A stretch of DNA of 64,000 nucleotides, taken from assembly GCF_007860105.1 (NCBI RefSeq), contig NZ_SJPU01000001.1, forward strand, positions 1,128,090 to 1,192,089, read 5' to 3'. Source of the stretch: Allorhodopirellula heiligendammensis. Lineage in GTDB: Bacteria; Planctomycetota; Planctomycetia; Pirellulales; Pirellulaceae. The notes beneath the pieces were generated by a model, which saw only the letters and a list, made by a program, of their open reading frames with translations, was not told the origin of the DNA and made no database searches. This document shows, one piece after another, positions 1-64,000 of the stretch. The number at the start of each line of letters is the position of its first letter. The stretch's first letter is position 1. The position numbers were made by a program, and so were the translations under genes.

Positions 1-559
1 AGTACAGCGAGTCGCCGAGACAGACGCCGTAGTTCGTCCGACCCTGTGCTGGCAGCCCCTCACCGGGGTCGCTGGGACATCGGTACGAGGGAATGCTGGT
101 TAACCAGGGTGTGTACTCACCTTGGACGGTGTGGTCCGCCAGCAGCATCCAGGGACTCGGCCCCAAGGGTGCATAAAGACTTCCGGACGCAATTCGATAG
201 GGCGTGCTGATCTGTTGCCAAAGTGCCTGTTGCTCGATAAAGGGTGTGATGCCAACCAACGCACTGAGCTGATTCAGATTGGATCCTCCACCACTGGCGG
301 TCGGTGTGTAAGTCGAGTCCCAACTGGCCCCAGGGTTTCGTTTGGTTCCACCGGCCTGCGCGGGGAGTTGGTCAAAGGCGGAATGGTAGTTTTGGAACGC
401 AAGTCCGATCTGCTTGAAGTTATTGCTGCAACTCATTCGTCGGGCCGCTTCACGGGCAGCTTGTACTGCGGGAAGCAGTAAGCCCACCAGCACACCAATG
501 ATGGCGATCACCACTAGCAACTCGACCAGAGTAAAACCGCGATTTCGTCGGACGTTCAT
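1..559 (-). CDS. DUF1559 domain protein with prepilin-type leader (3' end beyond window)
   Basis: The first 186 residues are visible; the gene runs off the left edge. It starts [20 protein letters not shown]: a short basic leader, cleavage expected between G8 and F9, glutamate at +5, then a hydrophobic helix, as in type IV prepilins and type II pseudopilins. The helix runs into [18 protein letters not shown], the hallmark of the large planctomycete DUF1559 (SBP_bac_10) family, and later residues include CPSDPGEG, also usual in the family. The function of DUF1559 proteins is unknown; surface assembly through a pilin-like helix is inference. A small lipoprotein lies directly upstream on the same strand, a frequent neighbour of these genes. 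Confidence 0.93.
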
Positions 560-610
560 AGGACACCTTTGCAAATCAGTAAATACGTTACGAGTGACTT
601 CTTTTACGTG

Positions 611-814
611 TTATCGGCTGCCCGTTCCGGGGAGCTCTGCTGGTCCACTGAGGCCCTCCGGCTCTTTCTGGCCACCCCGTGCTGCCGCCTCCGGATTCTC
701 CTGGAGATATCTCTCCAATTCACCCGCCTGCGGGGACTGCACCTCGCGACCGCCACACCCCACGGTGAACAGGCACAGGGAAAAAATGACCAACGTTTGT
801 GTGCTCGATCGCAT
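611..814 (-). CDS. small lipoprotein next to DUF1559 gene
   Basis: A 67-residue product starting MRSSTQTLVIFSLCLFTVGC, with a hydrophobic signal and lipobox TVGC (C20). The mature part is short and rich in Glu, Pro and Gly. A longer start at 838 adds eight residues before the signal and is less likely. It lies 51 bp upstream of the DUF1559 gene in the same direction, a common planctomycete pairing. I recognise no domain; a role linked to the DUF1559 protein is only inferred from position. Confidence 0.7.
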   Translation of the reverse strand: MRSSTQTLVIFSLCLFTVGCGGREVQSPQAGELERYLQENPEAAARGGQKEPEGLSGPAELPGTGSR

Positions 815-1061
815 TGCGAATCTCCTGAGAGTAGGCATGAGCTAGGCTGTGTTATCACATGATATAACATCGGTGAGGATGTGCAAATAGAAAAGTCTGA
901 GGAATTTCGATTTCACCTCTGTCCGGCCCAAAGCAACGCACGAACGCGTAATAATACGCCCGTCCGCATAGTTATCGTGACGTACAAGCCAGGCTTCCGT
1001 CGCTTGGGAGAGTGGGGCGGACACCGGATGGCGTCAAATGCTCGATGCCGAGCCCACCAGG

Positions 1062-1775
1062 TCAAATCCGGTCTCGGCCCTGCTGGCTAAGAAAACCAAT
1101 GACGGTTTTGCGGCCGCGTTGAATTTGGTCACTCATCAGTTGTTGTGCCCGTTTGGGGTCGCCGTCTCGCAGTGCTTGCAGCAACTGTGCCTTCGACTCG
1201 CACGTCTGCTGCGCAACCTCAGCGGTCAACAATCGTGGATCGTTTCGTTGAGCTTCGAACACCGTGCCAATCGCCCGATTGTCGTTCACCACTTTGGCCA
1301 GCAGCGGATTGCGTGACGCCTCGATCAACAGTTCATGGAACTGCTGCTCGTCATCCATCCAGCGATCCAACTGGCGTTTGCTGCTGTGACCTTTGGATTG
1401 CCGCGTAATCTGATCAGAGGTCTGTCTGGCCCGATCAAGAATCGACTCGAGTTCTTCGAGCTGATCGGCGGTAATGTACTGTGCAGCCTCAGCCGCGGCG
1501 CAGCTTTCGAGCGCATCTCGCAAAACATAGAGATTGTTTAGGTCCTGACGATTCGCTCTGCGAACGTAAGCACCGGCGCCAGGAACGTGATCCACCAAAC
1601 CCTCGCTCGACAGCCGATTGATCGCCTCACGCACGGGAATCACGCTCACCCCGATTGCTTGTGCGAGAGTTCGATTGACCAACTGCTTGCCCGGCGGAAA
1701 CTCTCCGCTGGCGAGCTTCTCTCGAATGTATTCGTATGCCCGTTCCGCAAGACTTTGATCCACAGGTTTGCTCAA
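1062..1775 (-). CDS. GntR-family transcriptional regulator (FCD/FadR type)
   Basis: A 237-residue DNA-binding regulator. Residues about 8-75 form a GntR winged helix (AYEYIREKLASGEFPPG, then IPVREAINRLSSEGLV), and residues about 85-220 are the all-helical FCD ligand domain, which in this family binds a carboxylate or sugar acid, often with a metal. It lies 264 bp downstream of the secreted beta-galactosidase gene on the same strand. Control of that gene is plausible, but no operator is visible and the ligand cannot be read from sequence. Confidence 0.9.
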   Translation of the reverse strand: MSKPVDQSLAERAYEYIREKLASGEFPPGKQLVNRTLAQAIGVSVIPVREAINRLSSEGLVDHVPGAGAYVRRANRQDLNNLYVLRDALESCAAAEAAQYITADQLEELESILDRARQTSDQITRQSKGHSSKRQLDRWMDDEQQFHELLIEASRNPLLAKVVNDNRAIGTVFEAQRNDPRLLTAEVAQQTCESKAQLLQALRDGDPKRAQQLMSDQIQRGRKTVIGFLSQQGRDRI

Positions 1776-2039
1776 TGTTGATTCTGGGTGGGGAGGAGCC
1801 AGCGACGTGGTTCGACGATAATCTGGTAGCTGAACGCGTCAAGAGTGTCCGCACTTCCAAGGTTAGATCACTCGGGAATTCTCGAAACTGCCATCGCCCA
1901 ACTGCGGTCGACGCATTCAATCCAGCATCGCGGACAATCCTTACGCACCAATGTTATAACGTCATGTTTGGCGGCGTCCATGAAGCATGGAGAAACAATG
2001 CGGGATGCATGCCAGTTCGAACCACTGCGTGATGCTCCG

Positions 2040-5000
2040 TCAATCAATCGATATTTCATCGATGTACATTCCGCCGTTCTCGACAGTCGTGAGACGAATG
2101 GTATTCGCACCGCGTTGAAGACGAATCGGAACATCGACGGTTCTCCAGTCACGCCCCCAGTTCGCCGCGTTGGGCAGCAGCAGTCGCTCCTTCACAACTT
2201 GGTCGTTCACCGACAGCTGAATAAGCCGCCCCGGTTGTTTCGGATGTTTTCCACTGTAGCGGATCACCAGTTTTGCCTGCCGAACGTCGCCGTCATTCTC
2301 CTGGTACCATTCCGCATAGCCCCCTCGTGACTGGCCAAAATCGATAAACCCTTTCCCATGAAATCCTTGGCCCTGCGATTTGATCTTGGCGCCATTGAGG
2401 GTAGCGTCTTCGGCTTGTTCACTCCCGGGACGAGACGTGCTAGTCGTACCGGACGGCTCATTCCACACGAACCCTTCGTCGACCGCGAAGCGCTCATGCA
2501 AGGCCTGTAATGGTTTGCCGTCTACCATGACGAGCGCTTTGACGGTCGTGCCCAGCGGTACCGAGAATGCATCGGTGTATGGAGTCGAGTCTGGAGTAGG
2601 TGTTTCACCGTTGGTTGTGTAGAAGACTTCCACGTCAAGGCTGGGAATGTTACCACGCAGTGCGAGCACCTGTGTTTCGATACTGACCTCGCTGGATGTA
2701 ATCTGTTTCTTCTCACCGAGGATGCCGCTCGCGACCAACGCGATATCGCCTGGCTGACCGGTCGCCTCCACGTAGGCCCGGGTCAGTCCGTAGAACGCAA
2801 TACGGCTGTCAGCCTTATGGTGCGGTTCCACGTCCACGGGACTGCCGTTGTCGAGAGCGCGGATTCGCCCAGGACCAATTACCTTGAAAAAGGTGCGGTT
2901 TTCGCCGTAGGGATACGTTTCACCATCGGCATCCGTGGTCGTCACACGGACCTGCACGATGTCTTTTCCCACGGAGGTCAACGGCTCGCCGTCAACCGAG
3001 AGCGTAAACTTTGACGGAGCATCAGCGGTGCGAATCATCGTTTGCGCGACCTTCTTGCCACCGCGGTAGCCTATTGCCCGGAGTTCTCCTGGCGTCCACG
3101 GAATCATCCACTCGCACTGCATTTCATTCCATCGTGTACCCGGCCGCTGCTTCCCGAGCGACTTCCCGTCCACCAATAATTCGACTTCTGCACAGTTGGA
3201 GTAGACCCACACCGGAATGGGAGTGCCTTCCTGAATGGTCGGATGCGTCCAGTGCGGCAGGATGTGGACCATGGGAGTTTCGGTCCACTGGCTCTGATAA
3301 AGATAGAACAGGTCCTTTTCAAAGTTGGCGAGGTCGATCGCACCTCCCATAAAAGCTCGGAAGGGCCAGCCTCCATGCACATAGGATGCTTCGCCGATAT
3401 AGTCGTGACCCGTCCAGCGAAACGAGCCAGCAAATTGTGGAATGTCGCGTAATTGCTCAATGTTATGGCGAGCGGTCGTGCGAACGGTTGCGTTGTCATA
3501 GCTGGAATTGAATACCTGTTTTCGGTGCCCGCGATCTGCGTCGTCAATCCAATCGTGCGTGAAGACTTCGGTTTTTGTGAGATCTGGGATCTCGTGGACG
3601 GCTTCGTTGACGTCCGGCCCACCGTCGCGGTACCAAGTATTGGTGCGGTAGTAGCCACGCACCTGCCAGGTGTGCGTGTTTTCCGTCCCGATAAAGACGC
3701 GGTCGGAATTTAGGTTTTCGAACCAGCCCACCTTCTCACTGCTGCCGTTGACGCCGAAAACATCCATCCATTGGGACCCCGAATGTCCCGAAGTGACGGG
3801 GCGCGTGGGATCGAGCTGATGACAGAGAGCGACCAGATCGGCGGCGATTGGCCCGCCGGTTTCATTGCCCAGGCTCCAGATCACGACGGACGGATGGTTG
3901 CGATCACGCTGCATCCAATCGCTCAGATCACGTTGCCACCACTGGTCGAAGAAATAGCGGCCGTAATCATGCTGCGCTTTCTTTTTCCATCCATCGAAAA
4001 TCTCATCCATGACCAGCATCCCGACCTCGTCACAGATGTCATAAAAGACAGGCGTCTGTGGATGGTGTGCTGTGCGGATGGCGTTGCAACCCATCGCCTT
4101 GAGCTGCTCGATGCGAAACCGCAGGATCTTATCAGGGACCGCTGCACCGAGAGCGCCCGCGTCCTGATGGTTACAGACGCCCTGCAGCTTGACGTTCTTT
4201 CCATTCAGCCACATCCCCGTTGCAGGTCTCCATTCGATGTCGCGAAAGCCGAAGCGGGTCGAGCTCATATCGACCGTTTGACCGTCCGCTTCTAATGTCA
4301 CGACTGCGTCGTAGAGATGAGGTGAATCGAGATCCCAACGAAGGTGGTTGGGAGCCATCAGCTCGAACCGGGAGAACTGATTCGAGTGCGGGGCAACAAT
4401 CACAGAGTTTCTTTGCGACGTCACCGTTTTGCCGGACGGATCGACGATCGCCACATTGACATCCATCGCCCTCGTCTCGTCCGTGGTGTTGCGAACTTCC
4501 GCATCGAGATTGACTGTATTCGCCTGGGTGCGGACAAAGACACCGTCGCGAGCAAGGTGGACTTTGTCTTTCACATCGATCCATGTGTGAGCATAAATAC
4601 CGCTGCCCGTGTACCACCGCGCCGACGGCTGCTTGTCGTTATCCACGCGAACTGCGATGGTGATCGAATCGGCGGTGTCGACCGCTCTGCTGATGTCATA
4701 CGCAAATGAGCTCCAGCCGTAGGGTCGCGTGCCGAGCTCTTGCCCGTTTGCCCAGACAGTGCTATTCATGTACACGCCGTCAAATGCAATCTCGACATGT
4801 TTCCCCTTCCAATCATTGGGAACCTGGATCGTCTTGCGGTACCAGCCAATTCCAGCAGGCAGATAGCCGCCGGTTCCGCCCATCGGGTTGCCTTTGCGAT
4901 ACTCGCCTTCGATGCTCCAGTCATGTGGAATATCGAGCGCACGCCAATCGGCATCGTTGAAAGTGCTCGCCTCCGCACCGGGGACGTCACCTAGCTGAAA

Positions 5001-5093
5001 CTTCCATCGGGCATCAAAACTTGAGCGTTCTGCCTGAGCCAGATTGGCAATGAACAACAGGATCAACAACAGCTTCTTCAAGGGACTCTCCAT
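2040..5093 (-). CDS. secreted GH2-family beta-galactosidase-like glycosidase with C-terminal carbohydrate-binding modules
   Basis: A 1017-residue exported enzyme. Residues 1-21 are a signal peptide (KKLLLILLFIANLAQA). Residues about 25-180 are the GH2 jelly-roll domain (HDWSIEG, GVYMNSTVWANG), about 185-290 the immunoglobulin-like domain, and about 290-620 the catalytic TIM barrel. NHPSVVIWSLGNETGG places the acid/base at E411, and FIGTENTH makes E471 a candidate nucleophile. Further Ig-like domains follow, then a chitobiase-C-like stretch (VEVFYTTNGETPTPDSTPY) and a C-terminal CBM6/35-like beta-sandwich ending GGMYIDEISID. It probably removes terminal beta-galactosides from polysaccharides outside the cytoplasmic membrane. 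Beta-galactosidase is the best guess; beta-glucuronidase or mannosidase activity occurs in the same family. A phosphatase gene diverges 68 bp upstream. Confidence 0.9.
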   Translation of the reverse strand: MESPLKKLLLILLFIANLAQAERSSFDARWKFQLGDVPGAEASTFNDADWRALDIPHDWSIEGEYRKGNPMGGTGGYLPAGIGWYRKTIQVPNDWKGKHVEIAFDGVYMNSTVWANGQELGTRPYGWSSFAYDISRAVDTADSITIAVRVDNDKQPSARWYTGSGIYAHTWIDVKDKVHLARDGVFVRTQANTVNLDAEVRNTTDETRAMDVNVAIVDPSGKTVTSQRNSVIVAPHSNQFSRFELMAPNHLRWDLDSPHLYDAVVTLEADGQTVDMSSTRFGFRDIEWRPATGMWLNGKNVKLQGVCNHQDAGALGAAVPDKILRFRIEQLKAMGCNAIRTAHHPQTPVFYDICDEVGMLVMDEIFDGWKKKAQHDYGRYFFDQWWQRDLSDWMQRDRNHPSVVIWSLGNETGGPIAADLVALCHQLDPTRPVTSGHSGSQWMDVFGVNGSSEKVGWFENLNSDRVFIGTENTHTWQVRGYYRTNTWYRDGGPDVNEAVHEIPDLTKTEVFTHDWIDDADRGHRKQVFNSSYDNATVRTTARHNIEQLRDIPQFAGSFRWTGHDYIGEASYVHGGWPFRAFMGGAIDLANFEKDLFYLYQSQWTETPMVHILPHWTHPTIQEGTPIPVWVYSNCAEVELLVDGKSLGKQRPGTRWNEMQCEWMIPWTPGELRAIGYRGGKKVAQTMIRTADAPSKFTLSVDGEPLTSVGKDIVQVRVTTTDADGETYPYGENRTFFKVIGPGRIRALDNGSPVDVEPHHKADSRIAFYGLTRAYVEATGQPGDIALVASGILGEKKQITSSEVSIETQVLALRGNIPSLDVEVFYTTNGETPTPDSTPYTDAFSVPLGTTVKALVMVDGKPLQALHERFAVDEGFVWNEPSGTTSTSRPGSEQAEDATLNGAKIKSQGQGFHGKGFIDFGQSRGGYAEWYQENDGDVRQAKLVIRYSGKHPKQPGRLIQLSVNDQVVKERLLLPNAANWGRDWRTVDVPIRLQRGANTIRLTTVENGGMYIDEISID

Positions 5094-5161
5094 GCGGAAA
5101 CGAGAACGTTCGACCTATCTTAGCACCGAATCCATTTCCCAGCAGGCATTACGTATTTTCG

Positions 5162-5725
5162 ATGCGATTCCAGCTCACCTATCCCACCACTGAGACGCCC
5201 GCCACGCGAACGTATTGGGTGGTGCACAACGCGTTATTGGCAGGAGCGTATCCGGGCCAGCCGGATCACGCACAGCATCACGCGAGACTGCAATCGCTAT
5301 ACGATGCAGGGATACGAACTTTCATCAACTTGCAAGAAGAAGGTGAGGCGAACAACGCCGGGCAACCCTTCGTCCCCTACGAAAAAGATCTTCGTGAAAT
5401 TGCTAAAAAGCGAGGCGACACGGTCGCCCACCTGCGGTTTCCCATTCCCGACGGCGGCACGACATCGGCCGATCGCATGCGATCCATCCTCAACACAATC
5501 GACCTCTCGCTAGCGGCCAATCGAGCCGTCTATGTGCATTGCTTCGGGGGTATGGGAAGAACGGGGACGACCATATGTTGTTGGCTGATGCGGCACGGAC
5601 ATGTCGATCGCAGTAACGTTCTCGCCACGCTCACGCGGCTGCGGAAAGCCGACAAAGAGCGTGCGGATTGGAAAGCTCCTGAGAATGCCGATCAAGAATC
5701 ATTTGTGCTGAACTGGGCGGAGTGA
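5162..5725 (+). CDS. dual-specificity-type protein tyrosine phosphatase
   Basis: A 187-residue cytoplasmic cysteine phosphatase. The signature YVHCFGGMGRTG gives nucleophile C127 and phosphate-binding R133 (C-x5-R), and PIPDGG supplies the probable general acid D97. The fold resembles the CDKN3-like and plant/bacterial dual-specificity group. Substrates cannot be inferred. Its TGA stop shares a base with the ATG of the next gene, a phosphatase of a different fold, so the two are probably translated together. The GH2 glycosidase gene diverges upstream. Confidence 0.9.
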   Translation: MRFQLTYPTTETPATRTYWVVHNALLAGAYPGQPDHAQHHARLQSLYDAGIRTFINLQEEGEANNAGQPFVPYEKDLREIAKKRGDTVAHLRFPIPDGGTTSADRMRSILNTIDLSLAANRAVYVHCFGGMGRTGTTICCWLMRHGHVDRSNVLATLTRLRKADKERADWKAPENADQESFVLNWAE

Positions 5726-6072
5726 TGTCGCGACGACCGTGCATCCTTTTCGTTTGCAGCAAGAACCAATGGCGAAGCCCAACGGCCGAAGCGGTCTACT
5801 GCAACGACGATCGGATTTCGGTTCGATCGCGGGGAACAGCGAGGGCGGCGGTGCAATCGATTCGATCGAGCGACATCGTTTGGGCAGACGTGATTCTGGT
5901 GATGGAAGACAAGCACCGTCAGCGAATCCAGGCAAACTTTCCTGGCGAATCTAAGTACAAACCAGTGCACGTGTTGGTAATTCCCGACGACTACCCGTTC
6001 ATGGACGCTGAGTTGGTGGATTTGATCAAGTCTGCGACGGAGTCGATCATCGTGACGCTCCAGCAGAGCTGA
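5725..6072 (+). CDS. low-molecular-weight tyrosine phosphatase-like protein
   Basis: A 115-residue protein. I chose the ATG at 5725, overlapping the preceding stop as TGATG; an in-frame GTG lies one codon earlier. The P-loop FVCSKNQWRSPTAE gives C11 and R17 (C-x5-R-S) right at the N terminus, as in low-molecular-weight phosphatases, and IPDDYPFMDAELVDLI carries the C-terminal acidic motif of a short bacterial branch. It is shorter than classical LMW-PTPs (about 150 residues), which is normal for this branch. The coupling to a dual-specificity phosphatase suggests a shared pathway; arsenate reductase activity is a less likely alternative. Confidence 0.88.
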   Translation: MSRRPCILFVCSKNQWRSPTAEAVYCNDDRISVRSRGTARAAVQSIRSSDIVWADVILVMEDKHRQRIQANFPGESKYKPVHVLVIPDDYPFMDAELVDLIKSATESIIVTLQQS

Positions 6073-6132
6073 TTTGGATGGCTGGCCCGAGCAACCACCA
6101 CATTGTTGAACCTAGCGGAGCAGGATGTGAAA

Positions 6133-6159
6133 ATCGATCGTGTGAATCGCGCGATCGAT
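6133..6159 (-). terminator. possible terminator between convergent genes
   Basis: Perfect 8-bp inverted repeat, ATCGATCG at 6133-6140 and CGATCGAT at 6152-6159, with an 11-base loop. Read on the minus strand it is followed by four T residues, so it could end transcripts from the selO gene, whose stop lies about 170 bases before it. It also lies downstream of the plus-strand phosphatase pair. The distance from selO and the short T run keep this tentative. Confidence 0.4.
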
Positions 6160-6327
6160 CAGAAAGCGCGACCGAAACGTGCGATGACGAGGACGACGCT
6201 CCCGAACCATGGCAGGCGATTACCGATCCGAATGCAATGAAGCCGCGTGAATGCCGCATAGCGGACGACTGACGATGGGAATGTACTGTACTGCCGGTGG
6301 GAGTCTGCGATGAGGCGGAGTGGCGCG

Positions 6328-7788
6328 TCAGGTTCCACAGAAGGTTGCCTGCACAACCTCCTCTGGCAGCGGCGCCGACTCGTACTCGGCGAACTCCGGC
6401 TGCGCGGTGAACGGCTGCTGCAACAATTCAGTGAGGCGATGAAAGGGCGTGAAGTCGCCCGCGTTACCCGCGACGATGACTTCCTCGATGCGATGGTTGC
6501 GTGGTATGAAGATGGGATTGGTCCGCCGCATCAGCCCAATCGCTTGGCCGTGGTCGCAATCACGCAGCCGCTTCCGCCACTGGCCAAGCCATTGAGTGAT
6601 CGCCCCGGGTTGGTCGAACAGTGCGATGACCTGGTGATCGTCGCCGCTCTCCAGAGCGTCCGAAAGATAACGAAAGACCAGCGTAAAGTCGGCACCGCTC
6701 TCTGACATTGCGGCCAGCAAGTTTTCCGCCATTTGCATGTCGCACTTGTCACCCGCTTCGATCCCAATTTTGGCTGTCAAACGCCGCTGCCATTCGGTTT
6801 GGTGGATGGCTGCGAACGCGTCAAGAGCACGTTCGGCTTGGTCCACCGCTTGCTTTGTATCCGCGTGCAAAAGTGGCAGTAAGGTTTCGGCGAAGCGGCA
6901 AAGGTTCCACCGGCCGATCGGGGCCTGATTCATGAAAGCGTAACGCCCCTGGTGATCAATTGAGCTGAACGTTTTCATCGGATCGTAAGCGTCCATGAAA
7001 GCGCAGGGACCAAAGTCAATTGTCTCGCCGGAGACATTCATGTTATCCGTGTTCATCACGCCGTGAATGAATCCAAACTGCATCCAATGTGCGATCAATT
7101 TTGCTTGCCGCTGAATGACTTGTTGGAGCAGAGCGAGGTACGGGTTCTCCTCCTGTTGCACGTCCGGATACAGGCGTTCGATCACGTAGTCGGCGAGCAG
7201 CTTCACGTTCACTTGATCCTGGCGGGCAGCGAACCATTCAAAGGTGCCGACCCGGATGTGCGACGCCGCCACCCGAGTGAGAATTCCCCCGGGCATCAGA
7301 CGTTCGCGCCGCACCTGCTCACCTGTCGCGACTGCTGCGAGCGAGCGGGTTGTCGGCACGCCTAAGGCCGCGAAGGCTTCCGAGACAATGTACTCACGCA
7401 GCACGGGACCGAGTGCTGAGCGTCCGTCGCCACGCCGCGAAAAGGGTGTCGGCCCCGAGCCCTTGAGTTGCATGTCGTAGCGCGCACCATCCGGGCAGAT
7501 GACCTCGCCGAGCAAAATGGCACGACCGTCACCGAGTTGCGGTGAAAAACCACCGAATTGGTGTCCTGAATACGCCATCGCCAAAGGCTGGCCGCCCGCC
7601 GCCGCTTCGTTCCCCGCCAGGATAGCGAGACCTTCGGAGGAATGCAGCTGGGCGAGGTCGATCCCCAACTCGACTGCCAAAGGATCGTTGAGCCGAATCA
7701 GCACCGGTTCCCTGACTGGAATCGGCTCGGTCCGCGCAAAAAATGCATCTGGCAAAGTGGAATAGCTGTTGTCGAAATTGAAAAGCAT
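6328..7788 (-). CDS. selO: SelO/YdiU-family protein adenylyltransferase
   Basis: A 486-residue protein from the ATG at 7788. SelO proteins are pseudokinase-fold enzymes that transfer AMP from ATP to Ser, Thr or Tyr of target proteins, with a role in redox stress. Family signatures are clear: MAYSGHQFGGFSPQLGDGRA, LKGSGPTPFSRRGDGRSALG, and the active-site run HGVMNTDNMN...TIDFGP with D248 and D258 as metal and catalytic aspartates. The C terminus ends FCGT; a cysteine stands near where vertebrate SelO has selenocysteine. Length matches bacterial members. A TTG three codons upstream is a weaker start. Confidence 0.95.
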   Translation of the reverse strand: MLFNFDNSYSTLPDAFFARTEPIPVREPVLIRLNDPLAVELGIDLAQLHSSEGLAILAGNEAAAGGQPLAMAYSGHQFGGFSPQLGDGRAILLGEVICPDGARYDMQLKGSGPTPFSRRGDGRSALGPVLREYIVSEAFAALGVPTTRSLAAVATGEQVRRERLMPGGILTRVAASHIRVGTFEWFAARQDQVNVKLLADYVIERLYPDVQQEENPYLALLQQVIQRQAKLIAHWMQFGFIHGVMNTDNMNVSGETIDFGPCAFMDAYDPMKTFSSIDHQGRYAFMNQAPIGRWNLCRFAETLLPLLHADTKQAVDQAERALDAFAAIHQTEWQRRLTAKIGIEAGDKCDMQMAENLLAAMSESGADFTLVFRYLSDALESGDDHQVIALFDQPGAITQWLGQWRKRLRDCDHGQAIGLMRRTNPIFIPRNHRIEEVIVAGNAGDFTPFHRLTELLQQPFTAQPEFAEYESAPLPEEVVQATFCGT

Positions 7789-8236
7789 CGGTGCCAAGGT
7801 GAGAGAAGGGAGTCAGCCAGTAGAACAAATGTGCGGCAGTGACGGCGGCAGACTGGCCTACACCGCCAAAAGCATAACAGCGCGAAAGCCGCACCCGGCT
7901 CGTAAACCGCAATACGGGAGTGAGGATTCCCCACACGACCGACTTAGGAAACCTGATGTCTGGATGAACACGGTAAACCATGATGGCAAGTCCGTCTGGT
8001 CGCACACTTGTCAGCATTGGCCGCTGTTGCCTCATCGGACCGCTCTGAGTGGTGAGAAGGCGGGTTGCCCGGATCTGGTTCGGCGACGCAAGGGAGCCGA
8101 TTTCAGCGGTGATGCCACTTGGACGGACTTAAGTTATCTTAACGCGGCCAGCGACTTTCCGTGTCCCCGTAAGTGATACTCCTGCGTCCGCAGCCGATCG
8201 TTCAACTCTTACGTCAACTTCTGCCTTCAAACTATC
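7789..8236. other. intergenic region between divergent genes, no gene seen
   Basis: About 450 bases between the divergent selO and PQQ-propeller genes. Open frames exist on both strands, including one of 135 codons on the plus strand, but none shows a domain, signal peptide or protein-like composition, and each overlaps others. It should hold the promoters of both flanking genes; I cannot point to specific elements. Confidence 0.5.
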
Positions 8237-9529
8237 ATGACCACTCCCTCTCCACACAGCTTTGCCGGGTGTCTGCTCGCGATATCGGCATGCATCAGTA
8301 CTCTCCTTTTATCGGCATCATCCGACGCTGCCGATGCGTGGCCCGTGTTTCGTGGCCCGACGGGGAATGGTATCGCAGAAACTGGATCAAGCGTGCCGAC
8401 AGAATGGTCGCAGGAGAAGAACGTTGTGTTTCGTACTCCACTGCCCGGTCAAGGCTGGTCCTCCCCCGTCGTCGCGGATGGTCGGATCTACCTATCGGCG
8501 GCCATCCCCCTTGACGAGGAAGCCGATTCCAACGAGATACCGTACGCACTGTCCTTAATCATCTTGGACGCAGCGAGTGGTGAGCTTTTAAAGTCTGTGC
8601 CTTTGATGGAACAGACCCCAGCGAAGAGTCACAAGATTCATAAGAAGAATTCGCATGCGAGCCCGACACCGATTGTTAACGGCGATCGCATTTTCGTTCA
8701 CTTTGGCTATCAGGGAACCGCGTGCGTTGATCGAGATGGAAATCTGATATGGAAGAATCGGGATCTGTTTTTCGAACCCATCCACGGCAACGGCGGCACG
8801 CCGATTTTGGTAGGCGACAAGTTGATTTTCACATGTGATGGCGAAAGCGATCCCAAAGTGGTGGCCTTGGATGCCGAGACGGGCGAAGTTGCGTGGGAAG
8901 TGAAACGCCCGAACGATGCCCAGCGAACGTTCTCCTTCTGCACGCCAACGTTGATCGTCGTCGATGGTGCGCAGCAAGTCATTGCACCGGGAAGCGACTG
9001 CGTGTTGGCGATTGACCCTGCCAGCGGAAACATCATTTGGCAGTTGCTGTACTCAGGATATTCGGTCATCCCTAAGCCGATCTACCACCACGGGATGGTC
9101 TATCTTTCGACAAGCTATGACACTCCCAGCATGTTGGCAATCGACCCCACGGGCCACGGCGACGTGACTCGGACGCATTTGAAATGGTCGCTCAATAAGA
9201 ACGTTCCTCACACCGCGTCAATGCTCGCTTACGAAGGATTGATCTACTCAGTCAGCGATGGTGGGATTGCGATCTGCGTCGATGCTCAGACTGGCGACGT
9301 CATCTACAGAAAACGTATCGGCGGCGGATTCTCTGCATCTCCTGTCCTGGTTGATAACAAGATTTATTACACCAACGAATCGGGTGTTACGACCGTGATC
9401 GCTACCGGCCGCGAATACAATATGCTAGCGGAGAACGATCTGGGTGAACGAACACTCGCTTCCGCAGCGATCGATGGCAACGCGTTGATCATCCGAACGG
9501 CTGACGCGATCTATCGCATCGAAGAATAG
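8237..9529 (+). CDS. secreted PQQ-like beta-propeller repeat protein
   Basis: A 430-residue protein with an N-terminal signal (hydrophobic about 10-30, ending SSDAADAW) and tryptophan-docking repeats: WPVFRGPTGNGIAE opens the domain, and units such as VVALDAETGEVAWEVKRP, VLAIDPASGNIIWQLLY and AICVDAQTGDVIYRKRIGG recur about every 45-60 residues. The same WPxFRGPxGNG opening recurs in many planctomycete proteins. The fold is shared with PQQ alcohol dehydrogenases and BamB, but I see no heme or calcium-site motif, so a scaffold role is as likely as catalysis. It lies upstream of a sialidase-like gene. Confidence 0.85.
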   Translation: MTTPSPHSFAGCLLAISACISTLLLSASSDAADAWPVFRGPTGNGIAETGSSVPTEWSQEKNVVFRTPLPGQGWSSPVVADGRIYLSAAIPLDEEADSNEIPYALSLIILDAASGELLKSVPLMEQTPAKSHKIHKKNSHASPTPIVNGDRIFVHFGYQGTACVDRDGNLIWKNRDLFFEPIHGNGGTPILVGDKLIFTCDGESDPKVVALDAETGEVAWEVKRPNDAQRTFSFCTPTLIVVDGAQQVIAPGSDCVLAIDPASGNIIWQLLYSGYSVIPKPIYHHGMVYLSTSYDTPSMLAIDPTGHGDVTRTHLKWSLNKNVPHTASMLAYEGLIYSVSDGGIAICVDAQTGDVIYRKRIGGGFSASPVLVDNKIYYTNESGVTTVIATGREYNMLAENDLGERTLASAAIDGNALIIRTADAIYRIEE

Positions 9530-9643
9530 TCCTGCGAGAAGGCGTTTGTCATAGCCGCTCGCTGCGGTGTCCGGTACGGTGAAGCTCGAAAAGTTGACAG
9601 AATCTCCCTATCAATTATCACGAAACAACGAAAGTAAGCTGCC

Positions 9644-11044
9644 ATGCAAAAACAATTTCATTCCATTTGCCGGACGACCGTCGCCGCAATGCCCGGCTTG
9701 CTGATCGTTGCCCTACTGCCGAGCATGGCGACGGTTCTGTCCGCTCAAACAGTACCACCTCGGTCCATTTTGGGAGACACCACGCTGCCGTCTTCAGACG
9801 ACGTGTCGCAAACGTTCCCCTATGGCATCTCAGGCAAGACGCCGCCGTCTCTGACCAAGATCAACTATGCCGGGCAACCTCCCTACCACAAGCATCGCAT
9901 CAATCTACGGGTTTTCCAGGGCTGCCCGCAGGTGGAAGTCTCCGCGGGCGGCCGACTCTGGGCAACTTGGTTCGGCTCTAACGTCCAAGCAGAACGAGCA
10001 CCGTTTCACAAGGGCCAGTTCTCAGTCATTTCTACCTCTGCAGACGACGGCAAGACTTGGAAAGAGGTCTTTGTCTTCGACCCGAGCGAGCTCCTCGGTG
10101 GAGGCGCGTCGGACCCGATGCTCTGGAAAGATTCCCAGGACAACATCCGCTTCATCGGCCTCAGGAACATCGACTTCAAGGGCCAAGACGAATTTGCTAC
10201 CTCAGCGTGGGAATTTACGATGCTCGACCCAGAAAACGAGCACACCCCTTGGAGTGAACCACGCTTGCTAGGAAATAAAAACATCTCGGTCATGAAGCCG
10301 CTGATTTTCCCAGACGGAACCGTGATGCGTTCGATGGATGACTTCAAACTTGTCGGAATTCCCGACAAGGTAAGGATTCGTTTTTTGAAAGAAGGCGTCG
10401 ACGGATCGCCAATCTTTGTTTCCGAATTTCCCATCGACAATGATGCTGGGTTTGCCGAGCAAATGCCCATCATCCGCAAGGATGGTAGTCTGTTCACTTT
10501 TTACCGTGCTAAGGAGGGACAGAAATTCGCAGAATCTTTCGACGGTGGGAAGACTTGGAAATTAGGTGGGTACTACCCAATGCAGTTTTCGATCAACACG
10601 AAATGCATCCTCAAAACACTACCCTCAGGAAGAGTTTTGCTAGTTGCCAACGACGTCCAGATGAAAGAAGAGAATGGTAGAAGACTGTATTACTATACCG
10701 ACGAAGACGGGACCGAACACGCTCTTGAAAAACGCAAAACCGCACGCACTCGCATGACGGCCTATCTCAGTGACGATGATGGCAAAACCTTTCCGCATCG
10801 CATGTTGTTATGCGACGACGGCCAGATCAGTTATCCCTCGGCGACGCTGGGCCAGGACGGATCGATCTATATTGTTTACGACCAGGGACGTGGCGAAATC
10901 GGCCAGCACACCATCTTTTTGTCGAAGGTTTCCGAAGCAGACATTCTTGCGGGTCAACTCGTTCAAGGCGAGAGTTTCTTGAACAACATCGTCAGCCGGC
11001 CCAGCGATCAGGGTGGTGGTCGCCGCGAAGGCGACAAGCTGTAA
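9644..11044 (+). CDS. secreted sialidase-like (BNR/Asp-box) protein
   Basis: A 466-residue protein with a signal peptide ending near LSAQ. It has at least three Asp-box repeats: SADDGKTW (about residue 131), SFDGGKTW (about 297) and SDDDGKTF (about 374), the turn motif of six-bladed sialidase propellers. An N-terminal VSAGGRLWATWFGS segment resembles the first blade of planctomycete exo-alpha-sialidase-like proteins. Catalytic Arg triad and Tyr cannot be assigned by eye, so the substrate may be another glycan. The PQQ-propeller gene lies 114 bp upstream in the same direction. Confidence 0.82.
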   Translation: MQKQFHSICRTTVAAMPGLLIVALLPSMATVLSAQTVPPRSILGDTTLPSSDDVSQTFPYGISGKTPPSLTKINYAGQPPYHKHRINLRVFQGCPQVEVSAGGRLWATWFGSNVQAERAPFHKGQFSVISTSADDGKTWKEVFVFDPSELLGGGASDPMLWKDSQDNIRFIGLRNIDFKGQDEFATSAWEFTMLDPENEHTPWSEPRLLGNKNISVMKPLIFPDGTVMRSMDDFKLVGIPDKVRIRFLKEGVDGSPIFVSEFPIDNDAGFAEQMPIIRKDGSLFTFYRAKEGQKFAESFDGGKTWKLGGYYPMQFSINTKCILKTLPSGRVLLVANDVQMKEENGRRLYYYTDEDGTEHALEKRKTARTRMTAYLSDDDGKTFPHRMLLCDDGQISYPSATLGQDGSIYIVYDQGRGEIGQHTIFLSKVSEADILAGQLVQGESFLNNIVSRPSDQGGGRREGDKL

Positions 11045-11822
11045 AAGCGTACTGGCATTCGCATGTAAGCATGCACCAGTCTCTGGCCGCCGGTCATCCG
11101 GCAATTAAGGATCACAGATTCTGGCTTGTGGCCATGCCCAATGTCTCGGGAGTGATGTCGTCTTCGCTATCGACCCGTAATTCTCCCAGCATACTCGCAG
11201 ACGCGAGAGAACTGGGGCCATCCGACGGAAGCGTCCTCCCTCATTGTGGTGTTTCATCCGAGTCCTGCGAAAGACGTGGTAGGTGGATACTTGGAGGGCC
11301 AAGATGGCCTCAAAAATATTGTCACTCCGATTCTAGTAAATGCTGACGGCAGGCGTGACCTTCCGCCAGGCGCGAAACACCACCGGCGTGCCGTCGACCA
11401 GGCTATCACTTGCCAAATTGCGCGTCCGCGTATCGTGGCTCTGTTTGTGGCGGCAGTTCCAATCGAATGTTCGCACTTAAATTTCCACAATGAATCACTA
11501 GATGCTTGAGGCATGCCCGCAACACTTTCGGTGCAGGCTTCGCATGACAGCCCAGAGTCTGTGCGAGCACGCGGGAACGGCCGACTGCGGAATGAAAACA
11601 AGCGTGTGAAGTCTGGCTGGGACGGTGACTACCTAGCAAATGGAGTGTTCGCAGCACGCCTTGCGGTGCAATCGCTCGCGCAAGTCGGAGGCTCATTCTC
11701 ATCGCGTATTTACCCAATCTTCTCCATTCCTTCGCTTGCAAATTGGAGTCTGCTGGATTCTCCTTCTCCTCGACCTTTCCGAGTGTCCAACCAATTGAAC
11801 TTTCGTCCTTTGAGTAACCGTA
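11045..11822. other. long intergenic region, no supported gene
   Basis: About 780 bases with short frames on both strands. The longest, 190 codons on the minus strand, overlaps the start of the next gene and is rich in Arg, His and Ser with no recognisable motif. I see no intact mobile element, RNA gene or clear terminator. It may be old decayed sequence, but I could not match a piece to a family. Confidence 0.4.
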
Positions 11823-13466
11823 ATGAACCCATCTCGACTTCATAGCTCTGCTCTCGCAGGGCTCCTTGCGTCCGTCATCGCGGTGCCCGTTTGGGCTCAC
11901 GAGGGGCACGAGCACACGACAAAACAATACCCTGTTAGCAAGTCTCCGAAATCGACTGTGTCGGGCTACGTTTTTCAAGACGCGAACGGTAATCAGCGAC
12001 GCGACGAAAACGAAGCCGGTTTGTCGGATGTGAAGGTTTCCAACGGTCGCGATATCGTGATGACTAACCAGGACGGCAAGTATGAGATTGGCGTTGACGA
12101 CGACACTATCGTCTTCGTCATCAAACCGCGTGGCATGATGACACCGCTAAACGAAGTCAATTTGCCTCAGTTCTACTATATCCACAAGCCGGCTGGTTCA
12201 CCGCCGTCGAAGTATCCCGGCGTTGAGCCGACAGGTGATTTGCCGAATTCGGTCGATTTTCCATTGCAGCCGCAAGACGAGCCGGACCAGTTCCGAGCGT
12301 TGATGTTCGGTGACACGCAGCCGCGCAACGTGCAAGAGGTCGAATACATGGCCCACGATGTAATCGATCAGATTGTGGCCGCCGATGCCCATGGTGCATC
12401 TCTGGGCGTGACCTTGGGCGACATTGTTTTCAATGACTTGAGCGTTTTCGAGCCGCATAACCAAGCTGTGGCGCTGATTGGCATTCCTTGGTATAACGTT
12501 CTCGGCAACCACGACATCAATATGGACGCAGCCAATGACGCCATGTCTGATGAAACGTTTGAGTCGATCTACGGTCCGGCCTACTATTCGTTCGACTATG
12601 GACCGGTTCACTTCATGGCACTCGACGATGTTATGTGGCACGGTGCGACTGACGATCAGCGCGGGCATTATACGGGAGGTCTTGGCGAAGCTCAGATGGA
12701 GTTCATTCGCAATGATCTGAGTATGATTCCAGAGGATCAGCTCGTCGTATTGATGATGCATATCCCATTGATTCAAGTGGAGGATCGGCAAGAATTGTAC
12801 CGGTTGATTGAGCAACGCCCCTTTGCCATGTCGCTTTCCGCGCACACGCACTTCGTGAAACACCATTTCATTGACGAGGCAGATGGGTGGAAGGGACCGA
12901 AACCGCACCACCACGTGGTCAACGTGACCGTATGTGGCAGTTGGTGGCGTGGTGCGCCCGACGAACTGGGGATCCCGCACGCTACGATGAGCGACGGTGG
13001 CCCAAACGGCTATTCCATTCTTTCATTTGACGGGACTCAATATGATTTGGAGTTTCATGCCGCGCGCCGTCCGGAAGATTATCAAATGAATATTCATCTG
13101 CCGCCAGTTGTCGACGTGGCGGAAACGCTGCAAACTCCGGTGATTGTAAACGTGTTCAATGGCACGACGATGTCCAAAACTCGCATGCGAGTGTTGCCGG
13201 ACGGAGATTGGCGGGAGATGGAGCGAGTCGAAGGCGTCGATCCCTATTTTGGCGATCTGAAAGAGTCCGAACTGGGAGAAAACCCGCCGCAAGGTTCGAC
13301 CTTGCCCGGCCCATCTTTGACCGATCATCTGTGGCGTGCATTCTTGCCAGCTAGTATGCCTGCCGGAACTCACATGGTCGAAGTCGAAACGACTGATATG
13401 CACGGCAAGACCTATACTGACCGTGAAAGCATTCGCGTCGTTGCTCCGCCAAAGCGACAGCGTTAA
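11823..13466 (+). CDS. secreted calcineurin-like metallophosphoesterase with SdrB-like N-terminal domain
   Basis: A 547-residue exported protein with a signal peptide ending PVWAHEG. Residues about 45-115 form an SdrD B-like, carboxypeptidase-regulatory-type beta-sandwich (SGYVFQDANGNQRRDENEAG). The phosphoesterase core follows with all metal motifs: D164 in FGDTQ, D200 in GDIVFND, N229-H230-D231 in GNHDIN, and H341/H343 in SAHTHF, which bind a dinuclear metal centre. A C-terminal beta domain of about 130 residues closes the protein. The substrate is unknown; phosphodiester or phosphomonoester release outside the cell is likely. A His-rich patch follows the signal (HEGHEH). Confidence 0.9.
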   Translation: MNPSRLHSSALAGLLASVIAVPVWAHEGHEHTTKQYPVSKSPKSTVSGYVFQDANGNQRRDENEAGLSDVKVSNGRDIVMTNQDGKYEIGVDDDTIVFVIKPRGMMTPLNEVNLPQFYYIHKPAGSPPSKYPGVEPTGDLPNSVDFPLQPQDEPDQFRALMFGDTQPRNVQEVEYMAHDVIDQIVAADAHGASLGVTLGDIVFNDLSVFEPHNQAVALIGIPWYNVLGNHDINMDAANDAMSDETFESIYGPAYYSFDYGPVHFMALDDVMWHGATDDQRGHYTGGLGEAQMEFIRNDLSMIPEDQLVVLMMHIPLIQVEDRQELYRLIEQRPFAMSLSAHTHFVKHHFIDEADGWKGPKPHHHVVNVTVCGSWWRGAPDELGIPHATMSDGGPNGYSILSFDGTQYDLEFHAARRPEDYQMNIHLPPVVDVAETLQTPVIVNVFNGTTMSKTRMRVLPDGDWREMERVEGVDPYFGDLKESELGENPPQGSTLPGPSLTDHLWRAFLPASMPAGTHMVEVETTDMHGKTYTDRESIRVVAPPKRQR

Positions 13467-13711
13467 GCGTCACCAGGTCCTCAGGATCGAGATTCGTGGC
13501 GTCGTTCCGGACGCCACCAGCGTTGAAAGCGGGTGCTGCGCAGCCGCTTTGCCCTCACGCAGCAAACGCGTGCACGCTAGCCTCGATGATAGATGGACTT
13601 CCAAGAGATGCGTGAATCCGCTACTGTCCCGATGAAGACTGAGTGCGAAATTCGCTTTTATTGAGCGGATTGGCTTACTATGGATTGCGGGACGAGAGCG
13701 TTGGAGCGGAA

Positions 13712-14248
13712 ATGAAGAGTTGGTCACATTGGTTGCTGTTGAGCATTGTATGCATCGTTCCGGCGTGCCGCTCCACTGCAAAGTCTAACCCCGACCTCTA
13801 TTCAGAGCTGGCCAACCCAGACAGCGGAGAATCAACATGGAAGCCGATTACATTTGTAGACAGGCCTGAGCTTCAGGAAGGAACGGGTGCCATGAATGTG
13901 GAATCCGTCCCCGAGTTCTCGGCGACCGATTCAGGACTCAAGTATCGGATTCTGCGAAACTCCGAGGGCGAAAAGCCAACCGCCGCCAGCACCGTAACGG
14001 TTAACTACCGTGGCTGGCTCAATAGCGGGAAAGTGTTCGACAGCTCCTATGAACGAGGTGAGCCGACTACGTTCCCGTTGCAAAATGTCATTGCAGGTTG
14101 GACAGAGGGTATGCAGCTCGTAGGTGAGGGCGGGATGATCGAACTGTGGGTGCCGTCCCGGCTCGGTTACGGCGAACGTGGTTCCCCAGGATCCATACCT
14201 GCGCACTCGAATCTTCACTTCATCGTGGAACTCGTAACCGTCGAATGA
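13712..14248 (+). CDS. FKBP-type peptidyl-prolyl isomerase lipoprotein
   Basis: A 178-residue product from the ATG at 13712, which gives the lipoprotein signal MKSWSHWLLLSIVCIVPAC with the cysteine at 19. An in-frame GTG at 13643 would add 23 residues before the signal and is rejected. The C-terminal 110 residues are an FKBP domain: VTVNYRGWLNSGKVFDSSYERGEPTTFPL, then VIAGWTEGMQLVGEGG and the closing HSNLHFIVELVTVE. It should catalyse prolyl isomerisation and help fold exported proteins in the periplasm. Confidence 0.92.
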   Translation: MKSWSHWLLLSIVCIVPACRSTAKSNPDLYSELANPDSGESTWKPITFVDRPELQEGTGAMNVESVPEFSATDSGLKYRILRNSEGEKPTAASTVTVNYRGWLNSGKVFDSSYERGEPTTFPLQNVIAGWTEGMQLVGEGGMIELWVPSRLGYGERGSPGSIPAHSNLHFIVELVTVE

Positions 14249-14425
14249 ACCGGATTCCAAGTGGTGTTGTTTCATTAGGCGATTGCAGCTGATTACCAGC
14301 GTCAATTCACCGCTGAGTTTTTGTTCGCGAGCCCAATCGATCGGGCGTGCATGAAATTTCGTATTCGGGAATATTTCTGTGAGGAAGTGAGGGACCGGTC
14401 GCGAGTTCGGCAAGGGCTTGCCAAT

Positions 14426-15403
14426 TCACTCGCGCGGCTCACGCATTCGATCGATGGCCACGGCTGTCAAGATTACACCGCCTTTGACAACTTGTTGCCA
14501 GAACGGCGATACATTCAGCAGCACTAAGCCGCTGTTCAAGACACCGATAATCAGGCAACCGATGACGGTACCGATGATACTTCCGCGGCCGCCTGAAAGC
14601 GACGTCCCTCCAATGACGACGGCGGCAATGCTGTCGAGTTCATACCCCGTGCCCGCGTTGGGCTGAGCCGAGTCGAGTCGCGACGTCATGATCAGCCCAG
14701 CGACAGCAGACAAAGCCCCAGCGAGTGTGTATACGATGACTTTGATGCGATTGACGTTCAGACCGGATAATCGGGCGGTCTGTTCGTTGCCTCCGACGGC
14801 ATAAATATAGCGTCCCAATTTCATCTTCTTCGTAAACAGGGCGGAGAGGCCGACGAGACTTGCTGCAACCCAGACTGGAACTGGGAGGCCAAGCACCGAG
14901 CCAGTTCCGATGAACGCGAAGCCATCACCGAGGCCGGTAATCGGAAAACCTTTGGTCCATAACATTGTCATTCCGCGAGCAATACTGAGCATGCCGAGAG
15001 TCGCGACGAAAGGCGGGATCTTGAGTCGTGTGATCATCTGCCCGTTGAACCAGCCAAGTAGCACGCCCACGCTCAGGCCAGCGAGGATCGCCCCCCCGGT
15101 CGTGAACTGAAATTCCACTCCCAGCCAGGTCATCGGAATAGCTGATTTGATCAGCCCCGCGGTAATCGCGCCGGAGAACGCCAGCACCGACCCAACTGAA
15201 AGGTCGATGCCGCCGGACAGGATCACCATGGTCATGCCAATTGACAGGCAGACGTTGACTGAGATCTGCCTCATGATATTTAGGCCATTTGCCTGCGTCA
15301 GAAAGCGATCCGATAGCAAACTCATCGTCACGATCATCAAGACCAAGACGAGCAGCGACTGGAAGCGAGTTGCAAGTTGCCAAAATTGTGAGTTGTCACG
15401 CAT
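14426..15403 (-). CDS. rbsC: ribose-type ABC transporter permease
   Basis: A 325-residue inner-membrane permease of the RbsC/XylH class with eight to ten hydrophobic segments. Family runs are present: GMTMVILSGGIDLSVGSVLA, FVATLGMLSIARGMTMLWT, and IAAVVIGGTSLSGGRGSIIGT. It is the last gene of the minus-strand sugar run and sits 27 bp after the ATPase gene. Ribose is the favoured substrate because RbsD and ribokinase are encoded in the same run, but the transporter class also carries xylose, galactose or autoinducer-2. Confidence 0.93.
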   Translation of the reverse strand: MRDNSQFWQLATRFQSLLVLVLMIVTMSLLSDRFLTQANGLNIMRQISVNVCLSIGMTMVILSGGIDLSVGSVLAFSGAITAGLIKSAIPMTWLGVEFQFTTGGAILAGLSVGVLLGWFNGQMITRLKIPPFVATLGMLSIARGMTMLWTKGFPITGLGDGFAFIGTGSVLGLPVPVWVAASLVGLSALFTKKMKLGRYIYAVGGNEQTARLSGLNVNRIKVIVYTLAGALSAVAGLIMTSRLDSAQPNAGTGYELDSIAAVVIGGTSLSGGRGSIIGTVIGCLIIGVLNSGLVLLNVSPFWQQVVKGGVILTAVAIDRMREPRE

Positions 15404-15430
15404 ATTCGATAGTTGCCAGATTGCTTGAAA

Positions 15431-16987
15431 TCATTCCGAAGGCCGATTCCCGACCGCCGCACCAGGTACCGCCGCTCGCATCAATAACTCTTCATTCGCG
15501 ATGGCTCTCTCGAATTCTCCCGTCAAGCGGCCCTCGCACATCACGATGATTCTGTCGGCAATACCCAGTAGCTCAGGGAGCTCGGATGACACCACGACGA
15601 TCGCTATACCCTGCTGCTTTAACTGATTGATCAGACCATAGATTTCTCGCTTTGCGCTGACATCAATGCCTCGCGTCGGCTCGTCCAGCATCAACACCCC
15701 TGGTTTCCTGGAGAGCACTTTTGACAGAACAACCTTCTGCTGATTGCCTCCGCTGAGAGTATCAACCGGCTTCATCACATCAGCTGTCCGAATTGAGAAT
15801 TGCTTAACGAACGATTGGGCGTGCTCTCGTTCTCGCGCACCGCTGAGCAGGCCGGCAGTCTCCAAATCCGAAAGATTTGATAGGCTAATGTTCTCTTGAA
15901 TGCTCATCCCCATTATCAATCCCTGATGCTTTCGGTCTTCCGGAACCAGCCCCAGGCCACTGCGCAGTGCCTGTTCGGGAGACTCGCAAATTCCGCTCAC
16001 GCCATCGACTTCAATACCACCTGTCACGCGACTCGCATGAAGGCCGAAGATCGATTCGAGTAATTCGGTCCTGCCGGCACCCATTAGCCCGAAGATTCCG
16101 AACACTTCGCCGCCGCGTACGGAAAAGGACACACGATCAACGCGCGGGCGCCCCCTGTGCTCGCTATCGAGAGTCAGCGATTGCACGCGTAGACGCTCAG
16201 GTTGGGCCGGCACAACGGGTGAGTGAATATAGAGGTCATCAAGTTGCCGGCCAACCATCAGGCGGATGATTAGATCTCGATCGGCAGCAGCGGTCTCGAC
16301 CGTCTCGACGTGCCGACCATCGCGCAGGACAGTGACACGATCGCTAATGCGCATCAGTTCCTCCAGTTTGTGCGAGACGTAGACGATCGAGACGCCCGAG
16401 TCCCGCAGCGAGCGGATCAGACCCAACAACGATTCAACTTCCTGATCGCTGATCGCCGACGTCGGCTCGTCCATGAAGATCACGCGTGCTTTGGAATTGA
16501 TCGCCTTGGCAATCTCGACGACCTGCTGCTGCCCGACTCGTAACCGATGAACATCCGCACGAGGATCGATCGTATCATCCAGATCGGCCAGCAACTTACG
16601 ACATTGCTCGTTCTGGTCTCGCGAGCGAATGAGTCCAGCCCTTGAGACGAGCTCGCAACCGAGAAAAATGTTGTCTGCAACCGAGAGACGTGGAACGAGA
16701 TTCAATTCCTGATGCACCAACGCGATACCACGATCCGACGCTTCACGTGGATTGGCGAACTGAACGGGTTCGTCATCCAACCGGATCACACCTTCATCAG
16801 CGCGATGCGCCCCCGCCAGAATATGCATCAGCGTCGATTTTCCAGCGCCGTTTTCGCCGATCAACCCGTGGACTTCTCCAGCTCGCACGTCAAAGTGGAC
16901 GTGATCGAGCGCCAACACGCCAGGATAACGCTTGACGATTCCCACACCCGCCAACACGACTTGGCTCTTCGCCGCGGACTGGATCAT
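15431..16987 (-). CDS. rbsA: sugar ABC transporter ATPase with two nucleotide-binding domains
   Basis: A 518-residue RbsA/MglA-type ATPase. The first half has Walker A GENGAGKSTLMHIL and Walker B VIFMDEPTSAIS. The second has a degenerate P-loop GLMGAGRTELLES, normal for the family, a signature LSGGNQQKVVLSKVL, and Walker B VLMLDEPTRGID. Two such halves on one chain drive import of a pentose or hexose through the RbsC-like permease. The start codon overlaps the stop of the DUF2291 gene as ATGA at 16984-16987, so the two are probably translationally coupled. Confidence 0.94.
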   Translation of the reverse strand: MIQSAAKSQVVLAGVGIVKRYPGVLALDHVHFDVRAGEVHGLIGENGAGKSTLMHILAGAHRADEGVIRLDDEPVQFANPREASDRGIALVHQELNLVPRLSVADNIFLGCELVSRAGLIRSRDQNEQCRKLLADLDDTIDPRADVHRLRVGQQQVVEIAKAINSKARVIFMDEPTSAISDQEVESLLGLIRSLRDSGVSIVYVSHKLEELMRISDRVTVLRDGRHVETVETAAADRDLIIRLMVGRQLDDLYIHSPVVPAQPERLRVQSLTLDSEHRGRPRVDRVSFSVRGGEVFGIFGLMGAGRTELLESIFGLHASRVTGGIEVDGVSGICESPEQALRSGLGLVPEDRKHQGLIMGMSIQENISLSNLSDLETAGLLSGAREREHAQSFVKQFSIRTADVMKPVDTLSGGNQQKVVLSKVLSRKPGVLMLDEPTRGIDVSAKREIYGLINQLKQQGIAIVVVSSELPELLGIADRIIVMCEGRLTGEFERAIANEELLMRAAVPGAAVGNRPSE

Positions 16988-17691
16988 GGAATTATTTCAG
17001 TAGCGGTATGTTTGTCTAGACCAGCGTTGGCGTCGTCGGTGCCGTGCGTCTGAAGTTGAATAGGAATCAGGCCCAACGGGTCAAGGTCCGACTTACCGCC
17101 AATCTTTGCACAGCCGACGAAATCGACGCCCACACCTTTCTTCAGCAATGCCCGGTTCGGCGCGATCACCTCCCGTTCAACGCGGCGATTTAGCTCCGAT
17201 GAGACTGCGTTGAAATCTTGTGAGTTCGCGAAGTCACTGGCATTCACACCGATCGCTTCTCGAACCGTGTTGTCGACAACGACTCCAAGTTGAAGACAGA
17301 CGCGCCGTAAACTATCCCTTACCGTAAGGACAACGCGGTCCTTCTCCACTGTCTCGACGGTGCCCTGCCCCCGAATACAAAAATACCATGCCCCACCAAG
17401 TCCAGCCTGTCGGCCATATTGGCTTCTCGCTCTGGCTGCGTCGGCTTCAAAACCATCCCAGATTTTAGTCACGTTTGTTCCAGCGTCGCCCATCCTCAGT
17501 GGTCCGTCCCAAATTTCGCGTGCGAACGCGGCCGGATCAGCAGAAACTGATTGGCGAGGCGTTGCGGCCGGATCTCCGGACTCTCTCGGATCTGCATCCA
17601 ATGGTCGGATATGGAAGAGTGGGAAGAACCAGCAGACAAGGCCACCGACAATCAGCAGCGAACCATATCTCGTCAATCTCCTGCTTGACAC
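16984..17691 (-). CDS. DUF2291 protein within sugar transport operon
   Basis: A 235-residue protein with one N-terminal membrane helix (SLLIVGGLVCWFFPLFHI) and an extracytoplasmic domain; the pattern AREIWDGPL followed by VGVDFVGCAKIGG matches DUF2291. Genes of this family are commonly found between the binding-protein and ATPase genes of ribose-type ABC operons, as here: it begins 2 bp after the end of the binding-protein gene and overlaps the ATPase start by 4 bp. Function is not established; an accessory role in sugar capture is inferred from this position. Confidence 0.85.
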   Translation of the reverse strand: MSSRRLTRYGSLLIVGGLVCWFFPLFHIRPLDADPRESGDPAATPRQSVSADPAAFAREIWDGPLRMGDAGTNVTKIWDGFEADAARARSQYGRQAGLGGAWYFCIRGQGTVETVEKDRVVLTVRDSLRRVCLQLGVVVDNTVREAIGVNASDFANSQDFNAVSSELNRRVEREVIAPNRALLKKGVGVDFVGCAKIGGKSDLDPLGLIPIQLQTHGTDDANAGLDKHTATEIIP

Positions 17692-17693
17692 GC

Positions 17694-18680
17694 CTATTCC
17701 TTCTTTCCATAGCCAGCGAAGTCGTCGATGTTCTCTTGCGAGACGAGATCGACGTTGACGGGAATCTTTTGATCGAAATCGCGTTTGCCGTTGGCTAGGT
17801 ACTCGTGCGCGTATTCGGCAGATGTTTGGGCCATGATCTTGGGATACTGCATCACGGTCGCAGCGATCTTTCCTTCGCTGATCGACTTGACGGCGTCGTC
17901 CGATCCGTCATACCCGAACACTTTTACTTGATCGGCCTTGCCTGCTGCCAGCAATGCCTGGTAGGCCCCCATCGCCATCGCATCGTTCCCGCAGAACACG
18001 GCATTGAAGTCTTTGTGTGATTGAAGAATCGACTCCATGACCTCCAGTGCCTTGTTGCGATCAAAGTCGGCACTTTGTTGGGCGACCATTTTCAGCCCTG
18101 CATATCGATCGACGACGCTGTGAAAACCTTGGGAGCGATTCCAGGTATTGTTGTCTCCCACCAGTCCCAGCAGTTCAACATACTCCCCCTTCTCGCCAAG
18201 TTTCTCGACGAAGTACTTGCCAAGTTCTACGCATCCCGAATAGTTGTCGGACAACAACTGAGCGGTCGCAGCGTCGCTGGAATTGATCTCCCGGTCGATA
18301 CAGAAGACGGGAATGCCTGCCTCTGTTGCTCGTCTCACGTTCGCAATCGAACCGTCTGCGTCGGTCGGATTAAACAGAATCGCTGAATAGCCAGCCGCGA
18401 TCACGTTGTCAAAGTGCTCCGCTTCCTTGGCTGTATCGTTTTGTGAATCGAACATGTTGGCTTCGTAGCCGAGTTCAAGAGCCCGGTCGCGTGCGGTTTC
18501 TCCCAAAACGACGAACCACGGATTGTTGAGAGTTGAAATGATCACGGCAATCTCTTGACGTTCTTCGACAGTCCCGATGGACGCGCTGCTATTGATGTCT
18601 CTTGTGCAACCTATCACGGCGAGAGACAGGAGGCAGATGAGCAGATGGACCGCTGGAGAGCAGGATTGGAATCGATTCAT
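17694..18680 (-). CDS. rbsB: ribose-type ABC transporter substrate-binding lipoprotein
   Basis: A 328-residue product from the ATG at 18680, with a lipoprotein signal ([13 protein letters not shown]). An upstream in-frame start at 18773 would overlap the rbsD stop and add a basic tail before the signal, so it is rejected. The periplasmic-binding-protein type I fold is plain: [39 protein letters not shown], and [15 protein letters not shown]. It should bind a free sugar outside the membrane and deliver it to the permease. Unlike E. coli RbsB it is lipid-anchored. Confidence 0.92.
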
Positions 18681-18724
18681 AATAATGGCTAGGTTCGCTG
18701 TCATAGAATTCGGCTGGAAGGAAA

Positions 18725-19132
18725 TTAAAAGACGACGCCGGACCGAAGGATAACATTTGCATAGGGCGTACATTCACCCGTCCGCACAAAAACTTCGCTT
18801 TCGCATGATCTTCGCTTGAAGTCTTCATGAGAAACCTCGGTCACCAGGGGGTTCATTCCGTGGCGTTCGATCACGTCCATTAGTCCCCGAAAAATCTCAG
18901 TGTTGTGTTGGTGAATCTCCGACGCGACCACAATTTCCTCGATCATCATCTCACTCAACAGGGCATCAAGTGTCCGTAGGAAAGACGGATAACCCGGTTC
19001 GATCGCTAAGTCGATCCGTTTGATTCTGGACGGTATCGGCAGTCCGGCGTCGCACAACGTGATGGACGCCGTATGTCCGATTCGGCTGATCTCGTAACTC
19101 AGTTCGCTGTTGAGTAGTCTGGTTCGTTTCAT
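18725..19132 (-). CDS. rbsD: RbsD/FucU-family sugar pyranase (mutarotase)
   Basis: A 135-residue protein of the usual length. It begins [20 protein letters not shown], has the family [12 protein letters not shown], and ends with [14 protein letters not shown]. RbsD converts beta-D-ribopyranose to the furanose form used by ribokinase; FucU does the same kind of step on fucose. Ribokinase in the same run favours ribose. It acts in the cytoplasm after import. The gene lies 33 bp after the dehydrogenase and 44 bp before the binding protein. Confidence 0.93.
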
Positions 19133-19165
19133 GGAGCACCTGCAGTCGTATATTTCCCCTACCTC

Positions 19166-20374
19166 TCACGCCTTGTGCGGCACGACCTCGATTTTGACGC
19201 ATTCGTCGAAATTGGTCACCGTGCCGAATCCATCTACCAGTTCGTCCAGGCTGAAACGGTGCGTTATTAACGCGGGGAAATCATAGCGATTTGACTGTTG
19301 TTGCAAGACGTTCAGCACCGGCCGCCAGTTGGTTCCGCAATGGAAGACCGAGTGGATGTGCAGATTCTTGGAGTTGATGTGTCGCATCACATCGAGCGGG
19401 ACCGTTTTACCGAGATCAACCCAGTTGCCCACCTCGATTACCGTCCCGCCTTTGCGGACCATTCTCAGGGCCTCAACGAAGACTTCCGGCTCGCCGGCCG
19501 ATTCAATCACCAGATCCGGCCCGACGCCTTCAGTCAGTTCTCTCGCCCGATGAATCCGTTCTTCCACGCCCACCTTGGACGCATTGATCGTGACGTCGGC
19601 ATACAGCTTCTTGGCAACCCCAAGTCGCAGATCCGACAGGTCTGTCGCAATCGACAACCCGGCTCCCTGAATTCGTGCCATGACGCCGTGCAGGATACCC
19701 AGCGGACCGTTGCCCAACACCGCCACCGACATCCCCGGGCCGAAGCCTTCATTGACCGGAGCAAACGGCCCGCTCGCACGGGCTAGAGCGTGATATGCCA
19801 CGGCCATCTCTTCGACGAATACCGCAACGTCCGTCGGCATCTCTTCAGGAATCTTGAAGAGATGCGTCCGCGGGCGAATGTACATGTACTCGCCGAAGCC
19901 GCCTCTCACGTGCGGCGGCGTGTCGGCATTCGGGTGTAGGCCATAGGCCTGTACCTGGTTCTCGCAAGTGGTGTTGTTGTAGTGATTACGGCAATACCAG
20001 CACTCGCCACAGTTCACTTCGACCGCGATCGCCACGCGGTCGCCGGGCTGAAGCAGTTGGCCGTCGTAATCCATCGTCCGCGCGGCGTTGTCACCGATCT
20101 CGACAATCGTCCCGATGACCTCATGCCCGCCGATGTAAGGATAGATCGACTTGCCACGCAACTCAGTGGCCTCACCTTTGAAGATGTGCCGATCGGTTCC
20201 GCAGATGCCCGTCATATCGACTTTTAAGATTGCGGAGTCGTGATCCATCGTCGGAAAGGGATAGGTTCGCATCTCTGTTTTGCCGGGAGCTGTCATCGCG
20301 ACCGCTCGGACGGCTTTGGGAGTTGCGTGAGTCATGGATTTCTCGGCGTTCTGCAAGGTTGATGATGGGGTCAT
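19166..20374 (-). CDS. zinc-dependent medium-chain alcohol/sugar dehydrogenase
   Basis: A 402-residue cytoplasmic dehydrogenase from the ATG at 20374; the frame is open further upstream, and a second ATG at 20335 is also possible. Catalytic zinc ligands appear as C58 in GICGTD and H84-E85 in GGHEVIG, and the structural zinc site as C122, C125, C128 and C137 (NCGECWYC then CEN). VAVLGNGPLGILHGVMAR is the nucleotide-binding turn. It belongs to the threonine/sorbitol dehydrogenase group. Its place between ribokinase and RbsD suggests a sugar or polyol substrate; an NAD-linked oxidation of an imported sugar is the likely job. Confidence 0.88.
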   Translation of the reverse strand: MTPSSTLQNAEKSMTHATPKAVRAVAMTAPGKTEMRTYPFPTMDHDSAILKVDMTGICGTDRHIFKGEATELRGKSIYPYIGGHEVIGTIVEIGDNAARTMDYDGQLLQPGDRVAIAVEVNCGECWYCRNHYNNTTCENQVQAYGLHPNADTPPHVRGGFGEYMYIRPRTHLFKIPEEMPTDVAVFVEEMAVAYHALARASGPFAPVNEGFGPGMSVAVLGNGPLGILHGVMARIQGAGLSIATDLSDLRLGVAKKLYADVTINASKVGVEERIHRARELTEGVGPDLVIESAGEPEVFVEALRMVRKGGTVIEVGNWVDLGKTVPLDVMRHINSKNLHIHSVFHCGTNWRPVLNVLQQQSNRYDFPALITHRFSLDELVDGFGTVTNFDECVKIEVVPHKA

Positions 20375-20676
20375 TATTTTTCGCTGGGGTAAGAGTCCGT
20401 TGGGGATGACGTCGCAAGTCTCGTTAACAGCGAATTCTCTCAGGATTAATGCAGGCGGTCTCCCGCGAAATTGGCGAACATTCACGAAATACTAAGGTGC
20501 CGGTCTCTCGAGCACGCACCCTGCGTGCGTCAGCCCATCTACTTCTTCATATCCGCGATCACGCGCCGATAACGCGTCAAACGAGGTGCCCCATGGGCGG
20601 CGATTGCGAGGATACTATGCATGGAACAGACGCTGGACATCATACGGCCGGATGGGACGTCGAAGGATGTCTTGAC

Positions 20677-20976
20677 CTAGTCGAAGTTCTTGATCGGTAC
20701 TGGCTGTCCGGTGATTCCGGACGACGTCAGCAGCACGCCGGCTTCACCGTAATCGAACCAATCATACGACAATGCATCACCGTTGAAGGATCGACCTCGT
20801 AGCCCCGAGACCTTCAATGGCGAAATGCGTCGCGTAGGTCCGCATGCGTACGATCGACATCGCATCGTCATATTCGTTTCACCGTCGGCGAGTGTAAAGA
20901 CTCGTGGCTTTTCAACATCAGCACAGGTGTTCAGAAATACTGAAATCGCAACTAGAAGACTGGGTATGCATATCAT
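20677..20976 (-). CDS. small lipoprotein-like protein coupled to ribokinase
   Basis: A 99-residue product starting MICIPSLLVAISVFLNTCAD, a hydrophobic signal with a cysteine at 18 that could be lipidated, although the residues before it (FLNTC) are not an ideal lipobox. Its ATG overlaps the ribokinase stop as ATGA at 20973-20976, good evidence that it is a real, co-translated gene. The mature part contains GETNMTMRCRSYACGP, where the two cysteines may form a disulfide, and ends GQPVPIKNFD. I recognise no family. Confidence 0.62.
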   Translation of the reverse strand: MICIPSLLVAISVFLNTCADVEKPRVFTLADGETNMTMRCRSYACGPTRRISPLKVSGLRGRSFNGDALSYDWFDYGEAGVLLTSSGITGQPVPIKNFD

Positions 20977-21908
20977 GCGTTTTTCTTCAGTGGGGACCAT
21001 TCGTTGACTTCCTTCAAGGTTGGAAATGCAGTCTGAGTGCCGATACGAGTCACTGAAATAGCTGCAACGGTACTGGCCCAGCGAGCGGATTCAGTCAGAG
21101 TCATGCCGTCAACCAGTGAGACGGTGAGCGCTGCGGTAAAGGCATCGCCGGCGCCGGTCGTATCGACAGCCTCCACCTTGATCGCCGAAATGTGAGCTGA
21201 TCCTGAGTCGTCAAGAAGGAAAACACCGTTGCCGCCCATCGTCAAAGCAACGCGTTTTACTCCACGTTCACGAAGGAGTTCCGCTGCTCGCAGTGCATCG
21301 GCTTCGGTCTCGACCGGCTGCCCGGTCAGCGTCGAGATTTCTAACCTATTTGGAACACAGACGTCACATAGTGCAAGCAGTTGGTCAGTGACGTGTTCGG
21401 CCGGCGCGGGCGTGAGTACCGTCAGCACGTCTAAAGTTCGGGCAAGGCGGAACGCTTCGACTGCAGCAACCACTGGCGTTTCCAACTGACAAAGAACGGC
21501 ATCGGATTGTTCGATCATCGACGACGCAGCTTTGACGTCCTCGGCGTTGAGTCGCCCATTTGCTCCCGCGACAACGATAATGCAGTTTTCGGCATGGTCG
21601 TCGACCAGGATCGCAGCGGTTCCGGTCGGCTGGTCTTCTGCCCGCCGCATGACTGATGTCTGAATTCCCTCCGCCTCATAAGCGTCAATGGCTGCCTTTC
21701 CGAAAGCATCGTTTCCAACACAGGCGATGAACGTCACATCAGTTCCCAAGCGGGCCGCGGCCACAGCCTGGTTGGCGCCCTTGCCGCCCATGCCCTGATG
21801 CTGGGAATAACCAGTCAATGTTTCGCCGGGTTGTGGAAACCGGGGCGTGCGAAACGTTAAGTCAATGTTGGCCGAGCCAACTACGCAAATACGGCGAGCA
21901 GATTTCAT
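20973..21908 (-). CDS. rbsK: ribokinase (PfkB family)
   Basis: A 311-residue kinase. It opens ICVVGSANIDLTFRTPRFPQ, has the PfkB signature GYSQHQGMGGKGANQAVAAA, and the active-site motif DTTGAGDAFTAAL with catalytic base D255. Ribokinase phosphorylates D-ribose at O5 for the pentose phosphate pathway. It is encoded 33 bp downstream of a DUF1593 gene and upstream of the RbsD and transporter genes, in line with intracellular use of imported ribose. Deoxyribokinase activity is possible in the same family. Confidence 0.94.
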   Translation of the reverse strand: MKSARRICVVGSANIDLTFRTPRFPQPGETLTGYSQHQGMGGKGANQAVAAARLGTDVTFIACVGNDAFGKAAIDAYEAEGIQTSVMRRAEDQPTGTAAILVDDHAENCIIVVAGANGRLNAEDVKAASSMIEQSDAVLCQLETPVVAAVEAFRLARTLDVLTVLTPAPAEHVTDQLLALCDVCVPNRLEISTLTGQPVETEADALRAAELLRERGVKRVALTMGGNGVFLLDDSGSAHISAIKVEAVDTTGAGDAFTAALTVSLVDGMTLTESARWASTVAAISVTRIGTQTAFPTLKEVNEWSPLKKNA

Positions 21909-21940
21909 GGACTCACTCCTACTTTTCTAGTCGGCCGAGA

Positions 21941-23269
21941 TCACTTGACGTTGATAATGACGCGGCGGTAGGCGTAGAGATTGGGATTTCCGTCGTCATG
22001 AAGTTCTAAAATCATGTGCAAGTTCTTGCCACCCGCATTTGACGGAATGTTCACCTTCGCTACTGCGGCGAAAGTGTCTTCAATTTTCACTGCCCCCGTG
22101 TAGGAACTAGGTTCCTGATAGAACGACCATGCGTAAAACAACGCATCCTCATCAGGATCGCTGGAACCAGCCGCGCTTAAAACGACCGTTGAACCAGGTG
22201 CTGCGGTGACTTCTAAGACTCGACGAGAAATGTCGCCGTTGACAACGGCGATCGGGTGGTGGTTGGCGTCGGAGTATGTGTCGGTGATGCTCCAGTCCAT
22301 TCGCGCCGCGAAGTCGTTATCGTAGGCGATGCTCCAGCGTTTGATTGCGTTCATACCTTCCGCCGAGTTTCCAAACATAAGATAAGGGTCGAACTCGCCC
22401 TCGTTCGTGACTGGCTTCATGCTGCGGATACCGGCCTTCTTCGCTAGGTCAAATCGTCCGCCCCAACTACCTTGGTCGATCTTTTCGGGGTCGTTCAAAC
22501 CATTTGGATAGACGTGCATGAAAGCTGGAGTATCGCCTTCGGTCGCCCATTTCCTGTCTGGGTAGACGGCACCGAGCGGTCCATGGCTCTGAATGTGCTC
22601 CTTCAGGTATTCATCCGAAGGCGCCCAACCATAGACACTGGTAGCGCGGATGTACAACACTTCCGGGAAGTTCTTCGCAATCCAAGCTCCAGCGTCGTCT
22701 TGTCCCAGGATGTCGAACACTCGCAGTTTGCTGAGAAACTGCGACAACTCCTCGTTCGACCGCGTTGCTCGGACTTTCCAAATCGCTTGCGCGACATTGT
22801 TCGTTCCACCCCAGCCTCCGACCCAAACCGGTCGCGGATCATCCGTATCGACCGAGGCAATGATAAGTTCCGATCCGGGACTGTCTTTACCGTCGCCGAC
22901 GTCGCTCATGCCGTAGGCTAGTTGGCCCATAACCGAAATTGATTTCAAGTACTGGGCTGATGGAAACCCGTCGGCATGCACCTTCAGATTATCAACACAC
23001 TGGCCATATGCGTTTACCAACGTGTCGAGCATCTCGGTGTCGCTTTGATTCTTCTTCCAGCATCCGGTCGAGACGATCAAGCCTTCGATATCGAATTCGT
23101 TGGCACAAACCAACAGGCGGACCATTGACTGTTCATCATCAGGATCGGCCCCGAGGTCGGTGGTCGTGATGATTCGTGGTTTATTACCATTGGGGTTTGG
23201 CTTGCCTGCCTCGGCAATACCGATGCTGGTCACAATTGTGAACAAAAAAACAGCGTAGCGAGTTTGCAT
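21941..23269 (-). CDS. secreted DUF1593 protein, nucleoside-hydrolase-like
   Basis: A 442-residue protein with a signal peptide (AVFLFTIVTSIGIAEA). The N-terminal domain opens RIITTTDLGADPDDEQSMVR, whose aspartates D38, D44 and D45 recall the DxxxDD calcium site of nucleoside hydrolases, here with two extra residues. VWVGGWGGTNNVAQAIWK and the C-terminal beta-domain (LSAAGSSDPDEDALFYAW, then HMILELHDDGNPNLYAYRRV) are typical of DUF1593. A paralogue lies at 24729-26111 and a decayed copy at 27143-27550. The activity is unproven; cleavage of a riboside outside the cell is inferred from the fold and from the ribose genes that follow. Confidence 0.85.
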   Translation of the reverse strand: MQTRYAVFLFTIVTSIGIAEAGKPNPNGNKPRIITTTDLGADPDDEQSMVRLLVCANEFDIEGLIVSTGCWKKNQSDTEMLDTLVNAYGQCVDNLKVHADGFPSAQYLKSISVMGQLAYGMSDVGDGKDSPGSELIIASVDTDDPRPVWVGGWGGTNNVAQAIWKVRATRSNEELSQFLSKLRVFDILGQDDAGAWIAKNFPEVLYIRATSVYGWAPSDEYLKEHIQSHGPLGAVYPDRKWATEGDTPAFMHVYPNGLNDPEKIDQGSWGGRFDLAKKAGIRSMKPVTNEGEFDPYLMFGNSAEGMNAIKRWSIAYDNDFAARMDWSITDTYSDANHHPIAVVNGDISRRVLEVTAAPGSTVVLSAAGSSDPDEDALFYAWSFYQEPSSYTGAVKIEDTFAAVAKVNIPSNAGGKNLHMILELHDDGNPNLYAYRRVIINVK

Positions 23270-23300
23270 TAGTAATCATTCCGTTGGAGTGGTGTCAGCT

Positions 23301-23346
23301 TCCAGCTTGCGCATTGCGGTAAACGCAAGCTGGACGCTTACGCAAT
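23301..23346. repeat. strong inverted repeat with nested second pairing
   Basis: A perfect 11-bp inverted repeat, TCCAGCTTGCG at 23301-23311 and CGCAAGCTGGA at 23324-23334, has a 12-base loop. The loop segment ATTGCGGTAA (23313-23322) can also pair with TTACGCAAT at 23338-23346, giving either a pseudoknot or two exclusive folds. It lies between the GH127 remnant and the DUF1593 gene within the minus-strand run, and its edge overlaps the GH127 stop. There is no T run, so it is not a classical terminator; RNA processing, attenuation, or a mobile palindromic repeat are possible. Confidence 0.65.
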
Positions 23347-24680
23347 TAAGTTGGATCTGAACAAGCGTTTTGCGAAGTCTGCGAGAAAAACGTCAGCCAG
23401 CGGCTCACTGATTTCACGCTTTGGCGTTCGCCGGCTCCAAACTGAGACGCGGCATCATCGGCCCACCGATTCGGGTTGCTAAGAGACGGATCTTCTAAAA
23501 CCCTGGCGAAAGGAGCGACGGACTTGACCCCGCAGGTCTTTCCGTCGAGCGCAGCGACATTACTTTGGATTGTGAACGGGTAGGTCTTTGCGGCTTTCGG
23601 GCAGATGCAAAATCTCACGGTGCCGTCGCCCGGAAAGTGGCTGTGAATCGACACGTTGTCAGACATGAGCTGGGCCTTGGGGAGCTGGGCCTCGGGGAGC
23701 TGGGCCTCGGGATTTTCCGTCGTGTCGTCACTCAGCAGCAGCACTAGTGCGAGAACACTAAACACTTCCACGTGATCGTCTGGTGTAGTGAGTCGGTCGA
23801 ATTGCGAGTACGGCCGCTTCCACGCGCTGGCGAACTGACCGCCCCACCCAGGTTGTGACGGATTGTCTGGCATCCCGTACGTCAGCCAGCCCACTTCCGT
23901 TTGGCGTGTAGATGGCAACTGGTCCTGGTTGTCATCGCCGATTTGGTCTCCCATCTGTATCAACCGCTCCGCGAGATTCAGGTAGCAGGCTTCGCCAGTC
24001 GCTCGACACAGATCCAGCACGCTCATGAAGTGCGACGGACAGATCTCACATCCCGCCTGTTGGGGTGTCCGATGGCGATAGGCTTCATCCAGAAAGTCGG
24101 CTCCTCTACGAATGATCGTCAACAGGCTGGCCTTTGCGCTCACGTCATGATTCACACAAGCATCCGTAATCAGATGGCACATAATGTACATCTCAAAGTT
24201 GACGAGATCGCTAAATCGCTTTTCAGTTGTGTTGCCGTTGTGATTGGCAATCAGCACGGGATGGTGTAAGTAACCATTCGTTCGCTGTGCCCGCCCGATG
24301 ATCCCGACGATTTCGACGAGGCGTTGATCCCACTGAGAATCTGGTTTAGTTGCCTGCAGTGCACAGACCGCTTCCATCCCTACGTCGGACTCGCCATCGT
24401 TGACCGGGGCACCGTGGTTGGTGCCCTCTGACACCCCGGCAACGATGTGAAGTTCTTCCAGGTACTGCGTCCCCCGCATGTTTTCTTTCGTCTCGGGGGC
24501 CGTTTTGACCTGGCATGTGTCCAGCCGTTGCTGCCCGAAGCCGTCCGCCCAGTTAACCTCGGTTAAACGAACTGTTGCAACTGCGGGACGAGGTCTATGG
24601 GCAACCGCCTGCGCCGACGCTAGCTCTGCAACGCAGCAAGCGATTGCCAATAGTAGAAGATGCGTGTAGCTCAATGGCAT
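23346..24680 (-). pseudogene. GH127 (DUF1680) beta-L-arabinofuranosidase-like gene with central deletion
   Basis: A 444-residue frame remains open from the ATG at 24680, with a signal peptide. Family landmarks are present in the first 300 residues: WADGFGQQRL, IIGRAQRTNGYLHHP, FEMYIMCHLITDACVNH, and VLDLCRATGEACYLNLAERL. The family is usually over 600 residues. Here the chain passes from DDHVEVFSVLALVLLLSDD through a repeat (PEAQLPEAQLPKAQL) directly into a C-terminal-type segment, HFPGDGTVRFCICPKAAKTY. The region that should hold the catalytic glutamate and the zinc cysteines is missing. It is probably inactive, though still translatable. Confidence 0.72.
23667..23711. repeat. three tandem 15-bp units inside the GH127 remnant
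   Basis: Three head-to-tail copies of a 15-bp unit at 23667-23681, 23682-23696 and 23697-23711; the last two are identical (gagctgggcctcggg) and the first differs by one base. They encode LPEAQ/LPKAQ repeats exactly where the GH127 domain is interrupted, so they probably mark the deletion junction, by slippage or end joining. Confidence 0.9.
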
Positions 24681-24728
24681 GGTTTGTAGTTTTTCGCGAG
24701 CTGGAAGTAGCATACGCCACGGATGAAT

Positions 24729-26111
24729 CTAATGCTGTTTGATGTCGCAGACGACGCGTTGATAACCAACGAGTTCTGGAGTGCCGTTGTCGGTCACTTC
24801 AAGAATGATGTGAACTTGTTTGCCCGGATCGTCCGGGGCGACGAAACTTGCCTCGTTCGCGGAATCGCTTTGCGCGATCGTGACGCGCGCCTCTGCCGAA
24901 TCCGCATCGCTGTATTGCCACCAGCGGAACGTCACTTTGTCTCCGTCGGGATCGGTCGCCACGGCCCCGAGCATCACCGTTTCACCGGGCTTCACCTGAC
25001 GTTGGTTGCTGCCCTTGAGCTTAGCCACCGGCGCGTGGTTCGCGTTTGCAAAGTCATTCACGCACCAGTCCATCCGCGCGGCGAAATCGTTTTGAGCCGC
25101 TGGAACCCAGCGCCAGAACATCTTGTGCGAGTCCCCATCATCGGTAAGTGATTTGTCGGTGACGTGATTGGGGAACTTCGGATCGTCGTGCGCGGCTCGT
25201 CCGCCCCAGCCACCTAACGTGTAGTCCACATCCGCGGCGAGCCCATTGTTGATCAGGTTCAAGAAGGATGGCGTGTCTCCTTCGCTAATGTACTTTTGCG
25301 GCGTCAGGGCACCTAACGGTCCGTGCCCATTTTTGACATGCTCGTTGACCCATTCGTCTTTCATATATGCTTGTATCGCAGGCGGGCTTGCACTCACCCG
25401 GCCTTGCTTGCGCGCATGGTCGTAACTTTCATAGTCCCAGACATCGTCCCAGCCATATGCTTCGTAAATGCAGGCGCTGGGAATGTTCTCCTGAATCCAG
25501 GAACCACCCCCGTCCTGATACCAGATGCAGTAGATGCGGATACGCGATACGGCGTAGTCAAAGTTTTCTTTGGGATAGTCGGTCTTCAGTTTCCAAAGCG
25601 CCGAAGCCGTTGTGTTTGCACCGCCCCACGAAAGAACATGTACGGGCCGCGGATCATCATCAAGCAACGTGTCGATAATCAATTGGGCGCCCGCAGTATC
25701 TTTGGTGTGCATGTCGGGCGGAGCGATCCAAAGATCTGACTCCGTCTCGTTGCCGACGCGCATCACGCTTCGCAGCGACTCTGCGTCAGGGTAGTCAGTG
25801 TTGTGCTTCCGCAAATTCGGTAGTACCTGTTCATAAGCATCGAGTTGTGTCTCAATCCACTTCTTGTCGCTGTGTCCGTGCTTCTGGTACTTGGAGTTAA
25901 CCTGGACGATGCCGGCGACGTCAAAATCGCAAGCGTAAAGTAGAAAGCGAATCATGGAACTGCGATCATCCACTTCGCCATCTGTGGTGGCAATCACTCG
26001 GGGTCTTGTCTGCTCTCCGGGCTCAACGGCCAAAGCCAACCGAGCAGAAGCCGAGGGAGTGGTAACCAAGGCCATAGCGCCGAGCAGCCAAACAAACTCA
26101 CGTTGATTCAT
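24729..26111 (-). CDS. secreted DUF1593 protein, nucleoside-hydrolase-like
   Basis: A 460-residue product from the ATG at 26111 (MNQREFVWLLGAMALVTTPS), a signal peptide; an upstream in-frame start would add 29 basic residues. RVIATTDGEVDDRSSMIRF carries D44, D48 and D49 with the exact D-x3-D-D spacing of the nucleoside hydrolase calcium site. HVLSWGGANTTASALWKLKT and the C-terminal Ig-like domain (GAVATDPDGDKVTFRWW, QVHIILEVTDNGTPELVGYQ) complete DUF1593. The last part is nearly repeated in the decayed copy at 27143. It sits 19 bp after the DUF6807 gene. Substrate is inferred only. Confidence 0.86.
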   Translation of the reverse strand: MNQREFVWLLGAMALVTTPSASARLALAVEPGEQTRPRVIATTDGEVDDRSSMIRFLLYACDFDVAGIVQVNSKYQKHGHSDKKWIETQLDAYEQVLPNLRKHNTDYPDAESLRSVMRVGNETESDLWIAPPDMHTKDTAGAQLIIDTLLDDDPRPVHVLSWGGANTTASALWKLKTDYPKENFDYAVSRIRIYCIWYQDGGGSWIQENIPSACIYEAYGWDDVWDYESYDHARKQGRVSASPPAIQAYMKDEWVNEHVKNGHGPLGALTPQKYISEGDTPSFLNLINNGLAADVDYTLGGWGGRAAHDDPKFPNHVTDKSLTDDGDSHKMFWRWVPAAQNDFAARMDWCVNDFANANHAPVAKLKGSNQRQVKPGETVMLGAVATDPDGDKVTFRWWQYSDADSAEARVTIAQSDSANEASFVAPDDPGKQVHIILEVTDNGTPELVGYQRVVCDIKQH

Positions 26112-26130
26112 GTCTCGTCCTGTTCCATAT

Positions 26131-27141
26131 TCAAAGTTGGGGTTTCGATGCCGCGTAGGCTTTGTAGGCTTCTGCGATTTTGGCAGTGTTGTCGTCACCC
26201 TCGTGGAAGATAATCCGATGACGGAGTAGGACGTTCTCGCCGTCCTTCAGCGTGAACGCGCCGGAGTCAGCACTTTCGTCGAGACTGTGCTGTCCAAACG
26301 CATTGGCCGTGAACAGCCCGTAGTCGCGCACATGCCAACGAGTTGGATGACGGAAGCTTGACGGATGATTCAGAAACGCGACGCCAAGATGTTCGCCATC
26401 AACAGGGCCGTGGTAATCCACCCAAACCGCCGGTTTTGACCACGTATCACCGTCGCGATCACCCACGCTATTGATAATGTGTCCTTTGCCATCAGTTAGC
26501 GACAGGGAAGTTGGGACGCGGACATTTAACCCGGCGTCTTTCATGTCCTGCAACTCGATATTGCCGTACTTGCCAAGCAACCTAATATCAAAGTCGAGTA
26601 GGAGTTGGCCATTGGACATGTGAAACACTATCGATCGCTCGTCCGCCATGAGTTGCTTTCCAGCGGAATCCAGGTAATCATTCGTTGAACAAATCACTGC
26701 CCGATCGGCGTTGGCCGAGATTTCCGTGAATGCGGTGTGAGCGATTGTGCCCAAACTCGCCAAAAACTCTTCTTGTTTTTCGTCCTTGAGATTCTTCGAG
26801 GCCGCTTCGAGCCAGGTATCAGCGCCTCCGACGCCTTGGTGACCAAACCATACACCACGGTGGTGCGGATGGTCATGCTGTTCACCGTCGATGATTTCCA
26901 TCGGAAATGCCCGGGTCATCGACTTACCCTTGGGACCGAGCACTGGCCAAAAGTATGGCTTCCTAGCATCGGTGTCTCGATAGTGATACCTGGTGACAAG
27001 GTTACCATCGTACTCAATCGTTACCTGAGACTCCTCGCACGAGATCGAAAATCCATCAGCACGGACCTGCCAATGCATGCCAAGCAACATGGCTAAGGCA
27101 GTTGCTGCGAAAACGATTTGCTGCATGTGTTTCAATCTCAT
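26131..27141 (-). CDS. DUF6807 (PmoA-like) secreted protein
   Basis: A 336-residue product from the ATG at 27141, with signal peptide (MQQIVFAATALAMLLGMHWQVRA; an ATG at 27126 is equally good). The frame is open for 107 more codons upstream, but those codons read through the decayed DUF1593 gene out of its frame, so the long start is rejected. ARKPYFWPVLGPKGKSMTR and DHPHHRGVWFGHQGVGGAD are hallmarks of this family, annotated as methane oxygenase PmoA-like although it has no shown link to methane. Such proteins are common in planctomycete sugar-degradation clusters; a carbohydrate-active role is inferred. Confidence 0.85.
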   Translation of the reverse strand: MRLKHMQQIVFAATALAMLLGMHWQVRADGFSISCEESQVTIEYDGNLVTRYHYRDTDARKPYFWPVLGPKGKSMTRAFPMEIIDGEQHDHPHHRGVWFGHQGVGGADTWLEAASKNLKDEKQEEFLASLGTIAHTAFTEISANADRAVICSTNDYLDSAGKQLMADERSIVFHMSNGQLLLDFDIRLLGKYGNIELQDMKDAGLNVRVPTSLSLTDGKGHIINSVGDRDGDTWSKPAVWVDYHGPVDGEHLGVAFLNHPSSFRHPTRWHVRDYGLFTANAFGQHSLDESADSGAFTLKDGENVLLRHRIIFHEGDDNTAKIAEAYKAYAASKPQL

Positions 27142-27142
27142 T

Positions 27143-27550
27143 TCAGTTACCTTTGATGTTGCAGATGACGCGTCAGTGGCCAACGAGTGGTGGCGTTGCG
27201 TTGTCGGTTGCTTCGAGGATGATATGAACCTGTTTGCGCGGTTCGTCTGGCGCGAAAAACTAGCCTCACGCGCCGAGTCGCTTCCAACGATGCTACTCCT
27301 CGTGCGTCTTGAGTGGCCGAGCGAAGGTGTTCGTCCCGCCCCGCGCATGTTTCCACACCGGACACTTGTTCGATGCGTCCAGTAGTACGTCCACAATCCG
27401 CTGCGAACCTGCGGTGACGTCCGCCATCTCCTGTGACAACACGCGTGGCTTGGTCGAGGCATCCAGAGTATCGCTCTGGCCGATTACCGTCACAGGAAAT
27501 AGTAGCATCAGAGTTGGAATACTCAGACTGTGATGCCAATTATTTTCCAT
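27143..27550 (-). pseudogene. decayed DUF1593 gene
   Basis: Starting at the ATG at 27550, 11 bp inside the end of the pectate lyase gene, there is a signal peptide (LMLLFPVTVIGQS), then KPRVLSQEM, then a jump to TAGSQRIVDVLLDASNKCPV...GGTNTFA, which matches TAGAQLIIDTLLDDDPRPV...GGANTTA of the intact copy at 24729. A stop follows after THEE. The distal part continues in another frame as APDEPRKQVHIILEATDNAT, interrupted by TGA where the intact copy has Gln, and ends in RVICNIKGN. Two internal deletions, a frameshift and a nonsense codon make this a clear pseudogene. The aspartate cluster has been lost. Confidence 0.9.
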
Positions 27551-28943
27551 GGGAGTTCTCCAACGCACTGATGTTATTTTCTGGACTTGAATAGTCGACG
27601 AAGATTGTTGGATCAGTACCGTTGAGGTATTCTTCAATGTTGGTGTAGCCATCGGCATCGTGATCGCGAGCGTTGTCATTCCTATCGTTGGGGTCCAAAC
27701 CGTACTTCGTTTCCCAGTCGTCGGGCATTCCGTCATCGTCGGAATCTTGTGGTACTGCTGCGGATTGCAGTGCCGGCCAACCGCCAACGTCTTCCTGTGT
27801 GGTGATGATTCCATTCCTGCCGTGAGTTGCTGTACCGCTTCTGACCTCCTCAATGATGCGCGCATCGATTGAATCTCGCTTAGGAAGTGAGCAACCCGCA
27901 TGATGAAGGACGGATGTGTAGGCGTCCGTTGCGGATTGCTGACGAATGGGCAACGCGTCCCAAGGCGCCGGCATTGGTTGATAGGTTTTCCCTTTGACGC
28001 CCAACCAATTATCCGTCGTGACTTGAGGATAGCCATCGACATAATTGTCGCCCACATACCAACTGCCGTAATCGCCATCTCCTCGCGACGAAGGATTCAC
28101 GATGTTGTCTTTCACGTCCGACCGTGTAGCGGGCCCCGACTTATAGTAATTGGCGATCATGTTGACTGTGGAGAACTCGATCGGGGGTTTCCGTCGGTCA
28201 CCTTTTTGGTGTGCTTCGCCACCGTAAGCGCTTTGATAACCCCAGTTGAAGACCACGTTGTTGCGGTAGTCGTTATACCCACAACCCGAGGCCCAGCGGG
28301 GATTGCGGCTATCATTGTGAGCAAACAGGTTGTGATGATAGGTGCTGTAATGGTTTCCCCAGATGCCGCCGAAACGATGTGACCCGTCCTGCTTTGCGCA
28401 GGCTTCGGTAATCATGCACCATTGGATCGTGACGTTTTCATTGTGGTAGAGAGAGAACACTTCATCGCTGCTCCAACTTGCTGACACATGATCCACAACG
28501 ATATTTTTGTGGTACCTTCCACCCAGTGCGTCGCCGTCATGATCAGTTCTGACCCTGATATAGCGGATGACAACATCATCGGCGTCGATTGCAAGATTGC
28601 CTTTGATGGTGATACCATCTCCAGGAGCCGTTTGTCCTGCGATGGTGATAAAATCGTGCTTGATTTTTACATCACCGTCAATTGTTCCGGAGACGTTAAA
28701 AACGACAATTCTTGGCTCGGTGGCATCACACGCTGCTTGCAGGCTTCCCGGTCCCTTGGCGTTGAGGTTAGTCACGGCGATCACTGTGCCGCCCCGGCCC
28801 CCACGCGTCGCTGCGCCATATCCTTCGGCGCCGGGAAATGCAGCGATGGTGCTTGGGCTGCTTGCATCGTCAGCGACACTGGATAGCCGGGCCATCGTTC
28901 CTGCCAGTACCAGCAGGAAGATTGAAATTGTAAGGATCTTCAT
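27540..28943 (-). CDS. secreted pectate lyase-like polysaccharide lyase (PL1 type)
   Basis: A 467-residue exported protein from the ATG at 28943 (MKILTISIFLLVLAGTMA). The right-handed beta-helix opens FPGAEGYGAATRGGRGGTV and AKGPGSLQAACDATEPRIVV, as in PL1 pectate lyases, with IVVDHVSASWSSDE on the catalytic face. The C terminus has calcium-binding repeats of the type DSDDDGMPDDWETKYGLD and DHDADGYTNIEEYLNGTDP. It should cleave polygalacturonate or a related uronic polymer by beta-elimination. It heads the minus-strand run, opposite an AraC regulator 147 bp away. Confidence 0.9.
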   Translation of the reverse strand: MKILTISIFLLVLAGTMARLSSVADDASSPSTIAAFPGAEGYGAATRGGRGGTVIAVTNLNAKGPGSLQAACDATEPRIVVFNVSGTIDGDVKIKHDFITIAGQTAPGDGITIKGNLAIDADDVVIRYIRVRTDHDGDALGGRYHKNIVVDHVSASWSSDEVFSLYHNENVTIQWCMITEACAKQDGSHRFGGIWGNHYSTYHHNLFAHNDSRNPRWASGCGYNDYRNNVVFNWGYQSAYGGEAHQKGDRRKPPIEFSTVNMIANYYKSGPATRSDVKDNIVNPSSRGDGDYGSWYVGDNYVDGYPQVTTDNWLGVKGKTYQPMPAPWDALPIRQQSATDAYTSVLHHAGCSLPKRDSIDARIIEEVRSGTATHGRNGIITTQEDVGGWPALQSAAVPQDSDDDGMPDDWETKYGLDPNDRNDNARDHDADGYTNIEEYLNGTDPTIFVDYSSPENNISALENSHGK

Positions 28944-29090
28944 GTCTTTTCCTATGTGGAATGTTTTGCGTAACCTGGATGAGTATGCCATGGTTTCATT
29001 GGGCACGATCTGAGGTCGCTGATCAAACTACCTGCACGCTCGCCGCGAATCTCCCTGTTGGAGTGTGTTCTTTCACGGTATTCTAAGATT
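28944..29090. promoter_or_regulatory. divergent control region between pectate lyase and AraC genes
   Basis: The 147 bases separate the start of the 14-kb minus-strand run from the plus-strand AraC regulator. Divergent placement of an AraC gene and its target operon is usual, so operator sites are expected here. I did not find a convincing direct repeat or promoter pair by eye; the assignment is by position. Confidence 0.35.
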
Positions 29091-29927
29091 ATGAAGCAGT
29101 TCGATACCAAACGCCCGGAGTTCTCACCCTACGGTTTCGCTTGCGAGTCGTGGAAGCCGACCCGTATGACTCGTCCCGACCGACACAACGAGATTGAGCT
29201 AAATCTGCTCACTGCCGGTTCGCTGACCTACCTGCTGGGCGGTCAGCGGACGAAGATCGAGGCGGGGAGGCTCGGAATCTTTTGGGCAGCGATCCCGCAT
29301 CAGATCGTGGAGGTCGAAGGGGACACACCCTACTACGTTGTCACAGTGCCGCTGAGTGAGTTCCTGCGGGTGGGACTCGATCTCAGTTTCATTAATCGCA
29401 TTTTACAAGGTGAACTTATCGTCGATTGTGATCACTACCCATGGGACGAACTGGTGTTTCGACGATGGGAGTTGGACCTCAAGGCGGACGATCGAGTTCT
29501 GCAGCGTGCGGCGAATTTGGAAGTACAGTCGCGGCTGTTGCGATTTGCTCACGGCATTAACGACGGGAAATTGGTACCTTCGATGGCCGCGTTAACACGG
29601 GCTGATCAGATCGCCTGTTACATAGCGCGGAACTACCAACAGCCGTTGACGTCTCAATCGATCGCCAACGCCATGGACGTCCACGCCAACTACGCTATGA
29701 CGCTATTTCGAAAAACATTTGGCACCACGATGACGGCATTTATCACTCAACACCGCATCTCCCATGCTCAAAGACTCCTGGTCACAACTGACAACGCGAT
29801 ACTGGATGTCGCATTGGACTCAGGTTTCCAGAGTCTCAGCCGATTCAATGAAGCATTTAAAGCGGGATGTGGTTGTGCTCCGCGAGAGTTCCGGAAAACA
29901 CACCGTCCCGCCTCCCCAAGCCGTTGA
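29091..29927 (+). CDS. AraC-family transcriptional regulator
   Basis: A 278-residue regulator from the ATG at 29091; an upstream in-frame start at 29058 adds 11 residues. Residues about 20-130 are a cupin-like sensor (NEIELNLLTAGSLTYLLGGQ, LGIFWAAIPHQIVEV). Residues about 170-270 are two helix-turn-helix units: LTSQSIANAMDVHANYAMTL and ILDVALDSGFQSLSRFNEAF. The sensor resembles the MelR-like branch often tied to sugar genes. It probably activates the opposite pectate lyase/DUF1593/ribose run in response to a sugar; the inducer is unknown. Confidence 0.9.
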   Translation: MKQFDTKRPEFSPYGFACESWKPTRMTRPDRHNEIELNLLTAGSLTYLLGGQRTKIEAGRLGIFWAAIPHQIVEVEGDTPYYVVTVPLSEFLRVGLDLSFINRILQGELIVDCDHYPWDELVFRRWELDLKADDRVLQRAANLEVQSRLLRFAHGINDGKLVPSMAALTRADQIACYIARNYQQPLTSQSIANAMDVHANYAMTLFRKTFGTTMTAFITQHRISHAQRLLVTTDNAILDVALDSGFQSLSRFNEAFKAGCGCAPREFRKTHRPASPSR

Positions 29928-29985
29928 AGGTGACGTTGCCCATGCGATCGGTAAGGCAATCCCACGGGGGAGTAGCTGATTCGAG

Positions 29986-31437
29986 CTAACCTGATGACCG
30001 AATCTCGCTCCACCGCAGCTCATGCGGCATGACCAGGCGCTGAATCGAAACGGCAGCTGCACGTCCTGCCGCTTCGCCCATGGGGACGGAGTTTCCCGTT
30101 ACCCGGTAGCTCGAGTGGGCGACAAAATCACCGCTAATACAGCGGCCAGCCAGCAGCAAACCATCGACATCTGCGGCGATCAGAGCGGGATAGGGTATAT
30201 CGTACGGTTGATGTCCGCCCTGCTTGAACTCGCGGCTGATCTCCTTGTTGCCGTGCGTGTTCAACGCGTGCACATCGATGGGGAACTTTGCTGTGCAAAC
30301 AGCTTGCTCGTGCTTGAGCCCCGCGGCCAAGTCATCGGCCGTGATCTGGTAGCGACCACGGATGCGACGACCTTCGCGGACTCCAATCTGCTCGGCGGTT
30401 GCTACTATGGAAATGTTCTTCCAGGGGCCACCTATGTGGCGTAAGCCTGACACGAGATCGTGGACTTCGCGGCGCGCTCGAATGGTCGCTTCGCTAATCG
30501 CGTTAGCGTCAAACGCGGACACACCGTATTCATGATTGGTCATGATCGAAAAGATATCACTGTGCAGATGACGCAGAGTTGGTCCTCGGTAGGATGGCGA
30601 CATTCCATGTTGTTCCATGAGGCTCAACAGCAAGCTCTTTGCCGATGATGCGGTCTCGCGGATATAGGGGCGCACCTTATCGGCGTCGAGCCCGGTGAGC
30701 AGCGCCATCATCGACATTGGCTGACATTCGCAAGCCTCGCCCACCCCGAGATCGAATCGACAGCCCGCGTGTGCTGCGAGATCACCATCACCGCTGCAGT
30801 CAACGAAACGTTCCGCAAGCCAGGCTTCCCGGCCCGATTTCGACTCTGTTAGCACCGCAATGACTCTGCGATGGGAGTCTGTTACTGCGCCAACGAGTCG
30901 CGTGTGCAAGCGAATTTTTACGCCCGCTTGGAGGCATCGTTCCTCCAAAACCAGTTTCGCAACTTCGGGATCGTAAACGGTGCCGTTGGTTTGGTTCGCT
31001 ATTGCGCTTCCACGTTCCGAGAACGCCCGCAGCAGTTCCGCCATAATCCCGGACTTATTCTCCGAATCGAGAATCTTGGTTAGGAGACCGGCGGTCCAAA
31101 CACCACCGAGACAACCGGCGACTTCGATCAACTGAACCGTAGCGCCTGCGCGTGCGGCGGCCAATGCGGCAGCAATGCCTGCCGGACCACCGCCGCAAAC
31201 GAGCACGTCACTCTTTCCTACTACGGGAACCTCGCGAGGTTGCTCACGCAATACCTGAGCGTCTGGGGAAAGCTCAGCTCGCGTACGCAACACGTCACCA
31301 CTGAGCGGATTGGCAACTCGGACTGCTGGGCCTGCTTCGGCCGCGTTGGTGTCAGCGGAGGTGAGCGAAGCAGATACGATGAGTCCGCCCGCAGTGGCTT
31401 GGAGAAAGTTGCGGCGTGACGGTTCGATGCGTTCCAT
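29986..31437 (-). CDS. Tat-exported FAD-dependent oxidoreductase
   Basis: A 483-residue protein. The N terminus SRRNFLQATAGGLIVSASL is a twin-arginine signal, so the enzyme is exported folded with its cofactor. DVLVCGGGPAGIAAALAAARAG at about residue 78 is the FAD dinucleotide fold, and LLLAGRCISGD near the end closes the site, as in the FAD_oxidored family. The substrate is unknown. Many planctomycete members sit beside carbohydrate genes. It converges on the AraC gene and diverges from the serine hydrolase. Confidence 0.9.
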   Translation of the reverse strand: MERIEPSRRNFLQATAGGLIVSASLTSADTNAAEAGPAVRVANPLSGDVLRTRAELSPDAQVLREQPREVPVVGKSDVLVCGGGPAGIAAALAAARAGATVQLIEVAGCLGGVWTAGLLTKILDSENKSGIMAELLRAFSERGSAIANQTNGTVYDPEVAKLVLEERCLQAGVKIRLHTRLVGAVTDSHRRVIAVLTESKSGREAWLAERFVDCSGDGDLAAHAGCRFDLGVGEACECQPMSMMALLTGLDADKVRPYIRETASSAKSLLLSLMEQHGMSPSYRGPTLRHLHSDIFSIMTNHEYGVSAFDANAISEATIRARREVHDLVSGLRHIGGPWKNISIVATAEQIGVREGRRIRGRYQITADDLAAGLKHEQAVCTAKFPIDVHALNTHGNKEISREFKQGGHQPYDIPYPALIAADVDGLLLAGRCISGDFVAHSSYRVTGNSVPMGEAAGRAAAVSIQRLVMPHELRWSEIRSSG

Positions 31438-31795
31438 TTGCGGCTTTCATTGCGAGATCGTTAGCGAGCAATCCGAGTCGTGTGGCGCACGGTGCGTTAC
31501 CATCTTCGGCTCCAATCCTTGCCACGGTCACGCATAGTTTAACCGCATTCACAATCGCGTGCACGAAACCTATTGATGGGGTTCCCAGGCCATGTTCACG
31601 GTATTCATAGGCCGAGCTCCACAGTGTGTGGCCCGGCACATAGGCACCGTCGGACCGAGTACACTTGGGGGCAGAGGCGACTGGCCTTATAGAGCCGATG
31701 CGGCGTACCGACAGGGATCTCCAGCTCGCAATCTTCTCATCAATGCACCATGCAGCTTCCCTGTAGCGCTACCAATTCACAACGGAGAGAACACC
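31438..31795. other. intergenic region between divergent genes, no gene seen
   Basis: About 360 bases between the FAD oxidoreductase and the serine hydrolase. The hydrolase frame is open through much of it, but without a signal-like or domain-like sequence, and a good start with GGAGAG before it lies at 31796. Promoters for both genes should be here. Confidence 0.5.
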
Positions 31796-32896
31796 ATGAT
31801 GAACCGCCGCAAAATTCTTCAAGCTGGGATAGGTTTGACAGTGGCCGCGCCCCTATTGGCTGCCGTTAAGCAGGGCCGTTACGATGACGCAATAACGGTA
31901 TTGGGCCGTGCGACCGAATCAGGTCAGGTTGCAGCTGCAACACTCTGTGTGCGTCAGGAAGAGGAAGTCTGCTCGCAAGCATTCGGTGACGCCATATCGA
32001 CGGATGCCAGTTTCTTACTGGGTTCGATCTCAAAGCCGATCGCTGTCACCGCACTGATGTCGCTACTGGACGCTGGAGAGTTTAAGCTCGATGATCGGGC
32101 TGTCAAGTTTCTACCTGAGTTCCATGGCGATGGTCGGGAAGGCATCACGATGCGACAGTTGCTGACTCATAACTCTGGGCTACCCGATCAACTGCCAGAG
32201 AATGCAAAACTGCGATCAGCTCACGCCCCCTTGTCTGAGTTCATTTCCGCTGCCACGCACACCCCCTTGTTGTTCGCCCCTGGAGCGAAGTACAGCTACT
32301 CAAGCATGGCGATTTTACTTGCCTCCGAAGTCGCTCAGCGAATCTCCGATAAACCGATTGCGACTCTGGTGGACGAAGTCGTTTGCCAACCACTGGCTTT
32401 GAAGCACACGGCTATGGGAGTTGGGCATTTGCCGATCGAATCGCTGATGAAATGCCAAGTCGAGTACGCCGCTCCAGAATCCGGTGCGGGAGACCCAAGT
32501 ACACAGACCTGGGATTGGAACAGCGATTACTGGCGTCAACTCGGAGCTCCCTGGGGCGGTGCCTTTTCCTCAGCGAGCGACGTTGCTCGGTTTCTAAGTG
32601 AGTTTCTGCATCCTCAGGCAGGCATGCTCCAACCAGAAACGGCTCGATCAATGGTTCGGAATCAAAACCCTTCCAGCATGAAAGCGCGTGGGCTTGGATT
32701 TGATCTGGGTGACAGTCTCTATGGTCCCGCTCGGGACACTGTCTTCGGACACACTGGCTCGACGGGCACGCTCTGCTGGGCGGATCCCACCACAGACTCT
32801 GTTTGCGTCGTGCTGACAACACTTCCCGGCCGCGCCGTCACTCCGCATCCACGTGAACAAGTCTCCCGCCGTGTGCTCGCGACGTTAAGTTCCTAG
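31796..32896 (+). CDS. serine hydrolase, beta-lactamase/DD-peptidase class C fold
   Basis: A 366-residue protein from the ATG at 31796, preceded by GGAGAG. The start MMNRRKILQAGIGLTVAAPL resembles a twin-arginine signal (RRKIL). S77-I-S-K80 is the catalytic SxxK motif; Y168 in YSYSS replaces the usual YxN with YxS, and GHTGSTG is the third motif. QLLTHNSGLPD is a common family run. Members include esterases, DD-peptidases and beta-lactamases; with this motif set an esterase or peptidase is more likely than a resistance enzyme. Confidence 0.9.
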   Translation: MMNRRKILQAGIGLTVAAPLLAAVKQGRYDDAITVLGRATESGQVAAATLCVRQEEEVCSQAFGDAISTDASFLLGSISKPIAVTALMSLLDAGEFKLDDRAVKFLPEFHGDGREGITMRQLLTHNSGLPDQLPENAKLRSAHAPLSEFISAATHTPLLFAPGAKYSYSSMAILLASEVAQRISDKPIATLVDEVVCQPLALKHTAMGVGHLPIESLMKCQVEYAAPESGAGDPSTQTWDWNSDYWRQLGAPWGGAFSSASDVARFLSEFLHPQAGMLQPETARSMVRNQNPSSMKARGLGFDLGDSLYGPARDTVFGHTGSTGTLCWADPTTDSVCVVLTTLPGRAVTPHPREQVSRRVLATLSS

Positions 32897-33334
32897 TATG
32901 ATGGTTGGATGCAGCACAGGGCGTGCAACGGCACTGGGAGTCACCGTCCAGCACCGCAGTGGCGATGGCTGTGTCGCCGAGGAAACTCCGCTTTCGCCGT
33001 CTGAATACACAAATACGAATCCGCAGCGCCAGCGAGGAACACGCTGGACTGCCTCGTTGACGCGCCACGTTAGCCAGTTAAGTGAGCCTGGATTCCGCAG
33101 CGCAAACATCGGCTCAACGTATTCATTTCACCCGATCGCCATCATGACGATACCTCAATGTAGAACGTGACTCGCGATCGTCGATCGGGAGCGTGAAATC
33201 ATGATACAATCCAGTCCCCTCCTGGCGGCTGTTGATATTGGATTCGCGTTACTGAAAGTTGAAATCACAGTCGTCACCTCCCACCTTTGAATTTACTATC
33301 TGCTGTGATCGACAAAACAATCGCATGCAAGGCG
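32897..33334. other. intergenic region holding a probable dispersed repeat
   Basis: About 440 bases between the serine hydrolase and the large fusion gene, with no supported gene. At about 33005-33045 the plus strand reads TNTNPQRQRG in one frame (core aatccgcagcgccagcgagg). From memory the same peptide string turns up in many unrelated short predicted planctomycete proteins, which points to a dispersed DNA repeat and not a coding sequence. Confidence 0.5.
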
Positions 33335-36300
33335 ATGCGCTGCTACGTTTTGGGCATGCTTGTATTAGGCTATCTGAGCATGCGAGTGTGCCAGGTCCAT
33401 GCGGCGGATCGCGTTAACGTGCTAGATCGTAGCCAACTGGTAGCTTGGTGCATCGTTCCCTTTGACGCGAAACAACGATCCCCGGCTGAGCGTGCCGCAA
33501 TGTTGAACGAACTCGGCATCACTCGCTGCGCCTACGATTGGCGGGCCCAGCACGTTCCCGAGTTCGAGCAGGAGATCCAAGAGTACCGAAAACAGGGGAT
33601 CGAGTTTTTTGCATTCTGGGGAGTTCACGAGGAGGCCTTCAAACTCTTTTCCAAGTATGACATGCATCCACAGATCTGGCAGACCCTTCGAGAAGGTGTC
33701 GGCGAGAGCGAGGCAGCTAAAGTCGAATCCGCAGCGCAACAAATGCTCCCGCTGGCACGTCGCACTGCGGAAATGGGATGTGAACTCGGGCTCTACAATC
33801 ACGGCGGTTGGGGCGGTGAGCCCAAGAATCTAGTGGCGGTATGTCAACGCTTGCATGAGCTAGGTCACGATCACGTGGGCGTCGTATACAATTTCCACCA
33901 TGCCCACGGGCACATCGCGGACTGGGCCGCCTCATTTGCGATTCTAAAACCTTTCTTGCTTTGTCTGAATCTCAACGGGATGAATGAGCAGGTGCAGCCA
34001 AAGATATTGGGTATTGGCAAAGGGGATCATGAGTTGGAGATGATCGGGGCGGTGATAGACAGCGGATACGATGGGCCGCTTGGAATTCTTGACCACCGCG
34101 AATCTCTGGACGCTCGTGAATCACTCCTTGAAAACCGGGATGGACTCGCTTGGATTGCCAAAGAACTCCAGGCAGCTGGCAGCGGAGGTTCACTACCGCC
34201 CACACCGCGAGTGTTCGTCAATCCAGACGCATCCGACGATATTGGCGACAATGACCGCTCGACGCCAACCCCCCTCGGTCATCTCTATCCGGGTTCGGAC
34301 GACTATCGGAACACGCCCATTACGGTAGAAGTCCGCGCGACCATACCGCGACGCGACCGTTACAACATCCTGGTGGCGAGTGATCCCAAAAAATCAGCGG
34401 ACCACTGGGAGCTGTTCTCGATGCGTGGCAGTGGACGATTCACCGCGTACTTACCTGGACGAACTCCTGACCATGTGCATTCCAACGAGATGATTTGCGA
34501 TGGTCAGCCGCACTCGCTTTCAATGATCTACGAGGACCACCGCATCCAACTTTACGTAGACGGGAAACGAGTTGCCGACCAACGCGTCAGGCAAAACGGA
34601 AATCGATCGAAGAGCCCGGGCGATATCGGGGTTGGCAGGCTTGTCGAGGGGCCGTTCCGATGTGATGGGAAGATCCATTGGGTACGCATTTCCAAGGGAG
34701 TCCGTGAGGTCGCCGGCGAGCCGCTCATCCGACCTACCAACGATGCGACGACGCTGAAGTTGTGGGAATTCGAAAATGAGCATCCGACCGCCTTGTCGGA
34801 GGCTACCGCGGAACGGTTTGTAGGGGATGCGAATGTCGGTCATCTCGCATTGGAATATGAGCCAACCTACGTCGCGAGACTTGTCAGCCAAGCACGCGAT
34901 TCTGGCGATGCCGTGCGAGGGGCAAAAGTCTTTGCAGATGCCAAATTCGCTTGCCTGTCTTGTCACCAGGTTGGATCACATGGGGGATCGATTGGACCAG
35001 ACCTGTCCACCATCGCTAACGTCCGCAGCTGGGACCAGATGGTCGAGTCGGTACTTTGGCCGCAACGAGAGGTTGCCCCGGATTACGTGACATGGAAGAT
35101 CTTGACGACCGATGGCGATATCGTCTCGGGATTGCAACACAGTTCGGACGACGCGTCGGTGGTCGTCCGAGATTCAGCATCGGGAATACTGACCTCGGTT
35201 CGCAAAGATGAGATTGAAGAGCAAGTTCCTGGCGGCTCTGTGATGCCCGGCGGGCTGGTTGCTGCGATGACACCACAACAGCGGTTGGATCTGATTCGAT
35301 TCTTGGGGGAATTAGGGCGAGATGGAAAGCCTCTCCCGGATTCGATTCAGCAGGCGATTGCTCATAGCCAGATGCATGGCCCGGTGGAGTTCCCGGTCTC
35401 CCATGCCCCGCTCCAACCCGCCAATTGGCCCCATGCCTCAGATTGGGTAAATCGAGATCGGTTGTACGATTTCTATACGAAGCAAGCGGAGCATTTCCGC
35501 CAGCAACCACATCTACCCATGTTGATCAATGCCTATCCGGGGCTCGACGGTGGGGAGCGGGGACACTGGGGGAACCAGAGTGAGATGGATTGGGCGGATG
35601 ATCGGTGGAACGAAACAAAGCTAGGCTGTTGGCAGGCAGGTGTGTTTCGGGCCGATGGGATCACCGTGCCGCGCGGCGTGTGCGTTCGTCTCGGTGACGA
35701 GGGCGAAATGTCGGCGTGCTTCAACCCAGAAACGTTGTCTTTCGATGCCGTCTGGACAGGCGGTTTCGTTAAGTTCGAATCGGCCCGCATGGGATTTCTT
35801 GGAGGGCTACGCCCTCAGGGGGTGCTGATTGCGACGCCACGGAAAGAGAATGCCAAACGAGATTTTCAATACCATGGGTTTTACCGGAGTGCCGAACGAA
35901 TTGTCTTTTCTTACACCATTGAGGGCGTGAAGTATCTCGATTCAGCATGGGTGGAAGACGGTGAGTTCATTCGTGACGTCGCACCCGCAGACGAACATCC
36001 TCTGCGGCATCTTACGAAGGGAGGGCCACGACAATGGCCCGCAGTAATCGAGACGAGTATCACGCTGGGCAACGAACGTCCCTATGCGATCGATACCATC
36101 GAATTGCCACATGTCAATCCATGGAACTCGCTCATGTTTTGTGGCGGCCACGACTTTCTTGATGACGGGAGTGCGTTGGTGTGCACGATGCAAGGAGATG
36201 TATGGCGAGTGAGTGGTTTCGATTCAGATGCGAATCGACCGGGTGTGGCGAAATGGACTCGGTTCGCCGCGGGGCTTCACCATGCTTTGGGATTGGTGGT

Positions 36301-37912
36301 GGCGGACGGGCAGATCTATGTTCAGTGTCGAGATCAATTAACTCGCCTGACGGATCTGAATGACGATGGTGAAGCGGATTTCTACGAGTGCTTCAGCCAT
36401 GCGATGATCACATCGCCCGCCGGACATGATTTCATTTGTGGTTTGCAACGCGACCGACAGGGCAACTTCTACACAGCTTCAGGCAATCAAGGCTTAGCAT
36501 GTATCTCCGGTGATGGAGAGACGGCGACTGTGGTTGCCACTGGCTTTCGCAACCCCGACGGTTTGGGGATGCTGCCTGACGGGACCGTGACCGTGCCAGT
36601 TTCTGAAGGCGGATGGACGCCTGCATCGGCAATCCACGCCGTCCGGCAATCGTCGTCACAACTGCCCGATAGGCCACCTCATCACGGCTATGGTGGGCCT
36701 CAAAACGGTGAGCCGCCAGAGTTGCCGCTGGTGTATCTGCCCCGCGGACTTGATAACTCCAGCGGCGGTCAAGTTTATGTGGACAGCGAGGCTTTTGGTC
36801 CCCTGGCGAAGCAGTTGCTGCATTTCTCATTTGGCACGGGCTCCTGGTTTGGCGTGCTCCGCGATGAGGTTGACGGCCAACTTCAAGGCGCAGTCATTCC
36901 CCTCGCTGGCGATTTTCTGTCGGGGGTACATCGCGGCCGTTTCCATCCGCTCGATGGGCAACTATACGTTTCCGGGATGACTGGCTGGGGATCGTATACC
37001 CGTGACGACGGTTGTTTCCAACGCGTGCGATTTACTGGGGACGCCGTGCAAGTGCCGATTGGGTTTCACGCTCACGAAAATGGCATCCGAGTCACGTTTG
37101 CAGAGCCACTTGAAGTATCGATTGCAGAGGACGCGGGACATCATTTTGCACAGTGCTGGAACTATCGCTATGGCGGTGGGTATGGATCACCCGAGTATTC
37201 ACGCACCCATCCAGGAACGCCGGGGCACGATCCGTTAAGGATTCAGTCGGCTCATGTTCTGGCCGATGGTCGTTCGCTGTTCCTAGAAATCCCACAACTG
37301 CAGCCTGTCAATCAGTTGCACTTGCGGATGCGCGTCAACCATCGCGAGTCGCTGTCTTGCAATCCTGCAGGTAGTGATCACGACCTCTTCGTGACGCTTC
37401 ACAAGCTTGACTTAGCGTTCACTGATTTCGCGGGCTACCAGCCCGCCGAAAAGCAGATTGCAGCCCATCCGCTGCTTATCGACTTAGCCTCCATGGCACA
37501 GCGGAAAACGAATCCTTGGCATCAGGAAATTACGAATGCACGAGAAATCAATATTTCGACGGGTAGCGATCTCAGTTACGTCACACATGAATTCACCGTC
37601 AGCCCAAATGAGTCGCTGGCGGTGACACTCGCGAATCCTGATGTAGTACCCCATAACTGGGTGCTCGTTGAGCCGGGGGCGATGCAACAAGTAGGTGAAC
37701 TTGCGGAGCAGATGATCGCCGACCCAAGTGCCTTCGCAAACCAGTACGTTCCTAGCTCGGATAAAATTCTGGCACATACTGATATTGTCGCTGCCGGCCA
37801 TACCGACACGATCTACTTCGTCGCTCCTTCCACACCCGGTCGCTATCCTTTTCTCTGCACGTTTCCCGGTCATTGGATGATCATGAATGGAGTGATGGTA
37901 GTGACTGAGTAA
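33335..37912 (+). CDS. giant secreted fusion: TIM barrel, LamG-like, heme c, beta-propeller and blue-copper domains
   Basis: A 1525-residue exported protein from the ATG at 33335, which gives a proper signal peptide (CYVLGMLVLGYLSMRVCQVHA); a TTG 16 codons upstream is the alternative. Residues about 30-290 resemble xylose-isomerase-like sugar epimerases (LGITRCAYDW, GLYNHGGWGGEP, VYNFHHAHGH). About 330-490 is a concanavalin/LamG-type fold. C540-LSC-H544 is a c-type heme site in a planctomycete heme-binding domain, with M637 in MPGG a possible axial ligand. About 690-1390 covers a DUF6797-like region and a glucose/sorbosone-dehydrogenase-like propeller. The end is a cupredoxin with H1440, C1508, H1513 and M1517 spaced as in azurin. 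It probably oxidises a sugar and passes electrons through heme or copper. Confidence 0.85.
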   Translation: MRCYVLGMLVLGYLSMRVCQVHAADRVNVLDRSQLVAWCIVPFDAKQRSPAERAAMLNELGITRCAYDWRAQHVPEFEQEIQEYRKQGIEFFAFWGVHEEAFKLFSKYDMHPQIWQTLREGVGESEAAKVESAAQQMLPLARRTAEMGCELGLYNHGGWGGEPKNLVAVCQRLHELGHDHVGVVYNFHHAHGHIADWAASFAILKPFLLCLNLNGMNEQVQPKILGIGKGDHELEMIGAVIDSGYDGPLGILDHRESLDARESLLENRDGLAWIAKELQAAGSGGSLPPTPRVFVNPDASDDIGDNDRSTPTPLGHLYPGSDDYRNTPITVEVRATIPRRDRYNILVASDPKKSADHWELFSMRGSGRFTAYLPGRTPDHVHSNEMICDGQPHSLSMIYEDHRIQLYVDGKRVADQRVRQNGNRSKSPGDIGVGRLVEGPFRCDGKIHWVRISKGVREVAGEPLIRPTNDATTLKLWEFENEHPTALSEATAERFVGDANVGHLALEYEPTYVARLVSQARDSGDAVRGAKVFADAKFACLSCHQVGSHGGSIGPDLSTIANVRSWDQMVESVLWPQREVAPDYVTWKILTTDGDIVSGLQHSSDDASVVVRDSASGILTSVRKDEIEEQVPGGSVMPGGLVAAMTPQQRLDLIRFLGELGRDGKPLPDSIQQAIAHSQMHGPVEFPVSHAPLQPANWPHASDWVNRDRLYDFYTKQAEHFRQQPHLPMLINAYPGLDGGERGHWGNQSEMDWADDRWNETKLGCWQAGVFRADGITVPRGVCVRLGDEGEMSACFNPETLSFDAVWTGGFVKFESARMGFLGGLRPQGVLIATPRKENAKRDFQYHGFYRSAERIVFSYTIEGVKYLDSAWVEDGEFIRDVAPADEHPLRHLTKGGPRQWPAVIETSITLGNERPYAIDTIELPHVNPWNSLMFCGGHDFLDDGSALVCTMQGDVWRVSGFDSDANRPGVAKWTRFAAGLHHALGLVVADGQIYVQCRDQLTRLTDLNDDGEADFYECFSHAMITSPAGHDFICGLQRDRQGNFYTASGNQGLACISGDGETATVVATGFRNPDGLGMLPDGTVTVPVSEGGWTPASAIHAVRQSSSQLPDRPPHHGYGGPQNGEPPELPLVYLPRGLDNSSGGQVYVDSEAFGPLAKQLLHFSFGTGSWFGVLRDEVDGQLQGAVIPLAGDFLSGVHRGRFHPLDGQLYVSGMTGWGSYTRDDGCFQRVRFTGDAVQVPIGFHAHENGIRVTFAEPLEVSIAEDAGHHFAQCWNYRYGGGYGSPEYSRTHPGTPGHDPLRIQSAHVLADGRSLFLEIPQLQPVNQLHLRMRVNHRESLSCNPAGSDHDLFVTLHKLDLAFTDFAGYQPAEKQIAAHPLLIDLASMAQRKTNPWHQEITNAREINISTGSDLSYVTHEFTVSPNESLAVTLANPDVVPHNWVLVEPGAMQQVGELAEQMIADPSAFANQYVPSSDKILAHTDIVAAGHTDTIYFVAPSTPGRYPFLCTFPGHWMIMNGVMVVTE

Positions 37913-38157
37913 GTGCCGAGATCGACCTTGCACGGCGGGGAGTTGCATCAGACACCAGTCGGGGGAAGTGGGCAGACGAACTTGAGTGACATCGTTGAGG
38001 GCCTATCTCCAGATTTTTGTCGTCGGCAAGCGGCGCTTGACACCCTTCCCCGGGACCCAGAAGATTTGGGAATGGTGGTCGCCAGCATCTCCAGCTTTCG
38101 TAACCACTACTCCATGACATCCACTACCCCATGACACCCACTACCAGAGAAACATTG

Positions 38158-39447
38158 ATGAGAAAGAGTTTTGTAGCCGTGATATTGATCGGGCTTCTAG
38201 CGAACTGCGGCACAATCACCACCGCCGCCGACGCTGAGGAGGGGTTCACCTCTCTATTCAACGGCGTTGACCTGACAGGATGGGTCAAACGCGGTGGCTC
38301 CGCCGAGTATGCAGTTGAGAATGGGACTATCGTCGGAAAGTGCATTCCGAACACGCCCGGTAACACGTTTCTATGTCCGGAACAGGAATATGGAAACTTC
38401 GTTTTAAAGCTGCAGTACAAGTTCTTGGAAGCCGGCAACTCCGGAATCCAATTCCGCTCCGCCGCCCGTCCACAAGGTGATGGAGAACGCGTCTTTGGCT
38501 ATCAGTACGAGATTCGTCCCGGTGGTGACATGACAGGTCGGATCTACGATGAGGGACGTCGCGGCCACCAGCACGGCATCATTTGGCTCGACGCGCATAC
38601 TCCCCAGGATCGTTTGGACGTTGCTCAGGCGAGCTGTCATGTTGATGAGTGGAATGATGTGGAAATTCAATGCGTTGGACCGTCAATCAAAACTTGGCTC
38701 AACGGCAATTTGGTTGTCGATATGTTCGATAGCGAATCAATGAAGGGGTTTTTCGGACTACAGATTCACGCCGGCAAATCAGGCTCCGTCGCTTGGAAGA
38801 ACATCCGAGTCAAGAATCTAGGTGAGAGCAAGTGGGAATCGTTTTTCGATAAAGATAAGGAGGGCAACTATCAGCTCGCCAATGCCAAGTTCGTACTTCC
38901 GGAAGAGTGGTCGTTCACCGACGAGGGCGTCTTGCATGGCGTCCACTCCAAGAGCCAAGGCAAAGATGGACTGGTTATTTCCGATCGGAACTACGACAAC
39001 TTCATCGCGCGTGTGACCTACCGCATGCATGGTGGCAACAGCGCCTTGTATTTCCGGGCCGAAGAAACCAGTGCCCCGTGGGTGTTACGCGGCTTTCAGA
39101 ATGAAATTGCTAACAATGGCAAGGACTCCGCGCTCTGGCACACGGCTGGAATTGTCGACGGCAAGACAATCCCCGGTCGTGGCTGGATCGTCCAAAACGA
39201 TGAGCTGGTCGAGCAGGTCCGCAACAAAGACGATCAGTGGAATACGACGTGCACTGCCGCGTACGGAGATCGTCTCGTCCAGATACTCAATGGATTCTGC
39301 ACCTCTGATATTGTTGACGAAGATTGCGAGAAAACCGGCAAGCTCGGTCTACAAATGCATGGAGGAACCGACTGCGAAATGTTCTTCAAGAATTTTGAGG
39401 TCATGCCGATCACTCCAGACATGATGGAACTCATCGAGCGAAAGTAG
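38158..39447 (+). CDS. secreted protein with two DUF1080 (3-keto-disaccharide hydrolase-like) domains
   Basis: A 429-residue exported protein from the ATG at 38158 (MRKSFVAVILIGLLANCGTI); the ATG at 38131 adds nine polar residues before the signal. The first DUF1080 domain, about residues 25-230, has FTSLFNGVDLTGWVKRGG, SGIQFRSAARPQGD, GYQYEIRPGG and SGSVAWKNIRVKNL. The second, about 235-420, begins WSFTDEGVLHGVHSK and repeats the pattern, ending CEMFFKNFEVMPI. The fold is a concanavalin-like jelly roll. Some members hydrolyse 3-keto-glycosides, which fits with the oxidising fusion protein encoded 245 bp upstream. That link is inference. Confidence 0.87.
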   Translation: MRKSFVAVILIGLLANCGTITTAADAEEGFTSLFNGVDLTGWVKRGGSAEYAVENGTIVGKCIPNTPGNTFLCPEQEYGNFVLKLQYKFLEAGNSGIQFRSAARPQGDGERVFGYQYEIRPGGDMTGRIYDEGRRGHQHGIIWLDAHTPQDRLDVAQASCHVDEWNDVEIQCVGPSIKTWLNGNLVVDMFDSESMKGFFGLQIHAGKSGSVAWKNIRVKNLGESKWESFFDKDKEGNYQLANAKFVLPEEWSFTDEGVLHGVHSKSQGKDGLVISDRNYDNFIARVTYRMHGGNSALYFRAEETSAPWVLRGFQNEIANNGKDSALWHTAGIVDGKTIPGRGWIVQNDELVEQVRNKDDQWNTTCTAAYGDRLVQILNGFCTSDIVDEDCEKTGKLGLQMHGGTDCEMFFKNFEVMPITPDMMELIERK

Positions 39448-39937
39448 GTCGGCTCCATTGCCACCTGGAGATGGACGCCGTCAAGTTCTGAGCCGGCAAG
39501 GAGGCCGGCGTTGACGGCATGCTACTAGGACTCTACCGATCGAGGTTCACGCGGTTCGTCCATCGTTCCAAGACCCTGAACGCACTGCTTCGACTCGAAA
39601 GACATCAACCATCCGGATTCTTAATCGCGAACGGGGGACTCTGTTTGGTGCCAACTCTAAGAACAGAATCGACAATGAAATTCTCAGCGCCAACTTCTGC
39701 ATCTGGTGCTTGACCGGAAACACGGCCACCGAAACAGGCTGTCGCAACGAAGTAGATTAGGAGTGCGGCGATCAACCTATCATGAGCAGGCGAGTTCACA
39801 GGTTCCGTCCCAAAAAGCTCTCATGTTACGGGTGCTGAGAGTTTTCAGCAACAACAGATGTGTTGACGTGACGGGACACCGCTGGTGTGACAGGACACTG
39901 TCCTGGCTGCACGAGAAGTACTTTGATCGCAGCCAAT
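39448..39937. other. intergenic region with a gene fragment
   Basis: About 490 bases between the DUF1080 gene and the converging three-gene helical operon. It contains the solute-binding fragment described separately. Near 39494 there is a GCCGGC-AAGGAG-GCCGGC stem with a six-base loop, 40-60 bases past the DUF1080 stop, that might act as a weak terminator; no T run follows. The rest shows nothing I can support. Confidence 0.4.
39605..39799 (-). pseudogene. N-terminal fragment of a family-3 solute-binding protein gene
   Basis: A 64-codon frame with a signal-like start (LIAALLIYFVATACFGGRVS) is followed by VLRVGTKQSPPFAIKNPDG and a stop. RVGxxxxPPFxxKxxDG is how family-3 periplasmic binding domains begin, as in amino-acid binding proteins and ligand-gated channels, and they normally run for another 200 residues. 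No continuation is visible in the next 150 bases in any frame. It looks like a gene cut off shortly after its start, with the rest deleted. It lies 138 bp downstream of the helical operon. Confidence 0.55.
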
Positions 39938-41371
39938 CTACTCAGCACGTTCGGCGTGGTGAGACTTTACTCGCTCAATCGCTTGTTTCAATTGGGCGAG
40001 TTGAGCGCTCATGCCGCTCGCTGATGCCAGCCGCATGAGCTCCAAGGATTGTTCGCTCATTGGACTACTATTCAACAGCGATATGACCGCACTACGGACG
40101 TCCCCATCGTCGGCAATATAAGCAGAGAGCCAATACCTCATGACGAGCGGATGGGAGGTTTGAATCAATTCTCGAAGTGGTAGCTCAAGCCGGATTGCCA
40201 ATGTGATCAGTTTATCGGCGACGCTTGCGTTTGAAATGGGATTACCCAGCACATTTATCAGCGACGCGTAGGCGGACTCAGCCTGGCTTGCATCTGCCCA
40301 CCTGCAGTATATCTCCAGCGCAAGATATCGACTGCCGTCGGGCACCAGCATGACGGGCGCGAGTGCCTCCATAACTTGTTCTTGCATCGCGATCGTTACA
40401 GGCTGCTCGGACAACCATCGTGAGGCAGCGACAAATCGCAAAAACTCCTCACTCTCAATTGCATTTACGGCCGCCGACAAGCAACTGTCGATGGGAACGC
40501 GGTCATCGACAAGGAGACGCATCTGTGGGGCAGGATGCGCGACCAGCGATGCCAGTACAGCGGCTTGTTCGATGTCAACACTGTCGACGGCACGGCGAGC
40601 GATCTCAGTAATTGACTCGGATGGGGATAGATACAATTGGCAGAATCGAGCAACGGCGTTCGCATGCTCATCGGGGGGCAATAATTTCGCCAACTGAAAA
40701 AGCGATTTGGCGACGAGAATGTCGTTTTCACGATAGTGTCTACCCTCCAGCGGATCGGGATGTTCCACCAGTAGGCGAATGAATTCACGCTTGATGTCAT
40801 CGTCAGGCGTATGAACCATTGCCAACACTGCATAGCTGCGGTCGGCATGCCCGATGCGTGTACCCTCGATTGTCAATCGCGCAAATTTTAGCAGTTGCTC
40901 TGCTGGGGCAACCCGCAGACGATTATTGCTGAAGTTGGAATATCGCGAGAATATATCGTGATACAACCTGGGTGCACTCGTCGCGTCCATGTCGGAGATC
41001 CGAGAGGTCTTGAGGCGGTCACGGGGCTTTTGACGCTCGGACGCCAATTCTTTGACCTCGCGGTCTCGCACCAATGCCCATTTCTCAATTTGTTGTTGGT
41101 TCCACGCCTGCAATACCTCCTCTTCAAGCTTGAGTTGGTCGAGTTCGGCGGCCCGTTCCACAATCAACTGTTTCGCCAACGCGAGCTCAGTTGGGTCGAA
41201 TGCGTTGCCGGCGGCGCGAAGCGAGTACAGCGTCTCAACCCCGATCGCGGCTACACCCAACGATAGGATGATCAATGAAACAGAAGCGATGCTTAGAACC
41301 CAGGCGACTCGTTGTTGATTGGAGACGGTGCTCGGGGCGTCAAACGGTTCACGCGATTCAGAGTCCGTCAT
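39938..41371 (-). CDS. uncharacterised membrane-anchored helical protein, third gene of operon
   Basis: A 477-residue protein from the ATG at 41371, which overlaps the end of the preceding gene by 14 bp. One transmembrane helix near residues 25-45 (WVLSIASVSLIILSLGVAAI) is followed by a likely coiled coil (LAKQLIVERAAELDQLKLEE) and a long alpha-helical region resembling HEAT or TPR solenoids. No catalytic or binding motif is visible. It is similar in layout to the two preceding genes. I do not recognise the family; a scaffold or envelope-sensing complex is a guess from architecture alone. Confidence 0.8.
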   Translation of the reverse strand: MTDSESREPFDAPSTVSNQQRVAWVLSIASVSLIILSLGVAAIGVETLYSLRAAGNAFDPTELALAKQLIVERAAELDQLKLEEEVLQAWNQQQIEKWALVRDREVKELASERQKPRDRLKTSRISDMDATSAPRLYHDIFSRYSNFSNNRLRVAPAEQLLKFARLTIEGTRIGHADRSYAVLAMVHTPDDDIKREFIRLLVEHPDPLEGRHYRENDILVAKSLFQLAKLLPPDEHANAVARFCQLYLSPSESITEIARRAVDSVDIEQAAVLASLVAHPAPQMRLLVDDRVPIDSCLSAAVNAIESEEFLRFVAASRWLSEQPVTIAMQEQVMEALAPVMLVPDGSRYLALEIYCRWADASQAESAYASLINVLGNPISNASVADKLITLAIRLELPLRELIQTSHPLVMRYWLSAYIADDGDVRSAVISLLNSSPMSEQSLELMRLASASGMSAQLAQLKQAIERVKSHHAERAE

Positions 41372-43301
41372 GCTCGCCTCGCGATTGCATTGCGTGGATT
41401 GCCGCCTGAATTTGGTGCTCAGCCGCCCCCCGCTCGGTCCATTGCGAGGCGAACTGGTTTGCCTGCAGTACGACTGTGCTGCGTGGTCCCCCAAAACGAC
41501 CAACAATTTCGATCAGAACTTTGCCGTCAATTCGAGCACTCCTAAGCAAGTGACGCACTAACTGCTCGTCGATTTCACGGGCAAGTTCATTCTCGGCGGT
41601 CGAACGATCGGGATCTGCTGACGACAGATGCTCGTCGATTGTGTCTTGGAGCATCGTCCAGTTTTCGCGTTTGAAAATGTCAGGCGATCGCCCGTCGAGC
41701 AGCCGATTCACCAAGTTGTCAACACCAATACGTGAAATAGCGTTGTGAGTTGCCCGCTCGGCAAGTGATGGTTGAGAGAACGCGTCCATGATTGGCGTTA
41801 GGTATAGCCAACTGGTGATTTTGGACGCCTCGTCAGGCAACGTGTTCCAGGCGACAGTCACGCGCCGGCGGGTGTCATCGTCGATTCGCGTGCGCTTCAA
41901 CCAACTCAGTGTGTTTGCATCGCGGACACGGCTTTGGGCGAGCACTAGCTCCAGAATGTCTGATATCGTTTCGTCCGACCAATGACTTCGCCGGCGAAGC
42001 ACATCAGAGCTGATCGCGCCAGCCAGGGTTGGCTGCGCCAAGAACGACGTTAGCGCATGGGTGTCTCCGCGACATAAATGATCGATTGTCGCCGTCATGG
42101 CTGCAGGCCATCTCTCCGCAGCAGAAAGATATTCGTCGTCGGCCAAGCTGAGGAGATTGACAGGCAAGTATTCCAACAGGGTGGTTACCCACGCAGGGTC
42201 ACCGCTTGATGCCGCCAAGGATATGACTCGGTAGATCTCCGAAGCGTCCGCGGATGGCTGGTCGCATTGTGCGACAAAATTGCGTATCGCCACATGCAAC
42301 TGTCTGTCTCCTCTCACGATTGTCAACGCATCGATCCACTCTGGGATCATGCCGAGTTCTGGGGACTGGCTATCGCTTGCTCGCGACAGGATCTGCAGCG
42401 CGCGGGAGCGAACTTCCTGAAGCAACAAATCGCCGGGCGGCAATGTGGAAAATGTCTTCAGGGAGGACGACCGCGACCCAAAGTTCAACTCTTTGATCGC
42501 ATGGGAAGCAGCGGTTGCGATCGAGTCTGCACGGGATGGGGCGGCATTTTTGCCACCAATATTTGCGTGATTGTCGCCGGCATCTTGTGATCCGCTCACC
42601 TCCGCATCTTCAATTAACGCGGCGTTGGATGGCAGGTCCATCTGGACGACCGTGGATGTACTTCCATTCCTAAGGTTCTGCAGCTCTCGCTCATGTTGCA
42701 CACACATTTCAGCGATCTTGGCTCGCAGGACTTCGTCACTTGGATCCGTCCATCTCTGGGAAACGCGGCGAATGGATTCTGGTGAAAACTGCCCACGATC
42801 ATCTGCCAGCGCTGCGAGCAAGGTCTTCACCAGGTCCTCAGCATCGCTTTGCCGATCAATTTCAGTTAGCAATAACAACCTACGCTCTCGCTCGCCGAGC
42901 GAAAGTCTCCCGTCCTGAATGCCTGCAATGACCGCGCGAACGTGGGTTGGGTCTTGCAGCGAGAAATCATTGCTCGCTCGCGCAAGCCAATCGTTCGACC
43001 AAACTGTCGACTCGGTGGCTCGCTGTAGCTGGTGTCGAGCTGCCGCCGGCATGGCCGGCATGGGATCGATGGGCGGTAAGTCCATCGACACCTCGCCTGG
43101 AGGCGGGAATCTTAACGATGTCTCAGAGGTGCCGTTGAATCTAAAATACCATTGGCCAAACAGCACCAGCAAGAAAAGATTGTAGAGGAAGACGAGGCCG
43201 ATCGCGGCTGTCAATAGGAAGCTAAGGACTCGGTTGACGACTCGACGCGCCGATCGAGAAGGAGCTCGCGCGATCCGTGCAGGGCGCTGGCTGTTCATCA
43301 T
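41358..43301 (-). CDS. uncharacterised membrane-anchored helical protein, second gene of operon
   Basis: A 647-residue protein whose ATG overlaps the stop of the first gene (TGA at 43298-43300). A basic N terminus (RPARIARAPSRSARR) leads into a transmembrane helix (VLSFLLTAAIGLVFLYNLFLLVLFG), then a Pro-rich linker (FPPPGEVSMDLPPIDPMPAMP) and about 550 residues of mostly helical sequence. The basic start suggests the long part lies outside the cytoplasm. No domain is recognised. Overlaps on both sides indicate that the three products are made together and probably form one complex. Confidence 0.82.
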   Translation of the reverse strand: MMNSQRPARIARAPSRSARRVVNRVLSFLLTAAIGLVFLYNLFLLVLFGQWYFRFNGTSETSLRFPPPGEVSMDLPPIDPMPAMPAAARHQLQRATESTVWSNDWLARASNDFSLQDPTHVRAVIAGIQDGRLSLGERERRLLLLTEIDRQSDAEDLVKTLLAALADDRGQFSPESIRRVSQRWTDPSDEVLRAKIAEMCVQHERELQNLRNGSTSTVVQMDLPSNAALIEDAEVSGSQDAGDNHANIGGKNAAPSRADSIATAASHAIKELNFGSRSSSLKTFSTLPPGDLLLQEVRSRALQILSRASDSQSPELGMIPEWIDALTIVRGDRQLHVAIRNFVAQCDQPSADASEIYRVISLAASSGDPAWVTTLLEYLPVNLLSLADDEYLSAAERWPAAMTATIDHLCRGDTHALTSFLAQPTLAGAISSDVLRRRSHWSDETISDILELVLAQSRVRDANTLSWLKRTRIDDDTRRRVTVAWNTLPDEASKITSWLYLTPIMDAFSQPSLAERATHNAISRIGVDNLVNRLLDGRSPDIFKRENWTMLQDTIDEHLSSADPDRSTAENELAREIDEQLVRHLLRSARIDGKVLIEIVGRFGGPRSTVVLQANQFASQWTERGAAEHQIQAAIHAMQSRGEHDGL

Positions 43302-45091
43302 TTGCCACCTGCCCCGCTGATTCTGTTGGCGATTTTGTTCTGAGCGCTATCGATTAGCTGGCTCATATTGGAATGCGTTGTCGGGTCCAAGCTCAGTTCC
43401 ACACCATCCAGTACGGTGAGCGTGGCTGTGCCTCCGATATCGCCCAGCAGCCTCAATACCTCATCGAAACCAGCTGGCATTTTGACGAAGTCCGTTCGCA
43501 TCATCGCTTCGCAGAATGCTCGTTCGGCGTATTCACCACCGCCGATCCAGGCATCCCAGCATCCTCGCGGCCAAGCGGCCTGATGCAACCAAAACTTGGC
43601 GGCGTCGCCCAGCGACAGCGAGCGCAGTAGACAGAGTCTTGTGATTGCCTCACCCGTGGCGTCGGGATCGACGACTGTTGATCCCTCGCGATCGTAGATG
43701 CGAGCATGATGAAGTAGAGCAGACTCCTGTTGCGGCGTTGCCCATCGGCAGAACAATACCACCGCGAGCGAATGGGTAACGGGATCTTCGGCAAGGCCGC
43801 TAGCGGTCAGGGCGAGCACCGCCGCACGTCGGCTGGCGTCCTGTTGAGAGTCCTCGGTCTCCGGCTCAGGAGGTGGAACTCGCAGCAGATGTCGATAAAA
43901 ATTGGACCGCTCGGCAGACGACATCAGCGTCAGTGTAGCGATCCATCTTGTCACCAATTCCTGGCTACTTGGTAAACCAGGGGAGCTGACCGGGTTGAGT
44001 AACTGTTCTCTATCGTTGTTCCGCGCAGCTGAATCAGACGCATCGATATCAAGTACGAACTCGCTCGACGCTATCCTATCGTTCAGTTGCAGGCGTCGAA
44101 CGACTGGCAGCGAATTCATGTCGTTCCGACTAAAATGCCAAATCGCAGCCGCATGCAGCATTTGGAGCATCTCCACCGAAGTGGTTGGCCGTGCAGCAAA
44201 TCTAACCGCGTCACCCCACAACGTCGGTGTATTCAGAATGCTGACTAGGCTAATCGCTTGTGAGTCCATCTTCGGCATTAGGCCTCGTGGCCTTGCCCAC
44301 TGCTGGTACACCAACTCCCGGGAGGCGTCATCGAGCCAGTTCGAGTTTTGTTTCACAAAGTGAACGATGCCTTGATAGGTCGGAAGATGAGCGCGTCCGA
44401 AATCGACAGAGCCGAAGTCAAATCCCTGTGTTTGCGATTGCGTTTTCAATGATTGGCGTTGTCGCTCGTAGAATGCCAACGCGACCTCTGGATCGATGTG
44501 CCCGGTGTCCATCGCCTGCCGAATCGTATGCACGTGAGCAGGTACTTGAGGGTCGAAATGTTGAACAAACTCCTGAGGTAGTCCGATCCGACGCGAAATC
44601 TGGTGGATCTCATCGTCTCCCAATGGGATGGTCCATTGGCTGCGGACTTCCAGCCATGCGACGAGAGCAGAATCAGCGATGCTGACATTTCTGGGCAACG
44701 AATCCACGCTTGGATAGAGATACATATGCAATTCATCGACCGCGTCGAGGGTGATATAGCCGGCTAAGATGTCGCTCACCCTCGCCTGCTTCTCCTCGGT
44801 AGACAATCGTGGAAGCTTGTCATTGGCATTGTGATCACTATCTGAAGCCGACTCTGTCATCTGTATAGGCGCGAGCTGAGCGGCGGTAGAGAATTCCTTT
44901 TGCAGACGGCTCTTCGCTGCTGATAATTGACTACCCAGTGAAGCAGCTTCACGGCGCGGGTCGAGCGCTGGCATGCTTGCGCGAATCGCCGCATCCTCTG
45001 TGACGAGAGTCTCGATTCGCCGCGTCCAAAGAAAGGAGAAACTAAGACTAATGACCAATGCCGTCAGTAAGAAGAGATTGAGCTTATTGAT
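43298..45091 (-). CDS. uncharacterised membrane-anchored helical protein, first gene of operon, unusual start
   Basis: The frame is open from a TAG at 45104-45106. A good AGGAG (45101-45105) is followed nine bases later by ATC at 45089-45091, with no ATG, GTG or TTG between it and a TTG at 45058. Starting at ATC gives NKLNLFLLTALVISLSFSFLW, a complete membrane helix; starting at TTG cuts the helix in half. I therefore place the start at ATC with low confidence; the alternative product has 586 residues. The rest is a predicted helical domain with a Gln/Ser-rich stretch (QRQSLKTQSQTQG). No family is recognised. Confidence 0.68.
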   Translation of the reverse strand: MNKLNLFLLTALVISLSFSFLWTRRIETLVTEDAAIRASMPALDPRREAASLGSQLSAAKSRLQKEFSTAAQLAPIQMTESASDSDHNANDKLPRLSTEEKQARVSDILAGYITLDAVDELHMYLYPSVDSLPRNVSIADSALVAWLEVRSQWTIPLGDDEIHQISRRIGLPQEFVQHFDPQVPAHVHTIRQAMDTGHIDPEVALAFYERQRQSLKTQSQTQGFDFGSVDFGRAHLPTYQGIVHFVKQNSNWLDDASRELVYQQWARPRGLMPKMDSQAISLVSILNTPTLWGDAVRFAARPTTSVEMLQMLHAAAIWHFSRNDMNSLPVVRRLQLNDRIASSEFVLDIDASDSAARNNDREQLLNPVSSPGLPSSQELVTRWIATLTLMSSAERSNFYRHLLRVPPPEPETEDSQQDASRRAAVLALTASGLAEDPVTHSLAVVLFCRWATPQQESALLHHARIYDREGSTVVDPDATGEAITRLCLLRSLSLGDAAKFWLHQAAWPRGCWDAWIGGGEYAERAFCEAMMRTDFVKMPAGFDEVLRLLGDIGGTATLTVLDGVELSLDPTTHSNMSQLIDSAQNKIANRISGAGGK

Positions 45092-45342
45092 AACTGACCG
45101 CTCCTAGTCTCTCAGTACGGGGGATCATGAATCCGCTAGTGTATCACAGCAGCACGCTTCCAGCAAAGTTTTCTGATGGGGTGAAAACCCTCTGCTAAAA
45201 TTGGGCGTGACTCGCTAGCGTGGCCCGTTCTGTCACAGGTGTCGGGCGGATATGGTTAGACATTATCACGTCTTGCCGCGGTCTCCGAGTGACGGGGCGT
45301 TGAAGCTGTGGCCGAAAATCCTCCTGCTGTGAACGACGATTA

Positions 45343-46644
45343 ATGCGTTTTCAAAAAGAACTGCCCGAGTGTGCCCGCCGGCTGGCCCATCGACTGCCAT
45401 CTCTCTGCGCATTGGTGGCGACGGTCTGTACCAGCACGGTTCATGGGCAATCCGATCAAAACCGGTCTGCCGCGACGCGCCCGCTGATGGCCTATGTCGG
45501 CACATTCAGTTCACCGCTCGGGGACGTCCTGCCAACTCAAGTTGACTTGCCACCGGGCAATGGACGTGGAATCCACCTTTTCGACGTCGATCGCGGTACC
45601 GGTACAATGCGTCCGGTGGGCACAGTTGACATCGGGTCAAGTCCGGACTGTTTGGTGATCAATGCAACTGGAGATCGGCTCTACAGCAGCAACGAGACGG
45701 ACCGCTTTGGCGATACCAAGCATGGTTCCATCAGCTCTTTTTCTATTAATCGAGATGATGGACAACTCACCCTGCTCAACACGGTTGACTCGGAAGGAGA
45801 CGGGCCAACGTATGTCAGTATCCATCCATCGGGTAAGTTTTTGTTCGTGGCCAACTACTTCAGCGGATCGATCGCGGTGCTTCCCATTTTAGCGGACGGC
45901 CGCTTGGGGCAAGCCACGGATGTTCAACACGATATCGGGACAATTGGCCCGACAAAGGCGACTCATGCACCGCCGGGCAGTTTTGCCATTAGCGGCCATG
46001 ATCGCACGCATGCACACATGATCCAAGCCGATTCATCAGGACGGTTCGTGCTACATGTTGATTTAGGACTCGATACGATCTTCGTATGGAAGTTTGACGA
46101 GGCTTCCGGCACCTTAACACCCAACCAACCTCCGAGTGTTCAGTTGCCCCCGGGCGATGGACCTCGACATTTTAATTTTCACCCCAATGGACGCTGGCTG
46201 TATTCGATCCAGGAAGAGGGGTCAACAATCGTCCTGTTCGATTACGACGCGACCGCCGGTCGACTGCGTGCACGACAGACTGTTTCTTCGCTGCCACCGT
46301 CGTTTACAGGCAGCAACTTCTGTTCTGAAATTCTGGTTTCGCATGATGGCAAATTTGTCTACGCAGGGAACCGGCTGCATGACAGCGTGGGCATATTTGC
46401 AGTTGGACCAACTGGCGAGCTGACTCAGATAGGCAATGAATGGACCCGGGGCGACTATCCTCGCAGTTTCAATTTTGATCCTAGCGGTCAGTTCCTGTAC
46501 GTATGCAATCAGCGAGCTGATAACGTCACTGTTTTCAACGTCAATCGCCAAACCGGGCACTTGGACTTTACTGGGCAGTACGTTCCCGTGGGCAACCCGT
46601 CGAGCATTGTCTTCCTTGACCTAGAAAAAACTGAAGTGAAGTAG
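45343..46644 (+). CDS. secreted lactonase-family seven-bladed propeller (6-phosphogluconolactonase-like)
   Basis: A 433-residue protein with a likely signal at residues about 15-36 (ALVATVCTSTVHGQ). The propeller opens PLMAYVGTFSSP, repeats units such as TYVSIHPSGKFLFVANYFSGSI, and has GDGPRHFNFHPNGRWLYSI and SFNFDPSGQFLYVCNQRADNVT, diagnostic of the YbhE/Pgl lactonase family. Cytoplasmic members hydrolyse 6-phosphogluconolactone. With a signal peptide this one more likely acts on a sugar lactone outside the cytoplasm, such as the product of a secreted sugar dehydrogenase. Confidence 0.9.
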   Translation: MRFQKELPECARRLAHRLPSLCALVATVCTSTVHGQSDQNRSAATRPLMAYVGTFSSPLGDVLPTQVDLPPGNGRGIHLFDVDRGTGTMRPVGTVDIGSSPDCLVINATGDRLYSSNETDRFGDTKHGSISSFSINRDDGQLTLLNTVDSEGDGPTYVSIHPSGKFLFVANYFSGSIAVLPILADGRLGQATDVQHDIGTIGPTKATHAPPGSFAISGHDRTHAHMIQADSSGRFVLHVDLGLDTIFVWKFDEASGTLTPNQPPSVQLPPGDGPRHFNFHPNGRWLYSIQEEGSTIVLFDYDATAGRLRARQTVSSLPPSFTGSNFCSEILVSHDGKFVYAGNRLHDSVGIFAVGPTGELTQIGNEWTRGDYPRSFNFDPSGQFLYVCNQRADNVTVFNVNRQTGHLDFTGQYVPVGNPSSIVFLDLEKTEVK

Positions 46645-46683
46645 CGAGCATGTCTCGACCACGCTGTTAACGAGAAAACCTGG

Positions 46684-46707
46684 AAGTCGCGAAACGGGCC
46701 GCGACTT
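46684..46707. terminator. bidirectional terminator-like hairpin between convergent genes
   Basis: Perfect 8-bp inverted repeat, AAGTCGCG at 46684-46691 and CGCGACTT at 46700-46707, with an eight-base loop. It lies 40 bp past the lactonase stop and 26 bp past the end of the converging glycerol facilitator gene, where a shared terminator is expected. The T runs are short on both strands. Confidence 0.6.
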
Positions 46708-46732
46708 TGAACGCTCGCATGAGCATGCTGAT

Positions 46733-47479
46733 TTAGCCGATCATTCGGTAGAGGACCGCAGCGCAAACCGCACCCACCACGGGACCTGCGACGGGTACCC
46801 AGGAGTAGCTCCAATCGCTGTCGCGTTTGCTCCTCATCGGGATCAAGGCGTGAACGATGCGTGGCCCCAGGTCTCGAGCTGGGTTAATGGCGTATCCCGT
46901 TGTGCCGCCAAGAGACAGTCCGATGCCAAATACCAGCAAGCCGACTGGTAGAAGCCCGAGGGAACCGAGTCCCAAGACAGGGGCCGGGTCAATCGGAGCG
47001 TGCTCGGATATCAGACTTGGAGTGACCATCAGAAAGATGGGAAAGATGAGTGCGAAGGTGCCGACGGCTTCACAGAAAAAAGCTTGCTTGTTATCCCGGA
47101 TTGCCGATGCAGTGCAGAAACATCCCAGTTTGGCGTCGCCGTCGTCGGTGGCGTGAAAGTGATCGCGATAAAACAAATACACCAAGACAGCGCCGAGCAT
47201 CGCGCCGCCAAACTGCCCAATGATGTAAATGATCGTATCATTCGGGCTGAGCTTTCCGCCGACAAGCATGGCGATGCTGACCGCCGGATTCAGATGAGCT
47301 CCGCTGAAAGCGTCCGAACAAAATGCGCCAATGTAAACCGCGATTCCCCACCCCGCAGCGATCACGATCCAGCCGCTGTCACTACCTTTCGTTTTCTTCA
47401 GACAGACGTTGGCAACGACGCCGTTGCCAAACAGGACCAACAACGCGGTACCAATGAACTCAGACAGCATAGGGTGCAT
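46733..47479 (-). CDS. glpF: glycerol facilitator/aquaporin (MIP family)
   Basis: A 248-residue inner-membrane channel from the ATG at 47479, preceded by AAGGA; a longer frame to 47647 adds unrelated sequence. Both pore motifs are present: SGAHLNPAVSIAM and GYAINPARDLGPR. The aspartate after NPAR is typical of aquaglyceroporins such as GlpF, not of water-only aquaporins. Six membrane helices and two half-helices fit the fold. It should allow glycerol or similar small polyols through the membrane. No glycerol kinase lies nearby. Confidence 0.92.
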   Translation of the reverse strand: MHPMLSEFIGTALLVLFGNGVVANVCLKKTKGSDSGWIVIAAGWGIAVYIGAFCSDAFSGAHLNPAVSIAMLVGGKLSPNDTIIYIIGQFGGAMLGAVLVYLFYRDHFHATDDGDAKLGCFCTASAIRDNKQAFFCEAVGTFALIFPIFLMVTPSLISEHAPIDPAPVLGLGSLGLLPVGLLVFGIGLSLGGTTGYAINPARDLGPRIVHALIPMRSKRDSDWSYSWVPVAGPVVGAVCAAVLYRMIG

Positions 47480-47688
47480 GGTTTTCCTTCGAGTGGAGTG
47501 GGGAATTTGTCGCAGGATACCACAACAATACAGCGCTGGCAGAACGGTCCACGCAAGTTTCTTACGGTGGCCGGGCACCCTCCCGATCGCGCCAGCGAGA
47601 CCGTCCAGCTCGTTCCTCACGCTCACTGTGAGTGAGTGTGCGTGCATTCGGACAGCGAAAGCAACGGACTCAATTGCCTGTTAGACGC

Positions 47689-49128
47689 TTAGCCCATGAA
47701 GTACTCGTTTAAGAATGCTTGCCGTTGATCGCCGGGGGTCTTGGCGAATTCCACCATGGCGTAAAGTCGCTGTTGGTCTCGACGTGTTTTTGACTCGAGG
47801 GCGTCGTGGCCGAAGATCGCCGGTGACGGCTCACCAACGAGGTCAAAGCACTGGGGTGGTCGGGGGCCAGCGACGACTTGGTGGCGGTCGAGCATCGCCA
47901 TGGCCGTCTCCAAGCGGTGATCGTGGGGGCTGACACGCTGGAGCTTTAGATTGAGCCAATCGAGCCCGTAGGCTCGGCAGCGTTCGGTGTCCTCAGTGAG
48001 AGCGTGCAGAAGTCGATCGTAGAATCCAGCATCGGGATTGGCCCACGCGATGAACTGCATCTGGGTCATCAGATCGGCTTGATCGTACAGCCACAGACAA
48101 CGACTGGGGTGGCCATCACGTCCGGCGCGACCGACCTCTTGGTAGTACGACTCAATGGAACCTGGCGTTTCGGCATGCACGATCAACCGGATATCTTCCT
48201 TATCGACGCCCATCCCAAAGGCGGGCGTTGCCAGTACCGTGTCGACCTCACTACTCATGAACGAGTCCTGCATCGCGCGGCGTTCCCTTCGCGATAAGTC
48301 ACCGTGATAATTCACATGATCGACCGCCAACTCTCGCAACCGATCACTGAACCGCTGGAGCGTTTTGATCAGCGAAAAATAGACAATTGTACCTCCGGGC
48401 CGGTCGTGATGATTCCCCCACATCGCTGGATCTCGCAGCGCTGAGATCAATGCGTCGAACTTCTCGTCTTCATCCACGATTGATTCCACCTCCATAGACA
48501 AATTTGGGCGATCAATGCCTTCGTGAAATAACTGAATGTCCGCGGCATCAATGCCCATCTGTCGATAGATATCTTCTCGGCACTCTGCCGTTGCCGTGGC
48601 TGTCAAAGCTATGGTGGTGGGATTGCCGAGGCGTTCGCGAATCTCTGCGATCCGACTGTAGTCAGGACGGAAATCGTGGCCCCACTGGCTGACACAGTGT
48701 GCCTCGTCAATCGCCAGCAATCGCACGTTGCGAGCACCGATCACATCGAGAAACTCCTGCTTGCGAAATCGTTCCGGAGTCACATAGAGCAATCGATATT
48801 TTCCATCTGCTAACTCCCGCTGACGCTGCAGCCGCGTCTGACGATCCAAAGACGAGTTAATTAATGTGGCATCAATGCCGCGAGCCCTCAGGGAATCGAC
48901 TTGGTCCTGCATCAGCGCCACCAGCGGCGACAGGACCAGCGTTAACTCACCATTCCCAGGAGTCGCCATCAGTGCGGGAATCTGAAAGCACAGTGACTTA
49001 CCACCTCCAGTAGGCATCACCACCATCGCGTGATTCCCGGATGTTACGTGGGCGATGATTTCGGCCTGGCGCGGACGAAACGTGTCGTAGCCGAAATACT
49101 GTCGGAGAATTTGCTGGGCTTGCTGCAT
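47689..49128 (-). CDS. RecQ-like DNA helicase lacking the zinc and HRDC domains
   Basis: A 479-residue superfamily 2 helicase. Motif 0 is FGYDTFRPRQ, Walker A MPTGGGKS, the DEAH box LLAIDEAHCVSQWGHDFRPDY, then LTATAT and the RecQ motif VI region SYYQEVGRAGRDG. In RecQ a zinc site with four cysteines follows the helicase core, and then winged-helix and HRDC domains. Here the chain ends RDQQRLYAMVEFAKTPGDQRQAFLNEYFMG (split over two runs: helix then NEYFMG), just where the first zinc cysteines belong, and none is present. It should unwind DNA 3'-5' using ATP, perhaps with altered substrate choice. Confidence 0.9.
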   Translation of the reverse strand: MQQAQQILRQYFGYDTFRPRQAEIIAHVTSGNHAMVVMPTGGGKSLCFQIPALMATPGNGELTLVLSPLVALMQDQVDSLRARGIDATLINSSLDRQTRLQRQRELADGKYRLLYVTPERFRKQEFLDVIGARNVRLLAIDEAHCVSQWGHDFRPDYSRIAEIRERLGNPTTIALTATATAECREDIYRQMGIDAADIQLFHEGIDRPNLSMEVESIVDEDEKFDALISALRDPAMWGNHHDRPGGTIVYFSLIKTLQRFSDRLRELAVDHVNYHGDLSRRERRAMQDSFMSSEVDTVLATPAFGMGVDKEDIRLIVHAETPGSIESYYQEVGRAGRDGHPSRCLWLYDQADLMTQMQFIAWANPDAGFYDRLLHALTEDTERCRAYGLDWLNLKLQRVSPHDHRLETAMAMLDRHQVVAGPRPPQCFDLVGEPSPAIFGHDALESKTRRDQQRLYAMVEFAKTPGDQRQAFLNEYFMG

Positions 49129-49260
49129 CGAGGTACCTGGGCAATGGCGAGTGCTTTTTGACCGCGTGACTATCTCCCTACGCTGTCAAGAACAGCAATC
49201 CCAGTTGAGGCAACTCGAATCAGGGGGGGGAATAGGGCGAGTCGACGGCCACACGAATAA

Positions 49261-50037
49261 CTACAACTGGAAGAACCGCATTGCGTTGTCACTCGTCACT
49301 TCCGCTAAGTGTTCAGCGGTTACCCCCCTCGCATCAGCCAAACATCTCAGGGTGTGTTCGACGCGAGCAGGCTCGTTGGGCCGGCGCCCTCGCAGCGGCT
49401 CAGGCGATAGATAGGGAGCATCCGTCTCAACCAATAGCCGGTCTTCGGGGACGAATGCAGCGACTTCACGTAGATCGGTGCTCTTCTTGAATGTCACCAT
49501 CCCGGCGAAACTAATCATTAACCCGAGATCGAGGCACTGCCGGACTTCGTCCATATTGCCCGTGAATGAGTGCATGACCGCCGCCGGTAACTGAAGCTGT
49601 TCGCGAAGTTGTCCGATAATCAGGCTCGCGCTCTCACGCATGTGAATCACGACCGGCAGATTGGCACGCACGGCCAAGTCCAAGTGCCGTTGAAAGTACT
49701 CATGCTGCATCGCAATGGGTGTGTCATCCCAATAGCAGTCCAAGCCGGTTTCACCAATTCCCACGACTCCAGGATTGGTGATCATTTTTTCGATGCTGGC
49801 GAAGTCATCCGGTGCCGCTTCACCAGCTGAATTGGGTTGGATGCCGACGACGGCGTGTAAGTATCCAGGATGCATGGCGGCGAGTTCGCAGGCGCGGCGA
49901 CTGGTCGATGCATCGATTCCGATAACCGCGATGCCTTGCACGCCATTTTGACGCGCTCGCTCAATCACGTCGTCAACGACGTCGATGAATGCCTCAGAGT
50001 TCAGGTGCGCGTGGGTATCAAACAGTCGGAGTGACAT
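49261..50037 (-). CDS. TatD-family metal-dependent hydrolase/nuclease
   Basis: A 258-residue protein of normal length. The metal site opens LFDTHAHLN (H9, H11), with GIGETGLDCYWDD, PVVIHMRES, MHSFTGN and VETDAPYLSPEPLRGRRNEP-type signatures in order (the last reads VETDAPYLSPEP then RGRRPNEP). TatD proteins are TIM-barrel exonucleases and D-aminoacyl-tRNA deacylase-like enzymes that bind two metals. It lies between the RecQ-like gene and a lipoprotein gene on the same strand. Confidence 0.93.
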   Translation of the reverse strand: MSLRLFDTHAHLNSEAFIDVVDDVIERARQNGVQGIAVIGIDASTSRRACELAAMHPGYLHAVVGIQPNSAGEAAPDDFASIEKMITNPGVVGIGETGLDCYWDDTPIAMQHEYFQRHLDLAVRANLPVVIHMRESASLIIGQLREQLQLPAAVMHSFTGNMDEVRQCLDLGLMISFAGMVTFKKSTDLREVAAFVPEDRLLVETDAPYLSPEPLRGRRPNEPARVEHTLRCLADARGVTAEHLAEVTSDNAMRFFQL

Positions 50038-50183
50038 TTGTGAATCAAGTGAGGGTCGAGCGGGAGAGAAAAAAATACTGCATGTTTGACAGACGCGGGC
50101 GGGACGCTCTACCGCGGCGGGAACGGCCCGAGCATCCGCGATACCCGGACCCGCGGCAAACGTTCCGGGCGAGCGTCACCCGA

Positions 50184-50215
50184 GGGTCACGTCGCCGGAG
50201 GGTCACGTCGCCGGA
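50184..50215. repeat. two tandem 16-bp units
   Basis: gggtcacgtcgccgga occurs twice without a gap (50184-50199 and 50200-50215), with a weaker third copy just before. It lies in the 196-bp gap between the TatD and lipoprotein genes, 19 bp beyond the end of the latter. No function is apparent. Confidence 0.85.
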
Positions 50216-50233
50216 GGGGCATACACGTCAGCT

Positions 50234-52120
50234 CTACTGGCTCGACGCGCCGTCCGCCGACGCACTCTCGGTCGGCTCATCTGCGGACGATTCCAGCTTG
50301 TCTAGCAGCCTTGCACGCAGACGGTTACCGTAATTCGATACACTCTGATCGGTCTTCAGCGTCGTGATAGCGTCGGTAATGTCACCGGCCGCTTCGCTGG
50401 CGCGGGCGGCATTATAGACCGCAGCATCACGCCAGTAGGATTGCTGCTGATCATCAAGCACACGTTTTGTAAACCAGTTGTGGGCAGTCTCGAAGCGACC
50501 GTCATCATATTGCAGCAGTGCGAGCCAGTAGGTCGCCGTGCGTTTGCCCAACCGCATGAACGTTTGCATCTGCTGCAAGCGAGCATCGTACTCAGCAGGG
50601 TCCATCCCTAATTCGCGGCGGAGACCATAATCATTCTGCAGCTTGACATTGATCCGCAAGTCATCGATTTCATACTCGGGTGCACGCTGCTCGAGGTAGT
50701 GAGTTCTCGCTCCCTCGGTGCCTGCAATCTCGTCGTCGATGAACTGGCCGGTCAGGTGCCGCCAACGGCCAATGGCAAGATTATTGTCTTGAGCGGCAGT
50801 TGACTCCAGCACCGCAAAGCGAGATCGATACCAGAATGCGAAGGCGGGGTCTCGATCAGCCATCATCGCCATCCCGCGAGCGTATATTTCTGCCAGCACG
50901 GGAATCTCCCAAATTCGCACGTCGGCAATTCCGGGCACCGCATCAAAACGTTCCGCCCAGGCATCTGCATCAACCCATACCGCCATACGGCGATCGCCCG
51001 TCAATCCTGCCTCCAACTTCTGCATTCGCACCGACAACGTTTCCGGCCGCAGGTTTAGCAACGCCACATTCTGGGCAATATCTGCTCTTGAGAGTGGATA
51101 GTCGAAGTATCCAGCAACGTTCAACCTTCGCATCACCGACGGATCCTTTCGTGCCTGCGCTAACGTTGCCACACCCACTTGATCGGGACCTGGGATCGGC
51201 AGGCCAAGACTCGGCTCGAACAAGAAAATATGCTCGCCGATGAGGACACCGACCGACCAAGGATTTCGCGCACCCGTCTCGTCAGATTGTGTCGCGAGCA
51301 CGGCCGTTGGAATCCCTGCTTGGAGGCACAACTGGGTGAACACGCCGCAACGTTGCAGCCAATCGCCTCGTCCTCGCCATAGAGTTTGATAGTCAGTTTG
51401 GCGAAAACCGGGGCCTTCAAAAGGCATTCCAGGCGGCATGGCAGGTACGGGGACCTGCGGAGGCACTGGCATCTGGACTGGCTCAAGAGCGACGTTGCGG
51501 GTGGTCCAGTCGAACAGTCTCATCGCCGTTTGGAGTTGGTCGATCTCTCCAGTCGTCAGCTCGGGAAGATTGGTGCCGCCTCGCGGGGGAGCATCGTTAT
51601 CGACCGATGCTTGCTCACCCTGACTCGCCGCAGCGCGTAAATCTGCTAACCACTGAATGTTGATGGGATCGTCGCGGAGCGGCGTGTCGATCCACGAAAC
51701 AACATGCCGGTACAGATTGGCATCTCGCAACAGGGGAACGTCATCAACGGTAAACTCCGATCGTGAAATGGCGTCAGCGAGCAACTCGGGATCCATCAAC
51801 CCATCGAGCGTGCTGGCGATCGATGGGACGGCATTCGCTGCGCCGTCGGTGTCCGCACCTTCGCTTGAATTCGCTCTCATCCATTGGTTGAGGTGATAAG
51901 CAATCTGTTGGCGAGCTCGATCCTCGTTCAGCTCAACATATTGGTTTAACAGCGAGACGGTTTCACCCAGATGATCTTGCTGCGACTGCTCCTGTACGGC
52001 AACTTGACGCTTGGCCAATACACGCTGCATTTCCTTCGAATCGTCATGGCAGCCGGTCAGGCAACCAGCGACACAACATGCCACGAACATCATGCACGGG
52101 GAGGGAACAGTCGATCGCAT
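50234..52120 (-). CDS. lipoprotein with degenerate transglutaminase-like core and helical repeats
   Basis: A 628-residue lipoprotein from the ATG at 52120 (signal CMMFVACCVAGCLTGC). Helical N-terminal region; then GRGDWLQRCGVFTQLCLQAGIPTAVL, which resembles the cysteine block of transglutaminase-like domains (Cys then GIPAR). The following NPWSVGVLIGEHIFLFEPSLG corresponds to the His and Asp blocks but lacks the His, and Glu replaces Asp, so catalysis is doubtful. The C-terminal 150 residues look like tetratricopeptide repeats (YWLALLQYDDGRFETAHNWF). Exact function unknown; a periplasmic scaffold is likely. Confidence 0.78.
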   Translation of the reverse strand: MRSTVPSPCMMFVACCVAGCLTGCHDDSKEMQRVLAKRQVAVQEQSQQDHLGETVSLLNQYVELNEDRARQQIAYHLNQWMRANSSEGADTDGAANAVPSIASTLDGLMDPELLADAISRSEFTVDDVPLLRDANLYRHVVSWIDTPLRDDPINIQWLADLRAAASQGEQASVDNDAPPRGGTNLPELTTGEIDQLQTAMRLFDWTTRNVALEPVQMPVPPQVPVPAMPPGMPFEGPGFRQTDYQTLWRGRGDWLQRCGVFTQLCLQAGIPTAVLATQSDETGARNPWSVGVLIGEHIFLFEPSLGLPIPGPDQVGVATLAQARKDPSVMRRLNVAGYFDYPLSRADIAQNVALLNLRPETLSVRMQKLEAGLTGDRRMAVWVDADAWAERFDAVPGIADVRIWEIPVLAEIYARGMAMMADRDPAFAFWYRSRFAVLESTAAQDNNLAIGRWRHLTGQFIDDEIAGTEGARTHYLEQRAPEYEIDDLRINVKLQNDYGLRRELGMDPAEYDARLQQMQTFMRLGKRTATYWLALLQYDDGRFETAHNWFTKRVLDDQQQSYWRDAAVYNAARASEAAGDITDAITTLKTDQSVSNYGNRLRARLLDKLESSADEPTESASADGASSQ

Positions 52121-52295
52121 CGGCACGCTTAGCAAGGTCGAGGGGAGCGGGAGGGAGGAGGTTCCAAACCGCTTTATTGGGGGAAAGTAGCTACCGTCGC
52201 ATCACGGTGGTTATGGCAGAAACACTTGGGACGCGGCCGCGCTGCCGAAGGACGGATCATTCTCCGACGAGTGTGCCCACGAAAAATGATGTCAA

Positions 52296-53156
52296 TCAAA
52301 GTTCGACGACGGTCTCCCGCAGTCGCAGCAAGCGATCGACCAGTCCGGTAAACTGGTCCAGCGGAATCATGTTCGGACCGTCGCTCGGTGAAGTCTCCGG
52401 CTGCGGATGGGTCTCAAAAAATAGCGCATCACACCCAATCGCTACGGCGGCGCGGGCCAATGGTTCAACCATTTCCCGATTTCCACCCGTCGCGCCCCCC
52501 AATCCGCCTGGCTGCTGCACACTGTGAGTTGCGTCAAATACCACAGGCACGCCGAGTGAACGCATGATCGGAATCGACTGCATGTCATTGACCAGCCGCC
52601 CATAGCCAAAAAACGTGCCCCGCTCACATACCAAAATTCGTCCTGCGTTGGAGTCCTCATCGGTGCCGCCTCTCGATTCTGAGGAGGCACCACTTCCGCG
52701 TAGTTTATCGACGACGTATCGCATGTCAGACGGAGCCATGAATTGGCCTTTTTTCACATTCACGCAGCGGCCCGTCTTCGCAGCGGCGACCAGTAAATCA
52801 GTCTGACGAGCCAGGAATGCTGGGATTTGCAGCAGCTCACAGACCTCTGCCGCGGCCGCGGCTTGGTCGGGCAAATGAATATCGGTCGTTACGGGCAGGC
52901 CACTGTCAGCACCAACTGCCTCGAGCAACCGCAGGCCGGCTTCCATACCAGGACCTCGCTTCGCTGACAGACTCGTTCGATTTGCTTTGTCAAAGGAGGC
53001 CTTGAAAACCACATTGACGTCTGCGCGCTCGTTCAAGCGGGCGAGCGTCTCGCCGATTTCCAGAGCGATTTCGCGAGTCTGCAGGACGCACGGACCCGCG
53101 ATCAGCAGCAGCGGCTGCGAATCGCCGCACAAGTAGTTACCAACCGAAGCAAGCAT
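52296..53156 (-). CDS. kdsA: 3-deoxy-8-phosphooctulonate synthase
   Basis: A 286-residue enzyme from the ATG at 53156; the frame is open to an ATG at 53207 that would add a Pro-rich stretch. [60 protein letters not shown]-type MAPSDM (reads [11 protein letters not shown]), and [12 protein letters not shown] are the KdsA landmarks. It condenses phosphoenolpyruvate with arabinose 5-phosphate in the cytoplasm to make Kdo-8-phosphate for lipopolysaccharide, evidence for a Gram-negative outer membrane. It diverges from the DHPS-like gene. Confidence 0.95.
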
Positions 53157-53314
53157 GGGGAGCTGGGGGGGAGTGGGAAAGGGAGAGATCGGGAGCGTGC
53201 TAATCACGTGAGTGGTTAGCGGGTATCTTAGGCGGCAGGCTCGGTTGCGTCCGCCCCCCTAAACCCTGAACCTGAACCCTGAATTCCCCGGTCCCCCTCG
53301 CTGCTGATTCGCAT

Positions 53315-54745
53315 TTGCATTTCGTCACAGGGCGACTTGCTGAGTTCGCGCTGCGCAGTTCCGCTGCAGGAGCTGCACAACGGCATGGATTTCATCACAG
53401 CGTTCAGGTCACGCCGATTACGGTGGCGGCGTTGATCACCCCGAAATGGCTGACGCGGCATCTGAAAGTGCCAACAGGTGCCACCCATGTGGTTTTGCCG
53501 GGATTCTGCGAAGCGGTCCTCGATGATCCGATGGACGCTGCCTCACCGGAGAGGAGTTGGCGAATGCGATTGGCGGAAATCGCCGGACTCAGCCCCGACC
53601 GAATTGTGTGTGGGCCGAAGGATTGCCGCGATATCGACGCTTGGCTCGGCGGGAAAACGCGATCGGTAGATCTGTCGGAATACTCCATCGAAATCATCGC
53701 TGAAATCAATCATGCGCCACGTCTGAGTGTGAATGAAGTCGTTCGCATGGCTGCAGAATTTCGTCGTCACGGAGCCGATCGAATTGATGTCGGCTGCGAC
53801 CCGGGACGACCGTGTTCGAGAATCGGTGATTATGTAGCGGCACTGATCGACGCCGGCCACCGCGTCAGCATCGACACGTTCGATGAGCAGGAAACTCGCA
53901 CTGCGATCTCCGCAGGGGCGTCATTGGTACTCTCGGTCAACTCGTCCAACCGCCGGGCCGCCGCGGATTGGGGCTGCGAAGTCGTCGCGATTCCCGATAT
54001 TCTCGATGACCTGTCCACGCTCGACGCCACCATCGATTTCCTGGAAAAGCACCAAGTCCCCGTTCGGCTCGATCCGATTCTCGAACCGATTGGCTCTGGG
54101 TTCGGGCAGTCCCTGATGCGCTATGCTCACACCCGCCAGCGCTATCCTGATCATCAGATGATGATGGGTATTGGAAACCTCACTGAGCTGACGGATGTTG
54201 ATTCGGCGGGTGTCAATCTGCTGTTGCTCGCCCTCTGCGAGGAATGGCAAATCAGGAGTGTCCTAACCACGCAAGTGATCAATTGGGCAAGAACATCGAT
54301 CCAGGAATGTGATATCGCTCGACGTCTTGTACACCACAGTATCAACGAGGGGACGCCTCCGAAAAACCTATCCGACCAACTCGTCATGTTGCGGGACGCC
54401 AAATTGCGTCCGTATGCAGACGAGGCCATCGACGCGCTCGCCTCCGAAATTCGCGACAACAACTATCGCATTCTTGCCCAGGATGGCGAAATCCACATCA
54501 TCAGTGCGGGGGTCCATCTCCGTGGCAATGAGCCCTTTGCGATGATGAGTGAACTATTGACGTTACCCCAATCCGATAATGTGGATGTCTCGCACGCGTT
54601 TTATCTTGGCTTCGAATTGGCGAAAGCTAAACTCGCTATCCAACTGGGAAAACAATACGAGCAAGATCAAGCCCTGAATTGGGGACAGTTAACCGTCGCC
54701 GAAGCACGTCATCGAATTCCGCGAAAATCTCGCCATCGAAAGTAA
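53315..54745 (+). CDS. dihydropteroate-synthase-like protein (DUF6513)
   Basis: A 476-residue protein. The best start is the TTG at 53315, giving HFVTGRLAEFALR at the very N terminus where the family begins; no ATG or GTG is available. ITVAALITPKWLTRHL and VVLPGF follow, then a pterin-binding TIM barrel: IIAEINHAPRL, GADRIDVGCDPG, VSIDTF and MMGIGNLTELTDVDSAG. Related proteins accompany tetrahydromethanopterin C1 genes in methylotrophs and planctomycetes, where they are thought to make the pterin-arylamine bond. No other H4MPT gene is in the window, so that role is inference. Confidence 0.82.
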   Translation: MHFVTGRLAEFALRSSAAGAAQRHGFHHSVQVTPITVAALITPKWLTRHLKVPTGATHVVLPGFCEAVLDDPMDAASPERSWRMRLAEIAGLSPDRIVCGPKDCRDIDAWLGGKTRSVDLSEYSIEIIAEINHAPRLSVNEVVRMAAEFRRHGADRIDVGCDPGRPCSRIGDYVAALIDAGHRVSIDTFDEQETRTAISAGASLVLSVNSSNRRAAADWGCEVVAIPDILDDLSTLDATIDFLEKHQVPVRLDPILEPIGSGFGQSLMRYAHTRQRYPDHQMMMGIGNLTELTDVDSAGVNLLLLALCEEWQIRSVLTTQVINWARTSIQECDIARRLVHHSINEGTPPKNLSDQLVMLRDAKLRPYADEAIDALASEIRDNNYRILAQDGEIHIISAGVHLRGNEPFAMMSELLTLPQSDNVDVSHAFYLGFELAKAKLAIQLGKQYEQDQALNWGQLTVAEARHRIPRKSRHRK

Positions 54746-54747
54746 AC

Positions 54748-54762
54748 GATCCTGCGAGGATC
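54748..54762 (+). terminator. short hairpin after the DHPS-like gene
   Basis: GATCCT (54748-54753) and AGGATC (54757-54762) form a 6-bp stem with a three-base loop, beginning two bases after the stop codon and between convergent genes. There is no T run, so it may only stabilise the transcript end. Confidence 0.3.
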
Positions 54763-54865
54763 ACCGTGGGATTCGCCGTGTTCACCGGGAGCTTGGATCC
54801 TCCAAAATCAATCATCCGGGAGTCAGCCACGATATGCCCGGACGGATGACATCGACGCAGGTCAG

Positions 54866-55303
54866 TCAGGCATTTAACTCTTTGGTTAGCTTCGCCAGTT
54901 TGGCAAGCGTCTTTGGGCTGACGTGGTGCTCGATTCCCTCGGCGTCGTGCGCAGCTGTGGCCGCATCGACGCCGATCGCCAAGAGAAAGTCTTGGACAAT
55001 CTGATGCCTTTTTCGAGACTCCACCGCCAGTCGTTTTCCCTTCGCTGTCAGCCTGATGGGACGATAAGGCTCCGTCTGCAGTAGGTCCTCCCCGACCAAT
55101 CGCGACACAATTCGCGTGACCGTCACATGGCTAACGCCGAAGAAGGCCGCGAGATCAACGACGCGGCATTCGTCTTTGTGGGACAAAATGTCGTCTACTG
55201 CTTCGACATAGTCCTCAGCCTTCTCGCTGGAGTGATCGCGACGGGTACGCTCATGGGACTGAGGACCAGGGATTTGCGATAACTTTTTTCTGCTGGTGCT
55301 CAT
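54866..55303 (-). CDS. mntR: MntR-type metal-dependent transcriptional repressor (DtxR family)
   Basis: A 145-residue regulator from the ATG at 55303. The winged helix covers about 27-90 and the metal/dimer domain 91-145; there is no SH3 domain, as in MntR. All six metal ligands of B. subtilis MntR can be matched: D31 and E34 in EDYVE, H100 in RKRHQIV, and E122, E125 and H126 in AEGIEHH. It faces a metal ABC operon across a 366-bp gap and probably represses it when manganese is plentiful. I see no obvious palindromic operator in that gap. Confidence 0.92.
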   Translation of the reverse strand: MSTSRKKLSQIPGPQSHERTRRDHSSEKAEDYVEAVDDILSHKDECRVVDLAAFFGVSHVTVTRIVSRLVGEDLLQTEPYRPIRLTAKGKRLAVESRKRHQIVQDFLLAIGVDAATAAHDAEGIEHHVSPKTLAKLAKLTKELNA

Positions 55304-55669
55304 ACAGGCGGAATCCGAAGGTTTTATAGACGACGGGTGCCGTACCGGCCCGCAGCAATCGTGCACAATGTACCGGACGCTGTGAATGAGGTAAACGCGA
55401 TATCTGGTGGCGTTGCAGCCGCATCACGTAACAACAAGGCTTCGCCGCCGCAGACGAGCTGGAGGTGACAGCCGCCTCCAAACGCGAGGATGAATACATG
55501 TCGCCGCAGTGGACATGGATCGCTAAGGGGCGTGCTGTGACGGCTCTAGACAGGATTTGTAGCAATGGCTACTTTAATGAGCGACTCTTTCCATGTGAAA
55601 GTTGGAGCAAGAGTGCTCGTGTTGTTCCGTACCCGCGCCGAACCAGGGTCTTTGGGAGTCCATTGCCAG
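55304..55669. promoter_or_regulatory. divergent control region between mntR and the metal ABC operon
   Basis: 366 bases that should hold the promoters of both mntR and the metal transporter operon. One small inverted repeat, GTAGC-AATG-GCTAC at 55559-55572, is visible. I found neither a classical MntR box nor a recognisable manganese riboswitch. Open frames here lack signal peptides or domains. Confidence 0.45.
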
Positions 55670-56686
55670 ATGCAGCGACCTCTTTTTATCGTCTTTTTTA
55701 TGTCAATCTGGGTATTGGCGGCGACTGTATCTGGCTGCATCCACTCCAGTGACCCGGACGCGAGTTCACAGGCAAAACCTGACGCGGTCACGGTCGATCC
55801 CACTGAGCCTATCGCTGTGACGACGACGGTGGGAATGGTTGCTGAGTTGGTGCGGAGCGTTGGGGGGGACCGGGTTGAGGTCACACAGATCATGGGTGCA
55901 GGCGTGGACCCGCACCTCTATAAAGCGACCCGCGACGATGTGTTAGCGATGATGAACGCTGATGTGATCTTTTATTCGGGCTTGATGCTTGAAGGAAAGA
56001 TGACCGACACTTTGGTTAAAATGGCTCGCGGCAAACCGGTCGTTGGGATCACTGAGGTTCTCGATGAGACATCCCTGCTCGAGCCAGCAGGTCTCGCGGG
56101 CCATTACGATCCCCATGTCTGGATGGACGTATTGGCCTGGTCGAAGTGCGTCGATGTGATCGCTGATCAACTCTCTGTGATCGATCCGCCCTCGGAGTCG
56201 GGCTACCGCGCCCGAGCCGAAATGCTTCGCGAGGAGCTTGCGACGCTGGACGAATACGGCAAACGGGTGATCGCGACGATCCCAGCAGACAGCCGAATTC
56301 TGGTTACCTCTCACGACGCTTTTAATTACTTCGGGCGTGCCTATGGACTCGAAGTGATGGGTGTGCAGGGGATCTCAACGGAGTCCGAAGCAGGCCTGCA
56401 GCGAATCAATGAACTGGTTGACCTTTTGGTTGAGAAGAAAGTGAAATCAGTGTTTGTCGAGAGTAGCGTGCCACGGAAAAATATTGACTCGCTCGTCGAG
56501 GGCACGAGATCCCGCGGCCACGAAATTAGCGTGGGCGATCAAGAACTTTATAGCGACGCGATGGGAAAACCGGGCACGTATGAAGGGACATATATTGGTA
56601 TGCTAGATCACAATCTCACTGTCGTCGCTCGCGGTTTGGGCGGTGAAGCGCCGGAGCATGGCTTTCAAGGCAAACTCAATCAATGA
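55670..56686 (+). CDS. metal ABC transporter substrate-binding lipoprotein (cluster 9)
   Basis: A 338-residue lipoprotein from the ATG at 55670 (FMSIWVLAATVSGC). ITQIMGAGVDPHLYKAT-like run (GAGVDPHLYKATRDD), GHYDPHVWMD, ILVTSHDAFNYFGRAYGLE and the late VFVESSVPRKNIDSL define the ZnuA/PsaA/MntC family; the two His plus later Glu and Asp bind the ion. The long His-rich loop of zinc-specific ZnuA is absent, so manganese or iron is favoured. First gene of the operon; its TGA overlaps the ATPase ATG as ATGA at 56683-56686. Confidence 0.92.
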   Translation: MQRPLFIVFFMSIWVLAATVSGCIHSSDPDASSQAKPDAVTVDPTEPIAVTTTVGMVAELVRSVGGDRVEVTQIMGAGVDPHLYKATRDDVLAMMNADVIFYSGLMLEGKMTDTLVKMARGKPVVGITEVLDETSLLEPAGLAGHYDPHVWMDVLAWSKCVDVIADQLSVIDPPSESGYRARAEMLREELATLDEYGKRVIATIPADSRILVTSHDAFNYFGRAYGLEVMGVQGISTESEAGLQRINELVDLLVEKKVKSVFVESSVPRKNIDSLVEGTRSRGHEISVGDQELYSDAMGKPGTYEGTYIGMLDHNLTVVARGLGGEAPEHGFQGKLNQ

Positions 56687-57489
56687 CCCCAGCAATCGAG
56701 GTGTCCCCGTCAGCAAGCCAAGCGGAATCAATCGCATTATCGGTTGACGACCTCACCGTGGCCTATCATCGCAAGCCCGTGATTTGGGATGTCGCGATTG
56801 ATCTGCCGGCGGGCGCATTGATTGGCGTTGTGGGGCCCAATGGAGCTGGGAAAAGTACCCTGCTCAAGGCGATCATGAATCTCGTGCCCCGGGCATCGGG
56901 GCGTGTCGAGGTTTTCGGCAAGCCATACCGCGTCAATCGTCACCGGGTCGGCTACGTTCCGCAGCGCGAAAGCGTTGATTGGGACTTCCCCGTCGATGCT
57001 CTCGATGTTGTGACAATGGGCCTGTACAGCAAAATCGGTTGGTGCCTGCCGGTCCGCAAGCGACATCGCGAAGCAGGATTGGAAGCGCTCCGCCGGGTGG
57101 GAATTGCAGATCTCGCCCACCGCCAAATCAGCCAGCTTTCCGGGGGCCAGCAGCAGCGGACGTTCTTGGCGCGGGCTCTTGTGCAGGACGCGGACCTGTA
57201 CCTAATGGATGAGCCCTTCGCGGCGGTCGATGCATCCACCGAGAAGGCCATCGTCGAGCTGTTGCGTGAGCTCAAGTCGCGTGGCAAAACCGTTGTGGTA
57301 ATTCATCATGACCTGCAGACGGTGCCGGAGTACTTTGACTACGCGGTGCTCCTGAATATGCGTGTGGTCGCCCACGGTCCGATCGAATCAGTGTTCACTT
57401 CGGAGAACTTGCAAAAGACGTATGGCGGTCGGTTGACGCTACTCGATGAAGTCAGCGAAGCGATGCGTCGCCGGGAGCGTACGCTGTGA
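56683..57489 (+). CDS. metal ABC transporter ATP-binding protein
   Basis: A 268-residue ATPase. Walker A GPNGAGKSTLLKAIM, Q-loop VGYVPQRESVDWDFP (a run typical of manganese/zinc importers), signature LSGGQQQRTFLARAL, Walker B LYLMDEPFAAVD, and switch His in VVVIHHDLQTVPEYF. It energises the two permeases encoded next. The end overlaps the GTG of the first permease (GTGA, 57486-57489). Confidence 0.95.
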   Translation: MTPAIEVSPSASQAESIALSVDDLTVAYHRKPVIWDVAIDLPAGALIGVVGPNGAGKSTLLKAIMNLVPRASGRVEVFGKPYRVNRHRVGYVPQRESVDWDFPVDALDVVTMGLYSKIGWCLPVRKRHREAGLEALRRVGIADLAHRQISQLSGGQQQRTFLARALVQDADLYLMDEPFAAVDASTEKAIVELLRELKSRGKTVVVIHHDLQTVPEYFDYAVLLNMRVVAHGPIESVFTSENLQKTYGGRLTLLDEVSEAMRRRERTL

Positions 57490-59000
57490 GTCTCGACACC
57501 GTGGAGATCTCTTCGCTCCATCACAATCTCGTCATGCAACGCATTGGCGGTGCGCGTCGCTGGTTCCTGCTCCTGATCCTGATTTCTTTTCCCTCCGTCG
57601 CATTTGCTGCATCGCCCTCAGGTTCGATTACCGACCGAAGCGTGAGTTGGCCGACCATCGATCAGTGGCAGCGGGTTCTTTTTTTACAGGACTACAATAC
57701 CCGAGTCGTGCTCTTCGGAGTCGCAGTGCTGGGGGCAGCCGCAGGTTTGGTGGGCAGTTTTACGCTGCTGCGAAAGCGAGCGTTGCTGGCGGACGCCTTG
57801 GCCCACGCGAGTTTGCCAGGCATCGCATTGGCGTTCATGGTGGCCGGCGGGTTGGGCATGAATGCGAAGTCCGTGCCGGTTCTGCTTTCAGGCGCAACGG
57901 TCTCGGGATTGCTAGGCGTAGGTTTGGTGCTGCTCGTTCGCTCGCAAACCAAATTAAAGGAAGATGCCGGATTGGGGATTGCGCTGAGTGTATTCTTTGG
58001 CGCTGGGATCGCGTTGCTCGGCGTCGTTCAGCAGATGGAGACCGGCCGCGCTGCCGGATTGGAAGGCTTTATTTACGGCAAAACAGCGTCGATGAATGCC
58101 AACGATGCCCGACTGATCGCATTGGCGTCGTGCGTGGCAATCATCGGATGTCTGCTGCTGTTCAAAGAGTTCAAGTTGCTGTGCTTTGACGAGAATTTTG
58201 CCGGGTCACGGGGGATGCCTGTCTTGGCACTGGACCTGAGCCTGATGTCACTCGTCGTGCTCGTGACCATCGTAGGCTTGCAAGCGGTGGGATTGATCCT
58301 CGTCGTCGCCTTATTCGTCACTCCCGCTGCCGCGGCCAGATTTTGGACCGAAAGGCTATGGGTTGTCGCGTGGCTCTCCGCGTTTCTCGGCTCCCTTGGC
58401 GGCTTGGTCGGTGGCGCTGCGAGCGCTTTAATGCCGCGACTTCCCTCGGGCGCTATGATTGTCTTAGCGTCAACGGCGTTGTTCACTTTCAGTATGTTCT
58501 TCGGATCGGCGCGCGGTGTACTGATTCGCTGGCTGAGGCGTGCCCATGTCAATCGGCGGATTCGCAGGCAGCATTTGCTCCGTGGTCTCTACGAGATACT
58601 CGAGTTGGAGGATCCGCACACCACCCCGCACAATCATCCCGCTGTGCCAATCGAGCAGCTGTTGGAGATACGCAGTTGGTCGCGAACTCAATTACAACGA
58701 ACACTGGCTTCGGCAGAGCGGGAACAGTTGGTCAATCGACAGGCCGATTCCATCCGTCTCACGCGGGCTGGTTATGTCCAGGCAGCACGATTGACGCGGG
58801 ACCATCGATTGTGGGAACTCTACTTGATTACCCACGCCGATACCGCTCCCAGCCGTGTGGACCGCGACGCCGATCGCATCGAGCATGTGTTGGAGCCCGA
58901 ACTTATCGACGAACTCGAACACCTCCTCCAGCAACAACCTGTCCGCATTCCGGTGCCAGCGAATCCGCATGGAGTGATTCCCAGTGGTGAACAATCATGA
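57486..59000 (+). CDS. metal ABC permease fused to a DtxR-type metal-sensing domain (first copy)
   Basis: A 504-residue protein; GTG start overlapping the ATPase stop, or ATG at 57534. Residues about 20-350 are an ABC-3 permease with eight or nine helices (LLADALAHASLPGIAL, GAAAGLVGSFTLLRKRA). Residues about 370-504 form a winged helix plus DtxR metal-binding domain: RLTRAGYVQAARLTRDHRLWE, RDADRIEHVLEPELIDELEH and PHGVIP. H440, D463, E466 and H467 match MntR ligands H77, E99, E102 and H103; the D8 and E11 positions appear to be His and Arg. Feedback gating by bound metal is inferred. Confidence 0.92.
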   Translation: MSLDTVEISSLHHNLVMQRIGGARRWFLLLILISFPSVAFAASPSGSITDRSVSWPTIDQWQRVLFLQDYNTRVVLFGVAVLGAAAGLVGSFTLLRKRALLADALAHASLPGIALAFMVAGGLGMNAKSVPVLLSGATVSGLLGVGLVLLVRSQTKLKEDAGLGIALSVFFGAGIALLGVVQQMETGRAAGLEGFIYGKTASMNANDARLIALASCVAIIGCLLLFKEFKLLCFDENFAGSRGMPVLALDLSLMSLVVLVTIVGLQAVGLILVVALFVTPAAAARFWTERLWVVAWLSAFLGSLGGLVGGAASALMPRLPSGAMIVLASTALFTFSMFFGSARGVLIRWLRRAHVNRRIRRQHLLRGLYEILELEDPHTTPHNHPAVPIEQLLEIRSWSRTQLQRTLASAEREQLVNRQADSIRLTRAGYVQAARLTRDHRLWELYLITHADTAPSRVDRDADRIEHVLEPELIDELEHLLQQQPVRIPVPANPHGVIPSGEQS

Positions 59001-60349
59001 CCTGGAACTGGCAGCTGGATGGATGGATCGTACTCGCCGGGGTGTTATGCGCTGTCGCCTCCGCTCTCGTGGGGAATTTTTTAGTACTCCGCCGACTGAG
59101 TATGTTAGGTGACGCGGTCTCACACGCGGTTCTGCCTGGTTTGGCAGTCGCCTTTTTTATCAGCAACAGCCGTAGCAGTGTACCGATGTTTGTCGGGGCG
59201 GTAGTCGTTGGCGTCTTGACGGCTTTGTTCACCGAGTGGATCCGCGGTGTGGGCAAGGTCGATGAGAGCGCATCGATGGGCGTGGTCTTCACGTCCCTGT
59301 TCGCAGCTGGGTTGATCATGATTGTGCAAGCCGCTGACAAGGTCGATCTGGACGCTGGATGTGTGCTCTACGGGGCGATCGAACTTACTCCGCTCGATAC
59401 GGTAACCACATTCGGTTTTACCCTGCCACGCGCCGTGCTGGTGTTGGGTGTCGTGACTTTGGTGAACTTGGTGTTCGTGCTCGTGTTTTTCAAGGAGCTC
59501 AAGTTAACTGCCTTTGATCCGTCCCTGGCGACATCAATGGGCTTTTCGGCGGGATTCATGCACTATGCATTGATGGTGCTGGTTGCAGTAACCGCCGTGG
59601 CCAGTTTTGAGAGCGTAGGGAACGTTCTGGTGGTGGCAATGTTTATCGTGCCACCGGCAACGGCCTACCTCCTGACCGATCGACTGGGTTTGATGATCGT
59701 GCTTTCGACGGTCATTGCTGCAATGGGCGCTGTCAGCGGACATGTCGCGGCCGTGATCGTACCGACTTGGTTTGGCTTCCAAAGCACCACGACAGCAGGG
59801 ATGATGGCTGTGATGGTGGGCGTGTTTTTCATGGTTGCTATCTTCTTCGCACCTCGCCATGGCATGGTGGTTAAGCTCGCAAGGCGTCAGATTCTGTCAC
59901 TAAGTATTTTGGCGGACGATATTGTGGCGTTTCTCTATCGCCACCGCGAACGCTTGCATGAGAGCCGTAAAACGCCCGGGGCGGAGTATTCGATACGCAG
60001 GGAAATGATTGCCGAGGAGCTCCTTGCCTCCCGTTCTGCCGTAGCCATCGCGATGTCTCGACTCTACCGCCAAGGACATCTTCGCTGGGCTGATGGCGGG
60101 TGCGAACTCACTGAAGCGGGAACGCAGCGGGCCCGAGACATCGTTCGCTCGCACAGGCTATGGGAGCAATACCTGGTCAATGAAGCTGACATGGACGCCA
60201 CAAAGATTCATGACAAAGCCGAGCAATTCGAGCATTTCACTGACCGCCCGATGCAGCAGAATCTCGACACCCAGACGCGACATCCGGAGATCGATCCTCA
60301 TGGGCGGACCATTCCCCGTCCTGAACATGACCCACGGCAGGAAAGCTGA
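58997..60349 (+). CDS. metal ABC permease fused to a DtxR-type metal-sensing domain (second copy)
   Basis: A 450-residue protein that overlaps the first permease by 4 bp (ATGA). Residues 1-295 are the membrane part (MLGDAVSHAVLPGLAVAFF, FKELKLTAFDPSLATSMGFS). About 300-450 are DtxR-like: IAEELLASRSAVAIAMSRLY as the helix-turn-helix, LTEAGTQRARDIVRSHRLWEQYL, DKAEQFEH and DPHGRTIP. H386, E409, E412 and H413 match MntR ligands; of the N-terminal pair one Asp (ADDIV) seems kept, with Ala at the Glu position. The two permeases probably pair as a heterodimer, placing two sensor domains together. Confidence 0.92.
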   Translation: MTWNWQLDGWIVLAGVLCAVASALVGNFLVLRRLSMLGDAVSHAVLPGLAVAFFISNSRSSVPMFVGAVVVGVLTALFTEWIRGVGKVDESASMGVVFTSLFAAGLIMIVQAADKVDLDAGCVLYGAIELTPLDTVTTFGFTLPRAVLVLGVVTLVNLVFVLVFFKELKLTAFDPSLATSMGFSAGFMHYALMVLVAVTAVASFESVGNVLVVAMFIVPPATAYLLTDRLGLMIVLSTVIAAMGAVSGHVAAVIVPTWFGFQSTTTAGMMAVMVGVFFMVAIFFAPRHGMVVKLARRQILSLSILADDIVAFLYRHRERLHESRKTPGAEYSIRREMIAEELLASRSAVAIAMSRLYRQGHLRWADGGCELTEAGTQRARDIVRSHRLWEQYLVNEADMDATKIHDKAEQFEHFTDRPMQQNLDTQTRHPEIDPHGRTIPRPEHDPRQES

Positions 60350-60844
60350 ACTCTTTTCGTTAGATCAGAGCGAACGGATCTCGCAGCTCGATCATGACGC
60401 CGCACCCGACGCCGAGTTGGACATTCTGAACAACACTGGCGATGGCGGCCGCAACCTTTTATGGCGAGGTAGACAGACCGACCCAGACCCATTGTATTTC
60501 TGCCGAAGACGCTTGCCCAGTGACGCTGGTCGTGAACGACATCAGCGTTAAGGTTGCTCAACCTGGCAGGTACCATTCGTCTGTTTCGAACCGGTAGTGC
60601 ATCGTGGCGAAAAAGGAGGCAGCACTCGCAGGACGCGGTACTATGGTGATCACGGATGCGGATGCGGATGCGTCTTGGACGCTCACATTTTCAGAGATGT
60701 TACGGCTCATCCGATGTCGCCTCCAAAACGACGACGCTGAGCCGAGGTGAATACCATCGACTCAGCGTATCCGCACAAATTTCAAGACCAGGGGCAGTTT
60801 GAGATCGGAGAGAAGGTTCGATCCATGCTCACCCCCCCAAACCA
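60350..60844. other. intergenic region between convergent genes, no gene seen
   Basis: About 495 bases after the metal operon. Overlapping short frames on both strands (92 to 150 codons) lack domains and signal peptides. A run of three GATGCG units sits near 60655. I see no clear terminator. Parts may be gene remains, but none could be matched to a family. Confidence 0.4.
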
Positions 60845-63800
60845 TTATGGGTTCGCTTGCTTTTTCAGCCGATTGAGTTTCGGACGGCCACCCTCGTTGA
60901 CTTCCATGATAAAGCGAGCGAGATCGAGAAACTGGTCACGGTTTTCTAACGTCGCCGCCAAGCCAATGGGCATTGTCGAGACATCCGATTTAATCACCTC
61001 TTCGACATCATCCATCGGAATCACGCATGGTTTGCCTTGGTCAGCGGCGATGCTGAGTGTCAGGCTGTCCTCAGATTCTTCGACCAGGAACCCAGACAGG
61101 ACCGCGCCATCGACGGTGATCACGTTGACGGTCTGATAGCCTGATAGAATTTTTGCAGACGGCTTCAGAATCGACTCGATCAGATGCTCATCCGTGGAGT
61201 CCTTGCGCGAAACCGTCAATTCTGGGCCGAGTTGATAGCCGACGCCAACATCGTGGCAGGTGGCACATCCGGTCTGCTCCCAGTAGAAGAGTTTGGCGCC
61301 CCGAACGGCATCACCACGCTGGCGAGCGTCGCGCACCAGATCACCGATGGGCTCAGCGATTAAAGCATTTTCAAGCTCCGTATTGGCAACGCTTTCCTCG
61401 CTCATCTCCGGGCGACTTCCCTCGGGAAACGGATGCATCTCGAGGAGTTCTTCAGGGCGATAGAATCTTTGACGGTCCGTCGTCGCCGCGCGAATGCGTT
61501 TTACGTCGTCGGCGGAAACTTCGTCGGCGTCATTGCCCCAACTGGTTCGAACGTAGGTCAGCACGCTGGCGATTTCTTCGTCGTTGAACATGTTCCCAAT
61601 CGCGGTCATCGGCGGTACGCCCATATCCGGTTCGAAAACCTTTCCACGAACGCGAATTTCGCCCCAAATACCATGCAGCGTCAGCTTGATTAACCGATCG
61701 GGATCACCGTTGACCCACTCGCTACCAGCCAGGGGCGGGTAGACTCGCGCGACGCCTTCTCCATTCTCACGATGGCAGGCATAGCACGAGCCTTCTTCGA
61801 AGAACACCTGCTGGCCGAGGCTATACTTTTTCGCGAATCTCTTGTTTTTGAACTTATCGGTTTTGGTCCGGTAGTCCTTCGGTTTCATTGCTCCTTCGAG
61901 TTTGCCCGCCAGCAATTCGCCGTACTCAACCTGAAGGGTATCCGGGTCGACGAACCCTGCTTCGATCGCAGCCTCCACATCTGGTTTGAGCAGCATCATG
62001 GCGCTGTTGAGCGAGTTGCGAATCCAACGATCGGTTTTGTAGGAGGCCACCGTCAGCAGCACCTCTGCGCCAGTCTTCCCGCCGAGCCATGAACCTGCAG
62101 AAAGTGCTTCCAGTCGCACGCGCGGATGCTGGTCCGTCGCCGCGGTCGTCAGGTAGACACTGGGATCGTCGAGTAGATGCAGACAGTGACGGATAACTCG
62201 AACTGCAGCCGCACGGACGCGATGATCTTTGGCCTGCAAGCACTTTTCGAGCAGGTCCGTTGATGGGGCTTGCTGTCCCCAGGTCGCCCACAGGGCTTCC
62301 AAGACCAAACGTTCATCGTCTGCGTTCTCGCTGGCAAATTGAGCCGCAGCGTCGAGCACACTTTGCTTCGGACGGCCACGTAACTCCATGTGCGATCGCG
62401 TACGAGCGTTCACTTCGGGCAACTTCATATTCTCGAACAATTGCGAGATCTCGGCACCTGCCACAGTCGGCGGCTCGACCAGTGGCCGGTCGGAGTGCGT
62501 GATGCGGTAAATCCGTCCGTACTCGGAATTACGAAGGGGGTCCCGAGCACTGTGCTGCATGTGACCGATCAGCGTGTTGTGCCAGTCGATGAAGTAAAGG
62601 CTACCGTCGGGAGCGACTTGCAGGTCACAGGGGCGGAAATTGCCGTCGGATGACTGGATCAGGTCCTGCCGGAACTTCCCTTTGATCTCAGCACCATCTT
62701 CAATCGTCTTGCATTCCTTGATGCCGAGAAATCCGATGGTGTTCGCATACAGATAGTCACCTTGGACTTCATCGGGAAAGTGACTGCTATACAGGAACTC
62801 TGCACCCGAGGTGGGGCGTGTGTGATGTTCGTAATTGAACTTCGAAACCTTCGCAATTTCCTTCGAATGCGGAATCTTGACGGAGTAACCTAACAACCAA
62901 TATTGATCTCCGCCCGAGGCATCGTTGACAAAGGTCTGGCCATACTCATCGTGGGCAACGCCCCACGGATTGTTGACGTCAATCTGCATCACCCGTTCGA
63001 CCTTCCACGAGCTGGGGTCAAACCGCCATACGCCTCCGTCGGTCATGCGTTGGGGCCCCCACGGCGTTTCAACTTGCGAGTGAAGGAAGCGGCCCTCACA
63101 CATATAGATGCCGCTGCCATGGTCGGTATCGAATGCGGAAATGGCATGGTGGGTGTCGTGTGAATCGAAACCATCGAGCAAGTACTCCATCTTGTCTGCG
63201 TGGTCGTCGCCATCGGTGTCTTTGAGCAGCACCAGAAATGGTTCTTGAGACAAATAGACGCCCTCGGGGGCCAGCTCAAATCCAATGGGCATATGCAACC
63301 CATCGGCAAACACGGTTTCCTTGTCCGCCCGGCCATCGCCATCGGTATCCTCATAGATTAGGAGCATATCATTGGGCTTCGAGTCACCCGGCTTGTAGTG
63401 CGGGTAACTTGGCAGTGTCGACACCCACAACCGCCCTTGATTGTCGAACTCCATTTGGGCTGGGTTGCCGAGATTCGGGAACTCTTGTTCTGAGGCGAAC
63501 AGCGAGACTTCATACCCATCGGGCAGCGTGAATTTTTTCAGCGCCTCGGATTCTTCTTTGAGGTAATCGGGGGTGCCATTCTTCGCACTGGGCTGAAAGT
63601 TGGTTTCCACCGATGAGAGCGGTCGAGTCATCGCGTCATCGACCTCAAGTGTTGACGACTTCCCTTGAGCGATGGCCCAAATGTTTTCATCCCGCAACAC
63701 GGTCATTTGCCGAATCTTCTCGATCTCTTCGGGATAATTGAAGTTGCCGTAGGGTGCCCAGCGGCGTCCGTAGGCGTGAACACCGTTGAGCATCCGATAA

Positions 63801-64000
63801 TCATTCCGCCAGAACCACGCCTTGTCTTGAACAGCTTGATACAGCAGGGGGTTGGTATCCGCATCACTGGGGGAAGCCCCAAAGAGTTTCTCCATCAGAA
63901 TCGGAGCGAGCTTTTTGTAGCCTTCCTCGGACAGGTGCACGCCGTTGATGGTCAGCGGCTCATCTGAATTCTCGAACCACTCCAGCGTTGGGGTGAACAG
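60845..64000 (-). CDS. large secreted SGNH / membrane-bound-dehydrogenase propeller / diheme protein (5' end beyond window)
   Basis: The frame is open to the right edge, so the start is missing; 1051 residues are visible. At the edge, NGVHLSEEGYKKLAPIL is the last block of an SGNH hydrolase, with its catalytic His. Then about 500 residues are a sorbosone-dehydrogenase-like propeller (LPDGYEVSLFASEQEF, DTDGDGRADKETVFADGL), followed by HEAT-like repeats, a cytochrome c domain (CYACH at 61773-61787) and a second planctomycete heme-binding domain (CATCH at 61253-61267). Such proteins are thought to oxidise a sugar or alcohol and pass electrons along the hemes. Substrate unknown. Confidence 0.9.
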   Translation of the reverse strand: MFTPTLEWFENSDEPLTINGVHLSEEGYKKLAPILMEKLFGASPSDADTNPLLYQAVQDKAWFWRNDYRMLNGVHAYGRRWAPYGNFNYPEEIEKIRQMTVLRDENIWAIAQGKSSTLEVDDAMTRPLSSVETNFQPSAKNGTPDYLKEESEALKKFTLPDGYEVSLFASEQEFPNLGNPAQMEFDNQGRLWVSTLPSYPHYKPGDSKPNDMLLIYEDTDGDGRADKETVFADGLHMPIGFELAPEGVYLSQEPFLVLLKDTDGDDHADKMEYLLDGFDSHDTHHAISAFDTDHGSGIYMCEGRFLHSQVETPWGPQRMTDGGVWRFDPSSWKVERVMQIDVNNPWGVAHDEYGQTFVNDASGGDQYWLLGYSVKIPHSKEIAKVSKFNYEHHTRPTSGAEFLYSSHFPDEVQGDYLYANTIGFLGIKECKTIEDGAEIKGKFRQDLIQSSDGNFRPCDLQVAPDGSLYFIDWHNTLIGHMQHSARDPLRNSEYGRIYRITHSDRPLVEPPTVAGAEISQLFENMKLPEVNARTRSHMELRGRPKQSVLDAAAQFASENADDERLVLEALWATWGQQAPSTDLLEKCLQAKDHRVRAAAVRVIRHCLHLLDDPSVYLTTAATDQHPRVRLEALSAGSWLGGKTGAEVLLTVASYKTDRWIRNSLNSAMMLLKPDVEAAIEAGFVDPDTLQVEYGELLAGKLEGAMKPKDYRTKTDKFKNKRFAKKYSLGQQVFFEEGSCYACHRENGEGVARVYPPLAGSEWVNGDPDRLIKLTLHGIWGEIRVRGKVFEPDMGVPPMTAIGNMFNDEEIASVLTYVRTSWGNDADEVSADDVKRIRAATTDRQRFYRPEELLEMHPFPEGSRPEMSEESVANTELENALIAEPIGDLVRDARQRGDAVRGAKLFYWEQTGCATCHDVGVGYQLGPELTVSRKDSTDEHLIESILKPSAKILSGYQTVNVITVDGAVLSGFLVEESEDSLTLSIAADQGKPCVIPMDDVEEVIKSDVSTMPIGLAATLENRDQFLDLARFIMEVNEGGRPKLNRLKKQANP

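Follow-up and report, generated by a model that had tools for sequence, protein, structure and literature searches.

Why should both permeases of a metal importer carry the metal-sensing domain of a DtxR-type repressor when a complete MntR is encoded beside them? This question is posed by a locus of Allorhodopirellula heiligendammensis (GCF_007860105.1, NZ_SJPU01000001.1, positions 1,128,090-1,192,089, forward strand; the 64,000 nt analysed are referred to as the window), where an operon encodes a ZnuA/PsaA-type binding protein, an ATPase, permease 1 (P1) and permease 2 (P2), in this order (Table 1). The reading that we favour, with a probability of about one half, is that MntR sets transcription of a Mn/Fe importer and that the attached DtxR-type domains sense metal in place and restrain transport.

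The importer operon and its regulator

Assignment of both permeases to the ABC-3 family (PF00950) is supported by profile scores above cut-off, by agreement of the fold and by the operon context with a ZnuA-type binding protein and an ATPase. The metal-binding/dimerisation domain of DtxR (PF02742) is detected in both (E 4.8e-13 in P1 and 2.6e-20 in P2; cut-off 27 bits) and is encoded in frame behind the membrane domain, and not as a free soluble protein. The sequence-only reading that preceded this work had placed these domains correctly, including the coordinates, reading frames and residue numbers of both permeases, and had suspected that the architecture may already occur in databases, where many homologues indeed contain both Pfam domains. 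The same homologues dismiss an assembly error as the origin of the fusion. The best NCBIfam match of the ATPase is NF011630 (PRK15056, manganese/iron ATPase), whose 230.8 bits stay under the cut-off of 393; no extra domain in this protein of 268 residues appears among the 25 of 30 families listed. A lipoprotein-like signal in the binding protein begins at 55670, as read from the translation, which is the likely start, the one in Table 1 probably being too early.

Table 1. Features of the importer locus, numbered from the first letter of the window
Feature	Position	Strand	Evidence
mntR, separate MntR, divergent from the operon	54866..55366	-	NF008273, PF02742 and PF01325 all over cut-off
Promoter-region TAGC-N4-GCTA box, MntR-like	55560..55571	+	pattern match
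ZnuA/PsaA-type metal-binding lipoprotein	55565..56686	+	PF01297, E 7.3e-73
ABC ATPase, Mn/Fe type	56683..57489	+	PF00005
P1 ABC-3 membrane domain (residues ~70-345)	57693..58520	+	
P1 winged helix (residues 358-425)	58557..58760	+	
P1 DtxR metal-binding domain (residues 426-482)	58761..58931	+	PF02742, 49.4 bits
P2 ABC-3 membrane domain (residues 1-293)	58997..59875	+	
P2 winged helix (residues 301-371)	59897..60109	+	
P2 DtxR metal-binding domain (residues 372-441)	60110..60319	+	PF02742, 72.6 bits

The divergent regulator scores 164.5 bits against NF008273 (cut-off 153), and alignment reveals D and E in helix 1 as well as occupied H, E, E and H positions, in line with the earlier description of a complete MntR facing the operon. 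Its true start may lie at 55303. The genome carries two free PF02742 proteins. Between mntR and the operon lies the only TAGC-N4-GCTA match of the 64 kb window (0.24 expected), a yield of at least one match that is also reached by 19 of 100 shuffled windows. The box resembles what we take to be the E. coli MntR site; a literature search with the letters of the latter found no paper. The arms of the box are shorter than the minimum set for the inverted-repeat search, whose output does not contain it, and a promoter scan gave two weak matches. Among 60 related regions, which were taken from the better search matches so that tallies are not to be read as frequencies, seven carry the box at the start of the operon or of the regulator (L233, L234, L236, L243, L261, L262 and L270, the last one three times), and its perfect form is missing from 53. 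As judged from sequence, the proposal that MntR acts as the putative transcriptional controller of the importer operon is supported.

Metal site and DNA-reading part of the attached domains

The metal-site positions are occupied by H440, E444, D459, D463, E466 and H467 in P1 and by H386, E390, H405, E409, E412 and H413 in P2, which includes the four MntR ligands that had been recognized in each permease before (H440/D463/E466/H467 and H386/E409/E412/H413). Further upstream, H363 of P1 and D308 of P2 occupy the position of DtxR M10 and MntR D8, and each is present in 120 of 120 close homologues; D308 was placed by a VIA alignment to DtxR, and its MntR equivalence comes from a separate sequence alignment. 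Hence, the claim that the N-terminal ligand pair is changed holds for its second residue in both permeases, but not for D308 of P2, which stands at MntR D8. In DtxR, H79, E83 and H98 presumably form the ancillary site, and the corresponding positions are filled by H440/E444/D459 in P1 and H386/E390/H405 in P2. DtxR is therefore a better yardstick than MntR for the attached domains. The ligand set of P2 matches that of free DtxRs, whereas P1 differs by D at positions 98 and 102. At the C-terminus, the PHGxxIP ending reported for both permeases is exact in P2 (PHGRTIP; DPHGxxIP); P1 ends with PHGVIP, and its family retains only PH.

Residues 301..445 of P2 align to DtxR 3..139 in the VIA fold comparison, among the matches listed, and the whole domain superposes as modelled. 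A winged helix is predicted in the models of both permeases, as had been claimed, although the classical N-terminal HTH model PF01325 matches neither permease (to E 0.1) nor the excised domains (to E 1). In the P2 model, a predicted helix (290-323) joins the membrane domain, at its end, to the winged helix without a break. The P1 model is of low confidence across residues 460-482, with pLDDT <50 in the ligand helix at 460-468.

Conservation differs between the two parts of the domains. In the 120 close homologues of each permease the metal ligands are near-invariant, while the recognition helices are more variable than average. For P1, H440 and E444 are kept in 119/120 rows and D459, D463, E466 and H467 in 119/119 ungapped rows; the row gapped at these last four positions is probably P0173, which is devoid of PF02742. 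The P2 ligands are kept in 119 or 120 of 120 homologues. In the broad set, P1 has H at position 10 in 11/28 rows and misses H79 in 5/28. Entropy of the recognition helix is above average in P1 and P2 and below average in free DtxRs, and the chlamydial helices of the broad set drift too. Relative to random columns the drift is moderate (0.05-0.09 for P1, the chlamydial rows and both close-homologue sets; these tests exclude the six degenerate rows L238_u, L239_u, L245_u, L246_u, L268_u and L268_d, which the broad-set conservation tally included). The helices carry mean charges of +3.2 in P1 and +2.2 in P2 as compared to +1.1 in free DtxRs, and the P1 winged helix retains R-S-W-S, with R396 nearly invariant and S397 and W398 invariant. 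Some relatives combine a shortened HTH with a complete metal site; HTH shortening is seen in four P2 domains and in 3/16 chlamydial rows. Conserved ligands, an unconserved recognition helix and shortened HTHs in relatives together lend indirect support to metal sensing by the domains while they are attached. Drift is no proof of lost DNA binding, since the helix of an autoregulator may change in step with its single operator. Proteins of the DtxR/IdeR type differ from the domains described here, which are membrane-attached, have an unconserved recognition helix and are without a PF01325 match; a third (SH3/FeoA) domain of that type is not listed for the window proteins in the Pfam search.

Distribution of the fusions and kinship with chlamydial YtgC

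Fusions do not always come in pairs: among 43 systems that have two permeases and one or two full domains, 14 are fused in both, and an additional set contains further single-fused loci. Nine of 58 systems have a winged-helix-like P2 tail without a metal domain, and the three of these tails compared with Pfam give weak winged-helix or HTH matches, below cut-off; in five of 58 the P1 domain is degenerate (L238, L239, G092, L245 and L268). Neither permease has a domain in L236, which is a closely related unfused pair, and L251; a third case, L269, was tallied as unfused and has its P2 cut by the contig end. In chlamydial loci, the upstream permease alone is fused (16/16), and 14 of the 16 have the same order of binding protein, ATPase and two permeases, the two short contigs L278 and L292 being without the binding protein. 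These rows are MAGs collected via 16S matches, C. trachomatis itself lying outside the sample, and they include G269/L290, which is titled Verrucomicrobiota and was tallied as chlamydial because it is placed inside the chlamydial clade of the membrane-domain tree. A free DtxR or MntR is present in 27 of 28 planctomycete/verrucomicrobial genomes, all selected for carrying a fusion, as opposed to 1 of 20 chlamydial genomes; in 19 of the 20 chlamydial genomes having a fused domain, it is the sole PF02742 protein.

In the membrane-domain tree (108 of 109 rows, one short row omitted), P1 groups with the chlamydial upstream permease with a support of 100/100 (set of 51 rows). Its attached domain likewise groups with the chlamydial one (95/89; set of 39 rows) in the tree of C-terminal domains (107 rows, after omission of those that lack a metal domain and of five with a degenerate P1). 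Free DtxRs, the local MntR among them, form one side of the latter tree (100/93), and thus descent of the attached domains from the local MntR is unsupported. The 48 free-DtxR rows collected were reduced to 38 by removal of duplicates and of L261, L262 and L266, which have misread long frames. The D98/D102 swap of P1 fitted the first set as a marker of a fused P2; it failed in five verrucomicrobial loci (L307-L310 and L320), where it occurs with an unfused P2, and therefore follows the P1 clade rather than the partner. No P1 of the H98/E102 type together with a P2 metal domain was seen among the loci compared.

The architecture thus has a known counterpart in Chlamydia trachomatis YtgCR (CT069 of ytgABCD), an ABC-3 permease followed by a winged helix and a DtxR metal domain, and P1 is likewise the upstream permease of such an operon, with a C-terminal DtxR domain and of the same clade. 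Excerpts of PMC7755916, PMC6504234 and PMC5599777 describe YtgR as cleaved from YtgC and as repressing ytgABCD and trpBA; hence, the statement that no functional test of such a fusion is known does not stand. In its excerpt, PMC7755916 calls the role of the YtgC permease part in iron uptake unclear, and that of the review PMC5599777 relays second-hand, in connection with YtgR, a claim of 11 phyla. YtgR is a cleaved repressor, while the planctomycete domains may stay attached. Chlamydial systems have one fused permease and mostly no free DtxR; the combination found here, i.e. two fused permeases and an upstream MntR with a box, is unusual. No planctomycete fusion and no DtxR domain acting in transinhibition was found in the literature, as judged by titles and abstract openings among the matches listed.

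Possible roles of the attached domains

In the favoured reading, the separate MntR would set transcription of the Mn/Fe ABC importer operon, and the DtxR-type domain at the C-terminus of each permease would remain attached and act in place. At high cytoplasmic Mn(II) or Fe(II) the two domains would bind metal and associate below the transporter; as a pair they may restrain the NBD/TMD cycle and so provide a rapid brake at the protein level, comparable to transinhibition in MetNI and ModBC. The domains would be repressor-derived but freed from the constraint to read DNA. This reading builds on the domain identity, the predicted fold of P2, conserved ligands and a drifting recognition helix, on HTHs that are shortened in some relatives, and on the free DtxR/MntR of nearly all fused planctomycete/verrucomicrobial genomes examined. 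In MetNI and ModABC, a C-terminal domain binds the imported substrate at the dimer interface and restrains the transporter, according to an excerpt of PMC10710835. The regulatory domain of MetNI and ModBC resides on the ATPase, however, and not on the permeases as in the window, which counts against a brake. So do the cleavage and DNA binding by which the best-studied relative, YtgCR, works, recognition helices that surpass free DtxRs in positive charge with R-S-W-S kept in P1, the poorly predicted P1 ligand helix, domains that are not always paired, variation at position 10 and at ligands of P1 in the broad set, and the lack of a perfect box in most related regions. The Mn importer PsaBC (7kyp), with listed chains of 258-290 residues, has no attached domain of this size.

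An option that the sequence-only reading had omitted is release as in Chlamydia, one or both domains being cut off to become soluble metal-dependent repressors beside MntR. The grouping of P1 and its domain with the chlamydial permease, the cleavage of YtgR and the basic recognition helix of P1 speak for it, but a separate MntR with its box at the locus, free regulators in almost all fused planctomycete/verrucomicrobial genomes, the unconserved P2 helix and shortened HTHs in chlamydial rows themselves render it rather unlikely. DNA binding by the intact transporter, which would report metal import to transcription from an operator, could likewise draw on basic recognition helices, and the excerpt of PMC5599777 mentions that full-length YtgC might repress while anchored in the membrane. 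Here, the unconserved P2 helix, the HTH shortened in four P2 domains and a promoter probably served by MntR already make this very unlikely.

The domains might instead leave flux unregulated and serve as metal acceptor, buffer or assembly module, e.g. in ATPase docking, with the winged helix as a protein-docking element. Such a role would suit P2 tails without a metal domain, invariant S397/W398 of P1 where DNA would be read, and the unfused pair L236; we consider it improbable given a sensor-type ligand set with filled ancillary positions, which seemingly exceeds the needs of a transfer site. That the domains are mere vestiges of an old fusion, as degenerate P1 domains and the loci without any domain (L236, L251 and the truncated L269) might indicate, is hardly credible given how little the ligands vary across the 120 rows compared for each permease.

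Extending the brake reading to evolution, we tentatively propose, with some doubt, that PVC bacteria may have turned a metal-dependent repressor into an on-board importer gate, in which a matched DtxR hetero-pair (sites H/H/E/D/D/E/H and D/H/E/H/E/E/H) would stop import at full cytoplasm, DNA control having passed to a separate MntR. Chlamydia YtgR would then be the branch that, after losing free regulators, kept or regained its DNA role by being cut loose. Gating of transport by these domains would mean that a transcription-factor fold had come to brake a metal importer at the protein level, and the permease-repressor of Chlamydia could then be seen as a branch of the same theme. Whether the fusion acts on transport while attached is thereby made testable, possibly in planctomycetes as non-pathogenic hosts, where L236 offers a natural unfused relative as control.

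Operon and genomic setting

The lipoprotein gene, the ATPase gene and the two permease genes share overlaps of a few bases with their neighbours and look like one operon. In the planctomycete host genome (7.18 Mb; completeness 97.6%), a search for the ABC-3 permease domain PF00950 matched solely the upstream permease P1 and the downstream permease P2, and a strong Nramp match elsewhere makes a further divalent-metal importer likely. PF02742, the DtxR metal-binding/dimerisation domain, was found in four proteins, that is P1, P2, the product of the window's mntR and a second MntR-like regulator encoded ~205 kb away. The named close homologues of the fused permeases come from Novipirellula and Allorhodopirellula.

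Coordinates of the operon, its surroundings and related features
Feature	Position	Strand	Remark
DUF6513 and pterin-binding domains	53315-54745		beyond mntR from the operon
mntR	54866-55366		divergent from importer genes
ZnuA-type lipoprotein	55565-56686	+	
ABC ATPase	56683-57489	+	
P1, ABC-3 permease	57486-59000	+	
P1 N-terminus	57486-57692		signal-peptide-like extension, ~60 residues; prediction confidence low in part
P2, ABC-3 permease	58997-60349	+	
Large protein with DUF7133 and cytochrome c domains	60845-63940	-	3' of operon; HEAT match slightly under cut-off
Nramp match, same genome	C1:559694-560746		
Second MntR-like regulator, same genome	L306:4837-5400	-	
Unfused sister operon, window's family	L236:1456-5963		with MntR-like gene and MntR-like box

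The motif TAGC-N4-GCTA (the box), which presumably resembles the E. coli MntR operator, has a single match in the 64-kb window, located in the interval that separates mntR from the operon. The expected number is 0.24, and 19 of 100 shuffled sequences contain one match; as evidence of the control by MntR proposed in the sequence-only reading, this single copy is weak alone. Among 60 related regions (610,714 bases), a raw count gave nine sites in seven regions. Eight of these precede a called start, that of a binding protein, a regulator or an ATPase, by no more than 60 bases; the remaining one, in L261, falls within the 5' end of a called binding-protein ORF, as does the window's. Carriers include the double-fused loci L233, L234, L261 and L262 and the unfused L236; a perfect box was absent from 53 of the 60 regions, including several in which both permeases are fused (for instance L235, L244 and L257-L259), and from the 10 kb read around the second MntR-like gene. 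In the window, the ORF for the binding protein has its first ATG within the box. Since a lipoprotein-like signal begins at 55670, the listed start at 55565 is probably wrong.

Distribution and descent of the fusions

The survey comprised 61 loci, corresponding to 58 systems once three genomes with separated permeases were merged. Both permeases carry a full domain in 14 systems, and in the 16 chlamydial loci only the upstream permease is fused, its partner being unfused. Six systems combine a full upstream domain with a winged-helix-like tail on the partner, seven have a single permease, which is fused and has a longer tail of ~220-250 residues, and seven carry a degenerate domain on one or both permeases. 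The downstream permease only is fused in two (upstream without metal domain), three from Poribacteria have only a winged-helix-like tail, and three are unfused, including L269, which is severed by a contig end. Of 115 genomes sampled from the phylum of a Kiritimatiellae genome, 14 encode a two-permease system whose upstream permease is fused; the 15 loci read from this sample were fused in both permeases (six), upstream only (eight) or in a single permease (one), and the upstream-only fusion L321 has E at the last ligand.

Single permease genes with a DtxR domain and the longer tail (L252-L255, L270-L272, L313) probably encode homodimeric importers; one of two tails tested (L270) gave a weak FeoA match, under cut-off, and a separate DtxR/MntR-like gene lies nearby in L270-L272. 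In three genomes, two fused permeases occupy separate loci (L242/L243, L247/L248, L249/L250), and neither binding protein nor ATPase was found in the stretch read around their P2 genes. Both permeases of L236 stop 17-20 residues past the membrane domain, providing a natural control without either domain.

In a membrane-domain tree (51 rows), the upstream permeases of Planctomycetota, Chlamydiota, Kiritimatiellae and Poribacteria formed one side (support 100/100), and in a C-terminal-domain tree (39 rows) P1 clustered with the chlamydial domains (95/89). From these sequence groupings, P1 is therefore classed as a protein of the type of YtgCR, the chlamydial permease-repressor fusion; the tie to C. 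trachomatis itself rests on gene order and papers. According to a review (PMC5599777), Thompson et al. 2012 found permease-repressor fusions in 11 phyla. Neither paired fusions nor a transport role for the attached domain was found among the open-licence papers listed.

Metal ligands and recognition helix

In DtxR numbering, the ligand sets are H10, H79, E83, D98, D102, E105 and H106 in P1 and D10, H79, E83, H98, E102, E105 and H106 in P2. Among 120 close homologues of each permease, including the window's, at most one row deviates at any ligand position. In the broad set of fused rows, the 23 P2 rows with a metal part have D10, H79 and H98 in 22, E83 in 21, E105 and H106 in all and E102 in 15. 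The 28 P1 rows, degenerate ones counted in, have E105 in 25, H79, E83 and H106 in 23, D98 in 21 and D102 in 16; position 10 is H in 11 of them, N in seven and D in five. All 16 chlamydial rows read N10-H-E-H-E-E-H.

Free DtxR/MntR proteins (38 rows) vary less in the recognition helix than in an average column (1.34 vs 1.77 bits); the helix varies more than average in fused P1 (2.75 vs 2.2), P2 (2.88 vs 2.03), chlamydial (2.55 vs 1.51) and single-permease rows (1.97 vs 1.2). Random seven-column sets reach the variability of the fused helices in 2-6% of draws (degenerate rows out, gaps ignored); for the two sets of close homologues the figures are 6% and 9%. When overall identity is matched, that of the helix is 0.16 in P1 and P2 as compared to 0.27 in free DtxRs. 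The helix takes an intermediate position in the best 120 homologues of a YtgCR-type protein from a chlamydial genome: 108 have S, 111 have Y, and 22% of random column sets are as variable. Such drift is suggestive of lost DNA reading and falls short of proof, since the operator may co-evolve with the helix. Stronger evidence against DNA reading is a shortened spacing from helix 1 to H79: among the 73 fused rows that include a metal domain, seven have a spacing of 47-57, compared with 68-83 in free DtxRs, and six of these seven retain the full ligand set. Nine P2 tails align to the winged helix without a metal domain, and a winged-helix-like tail alone is seen on P2 in L274-L276 (Poribacteria) and in L192, L194-L196 and L198 (Planctomycetia). 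The P1 recognition helix begins with W in 18 of the 27 rows of the broad set and in 11 of the 15 verrucomicrobial ones, and S397 and W398 are invariant in the close P1 rows; the W-bearing face may be read as a docking surface.

Function of the attached domains

Residue conservation suggests that the attached domains are kept as metal sites rather than DNA readers, and on-the-spot metal sensing is the simplest remaining function. With a probability of about 0.5, metal-driven pairing of the domains would stall the ATPase cycle; transinhibition of ABC importers is treated in excerpts of PMC10710835. The main rival, by analogy with Chlamydia, is that the domains are released by cleavage, which we consider unlikely. 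According to excerpts of PMC7755916, PMC6504234 and PMC5599777, YtgR is the C-terminus of YtgCR, set free by cleavage, and with iron represses ytgABCD and trpBA. The charge of the P1 recognition helix (+3.2; P2 +2.2, free DtxR +1.1) would suit DNA binding too. Other repressors are available for a DNA role: of 28 planctomycete/verrucomicrobial genomes with a fusion, 27 (all but G302) encode a free PF02742 protein. Of 26 chlamydial genomes, 20 have the domain, and a free PF02742 protein is present in one of these; the other six lack the domain.
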